DNA of 64,000 nucleotides from Porphyrobacter sp. IPPAS B-1204 (GTDB lineage: Bacteria > Pseudomonadota > Alphaproteobacteria > Sphingomonadales > Sphingomonadaceae). The stretch lies in NCBI GenBank assembly GCA_003724185.1, contig RHGM01000001.1:806001-870000 (forward strand), in the 5' to 3' direction. The notes under the pieces were generated by a model, which was given only the letters and a program-made list of their open reading frames with translations, had not been told where the DNA came from and did no database searches. The first letter of the stretch is position 1; each line of letters begins with the position of its first letter. A program made the position numbers and the translations under genes. This document shows positions 1-64,000 of this stretch, piece after piece.

Positions 1-1
1 A

Positions 2-397
2 CTGTCGAGCGACCCGCGCTATTCCTCGCACATCGCGCGCGGGCACCATCAGGACGAGCTTGACGCGCTGATCAACGATTGGACCGGCACGCTCACCGTT
101 GACGAAGTCGATGCGTTGATGATCGAATATTCGATCCCGGCAGGCCGGGTCTACCGCGCCCCTGACATGCTCGCCGATCCGCATTTTCAGGCGCGTGAGG
201 CGATTATCGAGGTCGAAACGCAAAAGCGCGGCACGATCAAGATGCAGAACGCCTTCCCCAAACTGTCCCGGACGCCGAGCACCATCCGCCGCCCTGCCCC
301 GGCCGCACCAGGTCAGGACAATGCCGAGGTGTTTGCCGAAAGGCTGGGAATGGATGCTGCCGAACTGGCCCGGCTGGCCGAGGCCGGCGTGATCTGA
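2..397 (+). CDS. CaiB/BaiF-family CoA transferase, C-terminal part (5' end outside window)
   Basis: Open frame from window start; C-terminal family signature 'IPAGRVYRAPDMLADPHFQAREAI'. Confidence 0.85.
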   Translation: MSSDPRYSSHIARGHHQDELDALINDWTGTLTVDEVDALMIEYSIPAGRVYRAPDMLADPHFQAREAIIEVETQKRGTIKMQNAFPKLSRTPSTIRRPAPAAPGQDNAEVFAERLGMDAAELARLAEAGVI

Positions 398-1038
398 TGG
401 CTGCCCCCACGGCATCCGACAATTACGCCGGTGTGTTCGAGGGGCGGTTGCAACCCGGCACGCGCCCGGCATTGCTGATCGTCGATGTGGTGGTAGCCTA
501 CCTCACGCAAGGCTCCCCGCTGTTCATGGACACCGCTGCGGCGGCCAGGGACTCCAACCGGCGCCTTGCCGATGCGGCACGCGAAGCGGGCGTGCCGGTG
601 GTGTTCACCAACGTTCAGTATAAATCCGATGGATCGGACGGAGGGGTGTTCTACCGCAAGGCTCCGGTGCTGAAGGCCTTTGTCGAAGGATCGCCGCTCG
701 GCGCCTTTCCCGATGACCTGACCCCTGCGCCGGGCGACCGCGTGTTCACCAAGCAATACCCAAGCGCCTTCTTCGGCACGGGCCTTGCCGAAGCATTGCA
801 CGCGGACAGCATCGATACCTTGCTGATCACCGGCTACTCCACCTCCGGCTGCGTCCGCGCGAGCGCGCTCGACGCGATGCAGCACGGCTTTGTCCCGCTG
901 GTGGTGCGCGATGCCTGTGCAGATCGCCATGAAGCCCCGCACGAGGCCAATCTGTTCGACCTTCAGGCCAAATATGCCGAGGTCATCTCCGAGGCCGAAG
1001 CACTTGGCCTGATCGCCGCCCTCAGGAAAAGTGCGTGA
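397..1038 (+). CDS. isochorismatase-family cysteine hydrolase
   Basis: 213 aa; 'ALLIVDVV...' start and 'LLITGYSTSGCVRASALDA' nucleophile Cys motif; TGATG overlap with upstream gene. Confidence 0.85.
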   Translation: MAAPTASDNYAGVFEGRLQPGTRPALLIVDVVVAYLTQGSPLFMDTAAAARDSNRRLADAAREAGVPVVFTNVQYKSDGSDGGVFYRKAPVLKAFVEGSPLGAFPDDLTPAPGDRVFTKQYPSAFFGTGLAEALHADSIDTLLITGYSTSGCVRASALDAMQHGFVPLVVRDACADRHEAPHEANLFDLQAKYAEVISEAEALGLIAALRKSA

Positions 1039-1276
1039 CTACTGAAGATCGGCGCGGATTGCCGTTCTAAGTGCAAGGTCGGCCGCTTCGCGCCTGTCGA
1101 GACGGCCGATTGAGGTCCGCAAGGTCGATTGCGACCCGGCCCTGTGGAACTCTGGCGGGGGCGCTGCCGCAACGCGGCGTCCCCGCACTTATGGCCGCTT
1201 GAACGGACGATCTCGCCGCCCGCTCGCCATTCCTGTCACCGGCAACGCCCCGCAGCAGCACCGCGACGGTGCCGGT

Positions 1277-3382
1277 TCACGGCTGCACAGAGGTGGGTGC
1301 GCCGGTCTTGTACTTTTCGAACCACGCAAGGATGGCCGATGCCTTGGCCGCGCTCTGAGACGGACGGGCGGCGATACCGCCGTGGCTTGCGCCGGGGATC
1401 TTGACCAGCGCTGTCGGCACGCCGCGCAGCCGCAGCGCGGTGTAATATTGCTCGGACTCGCTCACCGGCGTGCGGAAATCCTCGGCGCCGACCACCACCA
1501 GTGTCGGTGTGGTGACATTGCCGACCAGCGACAGCGGCGATTGCTTCCAGTAAAGTTCCGGCTGCTCCCACGGCTGTGCGCCGAGCCAGTACCGCCCGAA
1601 GAAGGCCGGGTTATCGGCAGTCAGCACCTGCGTGGTCCAGTTGATCACCGGCTTCTGTGTCGCGGCGGCCTTGAACCGATTGGTCTTCCCGACGATCCAA
1701 CTGGTCAGCACCCCGCCGCCCGATCCGCCCGTGACGAACAGCGCTTCGGGATCGGCGACGCCTTGCGCAATCGCTTCGTCGACGATGCTGATGAGATCGT
1801 CATAGTCGTTGCCGGGATAGGCCTTGTCGATCCGGTTGGCGAAGTCCTCGCCGTAGCTGGTCGATCCGCGCGGATTGGCGGACAGCACGGCATAGCCTGC
1901 TGCGGCATAAAGCTGGTTGTCGGTGGCGAAATGCGGCCCATAGGCGGCAAAGGGCCCGCCGTGGATTTCTAGGATCAGCAGCACCCGCGTGCCTGCCACA
2001 TAGCCCGGCGGCAGGGTCAGCCAGCCTTCGATGGGCAGGCCATCAAAGCTGGATTTGGTGGTGATCTTGCGCACCTCGCCCATCGTCTTGACCGCCTTCA
2101 GCGAGGCGTTGAGATCGGTCAGGGTCCGGGTCTTGCCTGCCGCTGCCAGCTGCAATTCTGCGGGAAAGGTCGGCGCGCCGCCGGTGAAGGCCAGCGCATC
2201 ATTGGCTGCGACCGAAAAACTGCCGCCGGTGTAGGGCCGGTCAAAGCTGCTGCCTGTCACCCCCTGCACCACATCGCGGATCGCCCCGTCGAGCCCGATG
2301 CGTGCCACCCGCGTCTCGCCGCTGATGTCATATTGCGCATAGATGCCCGTGCCATCGGCATCCCACACGATCCCCGCCGGGCTGAAGTCCCAACCCGCCG
2401 TCAGATTGCGCCGGCCTGTGCCATCAGGGGCCATGATGTAGAGATCGTCGTCCTCATGCGCGCGGCCAGCATCGTCAAAGCCGAGGAACGCGATCAGCTT
2501 GCCATCGGGGGACACCTTGGGGCTGTGGTCGGGGCCGTCTCGGCTCGTGAGCGCGGTGATCGCGCCGCTCGCGATGTCGAGAGCGTGGATTTCTGCCTCG
2601 ACCGGATCGTTCTGCCAGTCAGGTTTGCGGTTGGCGCTGAAATAGAGCGTGCGGGCGTCCCTGGAAAAGGCCAGCGTGCCGCCATCATGGTAATCGCCGA
2701 AGGTCAGCTGACGCGGCGCTCCTCCGATGGCCGGGATGATGAAGATCTTCTCAAACCCCGGCTTGAGATAGCCCGCCCCGTCGGCACGGTAGGCGAGCAG
2801 GTCGTAGATTTGCAGCGGCTCGGCCCATTTGGCGCCTTCGGGCTTGCGGGAGGGGGCCTCACCCAGCTTCAGGCCCTCACCTTCGACCAGCATGGTGTAA
2901 GCAATTGTCGCACCGTCGGGCGACCAGGTGATGCCGGACGGGCTGCTGGGCAGACCCGTCAGGCGCACCGCCTCGCCGCCCTTCACCCACCTGACCCACA
3001 GCTGAGCGCCGCCGCTTGCGGTGGAGACATAAGCCAGCCGCGTGCCATCGGGCGACCAGCGCGGCGCAAAGGCGTCCGCTTCGCCCATTCCGCCCGCCAG
3101 CGGCACCTGTTCACCGGTGCGGGCATCCACCAGCCAGATCGAACGGCGCGCCCGGTCGGTCATGATGTCATTGCTGACCCGGACATAGGCGATGCGGGTG
3201 CCATCGGGGCTGATCTGCGGATCGCTCGCCATCGACAGGTCGAACAGATCCTGCGCGGTGAAGCGCCGCTCCGGCCCCGCTTCAACCGGTGATGCGGCTG
3301 GCGCATCCGTAGCAGCTTGCGCAAGCGCGCCATCGGTGGCCAGCAGCATCAGGGCTGCGGCAAGGCAGGTTCGTGTGATCAT
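1277..3382 (-). CDS. S9-family (prolyl oligopeptidase/acylaminoacyl) peptidase with signal peptide
   Basis: WD/TolB-like repeats 'SPDGTRIAYV', catalytic 'GGSGGG', C-terminal 'GASHGG'; start chosen at MITRTCLAAALML. Confidence 0.9.
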   Translation of the reverse strand: MITRTCLAAALMLLATDGALAQAATDAPAASPVEAGPERRFTAQDLFDLSMASDPQISPDGTRIAYVRVSNDIMTDRARRSIWLVDARTGEQVPLAGGMGEADAFAPRWSPDGTRLAYVSTASGGAQLWVRWVKGGEAVRLTGLPSSPSGITWSPDGATIAYTMLVEGEGLKLGEAPSRKPEGAKWAEPLQIYDLLAYRADGAGYLKPGFEKIFIIPAIGGAPRQLTFGDYHDGGTLAFSRDARTLYFSANRKPDWQNDPVEAEIHALDIASGAITALTSRDGPDHSPKVSPDGKLIAFLGFDDAGRAHEDDDLYIMAPDGTGRRNLTAGWDFSPAGIVWDADGTGIYAQYDISGETRVARIGLDGAIRDVVQGVTGSSFDRPYTGGSFSVAANDALAFTGGAPTFPAELQLAAAGKTRTLTDLNASLKAVKTMGEVRKITTKSSFDGLPIEGWLTLPPGYVAGTRVLLILEIHGGPFAAYGPHFATDNQLYAAAGYAVLSANPRGSTSYGEDFANRIDKAYPGNDYDDLISIVDEAIAQGVADPEALFVTGGSGGGVLTSWIVGKTNRFKAAATQKPVINWTTQVLTADNPAFFGRYWLGAQPWEQPELYWKQSPLSLVGNVTTPTLVVVGAEDFRTPVSESEQYYTALRLRGVPTALVKIPGASHGGIAARPSQSAAKASAILAWFEKYKTGAPTSVQP

Positions 3383-3443
3383 CGGTGGGCATCCTTTTGC
3401 GTCAGCCGACAATGCAACGCGAACCCCCGCTGGTCAAACGCGC

Positions 3444-4442
3444 CTATTCCCCCTGCGCGGGAACAAGCGCAGCCAGCGCCTCACGCGAAAGCACCGCGCC
3501 GCCTGCGGGATAGGCATAGCCGGCCTGCATCGGGCTGACAGCGATTGCTTTGCGATAGACAACGCTTTCATCCTCACGCTGGTCGGCAGCGGGTGCCGCG
3601 GTGTTGAAATCGAAGCTTACGCCCGGCAGCGGGGGGATCTCCATGCCGCGCGACTTGGCCATCATCTGCATCATCGGCGAGGCGCTGGCCGCCATGTCTG
3701 CGGTGAACCCGACCTTGTAGGCGTTGTAGGTGCCGATCCCGGCAAGCTGCCAGCGCGCACCTGCGAGCTGGTCGGGAAAGTTGACGTTCAGCGCAAGGCC
3801 CACCGGCAACAGCGCCCCTTCGGCAGCACGCGCTTCGAGGTGGGCGACAAGTTCGACCGAACGGCGCGCGACTTCGTCCGAAAGCGGATTGTCGAGACTG
3901 GCGCTTTCCGTCCCCGCCCCCGCGCTCAAGGCGATGGCGGGGATGCCGCTGACGGCGGCATATTGCGCCGCGCTGACCGTGCCCGAGGACAGGATGATCG
4001 CGCCGACATTCTGCCCTTCATTGGGGCCGGACAGCACCAGATCGGGCGCCTTGCCCCAGCGCGCCTTGGCGATCACGTCCAGCCCGTGAAGCAGCGCTGC
4101 CACGGGCGTGCCATCGACATAGTGGAAGTCGCCCGCAGGCAGGCCTGCGCGGGTCATAGGCCCGGCCCCCGGATCGCCGGGCTGCGCCGCATCGTTCAGA
4201 CACGCGGTCGTGAGCGGCGCGATCGGGCGGGCGATACCAAGCGCTGCTCCCTGTCCGCTCTGGTTGGTACAGGGCACCGACACCACAACATCGTGCCCGG
4301 CTTCCTTCAGCGCTTCATAGAGCGCAACGACATTGCTGGTCAGGCCGTCGTCATTGGTCAGGACGATGTTGCGCGCCGCCACGGTCGCCGGGGCGAGGCC
4401 CAGCACGCTTGCGGCAAGAAGAGCGGTGAGGTGGTGACGCAT
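3444..4442 (-). CDS. SurE-family 5'/3'-nucleotidase with predicted N-terminal signal peptide
   Basis: 'NIVLTNDDG' and 'LSGPNEGQNVG' SurE motifs after MRHHLTALLAASVLGLAPATVAA. Confidence 0.85.
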   Translation of the reverse strand: MRHHLTALLAASVLGLAPATVAARNIVLTNDDGLTSNVVALYEALKEAGHDVVVSVPCTNQSGQGAALGIARPIAPLTTACLNDAAQPGDPGAGPMTRAGLPAGDFHYVDGTPVAALLHGLDVIAKARWGKAPDLVLSGPNEGQNVGAIILSSGTVSAAQYAAVSGIPAIALSAGAGTESASLDNPLSDEVARRSVELVAHLEARAAEGALLPVGLALNVNFPDQLAGARWQLAGIGTYNAYKVGFTADMAASASPMMQMMAKSRGMEIPPLPGVSFDFNTAAPAADQREDESVVYRKAIAVSPMQAGYAYPAGGAVLSREALAALVPAQGE

Positions 4443-4462
4443 GGCAGATCCCCTTGGATTGA

Positions 4463-7054
4463 TCAGAAGTTGAAGCGCACGCCGAACAGGTAACGCTCGC
4501 CAATGCGCTCCACTTCGGACGGGGTCGCAGGCGTGCCTTCATAGGCAACGTAGGTTTCATCGGTAAGGTTGGCGAGATCCGCGAACAGGGTGATATTGGG
4601 GGTCAGCGCGTAGCGGGCGGTGACATCGAGATTTTCGAACCCCTGCCGGAACTCGCCTGCGCCCAGCCCGCCGATGGTGTCGAGGAAATCGGTGCGCTTC
4701 TGATAGGCAACCCGCAGGCTGAGCCCGGCATATTCGTAGAACACCGAGGCGTTCATCACCGTATCCGACAGGCCCTGAAAGGCGAAGGTTTCCAGCTGTC
4801 CGGCGGCATTCCGCGCCTCGAAATCGCCGCCCAGCAGGGTAACATTGCCCTGCACCCCCAGGCCTGCCAGCGCGCCGGGCAGGAAATCGAACTGGGTCTC
4901 GATATTGAATTCCACCCCGTAGAGGTTGCCGCTTTCGCCGTTGAAGGTCGATCCCAGCAGGTAATCCGACCGGTCGATCCCGCCGCTATTGTACAGATCC
5001 GATCCGACCCGCTGCTGGCTTTGATACAGCACATCCTCAACCCAGCGGTTGAAGGCGCTAATCGATGCGATGCCGTTGCTGGAGAAATAGTATTCGATCG
5101 CCGCATCCACGCCCCAGGTGTATTCGGGGGTAAGGAAGGGGTTGCCGCCGCTGATGGTGGCGCCGGTGTCGCTGATCGAGGCGCCGACGCGGATCGCGGC
5201 ATAGGCCGGACGCGAAACGCCGCGCTGCCCGCCGAAGCGCAGCACGACATTGTCGCTGGCCTCGTAACGGATGTTGAGGCTCGGGAAGAGATCGAAGAAA
5301 TCCTGCGACACAGCCAGCGGGGTCTGGACCGCGCCGACCAGCACGGTGCCGGCATTGTCGATCTGGTATTGCTCGGCGCGCACACCGGCTACCAGTTGCA
5401 GCGGCCCGGCATCCCACTGGGCCATCGCATAACCGGCGATGATGCGTTCCTCCTGATCGTAGAACGAGGTGGGCAACACGAAGTTCGCCGGATCAATCCC
5501 TGCGCGGCCGAGCGCGGCCTGCAATTCGCGGTTCATCGCCCGGGTATCGACATAGTTGATCCCGACGCCGAGCGGGAACTGCGTGTCCCACGGCCGGTCG
5601 GTGGCGAAGCTGTTGGGGTTGAACCCGGTCGCGGCCAGCGGCACCACCCCGCCAATGCCGATGTTGTTTCCGACAATGTCGCGCTTGGTGGCATAAAGGC
5701 CCGCGCTGATCTTCAGTTCACCCGCCTGTTTCCAGGCATCAAGCCGCCCCGACCAGGCATCCGAGGTCACGCCCTGAATGATCGGGATCAGCAGGGTCCG
5801 CGGCAGGTTCTGTTCGGTGATCGGGATCGAGGTAAGCTCAGCCCCGCGCGACAGCACGCCGCCGGTGTTGACTGTGCGGAACAGTCGGACAGTGGGGAAG
5901 CGCGCGTCGGCAGTGCGATCATAATCGACGCTGACCGATCGGATCGAGGATTGGATCAGCGGCAGATCGGTGGTGTTTTCGGTGCGGGTGTAACCGACGA
6001 TGCCCTTCACCCCGCCTTCGGGCGTATCATAATCGAAACCGGCCGATCCGATGTAGTTCTGATTGAGATACAGCCCGTCGTTGTAATTGGTGGTGATCGA
6101 GACATTGTCGAGGCTGCCGCTCAGCAGTCCGCGGGTACCGCGCGCGGCAGCTTCGCCGATCTCGATTTCATAGGCGTGGCGTTCCTCGCGGTCGCGGAAT
6201 TCGGTGAAGATGCCGTTGACGAACAGCTTCAGATCGTCGCTCGCGCGCACCTCGAACGCGCCGAACAGCCCGTTGTTTTCGCGGGTCAGTTCATAATTGC
6301 GGATGTCGATGTCGATCGGGATGCCGTTGGCGTCGTAACCGGCCTCGCGGTTATCGGTCACCTGACTGCGGCGGTAGTGCGAACCGCCGATGGCGAAGCC
6401 GATGCTGTCATTGGTCCATGACAGGCGCAGCGAGCCCTGACGCTGCGGCCCTTCTCCCAGTTTCATGAAGCCGTAACCCGCATCGCCCGTCACGCTGAAA
6501 CCCGCCTTGCCATCATCCAGCGGCGAGAAGGTTTGCAGGTCAACCAACGCGGTGATCGCTTCCGAGGTGATATCGGGGGTGAGCGACTTGTTGACCACCA
6601 GCTGCTGCAACAGCACGGCAGGCACCGCATCGAACCGGAAGGCCCGCTCGCCGCCGCCTTCGTCGGTGCCCGTTTGCGGGAGGCCATCGATGCTGACCGA
6701 TGTCCAGCGGTTGGGGGCACCGCGCACCTGAATGTAACGCGCCTGCCCCTGGTCAAGCTGCACCGCAACCCCCGGCAGGCGGGCCAGTGCGGCAGCGATA
6801 TTTTCGTCCGGAAAGCGTCCAACCGAGTCAGCGGTGGCGACATCGGTAACGTTGAGCGCGGCGCGCTTGGCCTCGGTCGCGTTTTCCAGCGAACCGCGGA
6901 TCGATCCCGTCACGACGATGACGTTGCCCTCCCCGTCAGCGGCACCGGCTTCGGGCTCGGCTGAAACATTGTCCTGTGCGGCGGCTGGCAGCGCCAGCAC
7001 CAGCGCACTTGCACCCAGCAGCGCAGCACGGAAAGAGATGGTTGCATACGACAT
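4463..7054 (-). CDS. TonB-dependent receptor
   Basis: 863 aa; plug domain 'VGRFPDENIAAALARLPGVAV...', C-terminal 'RYLFGVRFNF' ending in aromatic Phe. Confidence 0.93.
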   Translation of the reverse strand: MSYATISFRAALLGASALVLALPAAAQDNVSAEPEAGAADGEGNVIVVTGSIRGSLENATEAKRAALNVTDVATADSVGRFPDENIAAALARLPGVAVQLDQGQARYIQVRGAPNRWTSVSIDGLPQTGTDEGGGERAFRFDAVPAVLLQQLVVNKSLTPDITSEAITALVDLQTFSPLDDGKAGFSVTGDAGYGFMKLGEGPQRQGSLRLSWTNDSIGFAIGGSHYRRSQVTDNREAGYDANGIPIDIDIRNYELTRENNGLFGAFEVRASDDLKLFVNGIFTEFRDREERHAYEIEIGEAAARGTRGLLSGSLDNVSITTNYNDGLYLNQNYIGSAGFDYDTPEGGVKGIVGYTRTENTTDLPLIQSSIRSVSVDYDRTADARFPTVRLFRTVNTGGVLSRGAELTSIPITEQNLPRTLLIPIIQGVTSDAWSGRLDAWKQAGELKISAGLYATKRDIVGNNIGIGGVVPLAATGFNPNSFATDRPWDTQFPLGVGINYVDTRAMNRELQAALGRAGIDPANFVLPTSFYDQEERIIAGYAMAQWDAGPLQLVAGVRAEQYQIDNAGTVLVGAVQTPLAVSQDFFDLFPSLNIRYEASDNVVLRFGGQRGVSRPAYAAIRVGASISDTGATISGGNPFLTPEYTWGVDAAIEYYFSSNGIASISAFNRWVEDVLYQSQQRVGSDLYNSGGIDRSDYLLGSTFNGESGNLYGVEFNIETQFDFLPGALAGLGVQGNVTLLGGDFEARNAAGQLETFAFQGLSDTVMNASVFYEYAGLSLRVAYQKRTDFLDTIGGLGAGEFRQGFENLDVTARYALTPNITLFADLANLTDETYVAYEGTPATPSEVERIGERYLFGVRFNF

Positions 7055-7100
7055 CGGCGAAACCCCTGTTGCCTTGATTCGTATCGCAATTAGAACGCTT

Positions 7101-7118
7101 GTAAGTAATGTAAGTTAC
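7101..7118. promoter_or_regulatory. two tandem 9-bp repeats GTAAGTAAT|GTAAGTTAC, candidate operator
   Basis: Directly visible repeat between divergent TonB receptor and TetR-like gene; GTAAGTTAC is itself a palindrome. Confidence 0.4.
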
Positions 7119-7219
7119 GGTGACACCGCCGGCCCGCATATCCGGAAAATGCAGGCAATTTCTGTCATCATCCCGCTGAAAGGGTCAAAAATGCATCACA
7201 TAATGATCAGAAAAACGAC

Positions 7220-8380
7220 ATGAATTCGACAGAAAGTCGCCTGATTGACGCATTGCTCGACCTTTGGGCCGAATCGCCGACTGAAGCGGTTTCGGTTCGG
7301 GCACTGGTGCAGAAGGCAGAGACCGCCCATTCGTCGATCCATTACCACTTCGGCAATGTAGAACATTTGTATCAAAGCGCCTCAGGTGCAGCCCTCGCCA
7401 AGGCCGAGCATTGGATGGAGGCGCAATTGGCCGCGCTTGGCACGCTGGCGGTTGACCCGCTTCCCCCCGCCTTGCAGGCGTCGATCATGGCGTCGGTGAT
7501 TGCCGACTGGACGGGCGATCAGCGCCGCCTTGCGATGGCGTGGCGCCACGCGCCCGGTGCAGACTGGCAGACCGCGTGGGAGCGGTTCTGGGGCGAGGTC
7601 GCAAGGGTGATCGGCCTTGGCGACAATGCTGACACCATCGCCTGCTTTGCCGCCGGAGAAGCGGCGCGTCACCTGCTGGTGTGGCATCCGCTGCTCGACC
7701 GTGCGCTGCTTGAAGAGACCACCGCAGCATTGGTGCTGTGGTTGCGCGAGCGCCGCCTGCAGCCCGATCCTGTCCGCGCCATGTATCGCACGCGCGCGCT
7801 CAGACATTACCATGCGCCCCGGCCGCATCTTGATCGGCTGAACGACCCGATTTCCGCCGCCGCCGCCGCACTGCTGGCAGAACAGGGCCATGTCGGCGTC
7901 ACCTTCCGCGCTGTCGCTGCCCGGGCACAGGTGACGCTCGGCAAGGTCATCCACGTCTATGGGACCAAGAGTGAATTGCTGCACGCGGCCCTGTACAGCC
8001 TCTATGAACGTGAGGCGCTTCGCGGTGATGTGGAGCAGCTTGTCGCCCGGACCATCGCGCCAGACGTGATGCTGGACGAGCTGCTCAACGCCGTCCTGCG
8101 CGGTCGCCAGCCGGTGCTGGCCGCCTATGACGAGATCGAGCGGGCGATCTACAACGGCGAGGATCACGCCCCGTTGCGGGGGCTGGTGCGAGCCATGGAA
8201 GATCCGAGCGGGACATGGGCGCTCGCGCAGCTGCTTGGCGGGCTCCATCCGTCCGCGTCGCTGGTGGCGGCCTTTTCCGCGACCATCAGAGGGATCGGTT
8301 ACCGCGTTCAGCACGCAGGCGGCACGCAGGATGACCTGCGATCCGGTGCTGCGGCGGTGCTGCGTCCTTTCGCGCGTTAA
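7220..8380 (+). CDS. TetR-family protein with two HTH domains in one chain
   Basis: First HTH 'VSVRALVQKAETAHSSIHYHFGNVEHLY', second HTH 'VTFRAVAARAQVTLGKVIHVYGTKSELLHAAL'. Confidence 0.85.
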   Translation: MNSTESRLIDALLDLWAESPTEAVSVRALVQKAETAHSSIHYHFGNVEHLYQSASGAALAKAEHWMEAQLAALGTLAVDPLPPALQASIMASVIADWTGDQRRLAMAWRHAPGADWQTAWERFWGEVARVIGLGDNADTIACFAAGEAARHLLVWHPLLDRALLEETTAALVLWLRERRLQPDPVRAMYRTRALRHYHAPRPHLDRLNDPISAAAAALLAEQGHVGVTFRAVAARAQVTLGKVIHVYGTKSELLHAALYSLYEREALRGDVEQLVARTIAPDVMLDELLNAVLRGRQPVLAAYDEIERAIYNGEDHAPLRGLVRAMEDPSGTWALAQLLGGLHPSASLVAAFSATIRGIGYRVQHAGGTQDDLRSGAAAVLRPFAR

Positions 8381-8384
8381 CCGG

Positions 8385-8501
8385 TCAGCGCGCTGCAATA
8401 GTCACATAGATCTCGGCCCCGAAATCAGCGAAGCGGTCCCAAAGGACGATGACAAGCACGAGTGCGACGATGGCGATGATGATCTCTTTTCGGCGCTTCA
8501 T
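8385..8501 (-). CDS. 38-aa single-TM small membrane protein (below ORF-track size cutoff)
   Basis: MKRRKEIIIAIVALVLVIVLWDRFADFGAEIYVTIAAR*: basic N-terminus plus hydrophobic helix, translated by hand. Confidence 0.45.
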   Translation of the reverse strand: MKRRKEIIIAIVALVLVIVLWDRFADFGAEIYVTIAAR

Positions 8502-8585
8502 CTGGTTTTCTCTTGGTTGGCGTGGAGGATTCGGTTTTTCTGTAAGGCAAGGTGCCCGGTGTAAAGCGGTGTGCGCACAGGGACG

Positions 8586-9224
8586 TCAGCCAAAGGCTGC
8601 CTCGCTTTGCACCGTCAGGGCAATGCGCGGCCCCATGCCTTTCAGATAGGCCAGCCGGACAACCAGCAGCATCGCCGGTTCAATGAAGCGCGCTGCCATC
8701 AGCGGTCCGGCATCGACCACCGTGGCAGGCAGTTGGGCAAGCAGGCCCGCCACGATCCCTTTCGCCTCGCTGTCGTCACCCGCAACGAACAGGCCTGGGG
8801 CCGCGCCGGCGATGAAAGGATCGTCTGCGTGCATCAGTTCGGCGAAAGGCGGCACGCCCTTGATCACCCTCGCCCCGGGCAGCAGGCGGGCGATCTCCTC
8901 TCCGCCCGAGGTATCGCCGCCCACCAGCAGGCCCGACAGATCGGGGGCGAGCGGATTGGTGCAATCCCAGACGATCTTGCCAGCGGCCGGGCCGAGAGCG
9001 GCGAGCGCATCGCCAACCGCAGCCCACGGAACTGCGATGACAATGACATCGCCAAAGGCGGCAAGCGCTTCGGGTGAGCCATAGCCGACCCCCGCTGCCT
9101 CGGCCGCTGCGGCCACCGCCTCGGGATCGCGGCCGAACCCCAGCATGATGTCGTGCCCGGCTGCCGACAATCGCCGCGCCAGCGCTGTGCCGACATTGCC
9201 GGCGCCCAGAATGGCAATCTTCAT
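8586..9224 (-). CDS. NAD(P)-binding / F420-dependent NADP reductase-like protein
   Basis: 'MKIAILGAGNVGTALARRLSAAGHDIMLGFGRD' Rossmann motif. Confidence 0.85.
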   Translation of the reverse strand: MKIAILGAGNVGTALARRLSAAGHDIMLGFGRDPEAVAAAAEAAGVGYGSPEALAAFGDVIVIAVPWAAVGDALAALGPAAGKIVWDCTNPLAPDLSGLLVGGDTSGGEEIARLLPGARVIKGVPPFAELMHADDPFIAGAAPGLFVAGDDSEAKGIVAGLLAQLPATVVDAGPLMAARFIEPAMLLVVRLAYLKGMGPRIALTVQSEAAFG

Positions 9225-9367
9225 CGTGTCGCTCCTCATTGTTCCGGTGCCTGCCGCCGGTCTTCACGGTCGATTTATGATGTGTTGCCGCGCGAAGGTA
9301 TTTCACGTTCCGGCAATGTCCGATCTGGCGGCACTGACATCGGCAAAAACCGCGCTAGAATATCGTC

Positions 9368-10192
9368 ATGCACAACCAGCGTTTCCCAGGCAGAAGCTTG
9401 CACGGGGCTACCGTCGCGCGGGTCCATTTCACCAAGGGCGACTATGTTCATCCGGCCTCGGGACAGCTTGAACTTCGGGTGGTCAGGCGCGGTTCGTCGC
9501 AAGCCGACATCGATCTGGGCAGCGGCAGCCGCTCTGTCTTTACCCGGCCGGGTGACGTGTTGCTTTCGCTTCCCGACCGGGCAACCCGGTTTCGGATATC
9601 CGACAACCGCGAGGTCTCGATCCTCGCAATTGCTGCGCCGCAAGCGCTGGATTGGATAAGGCAGGCCGGGGGATCGGACCTTGCCGAACTGCAACCGCTA
9701 TCGCGCAAGCCGATCCGTATCCCGCTGATCGCCAGCCTGATCGACAGGCTGGAGCAACCGGACGAAGCGTCTGCGCAGATCGATGAGGCGATCGTGCTCG
9801 TGATCCTCGCCGAATGCCTGCGCACCGCGCGGCGGCTGCGGGCAAGGCAGGGTGCAACGGTACTGTCCCACGCGGAAATCCTCAGGATCATCGGCAGGAT
9901 CGAAGCAGAGCTCGACAGGCCCGTATCGGCGGACGCGCTTGCCGTGCAGGCGGGCGTTTCGCGCCGCACCTTCAGCGCGACATTCAAGGAGGCAACCGGC
10001 CTGCCCTTCCACCAATATGTGCTGCAGCTGCGGGTCGAACGGGCGGTGCAATTGCTGACCAGCAGCGACCTTGCCCTGCCGCAAATCGCCGTGCGGTGCG
10101 GCTTTGCCCATCAGGCGCACATGAGCCGGATGATCAGCCGCTTGAAGGGAGAACCGCCCGGCGCCATCCGCAGGCGCAGCCAATCAGGATAG
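9368..10192 (+). CDS. AraC-family transcriptional regulator
   Basis: C-terminal AraC HTH pair 'LAVQAGVSRRTFSATFKEATGLPFHQYVLQLRVERA...'. Confidence 0.9.
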   Translation: MHNQRFPGRSLHGATVARVHFTKGDYVHPASGQLELRVVRRGSSQADIDLGSGSRSVFTRPGDVLLSLPDRATRFRISDNREVSILAIAAPQALDWIRQAGGSDLAELQPLSRKPIRIPLIASLIDRLEQPDEASAQIDEAIVLVILAECLRTARRLRARQGATVLSHAEILRIIGRIEAELDRPVSADALAVQAGVSRRTFSATFKEATGLPFHQYVLQLRVERAVQLLTSSDLALPQIAVRCGFAHQAHMSRMISRLKGEPPGAIRRRSQSG

Positions 10193-10256
10193 AAGGCAAG
10201 CCAAAACGCCGCTTAACGCTCTGAAAAGGAAGTGCGCGCTATGGTCACACCACCAT

Positions 10257-10919
10257 TTGCAGGGGGGCCAGAACGTGGCGACAGCGGAACAGGGGCAGAC
10301 GTTTTCGGAGGCGACACGGATCTTTGATCGGTCGGTAGATTCGACCAATTTCCTGCTCGACCTGTGGTGGCTGTGGCTGCTGGTCATCGTGGTGGTGCTG
10401 GGCCTGCTGAAACTGCGCAGCCAGCATGCCCTGCTGGGCGAACTGGACGAGCGTTGCGGCGCCGCTTTCGGAGACATCGATGCCATCCTGGCAGAGCGGC
10501 ATGAACTGATCCCCAATCTGATCGCGACGACCAAGGCCTTTGCCGCACAGGAGCATCGCGTGCTGGATGATGTGATCGACGCGCGGGCCCGTGCGATGGC
10601 GTCGGCCGGCAATGCCCGGCTGGAGGCAGAATTGCAGGTGGGCCAATCGCTCAACAACCTCTGGGCCATAACCGAGAATTATCCGGAGCTGGCAAGCTCC
10701 CTGCACTTCCGCGAATTGCGGGCCGAGATGGTCCGGATGGAAGACCGGATCAATGCAGCGCGCAAGTTCTACAACCTGTCGGTCGAAGAGCTGAACGCCG
10801 TGCGCCGGGCCTTTCCGTACAACCTGATCGATGGGCTGGCCAAAACCGAACGGCACGAGAAATTCAGCCTCGGCGAGAAGCGCGCCGAATACAGCGCACC
10901 TGTCGTCGCCACGTTCTGA
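10257..10919 (+). CDS. lemA: LemA-family membrane protein
   Basis: N-terminal TM then 'ILAERHELIPNLIATTKAF', 'AARKFYNLSVEELNAVRRAFPYNLI'. Confidence 0.88.
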   Translation: MQGGQNVATAEQGQTFSEATRIFDRSVDSTNFLLDLWWLWLLVIVVVLGLLKLRSQHALLGELDERCGAAFGDIDAILAERHELIPNLIATTKAFAAQEHRVLDDVIDARARAMASAGNARLEAELQVGQSLNNLWAITENYPELASSLHFRELRAEMVRMEDRINAARKFYNLSVEELNAVRRAFPYNLIDGLAKTERHEKFSLGEKRAEYSAPVVATF

Positions 10920-10930
10920 TAGCCGCAGAC

Positions 10931-12370
10931 ATGGCTACCGAGGGCGCGGTTAACGGGGCTGCCTGGGGCGGCGTCCAGGGGTTTGTTACCTTCACGCATG
11001 ACAACCGGAACCGCTTTTTGCAGGTTTTCGGGCTGTACGTGCTGTCGCTGCACATGATCGGCGGGCTGGTGGCGATGCTGCCGCTGCTGCTTTTCGATCC
11101 CGAGCACATCATCCTCGTCGATCCGGTGGGCTATTTTGTCCGGTACGGCCTGCCGGTGACGGCGATATCCGCTTTCCTGTTCTGGCGCCTCTACACCTCG
11201 CACACCGAGGCAATCTGCCGGAAACTTGCGGTGAGGGAGGTCACGCGGATCGATGAGCGGCGGTTTGTCCGCCTGGCCGAGGAACAGTGCATCGCACTAG
11301 GTATTCGCAAGCCACGCTTCGGACTGATCGAGGTGTCCCAGCCCAACGCTTTGGCGGTGGGCGAAGGGCCGCAACGGGGCTTGATCGCGGTGACGCGGGG
11401 GTTGCTGGATCAGTTGGACGACGATGAGCTGGCGGCGGTTCTGGCCAATCTCGCCTCACAGATCCGAAACGGCGATACCAGCGTGCTCGCAGCCAACTTT
11501 GCCTTGATGCGCACCGCGGTGCTGATGCAGGTGAACAATGCGTTCCGCATCGAGGATTGGCGGCAGCTGATCATCGTAGTGTTTCTGCCGCCGATGCTGA
11601 CGATCCTGCTGCTGTCGGGCATGATCACCAAGGCATCGCTGGAAATCGCCCGAATGGCGCGGCGCAGCGTGAAGCTATCGCGTTTTCACATCGCCGATGC
11701 CGAGGCGATCCGCGTGACGCACCGGCCGGATGCGCTGCATTCGGCGCTGGTGAAGATAGGCGGCAAAGGCGCGTTTCCGGGCAGCGCGGTGTTTGACGAT
11801 GTTCTTTTTGACGGGCGCAGCGACACGGATGGGGGGAGCCATCCAGCGGTGATTGACCGGCTGAAGGCGATTGCGCGGCTTGGCGGTCCGATGATGCAAC
11901 CCGGCCGCGCTCGGCGTGATACGCGCGATGGTGTGGCTGTGCCGGGTGCTGGCGGGTTGGCGGATGGCCGGGTCGGCTTTGGCAGGCGCTACACCGCGGC
12001 CCATTTCCAGCCGGTTGCACCAGCCGAGGAAAAACCCCGCGAAAAGCCGCCGGTGATGGAGAACGATGCCCTGCTGGTGATGATGCTGACAGACTGGAAG
12101 GGCTACAAGGCCTATGTTGCGCAGTGCAACGACTGGTTCGAATGGCGGACAAATGATGGCCGCAATCTGTTCGGGCTCAAGCCGGAACTGCGGCTGCCGG
12201 TTGCGGCGGTGACGGCGGGGCTGTTGGTGTTGTACTGGCCAGCCGATGGCAACTGGCAGAAGCTTGCCAACCGCTTCAATCCCGTGTCGATGACGACCAT
12301 GTTCTCGCAACTGGATACGGGCAGAACATTCTGCACCCCGTCATCGGGCAAGAACGAGGATTGCGCCTGA
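10931..12370 (+). CDS. M48-like membrane protein with degenerate zinc site (putative pseudoprotease)
   Basis: M48 architecture adjacent to LemA; HEXXH position reads N-L-A-S-Q ('DDDELAAVLANLASQIRNGDT'). Confidence 0.75.
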   Translation: MATEGAVNGAAWGGVQGFVTFTHDNRNRFLQVFGLYVLSLHMIGGLVAMLPLLLFDPEHIILVDPVGYFVRYGLPVTAISAFLFWRLYTSHTEAICRKLAVREVTRIDERRFVRLAEEQCIALGIRKPRFGLIEVSQPNALAVGEGPQRGLIAVTRGLLDQLDDDELAAVLANLASQIRNGDTSVLAANFALMRTAVLMQVNNAFRIEDWRQLIIVVFLPPMLTILLLSGMITKASLEIARMARRSVKLSRFHIADAEAIRVTHRPDALHSALVKIGGKGAFPGSAVFDDVLFDGRSDTDGGSHPAVIDRLKAIARLGGPMMQPGRARRDTRDGVAVPGAGGLADGRVGFGRRYTAAHFQPVAPAEEKPREKPPVMENDALLVMMLTDWKGYKAYVAQCNDWFEWRTNDGRNLFGLKPELRLPVAAVTAGLLVLYWPADGNWQKLANRFNPVSMTTMFSQLDTGRTFCTPSSGKNEDCA

Positions 12371-12375
12371 GCTGT

Positions 12376-12780
12376 TTACGGCACGACCTTGCGGCCGAAC
12401 ACAGGCCCGCTGCGGGTCTGCTGGGGTTCGGAAGGCGTATCGGATGCCGGTGAGGCCGCTTCGGACGCCTGCCGCTTTGCAAGGTGCCGGGCAATCACCG
12501 CATCGGCATCGAAGTCGGAGGGCTGGTCTTCGCCCCAGCTGGAGGCATTGCGGGATTTGGCAGAAGGGGCGCTTGCGGAAAATGACATGCGCAGCAGGCT
12601 GATCAGGCCGCCCACCCCGGCAAGCAGTGCAAGGGCGCCAGTGCCAATGATGGTCGGCATGCCCGGACCAAACTCGCCCATGTCATACCACATGGATGCC
12701 GCATAAGCCCATGTCGCGGCCAGCCCGAGTCCAATGAAGGCCCGGAACATATGCCCCATGTTCTGGAACAGCTTCAACAT
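12376..12780 (-). CDS. hypothetical membrane protein
   Basis: 134 aa, two hydrophobic segments, polar C-terminal tail; convergent with upstream gene. Confidence 0.6.
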   Translation of the reverse strand: MLKLFQNMGHMFRAFIGLGLAATWAYAASMWYDMGEFGPGMPTIIGTGALALLAGVGGLISLLRMSFSASAPSAKSRNASSWGEDQPSDFDADAVIARHLAKRQASEAASPASDTPSEPQQTRSGPVFGRKVVP

Positions 12781-13052
12781 GATGTTATCCCTTCACAGCT
12801 CGCCCGATCTTGCCCCGTCAATATCCGGCGACGCGGTTAACATCCTCATAATGAGCCTGAATCCTGGGTTTGCCGGAAGCCAGCGCGGGATTTCCCATCC
12901 ATTCCGCCGCGCGGATCGCCAGAATATGATGCAGGGTTCACGGACGCCCCGCCGCTGGGAAGCCCCAGCGCAAAAGCCATCTGGCCCCGCTGCCGTCCGA
13001 AGCCGCTTCCTCGCCCAGAGCCTGAATGCGGCGTCTAGACATCAGATCTGGC

Positions 13053-14471
13053 TCAACGCATGATTTCATAAGGTACGACGCCACGCTGCAAAGGATGGGT
13101 GGAGATCAGCTGGTCACTCGGGGGATAGGCGCGTTGCTCGCAATCCGGGCGCGGGCAGATCCGGCACGACACGCCAATGGGCGTCACTGCTCGCTCTGAA
13201 GCCAGATCGATGCTGTCAGCATAAACGAATTCACCTGAGTGCTGAACCTCACAGCCAAGCGCAACGGCATAGCGCCGTGGGTTGCGGTCGAAACGGCCCG
13301 ACCCCTTGATAAGCCCCTTGGCGATTGAGACATATCGGACACCATCGGGTGTCTCGGCCAGCTGAACCTGTATCCGATCAGGTATCGCGGCCGCCTCGTG
13401 CACGATCCACAAGGGGCAAGCGCCGCCAAAGCGGGCAAACTGAAAACGGGTGGCACTATGTCGCTTGGTAATGTTGCCGGCCATATCGACCCTACAGAAG
13501 AAGATCGGCAAGCCGCGCGCTCCTTCGCGCTGCATCGTGGAAAGGCGATGGCAGGTCTGTTCGAAACTGGTCTGATACAGCATCGCCAGTCGGTCGACGT
13601 CGTGCCGGAATTCGCGCGCGGTTTTGCGGAAGTGCCCATAGGGCATTAGGAGTGCCCCCGCGGCATAATTGGCAAGTCCGACGGTCAGCAGCCCGCGTGC
13701 GACTTCGCTCCGCAGCTGCGCAGTGTCGGCAATCATGCCAATCGCTTCGTCCAGCATAATCAGGGCAACATGGTAGGCAATCTGAAACCGGATGCTTGCG
13801 GTCGGTTGTCCGGCATCAATCACCAGCACCTTACCGGCTTCATCGAAGCGACGCAGGGAGTCCGACGGCCGGATTTCGACATCGATCGCATGATCTTCGC
13901 GCAGATGCCGGCACAATGCCTCGGTGCTGGGCACATAATCTGATCCACCAATCGTTGCGGCGAGATCTTCTGCCGCGCGATCAATCTGATCGACATAGTT
14001 GTTGGACAGATGGAACCAGTCGCGCACCTCCTCCCACGGCAGACGTGCGCCATTGTTGGCGTCAACAGTGAGCGTCTCATCAACCATTTCGAGACGTTGG
14101 CTCGCGCGACGGAATGCGCCGTACAGGTCCACGAAGCGCCGGGCAAAGGTCGGCTGCTGCTCAGCCAACCGCGCCAAAGCAGCCGGATCAATCGGGCTAT
14201 CGAACATCGGATCCCCCACCGCCTCTCTCAACAAGACCGATAGGTGTTCGGTCTCCTCTTGCGGAAAATCCTGCCATTCGAGCGGAAAAAGGGCTGCTAG
14301 TCGCTCGATCAGACGCGGCGTCAGCGGTCGATCGTCATGTTCGAGTTGGCTGAGATACGATGGGCTGATCTCCAGCCGCCGCGCAAGTTCGGCCTGCATC
14401 AATCCGCGGCGTTCACGCAAATGGCGCAGCTGCACTCCTGCAAAGATCCTTCGTCCGGCGCTCATCGTCAT
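13053..14471 (-). CDS. XRE-family regulator, ScfR/RamB-type (HTH + IrrE-like + C-terminal Cys domain)
   Basis: 'GVQLRHLRERRGLMQAELARRLEISPSYLSQLEHDDRPLTPRL', C-terminal 'SCRICPRPDCEQRA'; start chosen at MTMSAGRR. Confidence 0.85.
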   Translation of the reverse strand: MTMSAGRRIFAGVQLRHLRERRGLMQAELARRLEISPSYLSQLEHDDRPLTPRLIERLAALFPLEWQDFPQEETEHLSVLLREAVGDPMFDSPIDPAALARLAEQQPTFARRFVDLYGAFRRASQRLEMVDETLTVDANNGARLPWEEVRDWFHLSNNYVDQIDRAAEDLAATIGGSDYVPSTEALCRHLREDHAIDVEIRPSDSLRRFDEAGKVLVIDAGQPTASIRFQIAYHVALIMLDEAIGMIADTAQLRSEVARGLLTVGLANYAAGALLMPYGHFRKTAREFRHDVDRLAMLYQTSFEQTCHRLSTMQREGARGLPIFFCRVDMAGNITKRHSATRFQFARFGGACPLWIVHEAAAIPDRIQVQLAETPDGVRYVSIAKGLIKGSGRFDRNPRRYAVALGCEVQHSGEFVYADSIDLASERAVTPIGVSCRICPRPDCEQRAYPPSDQLISTHPLQRGVVPYEIMR

Positions 14472-14478
14472 GTCCTGA

Positions 14479-14508
14479 TTTGCAAATTGCTGGTTTGCAA
14501 CTTTGCAA
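14479..14508. promoter_or_regulatory. three TTTGCAA repeats (14479, 14494, 14502), candidate RamB/ScfR-type operator
   Basis: TTTGCAAATTGCTGGTTTGCAACTTTGCAA; GCAACTTTGCAA resembles the RamB consensus (AACTTTGCAAA) from established knowledge. Confidence 0.55.
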
Positions 14509-14578
14509 TTTAACATTGGACTGATGGTGCAGCCTAAGCAAGGTTGCGTTCGGGATAGTTTGCTACGGGAGACTGCAA

Positions 14579-15388
14579 GTGGCCACCAATGTCCTCGCGC
14601 TTCACCAGTTCGACCGCGCCCCTCACGTTCGTGGAGGCAGAAATTGCGGGGTTATCTGCGTGCCTTCCGAAATCAGAGCGGTTGCACAGCGCCTGGCCGA
14701 CGAATTGCGGGAGGATGGCCTACGGGCAATGGTCTGGCCTGATCTTTCAACGCTGAGCGAACCAGTTGACGCCGATGGCCAACCGCTCAATGCCGAGGTT
14801 TTCGGTTGGGCCGAAGATGAACTTTCCCCATGGCGAAACGTCGACAAGGCGCTGCGCTCGCCGCTGCTGCGCGCAGCCCGGGTAACGAGCGAGCCCTTTT
14901 GCATTAGTCGACGCGGCATTCGCAGCCGGACCGTCAACCGCCTGCTCAATCAAATCAACTTGCTGGATCTGGAGCACGCTCCCGCGCCGCAGTCCGCGAT
15001 TGTCTTTCCCGTGCACATGCCCTTGGGACAGATCGGCGCCGCCATCCTGACTGCACCGGGCGGTGGGGAGGCAGACCTATCGGCCCTCTTCCGCACTAGC
15101 GTCGACCGGCTGGCAGCACCGGTGTGGCAGTTCGTGACTGGCTATGTCAGCGTGACTCGTGATGAACGCTACCTGCCAACCGAAGGCCTGCTTACCACAC
15201 GCGAAATCGAATGCCTGAGCTGGGTGGCGCACGGCAAGACAGACTACGAAATCAGCATTATTCTGGGGTGCAGCCACGCGGGGGTGAGATACCACGTCGG
15301 CCGCGCCTGCGCGAAGCTGGGCGCCGTCAACCGGGCGCAGTCGGTGTTCAGGGCTGCACAGCTGGGCTATATCGGCGTTCCGCTGTAG
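14579..15388 (+). CDS. LuxR-family transcriptional regulator
   Basis: C-terminal LuxR HTH 'LTTREIECLSWVAHGKTDYEISIILGCSHAGVRYHVGRACAKLGAVNRAQ'. Confidence 0.88.
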   Translation: MATNVLALHQFDRAPHVRGGRNCGVICVPSEIRAVAQRLADELREDGLRAMVWPDLSTLSEPVDADGQPLNAEVFGWAEDELSPWRNVDKALRSPLLRAARVTSEPFCISRRGIRSRTVNRLLNQINLLDLEHAPAPQSAIVFPVHMPLGQIGAAILTAPGGGEADLSALFRTSVDRLAAPVWQFVTGYVSVTRDERYLPTEGLLTTREIECLSWVAHGKTDYEISIILGCSHAGVRYHVGRACAKLGAVNRAQSVFRAAQLGYIGVPL

Positions 15389-16997
15389 CCGCGCAGCCGG
15401 CCAAGATCATATCAGCCCCCTTCTCGCCGATCATGATCGCGGCCGCATTGGTGTTGCCCGACACGATCCGCGGCATCACCGATGCGTCGATCACCCGCAG
15501 TCCGTCCACGCCCCTGACCCGCAGATCCGGGCCGACCACCGCGCCATCGTCTATCCCCATGCGGCAGGTGCCGACGGGGTGATACCCCGTGTTCCCATAG
15601 GCCCGTGCATAATCGAGCAGTTCTTCGTCGCTCGAAAGGGCATCGCCCGGCCACACCTCCGCTTCGACCAGCGCGCTGAGCGCATTGGTGGCAATCAGGT
15701 CACGCGCCATCCGTATCGCCTTTAACGAGAGGCGCTGATCGGCGGTATCTGCCAGCCAGTTGTGCCTGATATCAGGGACAGCAGCCGGATCGGGCGCACT
15801 CAGCGTAACCTGACCGCGCGATTCCGGCCGCAAAACGCAAGGCCCGAAGGTCAGGCCCGGCCAGGGCGAGAGTTTCGATTTCTCGCCAGCCATCGCAGCG
15901 TCCATGTCGCCGGTCACCGGCAGGCAATGGAACTGGATATCAGGTCGGTCGAGCGCCGGATCGGATTTCACAAAGGCTCCGACCTGCGCCGCCGGAATGG
16001 TCATCGCCCCCTTGCGATTGACCGCGTAATTGAGAAGGTTCCCGAGCAGCCTCACCCCGCCAAGCTGCTGGTTGTAGCTATAGGCACCCTGACGCAGCCG
16101 CCAGCTCATGGTGAGGATGTAATGGTCTTGCAGATTGGCCCCGACCTGCGGGCTGTCATGCAGGACGTCGATGCCCATCGCCTTGAGATGCTGACCCGGG
16201 CCGATCCCGGACAGCATAAGCAGCTTGGGGCTGTGATAGGCACCTGCAGAAAGGACAACTTCCCGAGCGGCGGTGATCCGTTGAACCCCGGCCTTGGTGC
16301 TGACCTCGATACCGGTCGCACGCCCATTCTCGATCAGCACCTTTTGGCAATGCGCGTCGGTGATGACCGTCAGGTTCGGGCGGGCAAGGATCGGATGGAG
16401 AAACGCGTGGGCGGCAGAGCACCGTTTCCCGTCACCAATCGTTACCTGATAATAGAACGCGCCGTGCTGATCCTCGCCGTTGTAATCCTCTACCAGAGGA
16501 ACACCCGCTTCGGCAAAGGCCGCCAGCACGGCATCATTGGTGGGGTTGCGATGGGCAACCTCCTCGACCCGCAACGGGCCATCGCCGCCGCGCAGATCGG
16601 TCGCGCCCCGGGCGAAGTTTTCGCTCTTGCGGAAATAGGGCGCGACATCGGCCCAGCCCCATCCGAGTGCACCAAGGTTCGACCAGGTATCATAGTCCTG
16701 CTGCTGGCCGCGAACATAAAGCAGCCCGTTGATGTTGGACGATCCCCCCAGCCCCTTGCCCCGCGGCAGCAGCATCCGGCGCCCGCCAATGCTGGGTTCG
16801 GAAGCGCCGGAGTAATGCCAGGAATGCCCCGGCGCATTGGCGGTCACCCCGAAACCGGACGGCATGGACAGCAGGAACCCCCGACCATTTCCGCCCGCCT
16901 CAACCAGCACGACCCGGTTGCGGGGATCGGCCGAAAGCCGGTTTGCCAGCACGCAGCCAGCCGATCCGCCGCCCACCACCACGAAATCTGCGTCCAA
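15348..16997 (-). CDS. GMC-family oxidoreductase (choline/alcohol dehydrogenase type), TTG start
   Basis: 'DADFVVVGGGSAGCVLANRLS', 'LPRGKGLGGSSNINGLLYVRG', 'GNTGYHPVGTCRMG'; TTG at 16997 preceded by GGGGGAGGC. Confidence 0.88.
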   Translation of the reverse strand: MDADFVVVGGGSAGCVLANRLSADPRNRVVLVEAGGNGRGFLLSMPSGFGVTANAPGHSWHYSGASEPSIGGRRMLLPRGKGLGGSSNINGLLYVRGQQQDYDTWSNLGALGWGWADVAPYFRKSENFARGATDLRGGDGPLRVEEVAHRNPTNDAVLAAFAEAGVPLVEDYNGEDQHGAFYYQVTIGDGKRCSAAHAFLHPILARPNLTVITDAHCQKVLIENGRATGIEVSTKAGVQRITAAREVVLSAGAYHSPKLLMLSGIGPGQHLKAMGIDVLHDSPQVGANLQDHYILTMSWRLRQGAYSYNQQLGGVRLLGNLLNYAVNRKGAMTIPAAQVGAFVKSDPALDRPDIQFHCLPVTGDMDAAMAGEKSKLSPWPGLTFGPCVLRPESRGQVTLSAPDPAAVPDIRHNWLADTADQRLSLKAIRMARDLIATNALSALVEAEVWPGDALSSDEELLDYARAYGNTGYHPVGTCRMGIDDGAVVGPDLRVRGVDGLRVIDASVMPRIVSGNTNAAAIMIGEKGADMILAGCAATAERRYSPAVQP

Positions 16998-17019
16998 GCC
17001 TGCCTCCCCCAACCGTCTT

Positions 17020-17032
17020 GCCCAAAATGGGC
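17020..17032. promoter_or_regulatory. short palindrome GCCCA-AAA-TGGGC in divergent GMC/alkylsulfatase promoter
   Basis: Perfect 5-bp arms read directly. Confidence 0.3.
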
Positions 17033-17100
17033 GGCGATCACGTTCCGCCGCCGTCCCCGCCAAGTTATACGGAGGGTCGGTTGAGAGAGGGAGGACTTCG

Positions 17101-19080
17101 ATGCCCATTTTGAGCAGAGCAATCGGTGCAGCTGCGATGATTTGCCTTGTGGGCACACCTGCGGCCTTTGCCGGCCAAAGCGAGGAGTCGCCCGCCGCAC
17201 CCCGAAGCGCGACCGCTGCGACCAAGGCGGCGCTCGATCAGGCCGCCCGCGATCTGCCCCCGGAAAACGAACAGGATTTCGAATTTGCGCAGCGCGGCTT
17301 CATTGCCACCTGGCCGGAGCCGATCATTCTTCAGGACAATGGTCAGCCCGCCTTTGACCTTTCGGGAAATGACTTTGTCGAAGGCGCTGCTCCCGATACC
17401 GTCCACCCAGCCCTTTGGCGGCAGAACCGGGTGCTTCGAGCCGAAGGCCTGTTCCGCCTGGCCCCCGGGCTCTATCAGGTGCGCAACTTCGACAATTCGA
17501 ACGTCACCTTCATCGAAACGCCCAAGGGCTGGATCGTCGTCGATCCGCTCACCTTCACGGAGGTGGCACGGGCGGCCCATGACCTGATCAAGCAGCACGT
17601 GGCCGATAAGCCGGTGCTGGCGGTGATCTATACCCACACCCATACTGATCATTTCGCCGGAGCCGCCGGCGTGGTCAGCGTCGAGGATGTGGCCGCAGGC
17701 AAGGTGCAGATCATCGCGCCTCAGGGCTTTGTCGATGAAGTGGTGAGCGAATGGATCCTCGCGGGCACCGCCATGGGTCGCCGGGCGTTCTACCAGTTCG
17801 GCTATTTCCTGCCGCGCGGCCCGCAGGGTCACGTCGGCATGGGCATGGGCACAGCCATCGCCGCCGGAGCGCAGACCTTCATCACCCCCACGCTGGAAAT
17901 CGAACGCACCGGCGAAAGCGTGACGATCGACGGGGTCGAGCTGGTGTTCCAGATGGTGCCGGACACCGAAGCCCCGGCAGAATTCAATCTCTGGATTCCC
18001 CATGCCAAGGCCCTGCTCAATTCGGAAACCGCCACCGGGACGCTGCACAATGTCCAGACCCTGCGCGGGGCCAAGGTTCGCGATGCCAAGGCCTGGGCGT
18101 TCTACCTGACCGAGGGGCTGCGGCTCTGGGGCAACGAGGTCGAGGTGCTGCTCGCCTCGCACCACTGGCCACGCTACGGCAATGATGTGATCCGTCAGCA
18201 CCTGAGCCATCAGCGCGATGCCTATAAATTCATCCACGACCAGTCGGTGCGCAGGATGAACCTGGGGCAGACCCCGGACGAAATCGCCGAAGGTTTGCAG
18301 CTCCCGCCAGCGTTGCAAGACGACTGGGCCGTGCGGGGATATTACGGCACGGTGAAGCACAACGCCAAGGCCGTCTATGACAGTTATATGGGATGGTATG
18401 ACGGCGTCCCTGCCAACCTGGACCGGCATCCCCCGGTCGAACGCGCCAGACGGCTAGTTGCGGCCATGGGAGGGGCCGAAGCGCTCCATCGTCAGGCGCG
18501 AAAGGCGTTCGAGGAAGGCGATTATCGCTGGGCGGCTGAACTGGCCCATAATGGTGTTTTCGCGGACCCCGCCGATACGGTGTCCCGCAGCGTGCTGGCC
18601 AACAGTTATGAGCAGTTGGGATACCAGTCGGAAAGCGCCATCTGGCGCAACATCTACCTTACCGGCGCACGCGAACTGCGCCGGGCCAAGGCCGATACCG
18701 TCGCCCAGACCGGGCCGAATTACCTGATGATGGCCACCCCGCTCGAGAACTTCCTCGATCTGCTGGCAACCACGGTGATCCCGGAAAAGGCCGGAGCAAA
18801 CCGGCTGGCGTTCAATCTGGTTGATACCGGAGCCGGGGAGAATTTCGCCATCACGCTCGAAAACGCGGTGCTGGTGATCGAAAAGGGCCACAGCATTCCC
18901 GGCGCACCGCGCCTTTCGGGGCCGAAACCATTACTGCTGGGGATCTTGTTCAGTCAGGTTCCTCTGGATGCCATGGTCGCGGCTGGTCAAGCGCAGGTTG
19001 AAGGGGATGCGGCACAGATCAAGCTGCTTTCGACCCTGATCGAAATGCCGCGGCTCGATTTCAACATCGTCGAGCCTTAG
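17101..19080 (+). CDS. SdsA-type alkyl sulfatase (metallo-beta-lactamase fold), exported
   Basis: Signal peptide MPILSRAIGAAAMICLVGTPAAFAG; 'THTHTDHFAGAAGV' metal site; SCP2-like C-terminus. Confidence 0.88.
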   Translation: MPILSRAIGAAAMICLVGTPAAFAGQSEESPAAPRSATAATKAALDQAARDLPPENEQDFEFAQRGFIATWPEPIILQDNGQPAFDLSGNDFVEGAAPDTVHPALWRQNRVLRAEGLFRLAPGLYQVRNFDNSNVTFIETPKGWIVVDPLTFTEVARAAHDLIKQHVADKPVLAVIYTHTHTDHFAGAAGVVSVEDVAAGKVQIIAPQGFVDEVVSEWILAGTAMGRRAFYQFGYFLPRGPQGHVGMGMGTAIAAGAQTFITPTLEIERTGESVTIDGVELVFQMVPDTEAPAEFNLWIPHAKALLNSETATGTLHNVQTLRGAKVRDAKAWAFYLTEGLRLWGNEVEVLLASHHWPRYGNDVIRQHLSHQRDAYKFIHDQSVRRMNLGQTPDEIAEGLQLPPALQDDWAVRGYYGTVKHNAKAVYDSYMGWYDGVPANLDRHPPVERARRLVAAMGGAEALHRQARKAFEEGDYRWAAELAHNGVFADPADTVSRSVLANSYEQLGYQSESAIWRNIYLTGARELRRAKADTVAQTGPNYLMMATPLENFLDLLATTVIPEKAGANRLAFNLVDTGAGENFAITLENAVLVIEKGHSIPGAPRLSGPKPLLLGILFSQVPLDAMVAAGQAQVEGDAAQIKLLSTLIEMPRLDFNIVEP

Positions 19081-19081
19081 G

Positions 19082-19540
19082 TCAGACCTCCGAACGCACG
19101 GTCTGGCTTTCCAGCATGGTCTCGATCGCCGCGAGATAGCGCACCGTGCTGCTGGTCAGATCCGCCAGATCATGGTTGGCGACATCGGTTGCGGTAACAT
19201 AACCATGCTCGCCGCGCTGAACCCACCCGCGCCCGATCAGTATCTCCAGCTTCCGCCGCACGGTTTCGCGCGGAATGCCGCTGAAGTCGGCAATTGATTG
19301 CAGGTTGATCGGTTGCGGCGCGATCTTGCCCACTGTGCCCGTCACAAACTCGTCGTGGCTCATGGAATCCGGGGCGCGCGGGGCGCTGAAGGTGCGCTCG
19401 CCGATAATCGCCATGATCAGGAACAGGTCGAGGTCACCGTCGCAGGCATGCCGGCATTCCACCAGATAGCGGGTCAAGGCATCGGAATGCAGCGCGTGAA
19501 GCTTGCCGAACCGGGTGTCGAACGTGCCGCTTGCCATCAA
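19082..19540 (-). CDS. winged-helix/MarR-like transcriptional regulator
   Basis: 'NLQSIADFSGIPRETVRRKLEILIGRGWVQRGEHGYVTAT' HTH. Confidence 0.7.
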   Translation of the reverse strand: MMASGTFDTRFGKLHALHSDALTRYLVECRHACDGDLDLFLIMAIIGERTFSAPRAPDSMSHDEFVTGTVGKIAPQPINLQSIADFSGIPRETVRRKLEILIGRGWVQRGEHGYVTATDVANHDLADLTSSTVRYLAAIETMLESQTVRSEV

Positions 19541-19634
19541 TGCTGCTCCGGAGGGCTATCTATCGGCCCGTAGTGATGCTGGCACGCCGCGCGCGCAAGT
19601 GCGACAAGGATGATCGTCATGATCCCGCCTAGCC

Positions 19635-20315
19635 TCAGTCGCTCAGGAACCTCACTGTTTCCTCCAAGGGTGCGCGCGGGTTGGCAAAGTGGTTGAGAGC
19701 GGCTGCGGGATCGGGATAGCCGATGGCAAGGCCGCAAAAGAATATGTGATCATCGGGGATCTCGCCAACCCGCTTGACCGTCGCCGGATAGACCGACCAG
19801 GCCTCTTGCGCGCACGAACCCAAGCCCTGCTCGACCAGCAACAGCATGACTGTCTGCAACCACAGGCCGAGATCGGCCCACTGGGGCTTGCCCATGAGTT
19901 GCGGGGTATGGACCAGCAGCCCGACCGGCGCGCCAAAGAATTCGAAATTGCGGGCAATGGCGGCCATTCGGCTGGCCTTGTCGTCACGCGGGATGCCAAG
20001 GGCGCCGTACATTGCTTCGCCATTGGCCCCTCTGCGGCTGCGCCACGGATCGGGCAAATCCGACGGATAGATGCGGTATTCGGGAACCTCCGCACCGGGT
20101 GCCTGCGCCATCACCGCGCGCGTCTCCTGTTTCAGCCGGTCCAGTCTCGGCCCTGAAAGCACGGTTGCGTGCCACGGTTGCAGGTTACCGCCCGAAGGCG
20201 CCTGCCGCGCCTTGTCGAGGATATCGCGCAGCAGCGCCATCTCCACCGGGCGGTCGGTAAACTGCCGGATCGAACGGCGCGCTGCGACCGCCGTGCTTAC
20301 GCTCATTGTGTTCAT
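19635..20315 (-). CDS. nitroreductase-family protein
   Basis: 'AARRSIRQFTDRPVEMALLRDILDKARQAPSGGNLQPW'. Confidence 0.88.
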   Translation of the reverse strand: MNTMSVSTAVAARRSIRQFTDRPVEMALLRDILDKARQAPSGGNLQPWHATVLSGPRLDRLKQETRAVMAQAPGAEVPEYRIYPSDLPDPWRSRRGANGEAMYGALGIPRDDKASRMAAIARNFEFFGAPVGLLVHTPQLMGKPQWADLGLWLQTVMLLLVEQGLGSCAQEAWSVYPATVKRVGEIPDDHIFFCGLAIGYPDPAAALNHFANPRAPLEETVRFLSD

Positions 20316-20316
20316 G

Positions 20317-21117
20317 TCAGGTGCCACTCCAGCGCGGTTCGCGCTTTTCCATGAATGCCAAGGGGCCTTCACGGGCATCAGCGCTTGTCGCCACGCGCAT
20401 CATCGCCGCATCGTTCGCTTGCCATAGTGCCGCGTCATCCGCACCATCGGCCGCGCGCGCCAGTTGCAGGCTTTCCCGCAAGGCAAGCGGCGCGTTGCGG
20501 GCGATCCGCCCAGCCAGCGCCATCGCAGTTTCTTCGAGCGCAGATGAATCCACCACCCGGTTCACCAGACCATGCGCCGCCGCAAGGTCGGCCGCAATCG
20601 GATCGCCCGTCAGCAAGGCTTCGATTGCGAGCGCGCGCGGCAACCGCCGTGGAAGCCGGATCGCGCCGCCCGCCATGGCCATCAAACCGCGCTTGACCTC
20701 AGGCAGTCCGAATTGCGCCCGGTCCGACGCAACGATCATCTCGCAGGCCAAAGCCAGTTCGAACCCACCGCCCATGGCCGCGCCGTCGACCGCGGCGATC
20801 CACGGCTTTGACCGATGCGCCCTCACAAATCCGCCAAACCCGTTGCGCGGATGGACAAGGTCAGCGCCGCCGCCGCGGGCGATTTCGGCGAGGTCTGCCC
20901 CTGCGCAGAACATCCCCGGAGTCGCCGAAGCAAGCACCGCCACGGCAATATCCGGGTTGGCATCGACTTCGCTGACGATCCACGCCAGCGCCCGCGTGAC
21001 CGCGCCGTTGATGGCATTGCGGCTTTGCGGGCGGTTGAGCGTGACAGAAGCGATCCCGGCTGAAACATCGAATCGCACGACATCGCCGATTTCTGCGGGT
21101 GCTGGCGTTCGTGTCAT
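20317..21117 (-). CDS. enoyl-CoA hydratase/isomerase
   Basis: 'GIASVTLNRPQSRNAINGAV', 'AAVDGAAMGGGFELALACEMIVAS'. Confidence 0.9.
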   Translation of the reverse strand: MTRTPAPAEIGDVVRFDVSAGIASVTLNRPQSRNAINGAVTRALAWIVSEVDANPDIAVAVLASATPGMFCAGADLAEIARGGGADLVHPRNGFGGFVRAHRSKPWIAAVDGAAMGGGFELALACEMIVASDRAQFGLPEVKRGLMAMAGGAIRLPRRLPRALAIEALLTGDPIAADLAAAHGLVNRVVDSSALEETAMALAGRIARNAPLALRESLQLARAADGADDAALWQANDAAMMRVATSADAREGPLAFMEKREPRWSGT

Positions 21118-21286
21118 GGCACGATCAGCCCCACGGGCCGCTTGCACCCGGCAAGACCTTGCCCTGCATTGCCCGGCAAGGCAGGAATCTGGCCCTTCAC
21201 AACCCGCGGCGGCGACACAGATATCGGCACACTTCTCAAGGCAAATCGATCCATCTCCGGCATACCCATCCACTATTCTTTCATAA

Positions 21287-21316
21287 TGCGTATCTCAAAT
21301 TGACATTTTTTACGCA
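21287..21316. promoter_or_regulatory. cluster operator site B: TGCGT-N20-ACGCA
   Basis: TGCGTATCTCAAATTGACATTTTTTACGCA; flanked to perfect 8-bp inverted repeat AATGCGTA/TACGCATT; 61 bp upstream of TonB receptor. Confidence 0.8.
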
Positions 21317-21376
21317 TTGATGCAATGACGCAGCACGGAGCGCCGCCAAGGTGCCAATAATGGGAGGGGTTACTCG

Positions 21377-23944
21377 ATGAAATCTGCTTTGAGCCGCGCC
21401 GCGAAGATCCGGCTTCTCGTTGGGACGAGCTTTGCGGTTGTGTCCGCGCCGCTGGCCGCCCAGGAAACAGAAGAAGCTGCCAGCAACACCATCGGCGAAA
21501 TCGTCGTCACCGCGCAAAAGCGCGAGCAGAACCTGCAGGAAGTGCCGCTGGCGATCTCTGTGGTCGGCAGCGAAAAGCTGCAACAGCTGCAGGTGAACGA
21601 CGCGCGCGACCTGACCGGTCTGGCCCCGAACGTGACCGTGGTTACCGGCCAGTCGAGCAACAATGCCGCAGTCATCTCGATGCGCGGCATCACCAGCCCG
21701 GCGAGCGAGACCTTCGGTCTCGATACCGCCAACGCGCTCTATCTCGATGGCATCTACATCGCGCGCTCAGGCGCCAGCGGCATGGACATGGCGGAAATCG
21801 AGCGGGTCGAAGTCCTGCGTGGTCCGCAAGGCACGCTGTTTGGACGCAACACCACCGGCGGTGCGATCGCTTTCGTATCGCGTGCGCCGAGCGACGAGCT
21901 GGGCGTTCGCGCCGAACTTGGATACGGCAATTTCGATGCCTTCAATGGCCGGATTGCTTTCGACACCGGCCTTATCGGCGGAGCGATCAAGGCAACCTTG
22001 TCCTACGCCCGCCGCCAGCGCGATGGGACCGTGGACGATATTCTTGAAACAGATTCGTCCCGCGATCCCGGATCGTTCCAGACCGATTCCTTCCGCGCCG
22101 CGGTGCGTGCCGACATTGGCAGCACTGGCTACGTCCAGTACATCTTCGACTGGACAAAAACGGACGGCACGCCGCTCGCATTCCAACTCACCAACGTGGC
22201 GAATGGTACGCCCCGCCCGCCGCTTACGGTTGGCGGCGTTCCGATCGTCCAGACCCAGCAAGCGCCGGTCGCACAGTATCTGGCAGGCGCGACCTTTGCT
22301 GACCCGCGCTGCGCCGCGCTGGCCGCGCCGACCCGTGAATTCCGTGACGAGGTGTGTTACAACGACAATCAGCCTTCGACCGACAAGATCTGGGGTCACA
22401 ACCTTCAGGTCTATAACGATTTCGGCGGATTTGCGGCTAAGCTCGTGACGGGTTATCGCCGGTGGGACAACACCATTCGCGGCAGCGATTTTGACGGTAT
22501 CGGCGCTTTCCAGGGGCCGCGATTCTCGCAGGCCACGTTGTTCAACGGATTTGCGGGAACGCCGGCCGCCCCGCTGCTGCCGTTTGTTTTCCCGGCCGGC
22601 ACGCCGCAAACAACGATCGACTTTGTCGCCAACTCACCCGTGCCGACAACCACTGCCGGACTGTTCAGCACCAGCAACCAACGCGAGCATGAACAATTCC
22701 AGGCCGAACTGGAAATCTCTGGTGACACCGACACCCTCGACTGGGTCGTCGGCGGGTTCTATTTCTGGGAAGAAGGCTCGGAAAACAACCCGCAGCAAAG
22801 TGGCTTTGTGCTCGACACCAATCAGGCGGTCTTCAGCCAATTCGGACCACTTTCCCCCGCCTTTCAGGCATCGAACCCGGCCCGCTACCGTCTGGTCGTA
22901 ACTCCGGCCGTGCTGACCTACAGCACAGATGCGGAATCGAAGGCGCTGTATAGCCAGGCAACCTTTTACCCGGGCGGGCGCGATAGCGGAGCCAGCATCA
23001 CCGCCGGTGCGCGCTATAGCTGGGACGAAAAATCGATCCTGCGCACACAGAACGGCGCGGCACCCTTGGCGGTCGCCGAGCAGGGTGACGTGAATTTCGG
23101 GAAGTTCACCTGGAACCTGATGGGCCGATATGAATTCTCGCCCGATGTCAGCGTCTATACCCGTATCGCCACGGGCTATCGTTCGGGCGGCTTCAACGCC
23201 TCCGATCCGGTCGCACCGGGCGGCTCGACGGTGCCGAACTTCGACGAGGAAACGGTCACTTCCTACGAGATCGGCCTCAAGTCGCAGCTGTTCGACAACC
23301 GCCTTCGTTTCAACGTGGCCGGTTATCACAACATCTATGAAGGGCTTGCCGTGTTCCAGCCGGTTCTGACCGGTCAGGGGACGTTCCAGACGGTTGTCAG
23401 AAACGCAGGCAAGGTGAAGTACACGGGGATCGAAGCCGATTTCCAGGCTGTCCTGTCGGACAATTTCTCGCTCGACGGGGCGATTGGCTATGTCGATGTA
23501 AACTTCAAGGAACTGCTCACCGGCCAGCCGGTCAACCCGGCCGACGGAGTGCAGAACATCGCCGAGTTTGCCAATCCGGGTTACACCTCGCCGCTGACCG
23601 CCAACCTTGCGGCAAATGCGGTATTTCCGCTCAGCGCGAATGGCACCGAGCTCCGCATGCGGGTCGGCTATACCTACGAGGACGGCAAATACAGCTTCAA
23701 CAACGTCATTTCCTCGCCCTTCAACGAAGAGATCCGCGGCGATAACATGAACCTCGTCGATGCCCAGATCGTGATCGACAAGATCCCGCTGGGCGGCGGT
23801 GAGGCCCGGGTGATGATCTGGGGCAAGAACCTGACCGACGACAACAACCTGCTGCGCGGGATCGATTTCGGTCCGTTGGGCTATGCCGGGGGCATTTTCG
23901 GCCTGCCGCGCACCTATGGCGTGACGCTCGGCTTCAATTACTGA
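21377..23944 (+). CDS. TonB-dependent receptor
   Basis: 'IGEIVVTAQKREQNLQEVPLAISVV' and 'VEVLRGPQGTLFGRNTTGGAI'. Confidence 0.95.
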   Translation: MKSALSRAAKIRLLVGTSFAVVSAPLAAQETEEAASNTIGEIVVTAQKREQNLQEVPLAISVVGSEKLQQLQVNDARDLTGLAPNVTVVTGQSSNNAAVISMRGITSPASETFGLDTANALYLDGIYIARSGASGMDMAEIERVEVLRGPQGTLFGRNTTGGAIAFVSRAPSDELGVRAELGYGNFDAFNGRIAFDTGLIGGAIKATLSYARRQRDGTVDDILETDSSRDPGSFQTDSFRAAVRADIGSTGYVQYIFDWTKTDGTPLAFQLTNVANGTPRPPLTVGGVPIVQTQQAPVAQYLAGATFADPRCAALAAPTREFRDEVCYNDNQPSTDKIWGHNLQVYNDFGGFAAKLVTGYRRWDNTIRGSDFDGIGAFQGPRFSQATLFNGFAGTPAAPLLPFVFPAGTPQTTIDFVANSPVPTTTAGLFSTSNQREHEQFQAELEISGDTDTLDWVVGGFYFWEEGSENNPQQSGFVLDTNQAVFSQFGPLSPAFQASNPARYRLVVTPAVLTYSTDAESKALYSQATFYPGGRDSGASITAGARYSWDEKSILRTQNGAAPLAVAEQGDVNFGKFTWNLMGRYEFSPDVSVYTRIATGYRSGGFNASDPVAPGGSTVPNFDEETVTSYEIGLKSQLFDNRLRFNVAGYHNIYEGLAVFQPVLTGQGTFQTVVRNAGKVKYTGIEADFQAVLSDNFSLDGAIGYVDVNFKELLTGQPVNPADGVQNIAEFANPGYTSPLTANLAANAVFPLSANGTELRMRVGYTYEDGKYSFNNVISSPFNEEIRGDNMNLVDAQIVIDKIPLGGGEARVMIWGKNLTDDNNLLRGIDFGPLGYAGGIFGLPRTYGVTLGFNY

Positions 23945-23961
23945 CATTCACGATCCGCATG

Positions 23962-24001
23962 AAAAAGGGGCCGGAGCAGCGATGCTCCGGCCCCTTTTTT
24001 G
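23962..24001. terminator. bidirectional intrinsic terminator
   Basis: AAAAAGGGGCCGGAGCA-GCGA-TGCTCCGGCCCCTTTTTT between convergent genes. Confidence 0.93.
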
Positions 24002-24018
24002 CGCCTTTCGTGCAGGCT

Positions 24019-26154
24019 CTAAGCGGCGAGCAACCGGCTGACGGTATCCGCCGCCCCGCGCATGGCGCCTTCGATATAGCTTACGCCATTGCAGTCTCCG
24101 ACCGTCTCGACTGTGAACCCCGCGGCGCGCAGGCTATCAGCCAGAACATTGTCCCCGCTCGCGCCCATCGCGACGATGACATTATCCGCCGGGACCATGC
24201 GCGCCTCACCGCCGACATCGGTGAAGGACACGTGGCTCTCACCGATCACCAGATCATTGACCCCGCCATGCAGCGCCACGCCATGTTCGCGCAGCTCCGC
24301 AATCAACCGCATCCGGCGCACCAGCAGCAGCCCCTTGCCGAGCCGAGGTGCCGGTTCGAGCACCGTCACCTCGCGCCCGCGTTCGTGCAGGAATTCGGCG
24401 AGTTCCAGCCCGACCAGCTCGCCGCCGATGATCGTGATATGCTTGCCCAGCGGCATCCAGCGCCGCGTCGCGCTGCGCACGAAATCGAGGTTGGCGGTCA
24501 TCCCGGTCGCCGCGCCGATTTTGGTCGCCAGCCGGGTCGCCAGGCCAGTCTTGCGTTTGAGTTCCTGCGAACCCTCACCCATCATCAGGTTGCGCATATC
24601 GTCACCGCTGAAGACGTGCGGCTGATCTGCGCCGGCAATGTCCGGCATGTCCCGCCGCGCACCGGTGGCAACGATCACCGCATCGGGAGCAAGTTTGCGC
24701 AGCAGTTCGGGTGTGGCGTCCGTATTGAGCCTGACATCGACCGACGACCACGCAATCTCGCGGGTCAGCCAATCCAGCAGGCCTTCATTGGCGGGGTAAG
24801 CCAGCGCAGCGATCCGCAGCGTTCCACCGAGACGCGGCCCTTGTTCGATCAGGGTCACGCGGTTGCCTTCGGCATTGAGCCTGCGGGCAGCTTCCATCCC
24901 GCCCGGCCCGCCGCCGATGACCACAAAATGCTTGCCGCTGACTGCGGCGGTCACCTGTTCGCATTCAAACCCGGTTTCGGGATTGACCGCGCAGCGCAAG
25001 GGCTGGCGAACATAGGCGGTCGATACGCAGGTATAGCAATAGATGCAGGGCCGCACGGTTTCCGGCGCATTGCCGGCGAGTTTGGCAGGCAGCGCCGGAT
25101 CGGCCAGCAGCTTGCGTCCCATGGCGAGGAAATCATAGACGCCCTTGGCGATATGCTTGTCCCCCGCTTCGGGTTCGACCCGGCCCGAGGCAATCACCGG
25201 GACGCCAACCGCGGCCTTGATCGCCGCGGCGGCGGGGATGTTGGTTTCCGGTTCGTGCGGAATGTTCGAAGCCGAATGCAGTTTGCCCTGCCCGCTATCG
25301 TGATAGGCGCTGACGGTGATTGCATCGACGCCCGCGGCCTCTACCAAGCGTGCGGTCTCGATCGCCAGGTCAAGCGTGATCCCGCCATCCTTGCCGACTT
25401 CGATGGAATCGAGCTTCACCCACAGCGGGAAATCCGCGCCCACCACCGCCCGGATCGCAGCAAGCACCCGCAGCAACAGCCGCGCCCGGTTTTCCAGCGG
25501 GCCGCCATATTCGTCCGTGCGCGTGTTGGTCTTGGGCGAAAGGAAGGATGAAATCAGGTAACCGTGGCCGCCATGCAGTTCGATCGCATCGAACCCGGCT
25601 TGCTTCGCCCGCCCGGCCGCCGCCGCGAACTGATCCACCACGCGGTCGATATCCTCGTGGCTCAGCAAGCGTAGCGAAGGCATCTTGCCGCTGAAGCCCG
25701 TCATTTCCTCAGGCAGGAAATAGTCGAGGAAATCGCCCTTGAATGGCGGGGGATAGCACGGCGCCCACAGCTCCTCGTCAAAGGCATCGGCGGAGTAGCC
25801 CGCCACCAGCCCGCCGTGATGAAGCTGCGCCGCAATCTTCGCCCCGTGGGCGTGCACCCGCTCCACCAAGGCGGTGAGCCCCGGCAAAAAGCGGTCATCG
25901 GAAATCGCGGTCTGGTTGGGCTGCACCGCGCCAGTGGGCCAGGCCACGCCCGCCACACCCGAGATGATCAGGCCCGCCCCGCCTTTTGCCTGCGCTTCGT
26001 GATAAGCGATCAGCCTTTCGCCAACCGTGCCATCAGGCTCCGACAGGCTGACACCCATCGCGGTCACCAGTATGCGGTTGCGCAGGTCCAGCGAACCGAT
26101 CCGTCCGGGAGACAGCAAGTGGGGATAGCGTGTCGCCGTGGCGGGGGCGGTCAT
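24019..26154 (-). CDS. NADH:flavin oxidoreductase/2,4-dienoyl-CoA-reductase-like (BaiCD/BaiH-type OYE fused to FAD domain)
   Basis: OYE N-terminus 'LLSPGRIGSLDLRNRILVTAMG', 'CIYCYTCVS' cluster region, C-terminal FAD/NAD 'VVIGGGPGGMEAARRL'. Confidence 0.9.
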   Translation of the reverse strand: MTAPATATRYPHLLSPGRIGSLDLRNRILVTAMGVSLSEPDGTVGERLIAYHEAQAKGGAGLIISGVAGVAWPTGAVQPNQTAISDDRFLPGLTALVERVHAHGAKIAAQLHHGGLVAGYSADAFDEELWAPCYPPPFKGDFLDYFLPEEMTGFSGKMPSLRLLSHEDIDRVVDQFAAAAGRAKQAGFDAIELHGGHGYLISSFLSPKTNTRTDEYGGPLENRARLLLRVLAAIRAVVGADFPLWVKLDSIEVGKDGGITLDLAIETARLVEAAGVDAITVSAYHDSGQGKLHSASNIPHEPETNIPAAAAIKAAVGVPVIASGRVEPEAGDKHIAKGVYDFLAMGRKLLADPALPAKLAGNAPETVRPCIYCYTCVSTAYVRQPLRCAVNPETGFECEQVTAAVSGKHFVVIGGGPGGMEAARRLNAEGNRVTLIEQGPRLGGTLRIAALAYPANEGLLDWLTREIAWSSVDVRLNTDATPELLRKLAPDAVIVATGARRDMPDIAGADQPHVFSGDDMRNLMMGEGSQELKRKTGLATRLATKIGAATGMTANLDFVRSATRRWMPLGKHITIIGGELVGLELAEFLHERGREVTVLEPAPRLGKGLLLVRRMRLIAELREHGVALHGGVNDLVIGESHVSFTDVGGEARMVPADNVIVAMGASGDNVLADSLRAAGFTVETVGDCNGVSYIEGAMRGAADTVSRLLAA

Positions 26155-27230
26155 GCGGGTTCTCCTGCAGTGATAGCGGGGTAATCAATGTAGCCGCGCT
26201 CTTCCCCGGTGTAGAGCAGGCTATAGTCAGGCTTGGCCAGGGGTGCACTTGCGGCGATCCGTTCGACCAGGTCGGGATTGGCGATGAAAGCCCGCCCGAA
26301 ACTTACGGCTTCGGCACGCCCATCAGCCAGCAATCCAGCAGCAGTGTCAGGCTTGAGATTGTTGTTGGCAATCACCGGCCCGGCAAAATGGGTGCGCACC
26401 ATCGCCAGCGTATCAAACTCGGCAAGGCCCATGTCGACGACATGACAATAGGCAAGGCCGAGCGCACTTGCCGCCTTGAGGAACGGCACAAAGGTCGCTG
26501 CCGGATCAGCCGGGTCCATTCCATTATAGGGATTGCCCGGCGAAATCCGGACGCCAACCCGCCCTGCCCCGATCGCATCGGCCAGCCCGCGCAGGACTGC
26601 GATGGGGAAGCGGATGCGGTTTTCCGCCGATCCGCCATAATCATCCACGCGCCGGTTGCTCGCCGGGTTGAGAAACTGGTTGATCAGATAGCCGCTGGCG
26701 CAATGCAGCTCGACCCCGTCCATCCCGGCAGCGATGGCATTGCGCGCGGCTTGGGCATATTCTGCAATCAGAGCAGGTATCTCGGCCGCATCAATCGCGC
26801 GTGGCTCTGCACAGGGAACAGGCGTTCCGTCCGGCCCGGGCACCGGCACAGGGCAGGCAATGGCAGAGGGCGCGATCACATCGGCCTCGTAGCCGCGATT
26901 GGCCGGAACCACCACGCGCCCGCAATGCATCAGTTGCATTACGATCCGCCCGCCACGCGCATGAACCGCATCGGCAACCTTGCGCCAGCCTTCGACCTGC
27001 GCTGCCGAATGGATGCCCGGAGTGCGCCAATATCCCTTGCCCGCCGGGCTAGGCTGCACGCCCTCGGTAACGATCAGCCCGGCGCTTGCCCGCTGGGCAT
27101 AGTATTCTATCATGAGGTCGGTCGGCACATCGCCCGGCCCCGCGCGATCACGCGTCATCGGCGCCATGATGATGCGGTTGGCAAGACGGATGTCGCCCAG
27201 CTGGACAGGGCGCAAAAGGATCTCTTTCAT
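26151..27230 (-). CDS. alkene reductase (Old Yellow Enzyme family)
   Basis: 'PVQLGDIRLANRIIMAPMTRDRA', 'GVELHCASGYLINQFL'. Confidence 0.92.
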   Translation of the reverse strand: MKEILLRPVQLGDIRLANRIIMAPMTRDRAGPGDVPTDLMIEYYAQRASAGLIVTEGVQPSPAGKGYWRTPGIHSAAQVEGWRKVADAVHARGGRIVMQLMHCGRVVVPANRGYEADVIAPSAIACPVPVPGPDGTPVPCAEPRAIDAAEIPALIAEYAQAARNAIAAGMDGVELHCASGYLINQFLNPASNRRVDDYGGSAENRIRFPIAVLRGLADAIGAGRVGVRISPGNPYNGMDPADPAATFVPFLKAASALGLAYCHVVDMGLAEFDTLAMVRTHFAGPVIANNNLKPDTAAGLLADGRAEAVSFGRAFIANPDLVERIAASAPLAKPDYSLLYTGEERGYIDYPAITAGEPA

Positions 27231-27268
27231 TCGAATCCAATCCCTGAATTCGGTCATTGACCATTCTT

Positions 27269-27298
27269 TGCGTTATCTTATAGCCCTATCGTTACGCA
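27269..27298. promoter_or_regulatory. cluster operator site C: TGCGT-N20-ACGCA
   Basis: TGCGTTATCTTATAGCCCTATCGTTACGCA between divergent OYE operon and SDR. Confidence 0.8.
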
Positions 27299-27316
27299 TA
27301 TCAAGGAGAGGCGGGG

Positions 27317-28069
27317 ATGAATTACGGGTTTGATGGCAAGGTTGCGCTGGTCACCGGGGCGAGCGGCGGGATCGGCCGCGCAACCGCACTCGCCTTTGCC
27401 GCAGAAGGCGCTGCCGTGGTCGTGTCCGACGTCAACGACGATGCCGGCGAAGAGACGGTCGCCCTGATCGCCGCTGCCGGGGGCAAGGCCACCTACCAAC
27501 GCTGTAACGTCGCCGAACCGGGTGAGGTCAAAGCGCTCGTCGCCCGCGCTGTGCAGGACTATGGGCGGCTCGATTTCGCGCACAACAATGCCGGCATCAA
27601 CAACATGGGCGCCAATGAATATGACGATCCGGTGTGGGACCGGGCCATCGCCGTCAATCTGTCGGGCGTGATGTATTGCATGCGCGAGGAGGCCGAGGTG
27701 ATGCTGGCGCAGGGCAAGGGCGCGATCGTGAATACATCCTCGATCAACGGGCTCGTCGGCAATGGTGCGCAGCCCGGCTATACTGCCACCAAGCATGGCG
27801 TGATCGGCCTGACCCGCCACGGTGCGCTGCGCTGGGCCAAGGCGGGGATCAGGGTCAACGCGGTGTGCCCCGGAGTGATCGAAACCCCGATGACAGCGCC
27901 GCTCGCCGCAAACCCCGACATGCGCAAGGTGATCGACGGCATGACCCCGATGGGCCGCATGGGCCAAGCGGAAGAAATCGCCGCTGCCGTGCTGTGGCTG
28001 TGTTCCGATCAGGCGAGCTTCGTGACCGGCCATCCGCTGGTGGTCGACGGGGGCGCAACCGCGTTCTAG
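27317..28069 (+). CDS. SDR-family oxidoreductase
   Basis: 'GKVALVTGASGGIGRATALAFAAEGA', 'YTATKHGVIGLT'. Confidence 0.93.
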   Translation: MNYGFDGKVALVTGASGGIGRATALAFAAEGAAVVVSDVNDDAGEETVALIAAAGGKATYQRCNVAEPGEVKALVARAVQDYGRLDFAHNNAGINNMGANEYDDPVWDRAIAVNLSGVMYCMREEAEVMLAQGKGAIVNTSSINGLVGNGAQPGYTATKHGVIGLTRHGALRWAKAGIRVNAVCPGVIETPMTAPLAANPDMRKVIDGMTPMGRMGQAEEIAAAVLWLCSDQASFVTGHPLVVDGGATAF

Positions 28070-28076
28070 CATAAGC

Positions 28077-28115
28077 AAAGGGGCCGCACTGCGGTGACGC
28101 AGGCGGCCCCTTTTT
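28077..28115. terminator. bidirectional intrinsic terminator
   Basis: AAAGGGGCCGC-A-CTGCG-GTGA-CGCAG-GCGGCCCCTTTTT between convergent genes. Confidence 0.9.
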
Positions 28116-28137
28116 CTGCTTCAAACCAAACTTGCGG

Positions 28138-29220
28138 TCAGGCCGCCGTTTCCCACGGTGCGGACTTCGTGCCGCGGGTGGTATAACGCCCGTTGACCCG
28201 CGTCTGAAAGGTCTGGGCCTGCGCGCGCGGATTGTAGAACTGGCGATACCAGATCCGCACCTTGTCGAACGGGCCATCGCCGCGCACCATCATCGGATGG
28301 ATGCAGGGCCGCTTATTCGACCAGATTTCGAAATCCTGCGCGAAGGCATCGACGCCAGCTTCCTCGTAGGACGAAGCGAGCGCGCGGTCTTCATCGGTCG
28401 GCTCGGCATTGTCGACCTTGACCATCAGCCCGTACCAGACCTTGATCACGCCATCGTCGACTGGCGTATGCGCGATCAGCATGTGCGACGGGTTGGCTCC
28501 GACCATCACCGACTGAAGAATGCCGGGACCGGTGTACCAGGTGTCGTTGGTCATCGGCTCGCCCCCATCAGCGGCGAGCGTCTTGTGCCCGGCTGACAGG
28601 ATCTGGCGGCAGACGTGATCCTCGAATGCGTTCTCGAACGATTCCATCGCGATCGATCCGTGCACGGGTTCAAGGTGGGCCTTGTCCGCCATGTTATCGA
28701 CCACTTCCTGCGGGTGGCAGGCCAGTTCGCCCAGCTCGCGCACGTTCCAGTTCACCCAGTGCGGGGCGTCATAGGATTCGAACGGCGGCAAGTCGTGATC
28801 CGGCTCCATCCCTTCGGGATCATGCCAGGCCCACAGGCACCCTGCCCGTTCCACCACCTTCCAGCTTTTGACGCAGGCCGATTTGGGGATCGGCGCCGGC
28901 GAATAGGGGATCTGGTTGACCTTGCCATCAGGTCCAAAGCGCCAGCCGTGATAGGGGCAGCGGATATTGTCACCCTGAACGTGCTCGCCATCCTTGACGA
29001 CATAGGAGGTGGTATTGCGCGCAAGGTGCGTGCCCATGTGCGGGCAATAGGCTTCGATCATGAAGACCTTGCCACTCTGCCCCCCACGGTAGAGCACCAT
29101 GTCTTCACCGAAGTAGCGCACCGCGAGCGGCGTTGCGCCCACTTCGTCGGACCGCGCAACCATGAACCAGCCGCGCGGATAGGTGAATTCACCCAGACCA
29201 TAATCTGCGGTCGTCGCCAT
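28138..29220 (-). CDS. Rieske non-heme iron oxygenase, KshA-like
   Basis: Rieske 'CPHMGTHL...CPYHGWRF'; Fe site 'DNMADKAHLEPVH'. Confidence 0.88.
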   Translation of the reverse strand: MATTADYGLGEFTYPRGWFMVARSDEVGATPLAVRYFGEDMVLYRGGQSGKVFMIEAYCPHMGTHLARNTTSYVVKDGEHVQGDNIRCPYHGWRFGPDGKVNQIPYSPAPIPKSACVKSWKVVERAGCLWAWHDPEGMEPDHDLPPFESYDAPHWVNWNVRELGELACHPQEVVDNMADKAHLEPVHGSIAMESFENAFEDHVCRQILSAGHKTLAADGGEPMTNDTWYTGPGILQSVMVGANPSHMLIAHTPVDDGVIKVWYGLMVKVDNAEPTDEDRALASSYEEAGVDAFAQDFEIWSNKRPCIHPMMVRGDGPFDKVRIWYRQFYNPRAQAQTFQTRVNGRYTTRGTKSAPWETAA

Positions 29221-29319
29221 ATCTCTCCCTCCAAAGCTTTCGCTCTGAATATAGGAAACGCAATCGTTCCGCAAGAGGGCTACGTATGATTGAGCGATTT
29301 TAGATAAATCACATTAATA

Positions 29320-29349
29320 CGCGTAATTCAGATTATCGAAAATTACGCA
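29320..29349. promoter_or_regulatory. cluster operator site D: CGCGT-N20-ACGCA
   Basis: CGCGTAATTCAGATTATCGAAAATTACGCA; about 100 bp upstream of Rieske oxygenase, right arm inside 3' end of Lrp gene. Confidence 0.75.
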
Positions 29350-29846
29350 TCATCACCCGCAACATCAAGACGCGCACGGTCAGCCTCGGTGATCCGCACC
29401 ACCCGCGCATTGTATTTCACCGTCTTGACCGCAATCGAGGTCTCGACGTGGTGCACGCCGGGCATCGACAGGATCTGATCGGAGGCCAGTTCGAGCAGAT
29501 TATCGAGCGAGTTGAACAGACAGATCGCCAGCACGTTGAATCGCCCCATGGTGATCATCACCGCATTGACCGAAGGCAGTTCGGCAATGCGTTCGGCCAC
29601 GCCGCGCGCCTCGCTGACATTCACCTCCACCCCGATGAACGCCATCCGGGCCGAATCTGCGAGGCCGAAGCTGGTGATCGCCGTGAACGAGATCAGGCCA
29701 TCCATCTGCAAACGCTTGATCCGGCCGCGTACCGTTCCTTCGGTCACGCCAAGGTCGATCGCGATCTTGCGGTTAGAAACGCGCGCGTCCCGCGCCAGCA
29801 CTTCGATCAGCTGGCGATCGAGATCATCGAGTTGCGGTACGCTCAT
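29343..29846 (-). CDS. Lrp/AsnC-family transcriptional regulator
   Basis: 'LDDLDRQLIEVLARDARVSNRKIAIDLGVTEGTVRGRIKRLQ'. Confidence 0.92.
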   Translation of the reverse strand: MSVPQLDDLDRQLIEVLARDARVSNRKIAIDLGVTEGTVRGRIKRLQMDGLISFTAITSFGLADSARMAFIGVEVNVSEARGVAERIAELPSVNAVMITMGRFNVLAICLFNSLDNLLELASDQILSMPGVHHVETSIAVKTVKYNARVVRITEADRARLDVAGDDA

Positions 29847-30322
29847 TCTTCGCCCCTCGCATCGATCGGCGCGACATCGAACTTGTATTTGATGACGTCG
29901 ACCGCAATCGCCGGGACCATTGAACGAATACCGTCGATCTTGCCGAATTTCGTCAGGAACAGGTCAGGCAGCTCGTCAAAATCGCGCAGCACCACCAGCA
30001 TGTCGATATCATAGCGACCGGTGACCAGATGGGCGGCGAAGACTTCGGGGAACTGGACCAGTTCCTCGACCACATCAACTGCCGGCCGGCCGTCAACCTC
30101 GATCGCGACCTCCATCAAGACGTTGTAACCATGCGCGGAAAAATCCGACACGGCGACCACGCGCAGCTTGTTGGCGTCTTCCATGCGCCGGATGCGCGCC
30201 GAAACTGTCGCTGCGGTCAGGCCGAGCGTGTTGGCGATCTGCTGGTTGGTCGCCCGGCCATTCAGGCGCAACTGTTCGACAATTGCCCGGTCTACATCAT
30301 CAATCGAGAAGTCATTTGACAT
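29843..30322 (-). CDS. Lrp/AsnC-family transcriptional regulator
   Basis: 'IDDVDRAIVEQLRLNGRATNQQIANTLGLTAATVSARIRRME'; stop overlaps start of 29343..29846. Confidence 0.92.
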   Translation of the reverse strand: MSNDFSIDDVDRAIVEQLRLNGRATNQQIANTLGLTAATVSARIRRMEDANKLRVVAVSDFSAHGYNVLMEVAIEVDGRPAVDVVEELVQFPEVFAAHLVTGRYDIDMLVVLRDFDELPDLFLTKFGKIDGIRSMVPAIAVDVIKYKFDVAPIDARGEE

Positions 30323-30350
30323 GGTGTCTCACAAACCCCGAATTTTGCAG

Positions 30351-30380
30351 TGCGTCAAGCTGACCACCGTTTGCGACGCG
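30351..30380. promoter_or_regulatory. cluster operator site at Lrp/AsnC pair: TGCGT-N20-ACGCG
   Basis: TGCGTCAAGCTGACCACCGTTTGCGACGCG, 28 bp upstream of Lrp/AsnC start. Confidence 0.65.
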
Positions 30381-30381
30381 A

Positions 30382-31647
30382 TCATTGTGCACCAGCCAGC
30401 GCGATACGGTCGCGTTCCAAGCGGCTGGCGGCAAGAAAGGCGAGCAGCGAGGCGAGCACGCCGACCGGCACGATGATCGTCAAGGCCAACTGCAGGGAGG
30501 CCGCGTTGTCGCCGAAGGCCTGGCTCAGCGCACCGGTGAGCCAGGGCCCGATGAAGTAACCGATGAGGGTGTTCACCGCCACGAACAGCGCAGTGGCGCT
30601 GGCCCGGTAGGCAGACGGCAGCATGTATTGCAGTGCTGCAAACAGCCCGACTGACCACCCGCCGCCAAGCAGCCCGCAAGGGATCGCCAACCACTTCGCC
30701 ATCACGAAGGTTGGTGCCCAGACGGTGGCGATCACCAGCAGGGTCGCAGCCCCGAGCGCCATTGCCGAAAGCAGCGCGGGCCAGGCCCGGCTGCGGCGCG
30801 ACATCCGGTCCGCCAGAAAGCCAAAGCCGAGCATTCCGACCAGTCCCGAGAGGCCGAAATTGAGCGCAAATGCGGTTTTGGCCGCCACCGGATCAATCGC
30901 ATAGCTGCGGGCGAACAGCTCCGGCCCCCAGTAACCGAAAGATATGCCTGACATAACACCAAGACCAAAGCCCATTGCCATCAGCATGAAGCTGGGCGTG
31001 CGCACCAGACGGGCAACCAAGGCACCCAGCGGGATGATCACCTGTTCCTCGCCTTCGACCTGCCCTTCGCGCGGCGGCTCACGGATCAGGGCAAGGGCGA
31101 TCAGACCCAGTGCTACACCGGGAATCCCGATGGCGAAAAAGGCTGCGCGCCAACCATGTTCGGCTGCGATCATCGGCCCGCCCGCCTGCCCGCCAATCTG
31201 GCCGATATAGGTCGCAAGGCCGAGGATCGCGAAAGCCATCCCGCGCCGTTCCGGCTTGAAATAGTCGGACAGCAGCGAATAGGCGGGAGCGACAAAGGCC
31301 GCTTCGCCAAGCCCGACCGCAACCCGCGCCAGAGCGAGTGTGACGGGGCCGGTCGCAAGCCCTGTCGCCGCAGTCGCAAGGCTCCACATCATGCACCCGC
31401 CGGCAATGATCCGCACCCGCGATGATCGGTCCGCCAGCCGCGCAAAAGGCACGCCCATCAGGACATAGAACACAACGAAGGCCGGCCCCATCAGCAGACC
31501 CATGAGGTTGTCGCCGACCCCGAATTCGGCCTTGATCGGCCCCACCAACCCGGTCAGCAAATAGCGGTCGGCAAAGTTGAAGATATAGATCGTCAGCAGG
31601 ATGCCAAGCACCAGCCACGGGTTCGAACGGGGGCGCGCGGTGTCCAT
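30382..31647 (-). CDS. MFS transporter
   Basis: About 12 hydrophobic segments, 'ADRYLLTGLVGPIKAEFGV', 'GLGEAAFVAPAYSLLSDYF'; ATGA overlap with upstream SDR. Confidence 0.9.
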   Translation of the reverse strand: MDTARPRSNPWLVLGILLTIYIFNFADRYLLTGLVGPIKAEFGVGDNLMGLLMGPAFVVFYVLMGVPFARLADRSSRVRIIAGGCMMWSLATAATGLATGPVTLALARVAVGLGEAAFVAPAYSLLSDYFKPERRGMAFAILGLATYIGQIGGQAGGPMIAAEHGWRAAFFAIGIPGVALGLIALALIREPPREGQVEGEEQVIIPLGALVARLVRTPSFMLMAMGFGLGVMSGISFGYWGPELFARSYAIDPVAAKTAFALNFGLSGLVGMLGFGFLADRMSRRSRAWPALLSAMALGAATLLVIATVWAPTFVMAKWLAIPCGLLGGGWSVGLFAALQYMLPSAYRASATALFVAVNTLIGYFIGPWLTGALSQAFGDNAASLQLALTIIVPVGVLASLLAFLAASRLERDRIALAGAQ

Positions 31648-32405
31648 CAGTCGCGCTTGATCATGCCGCCGTTGACGTGCCAGACCTGCCCGTTGACCCA
31701 CTCCCCGTCGTCAGAAGCAAGAAACGCGACAGCGCCGGCAATGTCTTCAGCCTTGCCAAGCCGGGTGTGCGGAACGCCCTTGAGGGCGGACTCCACATAT
31801 TCGTCCGAAAGGTGCTGCTTGACCGCTTCGGTCAGCACCACGCCGGGGCTGACGCCGTTGGCGCGAATGCCCTTCTTGCCGTATTTCGTGGCGACATGGC
31901 GCACCAGCGCGTGAATGGCGTTCTTGGTCATCGGATAGGCGACCTGAAAGGCATTGCCGCCAATCGCTGCGCCGGACGACGTGTAGATCATCGCCCCGTT
32001 GCCGCGTTCGAGCATCACCGGAAGCGCAGCCTGCGTCGCGAAGAAGTGGCTCTTGGTGTTGATAGCGAAAGAACGGTCGAGGACTTCTTCGGTGCAGTTC
32101 AAAGCGTCAATATCACCTTCGGTCCCGCCGGCGAGGTTGGAGTGATAGAAGTCGAGCCCGCCGAATTCTTCCAGCGCAGCCGCAACGATGGCCTTTTGGG
32201 ATTCGGCGCTGGTTCCGTCGAGATAGACCCCGATCGCGCGCCCACCAGCGGTGCGGATGGCCTCGGCAGTTTCCTTTGCCCAGTCCTCGGCGATGTCACC
32301 GATGACCACTGCAGCCCCTTCCTCGGCCAGGCGCCGTGCCGTGGCCGCGCCGATCCCGCGGCCGCCTCCGGCAACAATGCCCACCTTGCCCTGCAATCCG
32401 CGCAT
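31647..32405 (-). CDS. SDR-family oxidoreductase
   Basis: 'GKVGIVAGGGRGIGAATARRLAEEGA', 'YPMTKNAIHALVRHVATKYG'. Confidence 0.9.
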   Translation of the reverse strand: MRGLQGKVGIVAGGGRGIGAATARRLAEEGAAVVIGDIAEDWAKETAEAIRTAGGRAIGVYLDGTSAESQKAIVAAALEEFGGLDFYHSNLAGGTEGDIDALNCTEEVLDRSFAINTKSHFFATQAALPVMLERGNGAMIYTSSGAAIGGNAFQVAYPMTKNAIHALVRHVATKYGKKGIRANGVSPGVVLTEAVKQHLSDEYVESALKGVPHTRLGKAEDIAGAVAFLASDDGEWVNGQVWHVNGGMIKRD

Positions 32406-32417
32406 CATCTTCTCCCG

Positions 32418-32711
32418 TCAGGCGGCAAGGTGCCGCACAATGTAGTAAGCCCCGATCGGAAACACCCACCCCGGCCACGCCCAGCGCGCCAGTTTCGGGT
32501 TCTGGTGATTCCACAATCCCAGTGCGCCAGCCGCCCCCAGTGCCCCGGCGCCGTCAATCCAGAAACCCGCCAGACCGCCAAGACCGAGCAGGCCGAGCAT
32601 TCGTACTGCGCTGCCCGCTTGCCCCTGCGCAGGCGGCTGTCGCAGGCCTGCAAGGCCCGCCAGCCCGAACAGACCGAGCAAACCCGCCAAGGGTGCCAGT
32701 TCCACGCCCAT
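32418..32711 (-). CDS. small Gly/Leu/Ala-rich membrane protein
   Basis: MGVELAPLAGLLGLFGLAGLAGL..., same orientation as flanking operon genes. Confidence 0.45.
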   Translation of the reverse strand: MGVELAPLAGLLGLFGLAGLAGLRQPPAQGQAGSAVRMLGLLGLGGLAGFWIDGAGALGAAGALGLWNHQNPKLARWAWPGWVFPIGAYYIVRHLAA

Positions 32712-32725
32712 CACCCTTGCCCCTG

Positions 32726-34264
32726 CTAGGTCATTACCGGGCGACGACCCGACCATGGTGCTACCCGTTCAAGTTGCCCCGCCAATTGGTAAAGCAGCGC
32801 CTCCTTCCCGTAGCGACCGGTGAACTGCATCCCGATCGGCAACCCGTCTGCCGACATCCCGAGCGGCACCGACATGCTCGGCTGGCCGGTGAAATTGGCG
32901 ATCTGGGTGAAGGGCGAAAACATCGCAGCGCGCTGGCCCCATTCGGGGAACGGCACGCCGGGCGAAAGATTGATCTGGCCGATCTCCAGCGGCGGCTTGG
33001 CCAAGGTGGGCGAGAGGATCACGTCGTAGTTCTCCATGAACTGCGCCACTGCCACCGCCGCGCTCTGCATGGCGTTGTTGGCGCGGGCGAAATCCGCCCC
33101 CGTAGTGGTCTGCCCATAGCCGACGAAGCCAAGGGTAATCGGCTCCAGCACGTCCGGCCCGAGCTCGATCCCGAGCGCCTTGGCCCGGTCGACCAGGTCC
33201 GCCGCAAGTGACGAGGCAATCAGGACAAAACTCGCCTGCCCCAGCGCGGCAGCATCCAGTTTGGGCGCGGCTTCTTCGACGTGGTGCCCCATGCTTTCGC
33301 ACAGCCCCGCAGCTGCGTTCAGCGCCGCAAGACATTCCGGGTCGACCGGCGCGCCACTGGCAGGTGTGCTCATCAGGGCGATCCGCAACCGGCGCGGGTC
33401 CCGCTCGACATGGGACAGGAACGTGCCTTCGGGCGAGGGCGCGGAATAGCGCGAACCCGCTTCCGGGCCGTGCGTTGCATCAAGCAGCGCCGCCGAATCC
33501 CGCACCGAGCGCGTGATGACATGGTGCGTGGAGAAACCCGCCCACCCTTCTGTCCGGAATGGGCCCATCGGTGTCCGCCCGCGGCTCGGCTTCATCCCGA
33601 ACAGGCCGCAGCACGATGCGGGAATGCGGATTGAACCGCCCCCGTCGGTGGCGTGCGCCGCCGGGATTACGCCCGCCGCAACCGCCGCCGCCGCGCCGCC
33701 GGACGAGCCGCCCGCGATGCGTTCCGGATTCCAAGGGTTGCGGGTCGCGCCCATCAACGCGCTTTCGGTGGTACCGGTCAGGCCGAATTCGGGCGTTGTG
33801 GTCTTGCCGAACACCACGAGGCCAGCACGGCGGTAACGCTGCACCAGTTCGGTGGTGAACAGCCCGGTTTGGCCCTTGTTTAGCCGGCTTCCACCCTCGG
33901 TTGGCAGGCCCTCGATATAGGCGGCAAGGTCTTTGAGCAGCCACGGCACGCCAGTGAACGGGCCATCAGGCAGCCCGCGCGCGATTTCGGCGCGGGCGAA
34001 GTCATAATGCTTCTGTGCCATGAAGTTGAAGCGCGGGTTCATCGCCTCGGCCCGCGCGATGGCAGCTTCGAGCAATTCGCCGGGGGAGACCTCGCGTGCC
34101 CGCACCAGACCGGCGAGCCCAAGCGCGTCATGGTCGCCCAGAGCGTCGCTCGCACGCGCCGCCACGGCAGCGCCCGCCCCGCCCCCCGTCAGGCCGAGCG
34201 CAGCCAGAGCCGTGCCGCCTGCCAGCACTGAACGACGGGTGGTGAGCGATGATGCAGTCGCCAC
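32726..34264 (-). CDS. amidase-signature-family amidase with Tat-like signal, GTG start
   Basis: 'WLLKDLAAY', 'GGSSGGAAAAVAAG', 'GGGSIRIPA' Ser-cisSer-Lys motifs; N-terminal 'TTRRSVLAGGTALAALG'. Confidence 0.9.
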   Translation of the reverse strand: MATASSLTTRRSVLAGGTALAALGLTGGGAGAAVAARASDALGDHDALGLAGLVRAREVSPGELLEAAIARAEAMNPRFNFMAQKHYDFARAEIARGLPDGPFTGVPWLLKDLAAYIEGLPTEGGSRLNKGQTGLFTTELVQRYRRAGLVVFGKTTTPEFGLTGTTESALMGATRNPWNPERIAGGSSGGAAAAVAAGVIPAAHATDGGGSIRIPASCCGLFGMKPSRGRTPMGPFRTEGWAGFSTHHVITRSVRDSAALLDATHGPEAGSRYSAPSPEGTFLSHVERDPRRLRIALMSTPASGAPVDPECLAALNAAAGLCESMGHHVEEAAPKLDAAALGQASFVLIASSLAADLVDRAKALGIELGPDVLEPITLGFVGYGQTTTGADFARANNAMQSAAVAVAQFMENYDVILSPTLAKPPLEIGQINLSPGVPFPEWGQRAAMFSPFTQIANFTGQPSMSVPLGMSADGLPIGMQFTGRYGKEALLYQLAGQLERVAPWSGRRPVMT

Positions 34265-34268
34265 CGGG

Positions 34269-35375
34269 TCAGCCCGCCACTCGCTGGGCGGCGGGAACGC
34301 CGTCACCCGCAGCATAGAAGCGGGTGTAGAACTTGCGGAAATGCGGGATCGGACCGTCGCCGTCGCAGATGATCGGATTGGGCTCGTAGCGCATCCGGTC
34401 CCACACCACCTTGTCCTGATCGAGCTGCTTGTTGACGTCCTTGATGATCGCCCGCGCAAGACCGGCCATCGGCCCTTCGGTCTGTTCGCGTGGCTGGGTG
34501 TAGCAGTAGATCACCTGCAACTCGTCAAGCTCTACCGGGATGATGCAGGCGATCAGCAGCGTTTCGCAGATACCGGTAAAGCGCACCCACGCCTGGCCCG
34601 GGCCCACAGAATTGCTGGTGATGGCACCATCGACCATCCCCTTGGGTGTGCCCATCTTGGCCCGGACGATCCCGCTGCGATCCCATTCCCCCCACGACAG
34701 CTCGGAGGTCGGCAATTCTGCGGTGCCGTGAATGTATTTGAAGTGGGCAAAATCCACGCCATTCTCGGCCATGTTCTGAAGCGAGCCAAAAATGCGCCAC
34801 TCGACCACGTCGTAGGGCGTCCAGTCAGGGTCGCTTGCTTCGGGCAGATGCACCACGTCGTAGAGCGGGGCGGCATCTTCAGGGTGATACCACATCCACA
34901 GCCACTGGTTGGCTTCACTGATGTGCCAGGTGCGGGTGCACTTGCGCTTGACCTGCGGCGGGATCGCCTTGGCGTAAGGGATCTCTTTCACCACGCCTTC
35001 CTCGCCATCATAACGCCACGCGTGGAACGGACATTCCAGCAGATTGCCATGCACCTTGCCGCCGTGCCCCATATGTGCGCCAAGGTGCTTGCAATAGGCA
35101 TCGACCATGCGCACCTGGCCATCCTCGCCGCGCCACACAGCAAGGTCCTGGCCGAAGTAACGCGCCGGCTTGACCTCGCCCACCGCGAGATCCTTCGCCA
35201 GCATGAAGGGATACCAGCCGAACGGAAAACCGATGTCGAGATTGCGCGCGGCAGCGGAGGGACGGTTGGCGATGGGCGCCACGCGCCACGCCTCGCGCTC
35301 TTCCTTGCTCATCTTTTCGAGCACCTGCCACACGGCCACCGGAGCGGTGCGGGCGTCGGTTGCAGTATCAGTCAT
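34269..35375 (-). CDS. Rieske non-heme iron oxygenase, KshA-like (second copy)
   Basis: 'CKHLGAHM...CPFHAWRY'; 'QNMAENGVDFAHFKYIH'. Confidence 0.88.
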   Translation of the reverse strand: MTDTATDARTAPVAVWQVLEKMSKEEREAWRVAPIANRPSAAARNLDIGFPFGWYPFMLAKDLAVGEVKPARYFGQDLAVWRGEDGQVRMVDAYCKHLGAHMGHGGKVHGNLLECPFHAWRYDGEEGVVKEIPYAKAIPPQVKRKCTRTWHISEANQWLWMWYHPEDAAPLYDVVHLPEASDPDWTPYDVVEWRIFGSLQNMAENGVDFAHFKYIHGTAELPTSELSWGEWDRSGIVRAKMGTPKGMVDGAITSNSVGPGQAWVRFTGICETLLIACIIPVELDELQVIYCYTQPREQTEGPMAGLARAIIKDVNKQLDQDKVVWDRMRYEPNPIICDGDGPIPHFRKFYTRFYAAGDGVPAAQRVAG

Positions 35376-35414
35376 ATCGTCCTCCCCGGCAGCGCCGGAT
35401 TTGCATCAATCGGT

Positions 35415-36281
35415 TCAGAGTTTGAAAACGGCTTTCGCATTGTCGCGCAGGAACTTGGGCCACACCGCGTCCTTCAGCGGAACGGCTTCCATGTCGGACA
35501 TGATGCGTTCGAGGCTGAGCCCCATCGGGAAATATCCCGCATAGATGATCTTGTCCGCGCCGCGGGTGTTGGCGTAATCGATGATCGCCTTGGGGTAATG
35601 CTTGGGCGCGAAGGCGCTGGTCGAGTAATAGAGGTTCGGCCATTTCAGCATCAGCTTGACCGCGAGATCCTGCCACGGCTCGGCCCCGTGGCGCATCACG
35701 ATCTTGAGATCGGGGAAGAACCAGCAGACCTCGTCGAGGTGTTCGACCTTCTGGGTCTCCATCGGGATGCGCGGGCCGGGAATGCCGACATTCAGGCAGA
35801 TCGGCAGATCCAGTTCGACCGCGCAGGCATAGAGCGGGAACATATACTTGTGATTGATCGCCACCTGCGGCAGCGTGCCGGCCGGAAACACGCTGATCGC
35901 CGACAGGCCGACTTCGGCATGGATGCGCTTGATCCGGCGCACTTCCTCCATCCCCTTGTTGGGATCGCACGGCAGGTCGAAGAAGAACCGGTCGCCGTAC
36001 ATTTCCTTGGCACGGCGCGAAGTGGCGTTCTCGTTCCAGCCGACCAGCGCCTTGTCGATCCCGTTCTTGTCCATCTGTTCGACAGTCCAGCGGACATAAT
36101 CATCGGCATGGCCGGTCTGCGGCACATCCTTGAACATGTATTGCGCCGGCATGGAAAACTGCTGCAGCGTCTCGGCATCCTTGATCAGCGGCCGGAAGGC
36201 AGTGAACCAGTCGGACCGGTCCTCAGCCTCGGGAATGCCGAGCATGCAGTCGATAATGCCGATGTCCTTGGGGAACCCCAT
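35415..36281 (-). CDS. amidohydrolase-family protein (ACMSD-like TIM barrel)
   Basis: 'MGFPKDIGIIDCMLGIPEAEDRSDWF...', 'MRHGAEPW'. Confidence 0.78.
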   Translation of the reverse strand: MGFPKDIGIIDCMLGIPEAEDRSDWFTAFRPLIKDAETLQQFSMPAQYMFKDVPQTGHADDYVRWTVEQMDKNGIDKALVGWNENATSRRAKEMYGDRFFFDLPCDPNKGMEEVRRIKRIHAEVGLSAISVFPAGTLPQVAINHKYMFPLYACAVELDLPICLNVGIPGPRIPMETQKVEHLDEVCWFFPDLKIVMRHGAEPWQDLAVKLMLKWPNLYYSTSAFAPKHYPKAIIDYANTRGADKIIYAGYFPMGLSLERIMSDMEAVPLKDAVWPKFLRDNAKAVFKL

Positions 36282-36282
36282 G

Positions 36283-37950
36283 TCATTGCTCTCCGTAGAG
36301 TTTGGGCCAGGCCGCCCGCAGCGCGATCTTGTCGACCTTGCCGACGTGGTTGCGCGGCAGCGGATCAGATAGAAACGCGACGTGTCCGGGCGCCTTGTAG
36401 CGCGCAAGGCGCTCGCCGACCCAGTCCTTGACCTGCTGTTCGCCAAGGTTTTCAGCCCGCACCACGGCGACCAGCAATTCGCCCAACCGCTCATCAACAA
36501 TGCCAAAGGCAGCGCATTCGCCAATGCCGGGCAATTCGCCCAGCACCCGTTCAACCTCGGCGCAGTAGATGTTCTCACCGCCCGAGATGACCATGTCCTT
36601 CACCCGGTCGACGATGAAGATGTAACCTTCTTCGTCGATGTAACCGACATCCCCGGTGCGCAGCCAGCCATCCTTGGTGAAGGCGGCGGCAGTATCTTCG
36701 GGCCGGTTCCAGTACCCAGCCATCACCATGGCGCCCTTGAGCTGGATCTCACCGCTCTCGCCTGCGGGTTGCTGCGTGCCATCGGGCGCAACGATGCGCA
36801 CCTGAGCGAGCGGCAGGATCCGCCCCGCCGACGCGCGCTTGCGCAGGAAATCCTCACCCACCGCCTGCGCCAGCGAGCCCGAAGCCTCGGTCATCCCGTA
36901 GCCGGTGCCCATCACTGCCTGCGGACAGGCCTCGCGGATCGCATCGAGCAGATTGACCGGCAGCGCCTGTCCGCCGGACGCGATGTTGCGCAGCGACGAC
37001 AGATCGCTCTCGCCCGGCGCAGAGCGGTGCAGCAGATCCCAGAGCATGGTCGGCACGGCAGAGAACATCGTGATTGTCTCTGCCGCGATCAGCCGCGCCG
37101 CTTCACCCGCATCCCAGCGGCGCATGATCACCACTTTGGACCCGGCAAACAGGGGCGAGAGGAACGCTGCGCCGAGCCCTGAGATATGGAACAGCGGATA
37201 GACCAGCAGCACCGCTTGCTGCGGCAGCATTGCCATCAATTGCTCCGGCGTCATGCCGTGGGCGCGGGCCATGTTGTGCAGCACCATCGTGCCCGACAGC
37301 TGCATCAGCATCAGCCCGGTGATCAGGCTGCGATGGGTCAGCACCGCCCCCTTCACCCGCCCGGTCGTGCCCGAGGTGAACAGGATCGCAGCCGGGTCGA
37401 GCGGCGTGGACGGTGCGGGCGCATTCGCATCGGCGCTGCGGCGAGCGATCTCCGCCGCGTCGAATGGCCGGGTCAGATCAAGCATCCGCCCTTGGTAGCC
37501 GCCCTCGCGGATCAGGCCTGCACGGCGGCTGTCGGCCAGCACCACTGCCGGGGTCACCTCGGCGATCATCGCCGCCAGTTCGGCAGGCGATCCGCGGCTG
37601 TTGAGCAAAGCCGCCACCCCGCCTGCCTTGATCACCGCCATGAAGGCGACGATCCATTCGGCGCGGTTGCGCATGCAGATCGCCACCCGGTCACCACGCC
37701 GGATATCGAGCATCGCCGCCAACTGGTCGCGCCAGGTGAAGACCTGTTCAAAGGTCAGCCGCCGCTCTGCCCCGTCAGATGAGAAATCGACCAGAAAAGT
37801 CTTGTCCCCATGGCGCCGGGCATGGTCGATCATGATCGCCAGATCGGGCGCGGCATGGGCGAATTGCAGCAAACCGTCCTGCTCGACCAGCGCAAAGGGC
37901 GTACCCGGCGCAGTCACGGCAGCAAAGACGGGATCGACCGTGTTCATCAC
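36283..37950 (-). CDS. AMP-dependent acyl-CoA synthetase
   Basis: 'AILFTSGTTGRVKGAVLTH', 'GWLRTGDVGYIDEEGYIFIVDRVKDMVISGGENIY'. Confidence 0.93.
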   Translation of the reverse strand: MMNTVDPVFAAVTAPGTPFALVEQDGLLQFAHAAPDLAIMIDHARRHGDKTFLVDFSSDGAERRLTFEQVFTWRDQLAAMLDIRRGDRVAICMRNRAEWIVAFMAVIKAGGVAALLNSRGSPAELAAMIAEVTPAVVLADSRRAGLIREGGYQGRMLDLTRPFDAAEIARRSADANAPAPSTPLDPAAILFTSGTTGRVKGAVLTHRSLITGLMLMQLSGTMVLHNMARAHGMTPEQLMAMLPQQAVLLVYPLFHISGLGAAFLSPLFAGSKVVIMRRWDAGEAARLIAAETITMFSAVPTMLWDLLHRSAPGESDLSSLRNIASGGQALPVNLLDAIREACPQAVMGTGYGMTEASGSLAQAVGEDFLRKRASAGRILPLAQVRIVAPDGTQQPAGESGEIQLKGAMVMAGYWNRPEDTAAAFTKDGWLRTGDVGYIDEEGYIFIVDRVKDMVISGGENIYCAEVERVLGELPGIGECAAFGIVDERLGELLVAVVRAENLGEQQVKDWVGERLARYKAPGHVAFLSDPLPRNHVGKVDKIALRAAWPKLYGEQ

Positions 37951-39533
37951 GCGCTTGCCGCCAGTTCCTTGGCCCAGCGGTAATCCTGCTTGCCTGCAGG
38001 GGAACGACGAACTTCATCCACCCAGATCAGCGCCTTGGGCACCTTGTAGCCTGCCAGCCGCTCGGAAGCGAAAGCCTTGACCGCGCCAAAGTCGGGCGCA
38101 TCCGCGCCGTCCCTCAGCGCGACGACCGCCACCACCCGCTCCCCCCAGCGCGGGTCGGGCTGGCCTGCCACCACCGCATCGAAGATCGCCGGATGGCTCC
38201 GCAGCACTTCCTCGACCTCCTCAGGGAAGACCTTCTCGCCGCCGGTATTGATGCAGGTCGAACCGCGCCCGAAGACGGTGATCATCCCGTCAGGATCGAG
38301 CCTCCCGGCATCGCCCGATACGGCCCACAGCCGCCCATCAATGGTCACGAATGTCTCGGCGGTTTTGACGGGATCATTGTAATATCCCACCGGCGTATTG
38401 CCGGTCCGCGCGATCAGCCCCGTCTCGCCGACCGCGCCGATCCGCCCATCGACAATCACCTGCTGCTGATCATTGGCGGGCAGGCGCATCACCCCTTCAT
38501 CGGATTTCTCGGCGAGGCCCGACATGCCCGTTTCAGAAGAACCCAGGCCATCGGTGATCGCGGCGCTCGGCACCAGTGCCTTGAGATCATCCTTGAGATG
38601 CTGCGAAAACACCGCACCGCCCGAACCGAGATTGACCACCCGCGAGAGATCCCAGCGCCCCGGATGATCGCGCAGCGCATCACGCAGCGGGGTCGCCATC
38701 GCATCGCCTACAAACTGGATCATGTTAGCGCCTTCGCGCTCGGCCGTGTCGAGCACGCGTTCGGCATCGAACACCCGGCCTTCATCAAGGATGATCGTCA
38801 CCCCGTTAAGCAAGGCACTCCACACCGCCCACATCGCCGCCATGTGCATCAGCGGGGCGAGCGGGAACAGCGACAAAGGATAGCCGTCGCGGGCGCGGCT
38901 GACGATGTCCCGCGGCGCAGCGATCGGCCCGTGCGGATTGAAATACCCAGCCCCGCCCGCGCAGGCAAAGAGGAAGGCCCGGTGCGGCCACATCACCCCC
39001 TTGGGCATCCCCGTGGTGCCGCCGGTATAGCAGAGCAGGACATCTTCCTCGCTCCGCTCCCACGGCCCGCCCGGCGCGTTTGCAAGCAGCGCGGCATAGG
39101 GCACCGATCCGGCAAAATCCTCGCCCGACCCGTCCTCCACCGCGACTGTCACGCGCAGTGTCGCAATGTCGGAGCGCACCTCGCGCATCAGCGGAGAGAA
39201 TTCCGCCCCGTGAATGATCGCCACGCTGTCAGCGTTGGCAAACAGGTATCGCAGCTCATCGGCGCGGTAACGGTAATTGACGTTGAAAGGCACCGCGCCA
39301 AGCTTGCAGGCGGCAATGAAGCTTTCGAGATAAGCCGGGCCGTTGAGCAGGTAGAGCCCCACCGCATCGCCGCGCCCCACGCCCTGTGCCGCCAGCCCTG
39401 CCGCCAGCCGGTCGCAGCGGTCATTAAGCTCGGCAAAGCTATAGCGTGCCTCGGCACCGATCACGGCCAGCCGGTCAGGCACCGTGCGGGCGACCGTTTC
39501 AAACAGGTCGGCAAGGTGGAACCGGTCAGCCAT
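37947..39533 (-). CDS. AMP-dependent acyl-CoA synthetase
   Basis: 'LLCYTGGTTGMPKGVMWPH', 'VFGRGSTCINTGGEKVFPEEVE'. Confidence 0.93.
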   Translation of the reverse strand: MADRFHLADLFETVARTVPDRLAVIGAEARYSFAELNDRCDRLAAGLAAQGVGRGDAVGLYLLNGPAYLESFIAACKLGAVPFNVNYRYRADELRYLFANADSVAIIHGAEFSPLMREVRSDIATLRVTVAVEDGSGEDFAGSVPYAALLANAPGGPWERSEEDVLLCYTGGTTGMPKGVMWPHRAFLFACAGGAGYFNPHGPIAAPRDIVSRARDGYPLSLFPLAPLMHMAAMWAVWSALLNGVTIILDEGRVFDAERVLDTAEREGANMIQFVGDAMATPLRDALRDHPGRWDLSRVVNLGSGGAVFSQHLKDDLKALVPSAAITDGLGSSETGMSGLAEKSDEGVMRLPANDQQQVIVDGRIGAVGETGLIARTGNTPVGYYNDPVKTAETFVTIDGRLWAVSGDAGRLDPDGMITVFGRGSTCINTGGEKVFPEEVEEVLRSHPAIFDAVVAGQPDPRWGERVVAVVALRDGADAPDFGAVKAFASERLAGYKVPKALIWVDEVRRSPAGKQDYRWAKELAASA

Positions 39534-39534
39534 G

Positions 39535-40404
39535 TCAGTACACGGCGGCTGGGTTCTTCGGGCGCGGGCTGCCGAGCATCTCGCGGTAGCTGGGCTTGGC
39601 CTTGCCGCGATCGGTCACGCCCAGTTCCTGAGCAATCTCCGCCCCGATCAGGGTCTGCCCGGACAGTTCGTCGCGATTGGCGGAGCTGGCGATGGCATCG
39701 ATGATATGGGCGGTGAATTCGGGGTTCTCCGCCGCCTCGATGAAGCCTTCATATTGCTCTGGATTGGTCTTCTGCGCGATCAGCGAACGCTCGGTTACAA
39801 GCGGGCCCATCCAGATCGACACCGCGACGACGCCGGTGCCGCGCAGGTCATGCTCCATGTCATGCGCAAACTTGTCGACCCCGGCCTTTTGCGCGCCGTA
39901 AGCCGGGCCGTGCATGTAACACGAACCACCAAAGGACGAACCGAAGGCAATCACGCCCGAACCCTGCGCCACCATCATCCGCGCCGCATGCCAGCTCGCC
40001 ACATAGGCCGAGCGCAAGCCCACATCGAGGATCTTCACCGCGTCGAGATCCTTCTCCCAGAAGGGCATCTTCTCGATCAGCTGGTGGTGGATATAGGTCG
40101 CGTTGTTGACCAGCACATCGAGCTGGCCCTGCTCGCGCTCAATCTGGGCGAACAGCGCGGCGACCTGCGCATCATCGGCATGGTCGCACATGACGGCAAT
40201 GCCGGTGCCGCCCGCCGCAGTCACTTCCGCTGCGGTCTCAGCGACAGTGCCGGGCAGCACTGTGCCATCCCAGCCCTTGGCGTCACCCGGCGCAACGGTG
40301 CGGCCAGTGACATAGACCGTGTAGCCCAGCTCACCAAAACCGCGGGCGATACCCCGACCTGCCCCGCGGCTCGCGCCGGTGACAAGCGCCACCTTCGATG
40401 CCAT
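39535..40404 (-). CDS. SDR-family oxidoreductase
   Basis: 'SKVALVTGASRGAGRGIARGFGELG', 'YGAQKAGVDKFAHDM'. Confidence 0.9.
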   Translation of the reverse strand: MASKVALVTGASRGAGRGIARGFGELGYTVYVTGRTVAPGDAKGWDGTVLPGTVAETAAEVTAAGGTGIAVMCDHADDAQVAALFAQIEREQGQLDVLVNNATYIHHQLIEKMPFWEKDLDAVKILDVGLRSAYVASWHAARMMVAQGSGVIAFGSSFGGSCYMHGPAYGAQKAGVDKFAHDMEHDLRGTGVVAVSIWMGPLVTERSLIAQKTNPEQYEGFIEAAENPEFTAHIIDAIASSANRDELSGQTLIGAEIAQELGVTDRGKAKPSYREMLGSPRPKNPAAVY

Positions 40405-40463
40405 GCAACTCCCTCCCACGATTCGACGTGTTTACGCCTTCAACCGGCACTATACCTGCGTCT

Positions 40464-40493
40464 TGCGAATTTCATAGACAATTTTTTTACGCA
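40464..40493. promoter_or_regulatory. cluster operator site E: TGCGA-N20-ACGCA
   Basis: TGCGAATTTCATAGACAATTTTTTTACGCA, 60 bp upstream of the 30.4-40.4 kb operon. Confidence 0.7.
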
Positions 40494-40542
40494 AAATGCG
40501 CCGATTTATCCGATAAAGCCGATAATCGCGTCGCAGCAAGCC

Positions 40543-41244
40543 TCAGAAGCAGTACTGACCAGTCGGTATGACGTCGATCGTGCCGCGGTCGATAAAGCGA
40601 TCACAGCTTTCCATCATCCGATCGAGATTGGCGCGGAAGCGGACAGGATCACCTGTTGCATCAAAGAAAGCAAACGGATCGGTCAGCGCGGCTGGCGCAA
40701 AGCATTCCTCGACGATTGCGACATAGGGCGGCGCGCCGGATGTGATCGCCCGCACCACAAGGTTCTGCACATATTCGAAATTGGCCTGAGTCTCGATCGC
40801 CACCAGCGTGTGGTGATCCTGCCAGATGTCCAGCCACGCGTCATGGCTCAGCCGGTCCGGCAGGGTCAGAAACGCCATTTGCGCCCACCCGAACGTCCGC
40901 TGGCCGGGCACAGCGGGATGCAAGGTATTGGGAATGATGGTCGATTCCGCCACCACCCAGCCGTGCCATGCGGCGCAGGCGCCATCCAGCACGCGGTCGA
41001 TTGCACCTCGTTGCAGGGGGTTGGCCGATGGCAGCCAGAATTGCACCACCGCGTCATGCTGGCGCGGGCCGCGCGACTGGCGCAGCATTGCTCCCGCGGC
41101 ACATTCTGCATCTTCAACGTTGAGCCGGATTGTGCTCGCCCCAGCCTCGGCCAGCGCTGCCGGCAGATGCGCAAGCAGCTCGGCATTGAACGCCGAACGG
41201 TCAGTGCCCTCCTCGACCCAGAGCAGACAGATGACCTTTTCCAC
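40543..41244 (-). CDS. EthD-domain-like protein (probable ferredoxin-like fold), GTG start
   Basis: VEKVICLLWVEEGTDRSAFNAELLAHLP... with a second similar half; family call tentative. Confidence 0.55.
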   Translation of the reverse strand: MEKVICLLWVEEGTDRSAFNAELLAHLPAALAEAGASTIRLNVEDAECAAGAMLRQSRGPRQHDAVVQFWLPSANPLQRGAIDRVLDGACAAWHGWVVAESTIIPNTLHPAVPGQRTFGWAQMAFLTLPDRLSHDAWLDIWQDHHTLVAIETQANFEYVQNLVVRAITSGAPPYVAIVEECFAPAALTDPFAFFDATGDPVRFRANLDRMMESCDRFIDRGTIDVIPTGQYCF

Positions 41245-41251
41245 CGGCCGT

Positions 41252-42013
41252 TCAGTCGAAATTGGCCTGCCCGCCATCAAGCGGGATCGTGGCGCCGGTG
41301 AGGTAGGCGAAATCATCCGAACACAGGCCCGCTACGGCACGGCCGATATCTTCCTCCAGCCGCCCGATCCGGCCCAGCGGAATCGTACGGAAGAAGGATT
41401 CGGCCTCCTCAGGGTTGTTGGCGACCCACCATTTGAGCCCCGGACTTTCGGCGTGCGGCGCGATGGTCAGCACCCGGATGCCCGCCCGGCCCCACTCGGC
41501 CGCCGCCGCCCGGCTCAGCACCCGCGTGGCCTGCTTGACCGCACCATAGGCACCATAGCCGCTCATATCCCAGCGGATCCCTGCCGAAGATGCGAGGTTG
41601 ACGATCACCCCGCCCCCGCGCGCAACCATGTGCGGATGAGCAAGCTTCATCAGCCGGAAGCTGGCGAGCGGGCCGGATTCGAACCCGGCCATGAAGGCCT
41701 CGTCACTGACATCGAGCAGCGGACCGTTGGGCACTTCCTGCGCGTTGTTGACCAGAATATCGAGCCCGCCAAATTCGGCGACAGCGCGATCCACCATGGC
41801 CCCTAGGCTTGCCGCATCCTTGACATTGCCTTCGATGGCGAGTGCCTTGCACCCGCGCTCGGCAATCAGTGCGCAGGTCTGCTCAAGCTTGGCCAGCGTG
41901 CGACCGGTCACTGCGACCGCCGCCCCTGCGGTGGCCAGCGCCAGGGCAATACCCTGCCCGACCCCCTGCCCTGCGCCGGTAACCAGCGCGACCTTGCCGG
42001 ACAGATCGGCCAT
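41252..42013 (-). CDS. SDR-family oxidoreductase
   Basis: 'GKVALVTGAGQGVGQGIALALATAGA', 'YGAVKQATRVLSRAAA'. Confidence 0.92.
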   Translation of the reverse strand: MADLSGKVALVTGAGQGVGQGIALALATAGAAVAVTGRTLAKLEQTCALIAERGCKALAIEGNVKDAASLGAMVDRAVAEFGGLDILVNNAQEVPNGPLLDVSDEAFMAGFESGPLASFRLMKLAHPHMVARGGGVIVNLASSAGIRWDMSGYGAYGAVKQATRVLSRAAAAEWGRAGIRVLTIAPHAESPGLKWWVANNPEEAESFFRTIPLGRIGRLEEDIGRAVAGLCSDDFAYLTGATIPLDGGQANFD

Positions 42014-42034
42014 TGCACCCCCTCTTTCTCAGGA

Positions 42035-42064
42035 TTCGTAATTTGAAACGTCAAATATTACGCG
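42035..42064. promoter_or_regulatory. cluster operator site F: TTCGT-N20-ACGCG
   Basis: TTCGTAATTTGAAACGTCAAATATTACGCG between divergent SDR operons; left arm has one mismatch. Confidence 0.6.
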
Positions 42065-42156
42065 TCAGCTTGACAGAATCTATATGCTTACGTCAATTGC
42101 GTTTTGCAAAAGGCAGACTGGCAGTGCATGATGCCAGCACACCACGGGAGAGGGAA

Positions 42157-42930
42157 ATGCCGCAGGATCTTACCGGCAAGGTCGCGCTTGTCACGGGCGG
42201 AAGTGACGGAATCGGCCTTGCCACCGCCGCTTTGCTCGCCCGGCGCGGCGCGCAGGTTGTGATTTGCGGACGGCGCGCCGAACAGCTCGAAATCGCCCGC
42301 GCGCAGATCGCTGGCGAAGGCGGCACTGTTGAGGTGGTCACTCTCGACGTCACGGACTTCCCCGCTTTCGAGGCGCTGATTGCCGATATCGCCGCGCGCC
42401 ATGGCCGGCTCGACATGTTGGTGAACAATGCCATGTCCACCCATTACGCCCCGATTGCGCGGCTCAAGATCGAACATTGGCGCAAGGATTTTGCGGTCAA
42501 CGCCGAAGCGGTGTTCATCGGCACCAAGGCAGCGATGCAGGTGATGGCGGCGCAAGGGTCAGGTTCGATCGTCAACATCGCCTCGACCACGGCCATCCGG
42601 GCGATGGCCAATTACGCGAGCTATTCGGCCTCGAAGGCAGCGCTGATCCAGTTCACTGCGGTCGCCGCAATGGAAGGCGCGCCGCTGGGCATCCGCGTCA
42701 ATGCCATCGTGCCGGGCATGGTCAACACCGCCGCGACGCTCGACTTTGCAACCAAAGCGCCCGAACTAGCTGCCAAGACCGCCGGCGCCATCCCGATGGG
42801 GCGCGGCGGCGAGCCGGAGGAACTGGCCGAGGCGATCGTCTTCATCCTGTCCGACGCGGCAAGCTACATCACCGGAGTGGCGCTGCCGGTTGATGGCGGC
42901 AAGGCCGCTCAGCTCTACATTCCGTCATGA
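42157..42930 (+). CDS. SDR-family oxidoreductase
   Basis: 'GKVALVTGGSDGIGLATAALLARRGA', 'YSASKAALIQFT'. Confidence 0.92.
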   Translation: MPQDLTGKVALVTGGSDGIGLATAALLARRGAQVVICGRRAEQLEIARAQIAGEGGTVEVVTLDVTDFPAFEALIADIAARHGRLDMLVNNAMSTHYAPIARLKIEHWRKDFAVNAEAVFIGTKAAMQVMAAQGSGSIVNIASTTAIRAMANYASYSASKAALIQFTAVAAMEGAPLGIRVNAIVPGMVNTAATLDFATKAPELAAKTAGAIPMGRGGEPEELAEAIVFILSDAASYITGVALPVDGGKAAQLYIPS

Positions 42931-42943
42931 AGCAGGCACTGGT

Positions 42944-44638
42944 ATGAACGAGGCTTGGGACAAGACGGTTGACGTTCTGGTGGTCGGCTCCGGCGCAGGC
43001 GGGATGCTTGCCGCCTTGGTCGCGGCCCGCAACCATGCCGAGGCGCTGATCATCGAGAAAGAGCCGCTGTGGGGCGGCACATCGGCGACGTCGGGGGCCG
43101 GCATCTGGATTCCGGCCAGCGATCAGGCTGCAGCGGCGGGCTTTCACGACAATGTCGAGGATGCCTTCACCTATGTCCGCGCCCTGTCAGCCGACAACGT
43201 GCCGGATGAAAACATCCGTGCCTATGTCGAGAACGCCGCGAAGATGCTGCGGTGGATGGGGGCGAATACCGAGATCGATTACCACGCTTTCCCCTACCCC
43301 GATTACCACGCCGAGAACCCCGGCGGATCGCCGACCGGTTATCGCACCCATATGCCGCTGCCTATTGATGGACGGAAACTGGGCAAGGATGTCCGCACCT
43401 TGCGTTTCGCCTCCCCTGCGGCGTCGCTGTTCGGCTACCTCAACTGGCATTTCGACGAGACCTATATCCTGCTGTTCCGCGCCAAGGGCTGGCCGTGGCA
43501 TCTCGCAAAGAGCCTTGCGCGCTACTGGTTCGACTGGCCGTTCCGCTTCACCTCGCGCAAGGACCGGCGGTTGACGCTCGGCAATGCGCTGGCAGGGGGC
43601 CTGCGGATGGCGCTGAACAAGGCCGGAGTTCCGCTGTGGCTGGATAGCCCGCTTGTCGAGCTGATCGAGGAAAACGGGCAAGTGACAGGGGCCGTGGTGC
43701 GCCACCAGAACCGCAATCTGCGCGTCAGAGCACGCAAGGGCGTGGTGCTGGCCGCCGGGGGCTTCGACAAGAACCAGACGATGCGCGATGCCAACGCCCC
43801 GCTCTATCCCAATGCGCTCTATTCGGGCGGGACCAGCGGCAACACCGGCGATGCCCTACGCGCCGGGCAGGCTCTCGGCGCCGAGACCATGAACCTGCAA
43901 TCGACCTGGGCCGCGCCGGTGTTCTACGTACCGGGCGAGGATCGCGGGCGGCTGTGCACCATCGAGCGTGCTCTGCCCGGATCGCTGATGGTCAACCAAA
44001 AGGGCGAGCGCTATCTCAACGAGGCGGCGTCCTACCACATCACCGGCCAGCAGATGGCGCGGCGTGAGCGCGAGCATGGCGATGCCAGCCCGTCATGGTT
44101 CGTGTTCGACCACACCTATCGGCACAGTTATCCGGTCGGACCGCTCTATCCGATCATGCCGGACTGGGCGCATCCGGGCGCCGTGCGCGGCATCCTGAAG
44201 AAGGGCCGCACAATCGCGGAACTGGCGGAGGCTATCGGGGCCAATCCGGTGCAGCTGGAAGCGACCATCGCGCGCTACAATACCCATGCCGCCAAGGGCG
44301 AGGACCCCGATTTCCACCGCGGCGAGGCGGCCTATGACAAGATGTACGGCGATCCGCGCGTCAGCCCCAATCCCTGCCTGCGCCCGCTCGACAAGGGGCC
44401 GTTCTACGCCATGCCGATCTACCCCGGCGACATCGGCACCAATGGCGGCCTGATGACCGACGCCCTGGCGCGGGTGATCGGCGCTGATGGCCAGCCGATC
44501 ACCGGCCTGCACGCCATCGGCAATTGTGCAGCCTCGGCCATGGGCGAAAGCTATCCGGGAGCGGGCGTCACCATCGGCCCGGCGCTGACCTTCGGCTATA
44601 TCGCTGCGAACCACCTGACAGGAAGCAATGCGGCATAA
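42944..44638 (+). CDS. FAD-binding 3-ketosteroid dehydrogenase (KstD-like)
   Basis: 'VLVVGSGAGGMLAALVAA', 'PFYAMPIYPGDIGTNGGL', 'CAASAMGESYPGAGVTIGPALTFGYIAA'. Confidence 0.85.
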   Translation: MNEAWDKTVDVLVVGSGAGGMLAALVAARNHAEALIIEKEPLWGGTSATSGAGIWIPASDQAAAAGFHDNVEDAFTYVRALSADNVPDENIRAYVENAAKMLRWMGANTEIDYHAFPYPDYHAENPGGSPTGYRTHMPLPIDGRKLGKDVRTLRFASPAASLFGYLNWHFDETYILLFRAKGWPWHLAKSLARYWFDWPFRFTSRKDRRLTLGNALAGGLRMALNKAGVPLWLDSPLVELIEENGQVTGAVVRHQNRNLRVRARKGVVLAAGGFDKNQTMRDANAPLYPNALYSGGTSGNTGDALRAGQALGAETMNLQSTWAAPVFYVPGEDRGRLCTIERALPGSLMVNQKGERYLNEAASYHITGQQMARREREHGDASPSWFVFDHTYRHSYPVGPLYPIMPDWAHPGAVRGILKKGRTIAELAEAIGANPVQLEATIARYNTHAAKGEDPDFHRGEAAYDKMYGDPRVSPNPCLRPLDKGPFYAMPIYPGDIGTNGGLMTDALARVIGADGQPITGLHAIGNCAASAMGESYPGAGVTIGPALTFGYIAANHLTGSNAA

Positions 44639-44647
44639 GCGATTGGC

Positions 44648-45295
44648 CTAATCAGCCCGCACTTTCACCTTTGGGGCAGCAGCCCCGCGCCGCATGGTTT
44701 CGAGGAACTTGTCTAGCGGTGCAGGCTCGGCCACCGGCCCGCCATGGTCGCCTTCGCGCGTCCAGAAATCGGCATAGCTGGGGAACAGCTTGTGGAAGTT
44801 GCCCTCCACCCATTCGGTGCCCGGCCAGCGCATCTTGTTCGCGCCCACCGGCGGCTTGTTGAGGTCGGTTGCGTACCAGTAGAGCGGCAGGCGGCGGGCA
44901 AAGAACCAGCGGCCCTGCTGGCGCACATAGTCATCGACATACATCATCTGCATGATGACCCATTCATCTGCCCCATTTGCCACAGGGGTCTCGTGCTCGT
45001 TCTTGGAATAGACGACCCCGTGCGCATGATCCGGATCGTCGAATTCGATCACATGGCCGCCGATATGGTGCGACGTCCCGGTGAACGGCGAGCGCAGCGT
45101 GCGGTCCATATAGGCCCTGAGCGCCAGCCGCCCGCTTGCGTCCTTGCCGACCCGCACATCATCGGGAAACAGCGACACCATCGCGTCCATATCGCGCATA
45201 TCCAGCGCGAGCGCATATTTGGCGGGAAGTTGCCGGATCGCATCGAGCGATTCCAGCCGGTCAATGCGCGCTTCGAGGTCTGGTTGGCCGGTCAT
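44648..45295 (-). CDS. NTF2/SnoaL-like protein, BaiE-type dehydratase candidate
   Basis: 'LPAKYALALDMRDMDAMVSLFPDDV' (Y-x4-D) and 'TSHHIGGHVI' (His). Confidence 0.75.
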   Translation of the reverse strand: MTGQPDLEARIDRLESLDAIRQLPAKYALALDMRDMDAMVSLFPDDVRVGKDASGRLALRAYMDRTLRSPFTGTSHHIGGHVIEFDDPDHAHGVVYSKNEHETPVANGADEWVIMQMMYVDDYVRQQGRWFFARRLPLYWYATDLNKPPVGANKMRWPGTEWVEGNFHKLFPSYADFWTREGDHGGPVAEPAPLDKFLETMRRGAAAPKVKVRAD

Positions 45296-45439
45296 TGAGC
45301 ATCCTGTCCTGTGATTCCCACAGCGCCGCCAAGGTGCTGGCGGGACAATCCCTTGCACCTATCCGCTATCTGAAACGCGCACCATTTTCAACCAATGACT
45401 TACGCTAATCAAATTCAAGCTTGAGTCTTGATAATGTTA

Positions 45440-45469
45440 CGCGTAGATTATGAGATATAAAATTACGCA
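45440..45469. promoter_or_regulatory. cluster operator site G: CGCGT-N20-ACGCA
   Basis: CGCGTAGATTATGAGATATAAAATTACGCA, 27 bp upstream of TonB receptor. Confidence 0.8.
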
Positions 45470-45496
45470 TAAGGCGAAAGCCGCAGGGAGAATGCC

Positions 45497-47821
45497 ATGA
45501 AGAATCTTTTGATCGCAGCCTCGGCGTGCGCGCTGGCTTTTGCGCTGGCGGCTCCGGCAGCAGCCCAGCAATCGGACGAGGACCAGCCGAGTGACGACGG
45601 GATCGGCATGATCATCGTCACCGCGCAAAAGCGCAGCGAAAACGTGCAGGATGTGCCAATTGCGATCACCGCGATCGGCAACGAGTTCCTCGAAGCGCGC
45701 GGGATCGATTCAATCGATGACCTCGGCACCTTCGCGCCCAATGTGAAATTCGAACGCGCACCGGCTTCGAAAACCATCTCGCAGATCGCGATCCGCGGGT
45801 CGGTCACCATCAACCCGGCGATCACCTGGGAGCCTGCGGTCGGCCTCTATCTCGACGGGGTCTATATCGCCAAGGCGCAGGGTTCGATCTTCGACATCGC
45901 CGATCTCGAACGGGTCGAGATCCTGCGCGGGCCGCAGGGCACGCTTTATGGTCGCAACGCCTTGGCTGGCGCGGTCAACCTCGTCACCAAAAAGCCGAGC
46001 GGCGAAGCGGGCGGCAGCGCCGAAATCACCTATGGCAGCTTTGACGAAGTGCGTGTGCGCGGGGTTATCGACCTGCCGCAGATGGGCATTTTCTCCGCCA
46101 AAGTTTCCGGCCAGTATCGCAAGCGCGACGGGTTGATCGATCTGACCGCACCCGATGGACGCGGTCGCACCGCGACGGATTCGATTGATACCGGCAGCTT
46201 CATGGTGCAGCTGCGCGCCGAGATCACAGACAACATCACCGCCGATTACACCTATGATTACAGCAAATCGAACCAGACCCCGCCGTTCTCGCAATTGCTG
46301 AGCGTCAATCGCAATGGCGACCCGCGCGATATCTTTGATCCGGCCTCGCCCAGCTATCCCTTTGCCGGCGCGTTCTTCCCGCTCGATCAGATCGCCAATC
46401 CTGACCGGATCACAAGCGCGGCAATCGATGCGCCGGTCTACGAACGCTCGCGCAGCTATGGCCATGCGCTGACCTTGACTGCCGATCTTGGAGATGCCGA
46501 GATCAAGTCGATCACCGCCTATCGCGACCTTGCCTGGGCCGACGGGCTCGATCTCGATGGCTCACCCTTCCCGGTCGCCTTCACCCAGCGCATCAGCGAT
46601 TATCACGCCTTCAGCCAGGAACTGCAGCTGACCGGCACTGCCTTTGCAGACCGTCTCAACTATGTCCTCGGTGCGTTCTACTTCGACGAACGGGCCGAAA
46701 CCGTGAACCCGCAGACCTATTTCGGCGGCGGGGTCGATCTTGATTCCAACTACGGTTCGAACACCGAGGCATGGGCCGTCTATGCGCAGGTAGACTACGA
46801 CATCACCGACAGCCTGAAGCTGACCCTTGGCGGGCGTTATACGGAGGAAACCAAGGATATCAGCCGCTTCTTCCGGGTGAATTTCGATCCGGCCAACGGC
46901 ATCACCAGCCCGCTGGTGGTCGCAGATATTGCTTACGGCGATTTGCCCGATGCCAAGTTCACCGACTTCTCGCCCGCCGTAACCCTGAGCTACGCAGCGA
47001 GCGACACTATCAATCTTTATGCCCGCTTTGCGCAGGGGTTCAAATCGGGCGGTTTCAACGGCGAGAGCAACGTCTTTGCCGCGCCGACCCCCGATTGCCC
47101 GACCGGCGCGCTGGAACTGTGCCAGCCCTATCTGCCCGAACAGGTCGACAGTTACGAGATCGGCCTCAAGAGCCGGTTTCTGGATAATCGGGTGATCGTC
47201 AACATCGCTGCCTTCCGCGACGAGCGCAAGGATATGCAGCTGTCGGTGTTCACCGCCACCACCGGGGCGGCGTCGGTGATTCAGAATGCCGCTGCGGCGC
47301 GCATTCAGGGGCTTGAGATCGAAACCGTGTTGCGCCCCTTCGACGACCTGACCATCAATGCCTCGCTCGCGCTGCTCGATCCGGAGTACAAGCGCTTCAT
47401 CGACGGCGGCATTGACGTTTCGAACAATCGCGCCTTCCCCCACGCGCCGAAGACTACGGCATCCATCGGGGCGGACTGGCAGGTTGCTGAAGGTGACTGG
47501 GGGCGGCTCAACATCTATGCCGATCTCAATTACTCGTCCGAATACTTCACCTTCCCCTTTGCGCTGACCGCGCCCACCCCTTCAGATCAGGTTGCACAAT
47601 CAAGCCAGTCGCCGGGGCGGACGATCGTGAACCTGCGGGCGACGGTCGCGGAATTCCCGCTGGGCGGGCTTGATGCCGATATCTCGGTGTTCGTGCGCAA
47701 CCTGACCAAGGAAGACGCGCCGTCCAACTTCATCGATTTCGGGCCGGGCTTCGGCGGCATCCTGCTGGGCTATTTCCCCGACCCGCGCACATTTGGGGTG
47801 ACCGCAGGCGTCCGGTTCTAG
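45497..47821 (+). CDS. TonB-dependent receptor
   Basis: 'GMIIVTAQKRSENVQDVPIAITAIG', 'VEILRGPQGTLYGRNALAGAVN'. Confidence 0.95.
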   Translation: MKNLLIAASACALAFALAAPAAAQQSDEDQPSDDGIGMIIVTAQKRSENVQDVPIAITAIGNEFLEARGIDSIDDLGTFAPNVKFERAPASKTISQIAIRGSVTINPAITWEPAVGLYLDGVYIAKAQGSIFDIADLERVEILRGPQGTLYGRNALAGAVNLVTKKPSGEAGGSAEITYGSFDEVRVRGVIDLPQMGIFSAKVSGQYRKRDGLIDLTAPDGRGRTATDSIDTGSFMVQLRAEITDNITADYTYDYSKSNQTPPFSQLLSVNRNGDPRDIFDPASPSYPFAGAFFPLDQIANPDRITSAAIDAPVYERSRSYGHALTLTADLGDAEIKSITAYRDLAWADGLDLDGSPFPVAFTQRISDYHAFSQELQLTGTAFADRLNYVLGAFYFDERAETVNPQTYFGGGVDLDSNYGSNTEAWAVYAQVDYDITDSLKLTLGGRYTEETKDISRFFRVNFDPANGITSPLVVADIAYGDLPDAKFTDFSPAVTLSYAASDTINLYARFAQGFKSGGFNGESNVFAAPTPDCPTGALELCQPYLPEQVDSYEIGLKSRFLDNRVIVNIAAFRDERKDMQLSVFTATTGAASVIQNAAAARIQGLEIETVLRPFDDLTINASLALLDPEYKRFIDGGIDVSNNRAFPHAPKTTASIGADWQVAEGDWGRLNIYADLNYSSEYFTFPFALTAPTPSDQVAQSSQSPGRTIVNLRATVAEFPLGGLDADISVFVRNLTKEDAPSNFIDFGPGFGGILLGYFPDPRTFGVTAGVRF

Positions 47822-47825
47822 GCCG

Positions 47826-48323
47826 GTGACAAGCCTGGAAGAACGGCTGGCGCGGCTGGAGAATGACCGGGCGATCCGCGATCTCAAGGCCCGCTACCTG
47901 CGCGCCTGCGATGGCAAGGATCTGTCCGGTATCCGCGATACGCTATTGCCGGATGGGGCGGTGATTGCCTTCGACGGGTTCCCGCCATTTGCCGGCCGTG
48001 AGGCGTTTTTGGATGTCTATCGCCAGATGGCCTGCGTCCCCGGCGTGTTCGACATTCATCACGGCGCCAACGGGATCATCGCCTTCGAGACTGCCGAACG
48101 CGCGCGGGGGCAATGGTCGCTGCTGTTTCATTCGATCAACCTCGGCACTCGCACGCTCACGCTGATGGGGGTCGAGTATAAAGACCTCTACGTGAAGCAG
48201 GACGGGCGCTGGTGGATTGCCGAGACCCGCTCGCAGCGTCACTCGTGCCTGATCCATTCGGTCGATGACGCTGGAGCGGCCAGCGTCACGGTCATGGGAG
48301 AACCGCCCACAACTTTCGGCTAG
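47826..48323 (+). CDS. NTF2/SnoaL-like protein, BaiE-type dehydratase candidate
   Basis: 'LEERLARLENDRAIRDLKARYLRACDGK' and 'DIHHG' match the BaiE Tyr/Asp/His positions; GTG start. Confidence 0.78.
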   Translation: MTSLEERLARLENDRAIRDLKARYLRACDGKDLSGIRDTLLPDGAVIAFDGFPPFAGREAFLDVYRQMACVPGVFDIHHGANGIIAFETAERARGQWSLLFHSINLGTRTLTLMGVEYKDLYVKQDGRWWIAETRSQRHSCLIHSVDDAGAASVTVMGEPPTTFG

Positions 48324-48335
48324 GATATCAGAACC

Positions 48336-49076
48336 ATGCGATTTGCAGGCAAGAACGTGCTCGTCACCGGCGCGGCATCGGGCATTGGACGCGCGACCGC
48401 GATCCTGTTTGCTCGCGAGGGTGCGCGCGTCACCATCGGCGACATCAATGCTGCGGGCCTTGCCGAGACCGCAGCGATGATCGGCGATGCGGCCCGGCCC
48501 GTAAGCTACGATGCCGAGGATCATGCCTCCTGCCAAGCCTTGGTCGAGACGGCCGCGACAGATGGTCTGGACGTGGTCTGCAACGTCGCAGGGATGCTCA
48601 AGTGGGGGCCGACCGAGAGCTTCGCCGTGGGCGATTTCGAGCGCTTGCTCGCAATCAACACGACCAGCGTTTTTGTGATCTGTCAGGCGGCATTGCCGCA
48701 CCTCGTTGAGGCCAAGGGCAATATCGTCAACATCGGATCGACTTCAGGTCTGAGGGGCATGATCTATACCGCCGGTTACTGCGCATCGAAGCACGCCGTG
48801 GTCGGCATGACCACCGCGCTCGCCGCCGAATATGCCGCCAGAGGCGTGCGGGTGAATGCAGTCTGCCCCGGCCATGTCTTGACCCCGATGACGCAGCAGG
48901 CGCCGCCCGAAGGCGATCTGGACTGGGACATGGTAATGCGTGGGATGCCCAAGCTGGTTGATGGCAGCTGCGCGCCCGAAGACATCGCCGAAGCGGTCGC
49001 ATTCCTCGCCTCGGATCAGGCCCGCAAGGCGACAGGGACCGTGCTGGTGGTGGATGGCGGCCAGCTGGTCAGCTAG
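48336..49076 (+). CDS. SDR-family oxidoreductase
   Basis: 'GKNVLVTGAASGIGRATAILFAREGA', 'YCASKHAVVGMT'. Confidence 0.93.
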   Translation: MRFAGKNVLVTGAASGIGRATAILFAREGARVTIGDINAAGLAETAAMIGDAARPVSYDAEDHASCQALVETAATDGLDVVCNVAGMLKWGPTESFAVGDFERLLAINTTSVFVICQAALPHLVEAKGNIVNIGSTSGLRGMIYTAGYCASKHAVVGMTTALAAEYAARGVRVNAVCPGHVLTPMTQQAPPEGDLDWDMVMRGMPKLVDGSCAPEDIAEAVAFLASDQARKATGTVLVVDGGQLVS

Positions 49077-49528
49077 CCCGCGAACAGCGCCCGCGCCGCC
49101 TCGCTCCCGTCGAGCAGGGCGTTGTCGCGGCGGGTGACCCGCCAGCCATCGGGCGTGCGCATGAGTTCCCAGCGATTGGCCGCAACCCGCACCGGCTCCC
49201 AGCCCTCACTGGCCTTTGCCAGCACGACCGAGTGGCACAGGGCCGTCGCCCGGTTGCCATCGAGGGTAATTGTCGCTGGCCCGAGCAGATGGGCGCACCC
49301 ACGCGCCATCAAGTCCTGGTGCACCGGCCCTTCGATCAGGGCGGCAATCGCTGCGTGACCGCGTGCTTCGGGAAAGCCGTCGACGGCATAAATGCCATCA
49401 TCCGTCCAAAGGGCCGCGACCCCTGCCGCATCACCCGCGTCGGCGAGCGGGCCATAGCGGGCGATCAAATCGGCAATCGCCGCGCGATCCTCAAGCGCCT
49501 GCAATCGCGCGGCAATCGCGTCAGCCAC
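49073..49528 (-). CDS. NTF2/SnoaL-like protein, BaiE-type dehydratase candidate
   Basis: 'IADLIARYGPLADAGDAAGVAALWTDDG' and 'CAHLLGP'; GTG start overlapping upstream stop. Confidence 0.72.
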   Translation of the reverse strand: MADAIAARLQALEDRAAIADLIARYGPLADAGDAAGVAALWTDDGIYAVDGFPEARGHAAIAALIEGPVHQDLMARGCAHLLGPATITLDGNRATALCHSVVLAKASEGWEPVRVAANRWELMRTPDGWRVTRRDNALLDGSEAARALFAG

Positions 49529-50981
49529 GCCCTGCAGCCCGCCCAGCCTGCCGCCCGAAGAAGGTGCAATCGGCAAGGCTCATGCCCGAAGAATAGCCAT
49601 GCCCCCACGCGGGCAGGCCCGATGTGCACCGACCGGCGGCGAACAGGCCCGGGATCGGCGCGCCGGTGCGATCCAGCACCGCGCCCTCGGTCGAGGTGTG
49701 CAGCCCGCCCAAGGTGAAAAAGCTGAAATAGCTACCCATGAAATCCAGTTCGAGCGCGACGAACGGCCCCTGATCGAGCGGAACGAGGATCGGCGCGCGT
49801 TTGTCGAACAGCGGATCGCGCCCTTCACGAGCATGGGCGTTGTAGAACGCCATTGTCGCCGAGAGCGTGCCAGCCGTCATGCCGAGTTCGCCCTCGACCT
49901 CGTCCCACGTCTCGCCCGTCCCGGCGATGGTGATGCGTGCGAAGTCCATCGGCTGAACAAAGTGGGCATTGTCGAGCAGCAGATAGACCTTGCCCCCCGG
50001 TTGATCGACCGCGCAGCGGCTCACCCGACCGTGGTAGCAATCCTCGTTGATAAAGCGCTGGCCGTGGATGTTGACGAACACGCCGTAAGCATGGCTTTCC
50101 GGCATGGTCCACGGGCAGGTGGTGAAGAACTGATCCATGTGGATCGCCTCACCGCCCGCGCCGAGCCCCAGCAGGATGCCGGTGCCATCATCCTTGTCAC
50201 CAATCGGATCGCCAAGCTTGAAGGTATCGGGGCAATGCTTGCGCCGCATCGCCTCGTTGAACACAAAACCGCCGGTCGCCAGCACGACGCCCTTGGCAGC
50301 GCGCACAAAACGCGGGGTATTGTCGATCCGCACCACCACGCCGACGATCCGGCCCTCGTCTTCTATCAGCGCCAGAGCGCGGGCATCGACCACCACTTCG
50401 ACGCCCTTGGCGCGGGCGCTGGCTTCGAGCACATCGACCAGCGGCCGTCCGCCGCCCCAGCCCATGTGCTGAATGGTATGGCCGCGCGGAGCAGGCTTGG
50501 CGATGTCGCAGAACGGCGCAGCCGCCTCGCTGCCCGACCAGATCAGGGTGGAATCATCGGTCGGCTCGATATGCTTGCCGGGCAGGTAATTGCCGCGATA
50601 GGGCACGCCCTGCGCCTTCAGCCAATCGTAATGGGCCAGTGCCTCGCGCCCATAAAGCTCGCACTTGGCCTCATCTACGCAAGGTCCGCCCGCCGCCTTG
50701 AGATAGGCAATGAAATCCTCGGTGGTATCGGCAAAGCCCGCAGCGGTTTGCGCATCAGTGCCACCGCCGCCGCCAATGTAGATCTCGCCGCCCGACAGGC
50801 CCGAAGCCCCGCCGCTGCCCGAATTGCGTTCGAACAGTATCACCTGCGCGCCAGCGTCCGCCGCTTCGATTGCGGCGCAGGCTCCGGCAGCGCCAAAACC
50901 GATCACCGCAACGTCGGTTTCAAAGTCCCAGTGCCCGACCGCGCTGGCCGGGAACGGCCGGTGCAGCGAAATCTCAGACAT
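49521..50981 (-). CDS. FAD-dependent fumarate-reductase/KstD-like flavoprotein
   Basis: '[29 protein letters not shown]', '[29 protein letters not shown]'. Confidence 0.88.
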
Positions 50982-52014
50982 CGACCCCTTGCGCCTTCAA
51001 CATGTCGAGCGCGACGTCGACGATCATGTCCTCCTGCCCGCCGACCATCTTGCGCCGCCCCAGTTCGACCAGAATCGCGCGAGTATCGAGCCCGTAGTCC
51101 TCGGCCGCCTTTTCGGCGTGGCGCAGGAAGGAGGAATAGACCCCGGCATAGCCGAGGCTGAGTGTTTCGCGGTCAACCCTGACCGGGCGATCTTGCAAGG
51201 GGCGCACCAGATCTTCCGCTGCGTCCATCAAGGCCATCACATCGCAGCCATGGTTCCAGCCTTTGCGGTCGGCAGCGGCGATGAACACTTCGAGTGGCGC
51301 ATTGCCCGCCCCCGCCCCCATGCCGGCAAGGCTGGCATCGATCCGTACCGCGCCGAACTGCGCCGCGACAATCGAATTGGCAACGCCAAGGCCGAGATTG
51401 TGGTGCGCGTGCATCCCGCGCTGGGTTTCAGGCTTCAGCACCCTGTCATAGGCCTCGAGCCGCTCGCGCACCCCGTCCATGTCGAGCGCCCCGCCGCTGT
51501 CTGTAACGTAGACGCACTCAGCGCCATAGCTTTCCATCAGCGCGGCCTGCTTCGCCAGAGCCTCGGCATCGATCATGTGGCTCATCATCAGGAAGCCGGC
51601 CACGTCCATGCCGAGATCGCGGGCGATGCCGATATGCTGTTTTGACACATCGGCTTCGGTGCAATGCGTCGCCACGCGGACTGACCGAACGCCGATGTCA
51701 TAGGCGCGGCGCAGTTCCTCGACCGTGCCGACGCCGGGCAGGATCAGCGTGGTCAGCACCGAACGGGTCAGCACATCGGCCACCGCTTCGAGCCATTCCC
51801 AGTCGGTATGTGCGCCAAATCCGTAGTTGAAGCTCATGCCCGACAACCCGTCGCCATGCGCAACCTCGATCGCATCGACCCCCGCTTTGTCCAGCGCAGC
51901 AGCGATTTCGCGCACCGCGTCGATGCCGTACATATGGCGAATGGCGTGCATCCCGTCGCGCAGGGTCACGTCCTGAATATAGAGCTTGTCGCCCCGTTCG
52001 ACGTCGAAGGTCAT
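50974..52014 (-). CDS. hsaF: 4-hydroxy-2-oxovalerate aldolase
   Basis: '[19 protein letters not shown]', '[16 protein letters not shown]'. Confidence 0.93.
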
Positions 52015-52937
52015 GCCGCAATCCTTTCCGCGATCAGTTCTCCGGTGGCCTTGGCTGCGGCGGTCATGATATCGAGATTGCCCGAATAGCTCGGCAGGTA
52101 ATCGCCCGCGCCTTCGACTTCGAGCAGGATCATGGTCTTGATCCCGTGGAACTCGCCCATGCCGGGGATCTTCAGCGGATTGTTGTCGCCGAAGCGTTCG
52201 AACTGCACCTGCTGCTTCAATCGGTACCCCGGGACATAGGCCTGCACCTTCGCGACCATCGCTTCGACCGAAGCGCGGATCGCATCCTCGTCAGCGCCTT
52301 CGGAAAGAGTGAAGACGGTATCGCGCATGATCATCGGCGGCTCGGCCGGATTGAGGATGATGATCGCCTTGCCCCGCGTTGCCCCGCCAACCGCCTCAAT
52401 CGCGCGGGCGGTGGTGCGGGTGAATTCGTCAATGTTCGCTCGCGTGCCCGGCCCCGCCGAACGCGACGAGACCGAAGCGACGATTTCGGCGTAGTGCACC
52501 TTGGCGACCTGGCTGACAGCGGCCACCATCGGGATCGTCGCCTGCCCGCCGCAGGTCACCATGTTGACATTGGGTGCGTCGAGGTGCGCGTCCATGTTGA
52601 CCGGCGGCACGGTGAAGGGGCCAATGGCAGCCGGGGTCAGATCGATCACGCGGATGCCGTCCGCCTGCAAGGCCGCGTCATGCAGCTTGTGGGCATAGGC
52701 GCTGGTCGCGTCGAAGGCGATGCGGATGTCCTTGTAGCAATCGAGCGCCTTCAGCCCCTCGATCCCCTCATGGGTGGTGGCAATGCCATGCGCGCGGGCC
52801 ATTGCCAGACCTTCGCTTGCCGGATCGATGCCGACCACCGCCGCCAGTTCCATGTTCTGCGGATACTTGATCATCTTCATCATCAGATCGGTGCCGATAT
52901 TGCCCGAGCCGATGATCGCGGCCTTCACTCGTCCCAT
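52011..52937 (-). CDS. hsaG: acetaldehyde dehydrogenase (acetylating)
   Basis: '[19 protein letters not shown]', '[20 protein letters not shown]'. Confidence 0.94.
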
Positions 52938-52946
52938 GTCTGTTCC

Positions 52947-53732
52947 TCAAATGAAGCGCGCGGTGCAACCGCCCACTCCATGCAATTGCATTTCGAAAAC
53001 ATCCCCCGGCACCGCCGGTTCGAGCGGCACCAGCGATCCCGACAGGATCACATCGCCTGCATCCAGCGTGACGCCATATTGTCCCAGCGTATTGGCGAGC
53101 CATGCCACCGCCTGCGCCGGGTCGCCCTGCACCGCCGCGCCGTATCCTTCGGACAAGGGCGCGCCGTTTTTGGTGACAGTGACGTGCAGGCCGGGCAGAT
53201 CATGCATGCGCGGATCTGCGCGCGTCTCGCCCAGCACGAACACGCCGCAGCTGGCATTATCGGCGACCGTATCGACGATACCGATTTTCCAGTCGGTAAT
53301 GCGACTGTCGACGATCTCGAAACACGGCGCGATCGCGGCGGTGGCGGCGATCACCTGCTCAGGCGTGACGCCCGGCCCCCGCAGCGGTTCAGCCAGAATG
53401 AAGGCGATCTCCGCTTCGGCGCGCGGCTGGATCAGGCGGCGTCCGGCGATGTCGATATCGCCCTCCACCAGCATGGCATCGGTCAGGAAGCCGAAATCGG
53501 GCTGATGCACCCCCAGCATATCCTGCACCGCCTTGCTGGTGACGCCGATCTTCTTGCCGATCACCCGCTCACCATCGGCCAATCGCCGGGCAAGAAAATC
53601 GAGGCTGATGGCATAGGCATCGTCGATGGTCAGCGTCGGATCGCGCGCAATCAGCGGCGACAGCGTTTGCCCGCTGCGCAGCGCCTGATAAAGCTGGCTG
53701 CCATGCAACACGCCAATGGTCTCGCGGCTCAC
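52947..53732 (-). CDS. hsaE: 2-keto-4-pentenoate hydratase / 2-hydroxypentadienoate hydratase
   Basis: 'GKKIGVTSKAVQDMLGVHQPDFGFLTDAM', 'EAEIAFILAEPL'; GTG start. Confidence 0.9.
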   Translation of the reverse strand: MSRETIGVLHGSQLYQALRSGQTLSPLIARDPTLTIDDAYAISLDFLARRLADGERVIGKKIGVTSKAVQDMLGVHQPDFGFLTDAMLVEGDIDIAGRRLIQPRAEAEIAFILAEPLRGPGVTPEQVIAATAAIAPCFEIVDSRITDWKIGIVDTVADNASCGVFVLGETRADPRMHDLPGLHVTVTKNGAPLSEGYGAAVQGDPAQAVAWLANTLGQYGVTLDAGDVILSGSLVPLEPAVPGDVFEMQLHGVGGCTARFI

Positions 53733-54223
53733 AGGTAACTCCCATCCTGATAGATCAGCGGAGCGACCGCATCGCTCACCCGCGCGCGGATCACCCGCGC
53801 GATGACGATGGAATGCGTGCCATAGGCCAGCATCGCATCGATAACGCATTCCAGATTTGCCTGCGCATCGGCCAGCAGCGGCAGGCCGTTGTCCGCCTCC
53901 TGCCAGTCGCCAACCTTGAAACGCTCCTCGCGCGGGGTCCCGCCGCCGAACGCCATGGACACGTCGCGGTGGTGGCGGGCTAGCAGATTGACCGAAAGCG
54001 GCGCGGTGGGAACCAGCAGGGCGTGCAGGCTGGTCATGCGGTTGACGCAGACCAGCACCGCAGGCGGATCGACTGTCAGCGAGGTAATCGAGGTCGCCGC
54101 CATGCCGACCGGGCCTTCATCACCCTTGGCCACGACAATCGAAACCGAAGCCGCCAGCCGCCGCATCGCCGCCTTGAAAATGTCGGGCAGGTCAGCCGGG
54201 ATCAGCGGATAGCCGTCAGTCAT
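53729..54223 (-). CDS. hsaB: flavin reductase component
   Basis: 'RLAASVSIVVAKGDEGPVGMAATSITSLTVDPPAVLVCVN'. Confidence 0.87.
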   Translation of the reverse strand: MTDGYPLIPADLPDIFKAAMRRLAASVSIVVAKGDEGPVGMAATSITSLTVDPPAVLVCVNRMTSLHALLVPTAPLSVNLLARHHRDVSMAFGGGTPREERFKVGDWQEADNGLPLLADAQANLECVIDAMLAYGTHSIVIARVIRARVSDAVAPLIYQDGSYL

Positions 54224-55047
54224 GCGCCGCAGCCCTTGAGGAAGGCGATGGCGTGGGTGTTGAATTCGGCCGCACGTTCGACCTGCACCCAATGGCCGAC
54301 CTGATTGAAGGTCATGGTCCGCGCATTGCAGCCCGCGGCAAGGAAATGGCGCGCGCCGCTTTCGGGGCAGAAATCGTCCTGCAGCCCCCACATCACCAAC
54401 ATCGGCTGAGCCAGCTCGCCAAGTCGCGGCGCAAGGTTCGGCGTGCGCATCCGCATCAGTACGTCCTTGGGTTGGGTGCGGGCGACAGCGAACCGTTCCT
54501 GCACCAGCGCATCGGGAATGCGGTCAGCGAAATCCGGGTGGACAAGGTTGCGCACCAGCCGCCGCTGTTCATCAAGGTTGAAGTCCGGGCCGCCGAAATT
54601 CGAAACCATCCGGGCAATGCCGGGCATGGTGAAGTAATGCACCTGCTCCTCGATGCAGCCCGGCGCCATCAGCACAAAGCCTTGCGCAAAGCCGGGATGA
54701 TCCAGCGCGATCTGCAAGGCGATCCCGCCGCCCAGCGAGTTGCCGACGAGGCTCGCCTGCGTCACGCCATGCGCCTGCAAGGCTTCGAACACCGTGTCAG
54801 CGAAAAGCTGCAGCGTGTAATCGATCCCTTCGGGCTTGGACGAGGCGCCATAGCCGATCAGATCGGGCAGGATCACCCGGTAACCGGCAGCAACGAATGC
54901 CTGCCAGTTGTCGCGAAAGTTCGATGCCCCCGATGCGCCCGGCCCGCTGCCGTGCAGGAACACGACCACGGGGCCGGAGCCGGCCTCCACCAGATGGATA
55001 TCGTAATCACCCGCGACTCTGTAGGTCGCCTCGCTCAGCCCCTCCAT
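54220..55047 (-). CDS. hsaD: alpha/beta hydrolase, meta-cleavage product hydrolase
   Basis: 'LHGSGPGASGASNFRDN', 'LVGNSLGGGIAL', 'VGHWVQVERA'. Confidence 0.9.
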   Translation of the reverse strand: MEGLSEATYRVAGDYDIHLVEAGSGPVVVFLHGSGPGASGASNFRDNWQAFVAAGYRVILPDLIGYGASSKPEGIDYTLQLFADTVFEALQAHGVTQASLVGNSLGGGIALQIALDHPGFAQGFVLMAPGCIEEQVHYFTMPGIARMVSNFGGPDFNLDEQRRLVRNLVHPDFADRIPDALVQERFAVARTQPKDVLMRMRTPNLAPRLGELAQPMLVMWGLQDDFCPESGARHFLAAGCNARTMTFNQVGHWVQVERAAEFNTHAIAFLKGCGA

Positions 55048-55058
55048 GCCTCGGCCCC

Positions 55059-56273
55059 TTACAGGAAGGGATTGAGCGGAGCCTCGCCCAGCATCGTGCC
55101 GATCGCATCTCCCGTGCGGTTCGCCGGATCATTGGCGACATGGGCACGGCCAGCGTGGAGATCGAGCCACGGCTGGATGATGTCGCTGGTCATGTAGATC
55201 GCGCGCCCGCCCAGCAGTTGCACGACATCATCGATCAGGCTGGCCAGCCGTCGCACCACAGTGCTTGACTGATAGGTGAAGAATGCCCGCTTCTCCATCG
55301 GGATGTCCTCACCGCGCTCGGCATAGGCCATCAGATCATCAAAGGTCAGACGCAGGGTGGTTTCCATCTCCCGCTTCTCGGCAATCGCCCGCGCCAGCGC
55401 GGCGTGCAGGATCGGATCCTGCTTGGAAGCCTTGCCGGTATTGGTCGAGATACGGTCCTGCATGATCGCCATCGCCGCATTGATCGCCGCCTGCGCCCCG
55501 CCGAATGCGGCAGTGGAAACAGAGCGGGTAAAGACCTGCGCCCAGGGCAGACGGTACAGCGGGCCGGTATTCACTTCCTGTCCGGGGTTCTGGCACAGGA
55601 ACCCATCAATCGAACGGTGGGTGCGGTAATCCGGGACGAAGGCATCGTCGACGATGATATCGTGGCTGCCCGTCCCTTGCAGGCCGAAGGTGTGCCAGGC
55701 GTTCTCGTCAATGGTGTAATCGCTGCGCGGCAACAGGAAGGTGCGCATCTCGGCAGGCGTGCCATCATCCTTGGGCGGACAGAACGCCCCGAGCAAGATC
55801 CAGCCGGAGTGGACCGACCCGGTCGAAAAGCCCCACCGGCCCGACAGGCGGAAACCACCCTCGACATGGGCGACCTTGCCGACCGGTTGATAGGTCGAAC
55901 AAACCAGCATGTCGGGATCATCGCCCCACACCTCTTGCTGGGCCTTCTCGTGGAACAGCGCCATTTCATAGGGGTGGCAGCCCAGCACGCCATACATCCA
56001 ACCGGTCGACATGCAGCCTTCTGCCAGCACCTTCTGCACTTCGAAGAAGTCGTTGGGGTGCATTTCATAGCCGCCGAAATTGGCGGGCTGAAGGATGCGG
56101 AAGAAGCCTGCCGCCTTCATCTCGGCGATGGTTTCCGCCGGGATGTTGCGCGCCCGCGTGCAGTCCTTGGCCCGTGCCTTCAGCGTCGGCACCATCGCCC
56201 GGGCGCGATCAAGCAACTCCTGCGCGCTCGGCTTCACACCCTCGATATCAATCCGCTTCACAGCAACGCCCAT
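55059..56273 (-). CDS. hsaA: acyl-CoA-dehydrogenase-fold flavin monooxygenase (3-HSA hydroxylase type)
   Basis: 'TIAEMKAAGFFRILQPANFGGYE', 'LSGRWGFSTGSVHSGWILLGAF'; adjacent to hsaB/hsaD. Confidence 0.87.
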   Translation of the reverse strand: MGVAVKRIDIEGVKPSAQELLDRARAMVPTLKARAKDCTRARNIPAETIAEMKAAGFFRILQPANFGGYEMHPNDFFEVQKVLAEGCMSTGWMYGVLGCHPYEMALFHEKAQQEVWGDDPDMLVCSTYQPVGKVAHVEGGFRLSGRWGFSTGSVHSGWILLGAFCPPKDDGTPAEMRTFLLPRSDYTIDENAWHTFGLQGTGSHDIIVDDAFVPDYRTHRSIDGFLCQNPGQEVNTGPLYRLPWAQVFTRSVSTAAFGGAQAAINAAMAIMQDRISTNTGKASKQDPILHAALARAIAEKREMETTLRLTFDDLMAYAERGEDIPMEKRAFFTYQSSTVVRRLASLIDDVVQLLGGRAIYMTSDIIQPWLDLHAGRAHVANDPANRTGDAIGTMLGEAPLNPFL

Positions 56274-56332
56274 CGACCGGCTCCTCTCTTATGGAGCTGG
56301 AGGCCTTAGCCGACTCAGCTCTCAATGTTGGT

Positions 56333-56362
56333 CTCGTAAAATTTTTTATCGTTTGATACGCA
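56333..56362. promoter_or_regulatory. cluster operator site H: CTCGT-N20-ACGCA
   Basis: CTCGTAAAATTTTTTATCGTTTGATACGCA between divergent hsaA and SDR/hsaC operons; left arm degenerate. Confidence 0.55.
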
Positions 56363-56479
56363 AATCGTCAATTGAAAAGCCGTTTGGCTTCCGATAATGC
56401 GGTTTTAACAGCAGCCGCAAGCCGCGATTCAGAAAAATGACCGGGAAGATGGACAGCAAAGGGAGCTGCCGGATTGGCC

Positions 56480-57247
56480 ATGACGCCGACAATTGATCTT
56501 GCAAGACAGGTTGCTCTGGTAACCGGCGGGACCAAAGGTCTGGGCCGCGCCATTGCGCTTGCCCTTGCTGATGCCGGTGCGCAGGTGTTCGTCTGTGCGC
56601 GCAATGCCCCGGCTGAGCCGATGGCGGGGATTGTCTTTCGCGCCGCCGATGTGCGCGATCCTGATGCTGCCCGGACGCTGGTCGATGGGATCGTGGCCGA
56701 AACCGGGCGGATCGACATTCTGGTGAACAATGCCGGCGGCTCGCCTGCTGTCGCCGCAGCCGAAGCCAGCCCGCGCTTTTCCGAGGCGATCATCAGGCTC
56801 AACCTGCTCGCCCCGCTCTATCTGGCACAGGCCGCCCATCCGCACATGGTGCAGCACGGCGGCGGGAGCATCGTCAACATCGCCAGCGTTTCGGCGATCC
56901 GCCCTTCGCCCGGCACTTCCGCCTATGGCGCGGCCAAGGCGGGGCTGCTCAACCTCACGCAGAGCCTTGCGCAGGAATGGGGGCCGCAAGGCATCCGCGT
57001 CAATGCGATCATCGCCGGACTGATGGCGACCGAGACCGCCGAGGCGACCTATGGCGACGCCGCTGCGCAGGCCGCCGTCGGGCGGTCGATGCCGCTCCAG
57101 CGGATGGGCGCGGGCGAGGACATCGCGGGGGCCGTGCTGTGGCTGTGCTCGCCGCTTGCAGGCTGGGTCAGCGGGGCACGCATCAATGTCGATGGCGGCG
57201 GGGAGCGGCCATATTTTCTCGATCTTGTGAATGGAGGGCGGGCCTGA
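56480..57247 (+). CDS. SDR-family oxidoreductase
   Basis: 'RQVALVTGGTKGLGRAIALALADAGA', 'YGAAKAGLLNLTQSLAQEWG'. Confidence 0.92.
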   Translation: MTPTIDLARQVALVTGGTKGLGRAIALALADAGAQVFVCARNAPAEPMAGIVFRAADVRDPDAARTLVDGIVAETGRIDILVNNAGGSPAVAAAEASPRFSEAIIRLNLLAPLYLAQAAHPHMVQHGGGSIVNIASVSAIRPSPGTSAYGAAKAGLLNLTQSLAQEWGPQGIRVNAIIAGLMATETAEATYGDAAAQAAVGRSMPLQRMGAGEDIAGAVLWLCSPLAGWVSGARINVDGGGERPYFLDLVNGGRA

Positions 57248-58176
57248 TGGCTGTGAAATCGCTGGGCTATGTCGTGATTGAAACGGCGCAGCCTGAAGAA
57301 TGGGAGCGGTTCCTGACGCAGGTCGCAGGCGTGATGCATGCGCCCGATGCGGCCGATGGCGCGGCGCTCTACCGGATCGACGACCGCCCGTTTCGGCTTC
57401 GTATCGAGCGGTCGGATCGAGAATGGTTCAAGGCTGCGGGCTATGAAGTGGCGGATGTCGCCGCGCTGGATGATCTTGCCGCACGGGTTGCCGCCGCCGG
57501 TCGTCCAATCGAGCGCTTCACGCCGGAAACGGCGGCGCTGCGCGGGGTGGAGGCCGGTTTTGTCACCAGCGACCCGGCGGGCAACGGGCTGGAATTCTAT
57601 TGCGGTGACAGCCGGACGGATGAACCCTTCGTCTCGCCGCTCGGCATTTCCCACTTCGTCACCGGCGAGATGGGCATGGGTCACGCGGTATTCTCCGCGC
57701 CGGACTTTCCCGCAACGCTCGCCTTCCACCGCGACGTGATCGGCTTTCACGAGACCGATATGCCGGCCTTCCACCTGATGGGGCCGGATGCCCCGCCGAT
57801 GCATTTCGCCTTTCTCCATGCGGATAATGGCCGCCACCACTCAATCGCTTTCGGCGAAGGCCCAGTGCTGCCTTCGGGCGCGGTGCATATCATGCTGCAA
57901 TACCCGAACCTGGTAGAGGTGGGCAAAGCCTATGACCGGATGAAGGCCATGGGCTATCCCGAAAGCGCCAGCCTTGGGCAGCATCTGAACGACGAAACCG
58001 TCGGCTTCTACGTGCAGACCCCCGGCGGCTTCGACCTCGAGATCGGTTGCGACAGTCTGGTGATCGATCCGGAGAGCTGGGAAGTGACCAAGCATATCGG
58101 CATCAGTATCTGGGGCCACGAATGGGCCTGGCAGAAGGCGATGGCCGCAGCGCAGAAGGCCGAGGCCGCCGAATGA
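57247..58176 (+). CDS. hsaC: extradiol ring-cleavage dioxygenase (two VOC domains)
   Basis: 'MGHAVFSAPD', 'GRHHSIAF', 'PGGFDLEIG' Fe-ligand motifs; TGATG coupled start. Confidence 0.88.
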   Translation: MAVKSLGYVVIETAQPEEWERFLTQVAGVMHAPDAADGAALYRIDDRPFRLRIERSDREWFKAAGYEVADVAALDDLAARVAAAGRPIERFTPETAALRGVEAGFVTSDPAGNGLEFYCGDSRTDEPFVSPLGISHFVTGEMGMGHAVFSAPDFPATLAFHRDVIGFHETDMPAFHLMGPDAPPMHFAFLHADNGRHHSIAFGEGPVLPSGAVHIMLQYPNLVEVGKAYDRMKAMGYPESASLGQHLNDETVGFYVQTPGGFDLEIGCDSLVIDPESWEVTKHIGISIWGHEWAWQKAMAAAQKAEAAE

Positions 58177-59057
58177 GCACGCTCGACAAACGCATGTCCG
58201 CCGCCGACATCGTCAGCCGCCTCCAAAGCGGCATGACGCTCGGCATCGGCGGCTGGGGTCCTCGCCGCAAGCCGATGGCGCTGGTGCGCGAAATTTTGCG
58301 TTCCGACCTGACCGATCTCACCATCGTTTCCTATGGCGGCCCGGATGTCGGGATGCTGTGCGCAGCGGGCAAGGTGAAGAAGCTGATCTTCGCCTTCGTC
58401 TCGCTCGATGCGATTCCGCTCGAACCATGGTTCCGCAAAAGCCGTGAGGCCGGCGCTATCGAGGTGCTCGAACTCGACGAGGGCATGTTCCAGTGGGGCC
58501 TGAAAGCCGCCGCGTTCCAGCTGCCGTTCCTGCCGACGCGGGTCGGGCTCGGCACCGACCTGATCGAACTGGGCGGGCTGAAGACGGTGCAATCGCCCTA
58601 TGACGACGGTGAGGTGCTGGTCGCCATGCCCGCGCTCAATCTCGATGCGGCGCTGGTCCATGTCCAGCGCTGCGATCATCGCGGCAATGTGCAGGCCTTG
58701 GGGCCGGACACCTATTACGATGAATGGTTCGCCAAAGCGGCGAAGGAGTGCTTCGTATCCTGCGAGGAACTCGTCCCCGCGATGGAGGACGCTTATCCCC
58801 AAGACGCCCGAGCCAACCTGTTCGAACGCTGCTTCGTCACCGGCGTGACCGAAGCGAAAGGCGGCGCGCATCCGACCTCGCTGCCGCCCGACTATGGCTG
58901 GGACATGGGCTGGTTCAAGCGTTACGCCGCTGCCGCGAAAGACCCGGGTGACTGGGCAGCGGTGGCCGGGCAATTCGTCGGCGCGAGCGAGGCGGAATAC
59001 CTCGCTTCGGTCGGCGGTATGGAGGCGGTCGGGGCGCTCCCCCTGCCGGTGTTCTGA
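58173..59057 (+). CDS. ipdA: CoA-transferase-family subunit A, IpdA-like ring hydrolase
   Basis: 'SRLQSGMTLGIGGWGPRRKPMALVREI'; coupled to subunit B in steroid locus. Confidence 0.85.
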   Translation: MSTLDKRMSAADIVSRLQSGMTLGIGGWGPRRKPMALVREILRSDLTDLTIVSYGGPDVGMLCAAGKVKKLIFAFVSLDAIPLEPWFRKSREAGAIEVLELDEGMFQWGLKAAAFQLPFLPTRVGLGTDLIELGGLKTVQSPYDDGEVLVAMPALNLDAALVHVQRCDHRGNVQALGPDTYYDEWFAKAAKECFVSCEELVPAMEDAYPQDARANLFERCFVTGVTEAKGGAHPTSLPPDYGWDMGWFKRYAAAAKDPGDWAAVAGQFVGASEAEYLASVGGMEAVGALPLPVF

Positions 59058-59845
59058 TGGCAAGCCTTGCAGAATTGTGCATCGTGGCGGTGGCGGAAGC
59101 CTTCCGCACGGACCGCGAGTTGATCGGCACGGGCATCGGCCCGGTCCCCCGGCTTGGCGTTGGCCTTGCCAAGCTGACCCATTCGCCCGGCCTGATGATG
59201 ACCGACGGCGAGGCCTTTCTGGTCGAACAGCCCGTCCCAATCGGGCCGCGCGGCTATGATGATCGCAAGCCCGCAGGCTATCTGCCGTTCAGCCGTTTCT
59301 TTGACAGCGCGGTGTGGACCGGGCGGCGGCACGCGATGGTCACGCCGACGCAGGTCGACCGTTTCGGCCAGACCAACCTTTCGGCACTCGGAGGCACCCA
59401 TGCCCAACCGAAAACCCAGATGCTGGGCGCACGCGGCTTTCCGGGCAACGGCATCTACCACGCCAATTCGATGTTCATCCCGGTGCATTCCGCGCGTGTG
59501 TTCGTGGCGGGCGAGGTCGATCGCATCTCCTCGCCGGGCTACAATCCGGCGCGGCGGATCGCGGGTGGCAATTATTCCGCCATCGACTTGAAGCGTATCG
59601 TCACCAACCTGTGCGTGATGGATTTCGGCGGGCCGGACCATGCGGTGCGCGTCGTAACGCTGCATCCAGGTGTGACCTTCGCCGAAGTGCAGGCCGCGAC
59701 CGGCTTTGACCTGATCGACGCCGTGGCGGGCGAAACCCCGCTGCCGACCGCCGAACAGCTCGGCATCATCGAGAAGCTGGACCCGCACGGCATCCGCCAC
59801 AGCGTGCTGGCCGATAACCCGCCTGCCCAAAGGAGCGCATCATGA
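59057..59845 (+). CDS. ipdB: CoA-transferase-family subunit B, IpdB-like
   Basis: 'GTGIGPVPRLGVGLAKLTHSPGLMMTDGEAFLV'. Confidence 0.85.
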   Translation: MASLAELCIVAVAEAFRTDRELIGTGIGPVPRLGVGLAKLTHSPGLMMTDGEAFLVEQPVPIGPRGYDDRKPAGYLPFSRFFDSAVWTGRRHAMVTPTQVDRFGQTNLSALGGTHAQPKTQMLGARGFPGNGIYHANSMFIPVHSARVFVAGEVDRISSPGYNPARRIAGGNYSAIDLKRIVTNLCVMDFGGPDHAVRVVTLHPGVTFAEVQAATGFDLIDAVAGETPLPTAEQLGIIEKLDPHGIRHSVLADNPPAQRSAS

Positions 59846-60744
59846 GCGACGCCATCGTTCCCAAGGTTGATCAGCCCCCGGTCTACGAAACCGACGAGCC
59901 GGTGCTCTACGCCGCCGCCGACGGCATCGCGCGGATGACACTTAACCGGCCGCAGTTCCACAACGTCCAGAACAGCCAGATGACCTATGCGCTCGACGAT
60001 GCGTTCAAGCGCGCCGTCGATGATGACGATGTGAAGGTGATCATCCTCAAGTCCGATGCCAAGCACTTCACCGCCGGCCACGACATCGGCAGTCCGGGGC
60101 GCGATTTCCATTCCAGTTTTGACCGCCGGCTGATGTGGTACGATCACTCGAACAAGGGCGGCGCGGAAAAGGCCTATATCCGCGAGCAGGAAGTCTATCT
60201 CGGCATGTGCAAGCGCTGGCGTGCCCTGCCCAAGCCGACGGTTGCGCAAGTGCACGGTGCCTGCATCGCAGGCGGGCTGATGCTGGCCTGGGTGTGCGAC
60301 CTGATCATCGCCAGCGACGATGCCTTTTTTCAGGACCCGGTGCTCCAGATGGGCTTTCCGGGGGTCGAATACTTCGCCCACGCCCATGAATTGAACCCGC
60401 GCATCGCCAAGGAATTCCTGTTCCTCGGTGAACGCATGAGCGCCGAGCGGGCATACCAGATGGGCATGGTCAACCGCGTCGTGCCACGCGCCGATCTGGA
60501 GGCCGAAGTCGCCCGCGTTGCCGCCCGCATCGCCGAACAGCCGCGGCTTGCGCTGCAACTCGCCAAGCAGGCGGTCAACCACATGGAGACCCTCGCAGGC
60601 AAGGAAGCCGGGATCGACGCGAGCTTTGGTTATCACCACTTCGCCCACGCCAACAACCAGCTGGTATCCGGAGATTACATCGCAGGTTTCAGCGGCAAGT
60701 CGATGGCGGAAAAGAACAAAGAGCGCGAGGCTGGCAAGGGCTGA
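59842..60744 (+). CDS. enoyl-CoA hydratase/isomerase
   Basis: 'GIARMTLNRPQFHNVQNSQM', 'AQVHGACIAGGLMLAWVCDLIIAS'. Confidence 0.9.
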   Translation: MSDAIVPKVDQPPVYETDEPVLYAAADGIARMTLNRPQFHNVQNSQMTYALDDAFKRAVDDDDVKVIILKSDAKHFTAGHDIGSPGRDFHSSFDRRLMWYDHSNKGGAEKAYIREQEVYLGMCKRWRALPKPTVAQVHGACIAGGLMLAWVCDLIIASDDAFFQDPVLQMGFPGVEYFAHAHELNPRIAKEFLFLGERMSAERAYQMGMVNRVVPRADLEAEVARVAARIAEQPRLALQLAKQAVNHMETLAGKEAGIDASFGYHHFAHANNQLVSGDYIAGFSGKSMAEKNKEREAGKG

Positions 60745-60746
60745 TT

Positions 60747-61835
60747 ATGGCCGATCCGCTCGCAACCCCTTTGGCTGCGCTGCTCGGCAGCCGCCTGCCA
60801 GTGATCCAGACCGCGATGGGCTGGATCGCAACGCCGCAGCTGGTGGCCGCCAGCAGCAATGCGGGCGCCTTCGGTTTCCTTGCCGGCGCGGTGATGCAGC
60901 CTGCCGAACTGGCGGCAGCGATTGCCGAGACCAGCCGCCTCACCCCGCACCGCTTCGGGGTCAATTTCCATAGCTTCCAGCCCGGCGCACGCGAGATCGT
61001 CGAGGTGATCCTCGCCAATGCCTACAGGGTGCGCGCGGTCAGTTTCGGGCGCGGGCCGGATGCCGGGATGATCGCCCGCTTCCGCGAGGCCGGGATCGTG
61101 TGCATCCCGACCGTCGGCGCGGTGAAGCACGCGGAAAAGATGGTCGCGCTTGGGTGCGAGGCGATCACCGTGCAGGGCGGCGAAGGCGGCGGGCATACCG
61201 GCGCGGTCGCCACCACAGTGCTGCTGCCGCAGGTGCTCGACGCGGTTCAGGTGCCGGTCGCGGCTGCAGGCGGGTTCGCCGATGGGCGCGGTCTGGCAGC
61301 CGCCCTGGCTTACGGCGCAAGCGGGATCGCGATGGGCAGCCGCTTCATGATGACCAGCGACAGCCCGGTGCCCGATGCGGTCAAGGCAGCCTATGCCGCT
61401 GCGGGCACGCAGGACATTTTCGTTACAGCCAAGATCGACGGCATCCCGCAGCGGATGATCCGCAACCCGATGCTCGACCGGATCGAGGCGGGCGGCGCGC
61501 TGGCGAAATGGCGGCGCGGGCTGACCGCCGCCCTCGCCATGAAACGCGCCACCGGGGCCAGCTGGAGCGAATTGCTCGCCGCCGCGCGCGGCATGACCAG
61601 CCACGGCGAAATGTCGCTGCCCGAAGCCATGCTCGCCGCCGCTGCGCCGGTTTTGCTGCAAAAAGCGGTGGTCGAAGGCGACGCAATCGGGGGGCTAATG
61701 GCCTCTGGGCAGGTGGCTGGACGCCTCAACGACCTGCCTGGCTGCGCCGAACTGCTCGCACGGATCGAGGCCGAAGCACGCGAACGGATCGCTGCGCTGG
61801 CTGGCCAACCCGAATCACTCAAGGGAGCGGCCTGA
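60747..61835 (+). CDS. ipdC: nitronate monooxygenase-family flavoprotein, IpdC-like
   Basis: 'LPVIQTAMGWIATPQLVAASSNAGAFGFLAG', 'GGEGGGHTGAV'; position after ipdAB. Confidence 0.82.
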   Translation: MADPLATPLAALLGSRLPVIQTAMGWIATPQLVAASSNAGAFGFLAGAVMQPAELAAAIAETSRLTPHRFGVNFHSFQPGAREIVEVILANAYRVRAVSFGRGPDAGMIARFREAGIVCIPTVGAVKHAEKMVALGCEAITVQGGEGGGHTGAVATTVLLPQVLDAVQVPVAAAGGFADGRGLAAALAYGASGIAMGSRFMMTSDSPVPDAVKAAYAAAGTQDIFVTAKIDGIPQRMIRNPMLDRIEAGGALAKWRRGLTAALAMKRATGASWSELLAAARGMTSHGEMSLPEAMLAAAAPVLLQKAVVEGDAIGGLMASGQVAGRLNDLPGCAELLARIEAEARERIAALAGQPESLKGAA

Positions 61836-62584
61836 TGCCGATTACCACCACCATCAAAGACCGGATCGCCGAAATCGTTTTCGATGTTCCGCCAGTCAAC
61901 GCCTTCAACAGCGAAACATGGCTCTCGCTGCCCGACATCATCACCGCAGCCGCCCGCAATCCGGACGTCAACTGCGTCCTGATCCGCGCCGAGGGCCGGG
62001 GCTTTTGCGGCGGGGTCGATATCAAGGAAATGCAGGCCCACCCGGAACGCATCACCCTGCTCAATCGCGGCAATTACCTGACCTTCAAGGCGATCCGCGA
62101 TGCCGAGGTGCCGGTGGTCAGCGCGGTGCACAAATTCGTGATCGGCGGCGGGATCGGGATCTGCGGCGCGTCGGACACGATCATCGCGGCGGACGATGCC
62201 TTCTTCAGCCTGCCCGAGGTTGATCGCGGGGCGATGGGCGGGGCCAGCCACCTGTCGCGGATGCTGCCGCTGCACAAGGTGCGCGCCGCCTTCTTCACCG
62301 GCGGCAATATCCCTGCGGAAGAGGCCTACCGCCTCGGCGCGGTGGAGAAGGTCGTGCCGCGCGCTGATCTGGAGGCCGAGGCGCGAGCCTTCTGCGCGGT
62401 GATCGCGTCGAAAAGCCGCAAGGCGCTGGTGATCGCCAAGGAAGCGCTCAACGGTCTCGAACCGCGTGACGTTGATCGCGGCTATCGCTGGGAACAGGGC
62501 TTCACGCTCGAAATGTACATGCACGAGGATAGCCAGAAGGCCCGCGATGCCTTTGTCGAAACGGGCAAGGCGGCCGAGTTCTGA
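61835..62584 (+). CDS. enoyl-CoA hydratase/isomerase
   Basis: 'CVLIRAEGRGFCGGVDIKEMQ', 'KFVIGGGIGICGASDTIIAADDAFF'. Confidence 0.9.
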   Translation: MPITTTIKDRIAEIVFDVPPVNAFNSETWLSLPDIITAAARNPDVNCVLIRAEGRGFCGGVDIKEMQAHPERITLLNRGNYLTFKAIRDAEVPVVSAVHKFVIGGGIGICGASDTIIAADDAFFSLPEVDRGAMGGASHLSRMLPLHKVRAAFFTGGNIPAEEAYRLGAVEKVVPRADLEAEARAFCAVIASKSRKALVIAKEALNGLEPRDVDRGYRWEQGFTLEMYMHEDSQKARDAFVETGKAAEF

Positions 62585-62586
62585 TC

Positions 62587-63750
62587 ATGCACCTTGCTTA
62601 CACACCACAACAGCAGGCCTTCCGCGCCGAAGTGCGCGCGTGGCTTGCCGCGAACGTCCCCCCTGCCCCGCTGCTCACGCTCGAATGCGAGGAAGGTTAC
62701 CACCAGCATGTCGGCTGGGAACGGCAGCTCGCCAGCGGCAATTGGGGCATGGTCACGTGGCCGGAAGCCTATGGCGGGCGCGGGCTCGATCTGATCGAAT
62801 GGCTGATCTTTGAAGAGGAATACTGGGGTGCGGGCGCGCCCTTGCGGGTCAACCAGAACGGCATCTTCCTGCTCGGCCCGACGATCATGGAATATGGCAC
62901 CCCGGAACAGAAAGAGCGCTTCCTGACCCCCATGGCCGCAGGCGAAAAGATCTGGGCGCAAGCCTGGTCAGAACCCGGCGCAGGCAGCGACATGGCGGCG
63001 ATCAAGACCACCGCTTTTCGTGACGGCGATCATTACGTCATCAACGGCCAGAAAACCTGGTCCAGCCGCGCCAGCTTTGCAGACTGGGGCTTCGGCCTGT
63101 TCCGCACCGAGGAAGGCAGCCAGCGCCACAAGGGCCTGTCCTTCATCCTGTTCGATCTCGACACGCCCGGTGTGACCCGCCGCCCGATCCGCCAGCTGCA
63201 CGGCCATCCCGGCTTTGCCGAGCTGTTCTTCGATGATGTGCGGGTGCCGGTGGAAAACCGGCTGGCGGGCGAAGGCGAAGGCTGGAATGTGGCGATGGCC
63301 ACCGCCGGGTTCGAACGCGGGCTGATGCTGCGATCACCGGGGCGGTTTCAGGCGGCTGCGCGGCGGTTGGTGGAACTGTTTCGCCAGCACGAACACGCCG
63401 CAGCGCCTTCAGCACGTGAGGCGGTGGCGCGGGCGTGGATGGATGCGCAAGCCTATGCCTACAACACCTACGCTGTCGCGGCGAAGATCATGGCGGGCGG
63501 CAAGATCGGCGCTGAGGCGAGCCTCAACAAGATTTTCTGGTCGGAACTTGACCGGACAATGCACCGCACCGCGATGCAATTGTTGGGGGCGGCTGCCGAA
63601 CTGCGCCATCTGGCCGATGGTTCGATCAACGAATGGCTGGAAGGCTACATGTTCTCGCTCTCCGGCCCGATCTATGCCGGGTCGAACGAGATCCAGCGCA
63701 ACATTACTGCCGAGCGGCTGCTGGGCCTTCCACGCGTGGGAGCGGGCTGA
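62587..63750 (+). CDS. acyl-CoA dehydrogenase
   Basis: 'AQAWSEPGAGSDMAAIKTTAFRDGDHYVINGQKTWSS', 'GPIYAGSNEIQRNITAERLLGLPR'. Confidence 0.94.
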   Translation: MHLAYTPQQQAFRAEVRAWLAANVPPAPLLTLECEEGYHQHVGWERQLASGNWGMVTWPEAYGGRGLDLIEWLIFEEEYWGAGAPLRVNQNGIFLLGPTIMEYGTPEQKERFLTPMAAGEKIWAQAWSEPGAGSDMAAIKTTAFRDGDHYVINGQKTWSSRASFADWGFGLFRTEEGSQRHKGLSFILFDLDTPGVTRRPIRQLHGHPGFAELFFDDVRVPVENRLAGEGEGWNVAMATAGFERGLMLRSPGRFQAAARRLVELFRQHEHAAAPSAREAVARAWMDAQAYAYNTYAVAAKIMAGGKIGAEASLNKIFWSELDRTMHRTAMQLLGAAAELRHLADGSINEWLEGYMFSLSGPIYAGSNEIQRNITAERLLGLPRVGAG

Positions 63751-64000
63751 TGGATATGCTGATTGCTCCCGAAAGACTCGAACTGGCCGAAGCCGTGCGC
63801 GACTATCTCGCCGGAACCCACGGGCCGGAAGTGCTGCGGCGGCTTGACGCCGGGCCGAACCGTGATCCTGCGATCTGGCAGGGGCTGGTCGACATGGGTC
63901 TGCCCGGCCTGCTGGTGCCGGAAACCCACGGCGGGCTTGGAATGGGCCTGCTCGATGCGGCGCTGATCGCACGCGAATGTGGGCGGGTATGTCTGGCAGA
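63750..64000 (+). CDS. acyl-CoA dehydrogenase, N-terminal part (runs off window)
   Basis: 'MDMLIAPERLELAEAVRDYLAG...LVDMGLPGLLVPETHGGLGMGLLDAALIARECGRVCLA'; TGATG coupled start. Confidence 0.85.
   Translation, partial: MDMLIAPERLELAEAVRDYLAGTHGPEVLRRLDAGPNRDPAIWQGLVDMGLPGLLVPETHGGLGMGLLDAALIARECGRVCLA

Follow-up and report, generated by a model that had tools for sequence, protein, structure and literature searches.

The tandem genes lrp1 and lrp2 of Porphyrobacter sp. IPPAS B-1204 probably form an obligately paired regulator of the catabolic cluster in which they lie, predicted to act as heterodimers on an operator array with three-turn spacing and likely to repress the cluster until a ligand arrives. 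We analyzed them in a window of 64,000 nucleotides, the whole stretch of DNA considered here; the genes, the operator motif, its conservation, and its spacing were read directly from the sequence. The pair and the genes next to it were as follows.

29843–30322, minus strand: lrp1, 159 aa, Lrp/AsnC family, first gene of the pair (Pfam, orthologues, RAM motif TGRYD)
29343–29846, minus strand: lrp2, 167 aa, Lrp/AsnC family (Pfam; near-invariant recognition helix TEGTVRGRIKRL, altered RAM motif GRFN)
30382–31701, minus strand: MFS transporter (Pfam), upstream of lrp1
28138–29220, minus strand: KshA-like Rieske oxygenase (KshA_C domain), candidate target of the operator at 29320

Both proteins matched PF13404 (HTH_AsnC) and PF01037 (AsnC_trans_reg) above the Pfam cut-offs, i.e., both possess the N-terminal AsnC-type HTH and the C-terminal RAM domain of the Lrp/AsnC family. 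These domains bear out the two separate Lrp/AsnC genes described in the initial annotation, and the 4-bp overlap reported there was found at 29843–29846 (ATGA). The TGxxD-type motif of the ligand pocket is canonical in Lrp1 (TGRYD) and replaced by GRFN in Lrp2. Orthologues of lrp1 ranged from 72 to 94% identity. The nearest solved structures belong to Lrp-family proteins, e.g., 7fby, 9w4v (PH0140), and PH1519.

According to domain and model matches, the gene neighborhood is a steroid/bile-salt 9,10-seco cluster. It encodes KshA-like Rieske proteins, an HsaA-like oxygenase, an HsaF-type 4-hydroxy-2-oxovalerate aldolase, and KstD-like flavoproteins, as well as an amidase, CoA ligases, TonB receptors, and SnoaL proteins. 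Among the genes scanned between 19635 and 63998, no DNA-binding domains were recognized besides those of the Lrp pair. The earlier proposal of the pair as a candidate cluster-wide regulator therefore holds: from the first operator to the last, no DNA-binding proteins besides Lrp1 and Lrp2 were found, and the pair is the best candidate. Genes for TetR, AraC, ScfR-type, and LuxR regulators are located at 7220–15388 of the window, upstream of the steroid cluster and outside the operator-bearing segment.

The loose pattern YGCGT-N20-ACGCR, from which the operator was originally recognized, was enriched in the window (six occurrences against 0.88 expected; 0 of 100 shuffles), with 18 matches in the whole genome. 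A symmetric matrix was built from 89 distinct sites (about 100 orthologous sites) of orthologous loci in 33 other genomes and further relatives, and the refined consensus was TWTGCGTA-N18-TACGCAWA. In more than 30 orthologous loci palindromes occupied matching places, with the arms kept and the spacers diverged. Seven sites of the window scored 24–43 bits, while the next-best score was 2.6 and shuffled maxima averaged 2.7. They lie at promoters of TonB receptors, kshA, hsaA, and SDR operons, and are listed below with their scores and without strand.

21287–21316: operator, score 35.7, between an enoyl-CoA hydratase gene (minus) and a TonB receptor gene (plus)
27269–27298: operator, score 41.3, between divergent start codons that lie 11 and 18 bp away (gap of 59 bp)
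29320–29349: operator CGCGTA-N18-TACGCA, score 36.2, between the lrp2 stop and the KshA-like Rieske gene
40464–40493: degenerate operator, score 30.0, 44 bp upstream of the SDR gene 39535–40419
42035–42064: degenerate operator, score 24.2, between divergent SDR genes; third half-site at +63 bp, ATTGCGTTTT
45440–45469: operator, score 42.7, between a SnoaL gene (minus) and a TonB receptor gene (plus); third half-site at −63 bp
56333–56362: degenerate operator, score 24.1, upstream of the hsaA-like oxygenase gene 55059–56273 (minus; HsaA model match)

The site at 29320, after lrp2 and before kshA, was kept at the same place in most orthologues. The enrichment of the pattern in the window was confirmed. 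The initial annotation had missed the degenerate sites at 40464, 42035, and 56333; the pattern copy at 58511 did not pass the matrix and was rejected as an operator. In the whole genome, all five operator matches with no more than two mismatches fell inside this cluster. At three mismatches there were 12 matches against 8 in the control, and since these numbers are close, weaker matches elsewhere in the genome mean little. The DNA code of the pair is probably the TTTGCGTA half-site, with half-sites three helical turns apart marking seven promoters of the cluster as well as promoters of many relatives.

We compared the distribution of the operator and of the pair among 301 genomes of the family. 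At least three operator matches (both strands) were found in 30 of the 36 genomes with an lrp1-like gene (E ≤ 1e-20) and in 4 of the 265 genomes without it. Genomes that lacked such a pair and had KshA-type relatives of weaker similarity only (e.g., G013, G017, and G072) gave no operator matches. Three genomes (G059, G086, and G208) had the Rieske marker at 56–58% identity, distant pairs only, and 0–2 operator matches; G275 had a pair and five operator matches but no Rieske match at the threshold. The pair and the bile cluster are only partly separable by this comparison, because some tandem pair was present wherever the bile-type Rieske marker reached 53% identity. An operator was located within 300 bp of 46 of the 73 tandem pairs, distant ones included; e.g., the distant pair L095 is operator-flanked among TonB, diacylglycerol-kinase (DAGK), and beta-lactamase-like genes. 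This co-occurrence across genomes, together with the same half-site beside distant paralogous pairs, speaks for the pair as the regulator.

No recognized operator was found within 10 kb of the pairs L087–L089, L092, L093, L101, L102, L109, and L113; therefore, not every pair uses the operator code locally. Relaxed NNCGTA patterns gave nothing convincing in the pair loci without sites. In L087–L089, L092, and L093, the recognition helix of Lrp2 is the same or similar, yet a recognized operator is missing within about 10 kb. Some lrp2-like genes stand alone, 70–130 bp downstream of a bile-type operator (L114:9807–10271 and L115:10058–10567), in Sphingobium-like genomes that carry full pairs as well.

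The tandem pair was present in about 70 loci (73 counted), and the order lrp1-then-lrp2 was found in every one. Distance matrices of Lrp1 and Lrp2 correlated with r = 0.96 (permuted maximum 0.30), a value that owes part to shared descent. Because the tandem order is invariant and the two genes co-diverge, an Lrp1:Lrp2 heteromer is likely. In Lrp2, identity was 0.67 in the HTH and 0.43 in the RAM domain; mean identity of the recognition helix was 0.84 in Lrp2 versus 0.67 in Lrp1. Most simply, recognition of GCGTA would be the task of Lrp2, and the response to the ligand that of Lrp1.

Among 101 non-redundant operators analyzed for the arrangement of half-sites, 31 matches to a third half-site were located at precisely 63 bp from the arm of like orientation, while offsets had 0.86 matches on average. 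With a four-base tolerance, it was present in 46 of the 101 operators and on both sides in none of them; exactly one outer half-site in these 46 operators and two in none suggest three dimers per complex. In the window, the third half-site was clear for only three of the seven operators. Half-site centers were spaced by 25 and 38 bp, in addition to 63 bp, and we infer that these distances reduce to dimers placed in alternating orientation on a lattice of 31.5 bp, or three turns, presuming a distance of 3.25 bp between GCGTA and the dimer dyad. The dyad so placed falls in the AT-rich TWT beside GCGTA, and the opposite side gave only a weak C-rich signal. Such an asymmetric 15-bp site, with GCGTA on one side, is as expected for a heterodimer. 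Provided that the pair is the binder, the sites are multiple and in helical register, as is characteristic of the Lrp/AsnC family. Among Lrp proteins, three-turn spacing and AT-rich centers have been described, as have three dimers that wrap about 100 bp of DNA (PMC2995911); an alternating 31.5-bp array would fit wrapping of this type.

Binding, heterodimer formation, the ligand, and the sign of control are what we infer, in the following way. The genes lrp1 and lrp2 would constitute an obligate Lrp/AsnC pair dedicated to this catabolic cluster, and their products probably assemble into heterodimers in which Lrp2 is predicted to contact the conserved GCGTA half-site. Lrp1, with its canonical RAM ligand motif, would give a weaker half-contact and probably senses an intermediate of bile-salt degradation. 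The dimers would occupy the 30-bp operator every 31.5 bp in alternating orientation, often with the third half-site 63 bp off, and the array may wrap about 70–100 bp of promoter DNA. Until the ligand arrives, the cluster is most likely kept repressed by the complex.

It is unlikely that Lrp2 alone binds the operators as a homo-oligomer, with Lrp1 being a functionally separate regulator that shares the transcript. The conserved recognition helix does belong to Lrp2, and the solo lrp2-like genes of L114 and L115 have operators upstream; however, the pairing and its order are near invariant, both genes co-diverge, and a symmetric homodimer would not require GCGTA to be confined to one side of the inferred dyad, as it is in this asymmetric motif. 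Still more improbable is the binding of the palindromes by another regulator, either of the AraC, LuxR, TetR, or ScfR type at 7.2–15.4 kb or encoded elsewhere, with the Lrp pair as a passenger. Genes of these four types do exist upstream in the window, and control by AraC or TetR was proposed for the bile genes of Caenibius (PMC12882949). Nevertheless, none of them lies inside the operator-bearing segment, the half-site also accompanies distant Lrp pairs whose gene contexts are unrelated, and it occurs in a second geometry, and the multi-site lattice of 63 bp is ill-suited to a simple dimeric TetR protein.

With the Lrp1–Lrp2 pair as the preferred binder, the position of the operators near start codons suggests repression. 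The distances were 11 and 18 bp at 27269 and 13–60 bp at most other targets. Promoter hexamer matching near the operators gave an ambiguous result, so that repression rests on position; it is considered most likely because the operators are 11–60 bp from start codons at most targets. Activation by the bound pair, known for some Lrp proteins, is less likely: in its favor, the operator at 29320 is 99 bp upstream of kshA and that at 42035 is just upstream of a TTGACA-like element, but most operators have the short distances given above, one of them in a divergent gap of 59 bp.

A palindrome upstream of lrp1 had been taken for a copy of the operator through which the pair might regulate itself. 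The literal YGCGT-N20-ACGCR sequence is indeed present there, 28 bp 5' of the lrp1 ATG and ending just short of the MFS stop, but it is not a true operator copy.

30351–30380, without strand: palindrome of the lrp promoter, score −4.0, not conserved; a chance match outside the system

Its score on the matrix of orthologous sites is at background, against 24–43 for the seven window sites, and it lacks the A/T positions that define the operator motif. No strong site was found before lrp1 in any orthologous bile-type locus; only L025 had a site there, weak (score 17) and placed differently. Since 30351 scores as background and orthologues have no site at this position, direct autoregulation of the pair is unsupported, and the palindrome was ruled out as an autoregulatory operator. 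A conserved operator at the lrp1 promoter is thus absent from this pair, while operators directly before the pair do exist in other clades (L094, L095, L096, L098, and L111). A run of minus-strand genes starts with the SDR gene 39535–40419 and ends with MFS-lrp1-lrp2, so feedback could be indirect; here it is more likely to proceed through the operator at 40464, ahead of this run.

Where pairs lacked the usual operator, a blind (de novo) search for inverted repeats around them revealed the same half-site facing outward, ACGCA-N32-TGCGT, in 10 copies in L098, L110, L111, and L112. Most of them lie directly before lrp1 or after lrp2, and examples beside a distant clade of tandem pairs are L111:9924–9965 and L112:10420–10461. 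Genome-wide, everted sites were concentrated in the pair regions of the same genomes, with few or none in nine comparison genomes. In a spacing count of perfect inverted repeats in non-coding DNA, the operator signal was swamped by terminators. Tentatively, obligate heteromeric Lrp regulators may form an expanded family in sphingomonads, with Lrp2 keeping a fixed TTTGCGTA code and Lrp1 diverging; individual clades would pick convergent N18–20 or everted N32 neighbors of the alternating 31.5-bp lattice, giving separate regulons with one half-site.

A literature search for tandem Lrp pairs in catabolic clusters returned only one paper, of 2026, which describes the contiguous Lrp/AsnC genes NCHOL11_RS15865/RS15860 in the bile-salt cluster of Sphingobium sp. 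Chol11 (PMC12882949). Matched by description, two contiguous Lrp/AsnC genes in a bile-salt cluster as here, these are very probably the same pair as lrp1-lrp2. Its authors relate the pair to amino-acid metabolism and describe neither an operator nor a regulon or test. In the literature searched, mostly open-access, no account of the operator, of the lattice, or of the pair family was found.

The HTH and RAM domains are shared with E. coli Lrp, AsnC, archaeal FL11, Ss-LrpB, and BarR, and multi-site operators at three-turn spacing, as in the present array, are common to Lrp/AsnC regulators (PMC2995911). The pair differs from these in comprising two diverged paralogues in a fixed order across many genomes and in having a predicted cluster-specific catabolic regulon; its half-site shows strong conservation, in contrast to the degenerate sites described for Lrp. 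The predicted array resembles that of Ss-LrpB of Sulfolobus, of which three dimers in register wrap about 100 bp (PMC2995911); that protein is homomeric and autoregulatory, while here the orientation alternates and the predicted unit is a heterodimer. The proteins belong to a known family; what is new is their obligate pairing, combined with a half-site that stays fixed while its geometry varies.

Steroid regulons of actinobacteria are under the cluster-wide control of KstR/KstR2, regulators of the TetR family, via a conserved palindrome. Such control of a steroid catabolic regulon is also predicted for the Lrp pair; however, KstR/KstR2 belong to another protein family with compact palindromes, in contrast to the wide N18–N20 multi-site operators found here. 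The TetR_N domain was absent from both Lrp1 and Lrp2 according to Pfam, and the TetR gene of the window (7220–8380) is outside the predicted regulon.

If the proposed reading is true, it would provide a regulator, an operator code, and a regulon for environmental bile-salt degradation, and the operator could be used for finding more target genes in other sphingomonads. It would also be a rare case of an Lrp-type nucleoprotein array legible from sequence, and would imply the rule that geometry, not half-site sequence, separates paralogous regulators.
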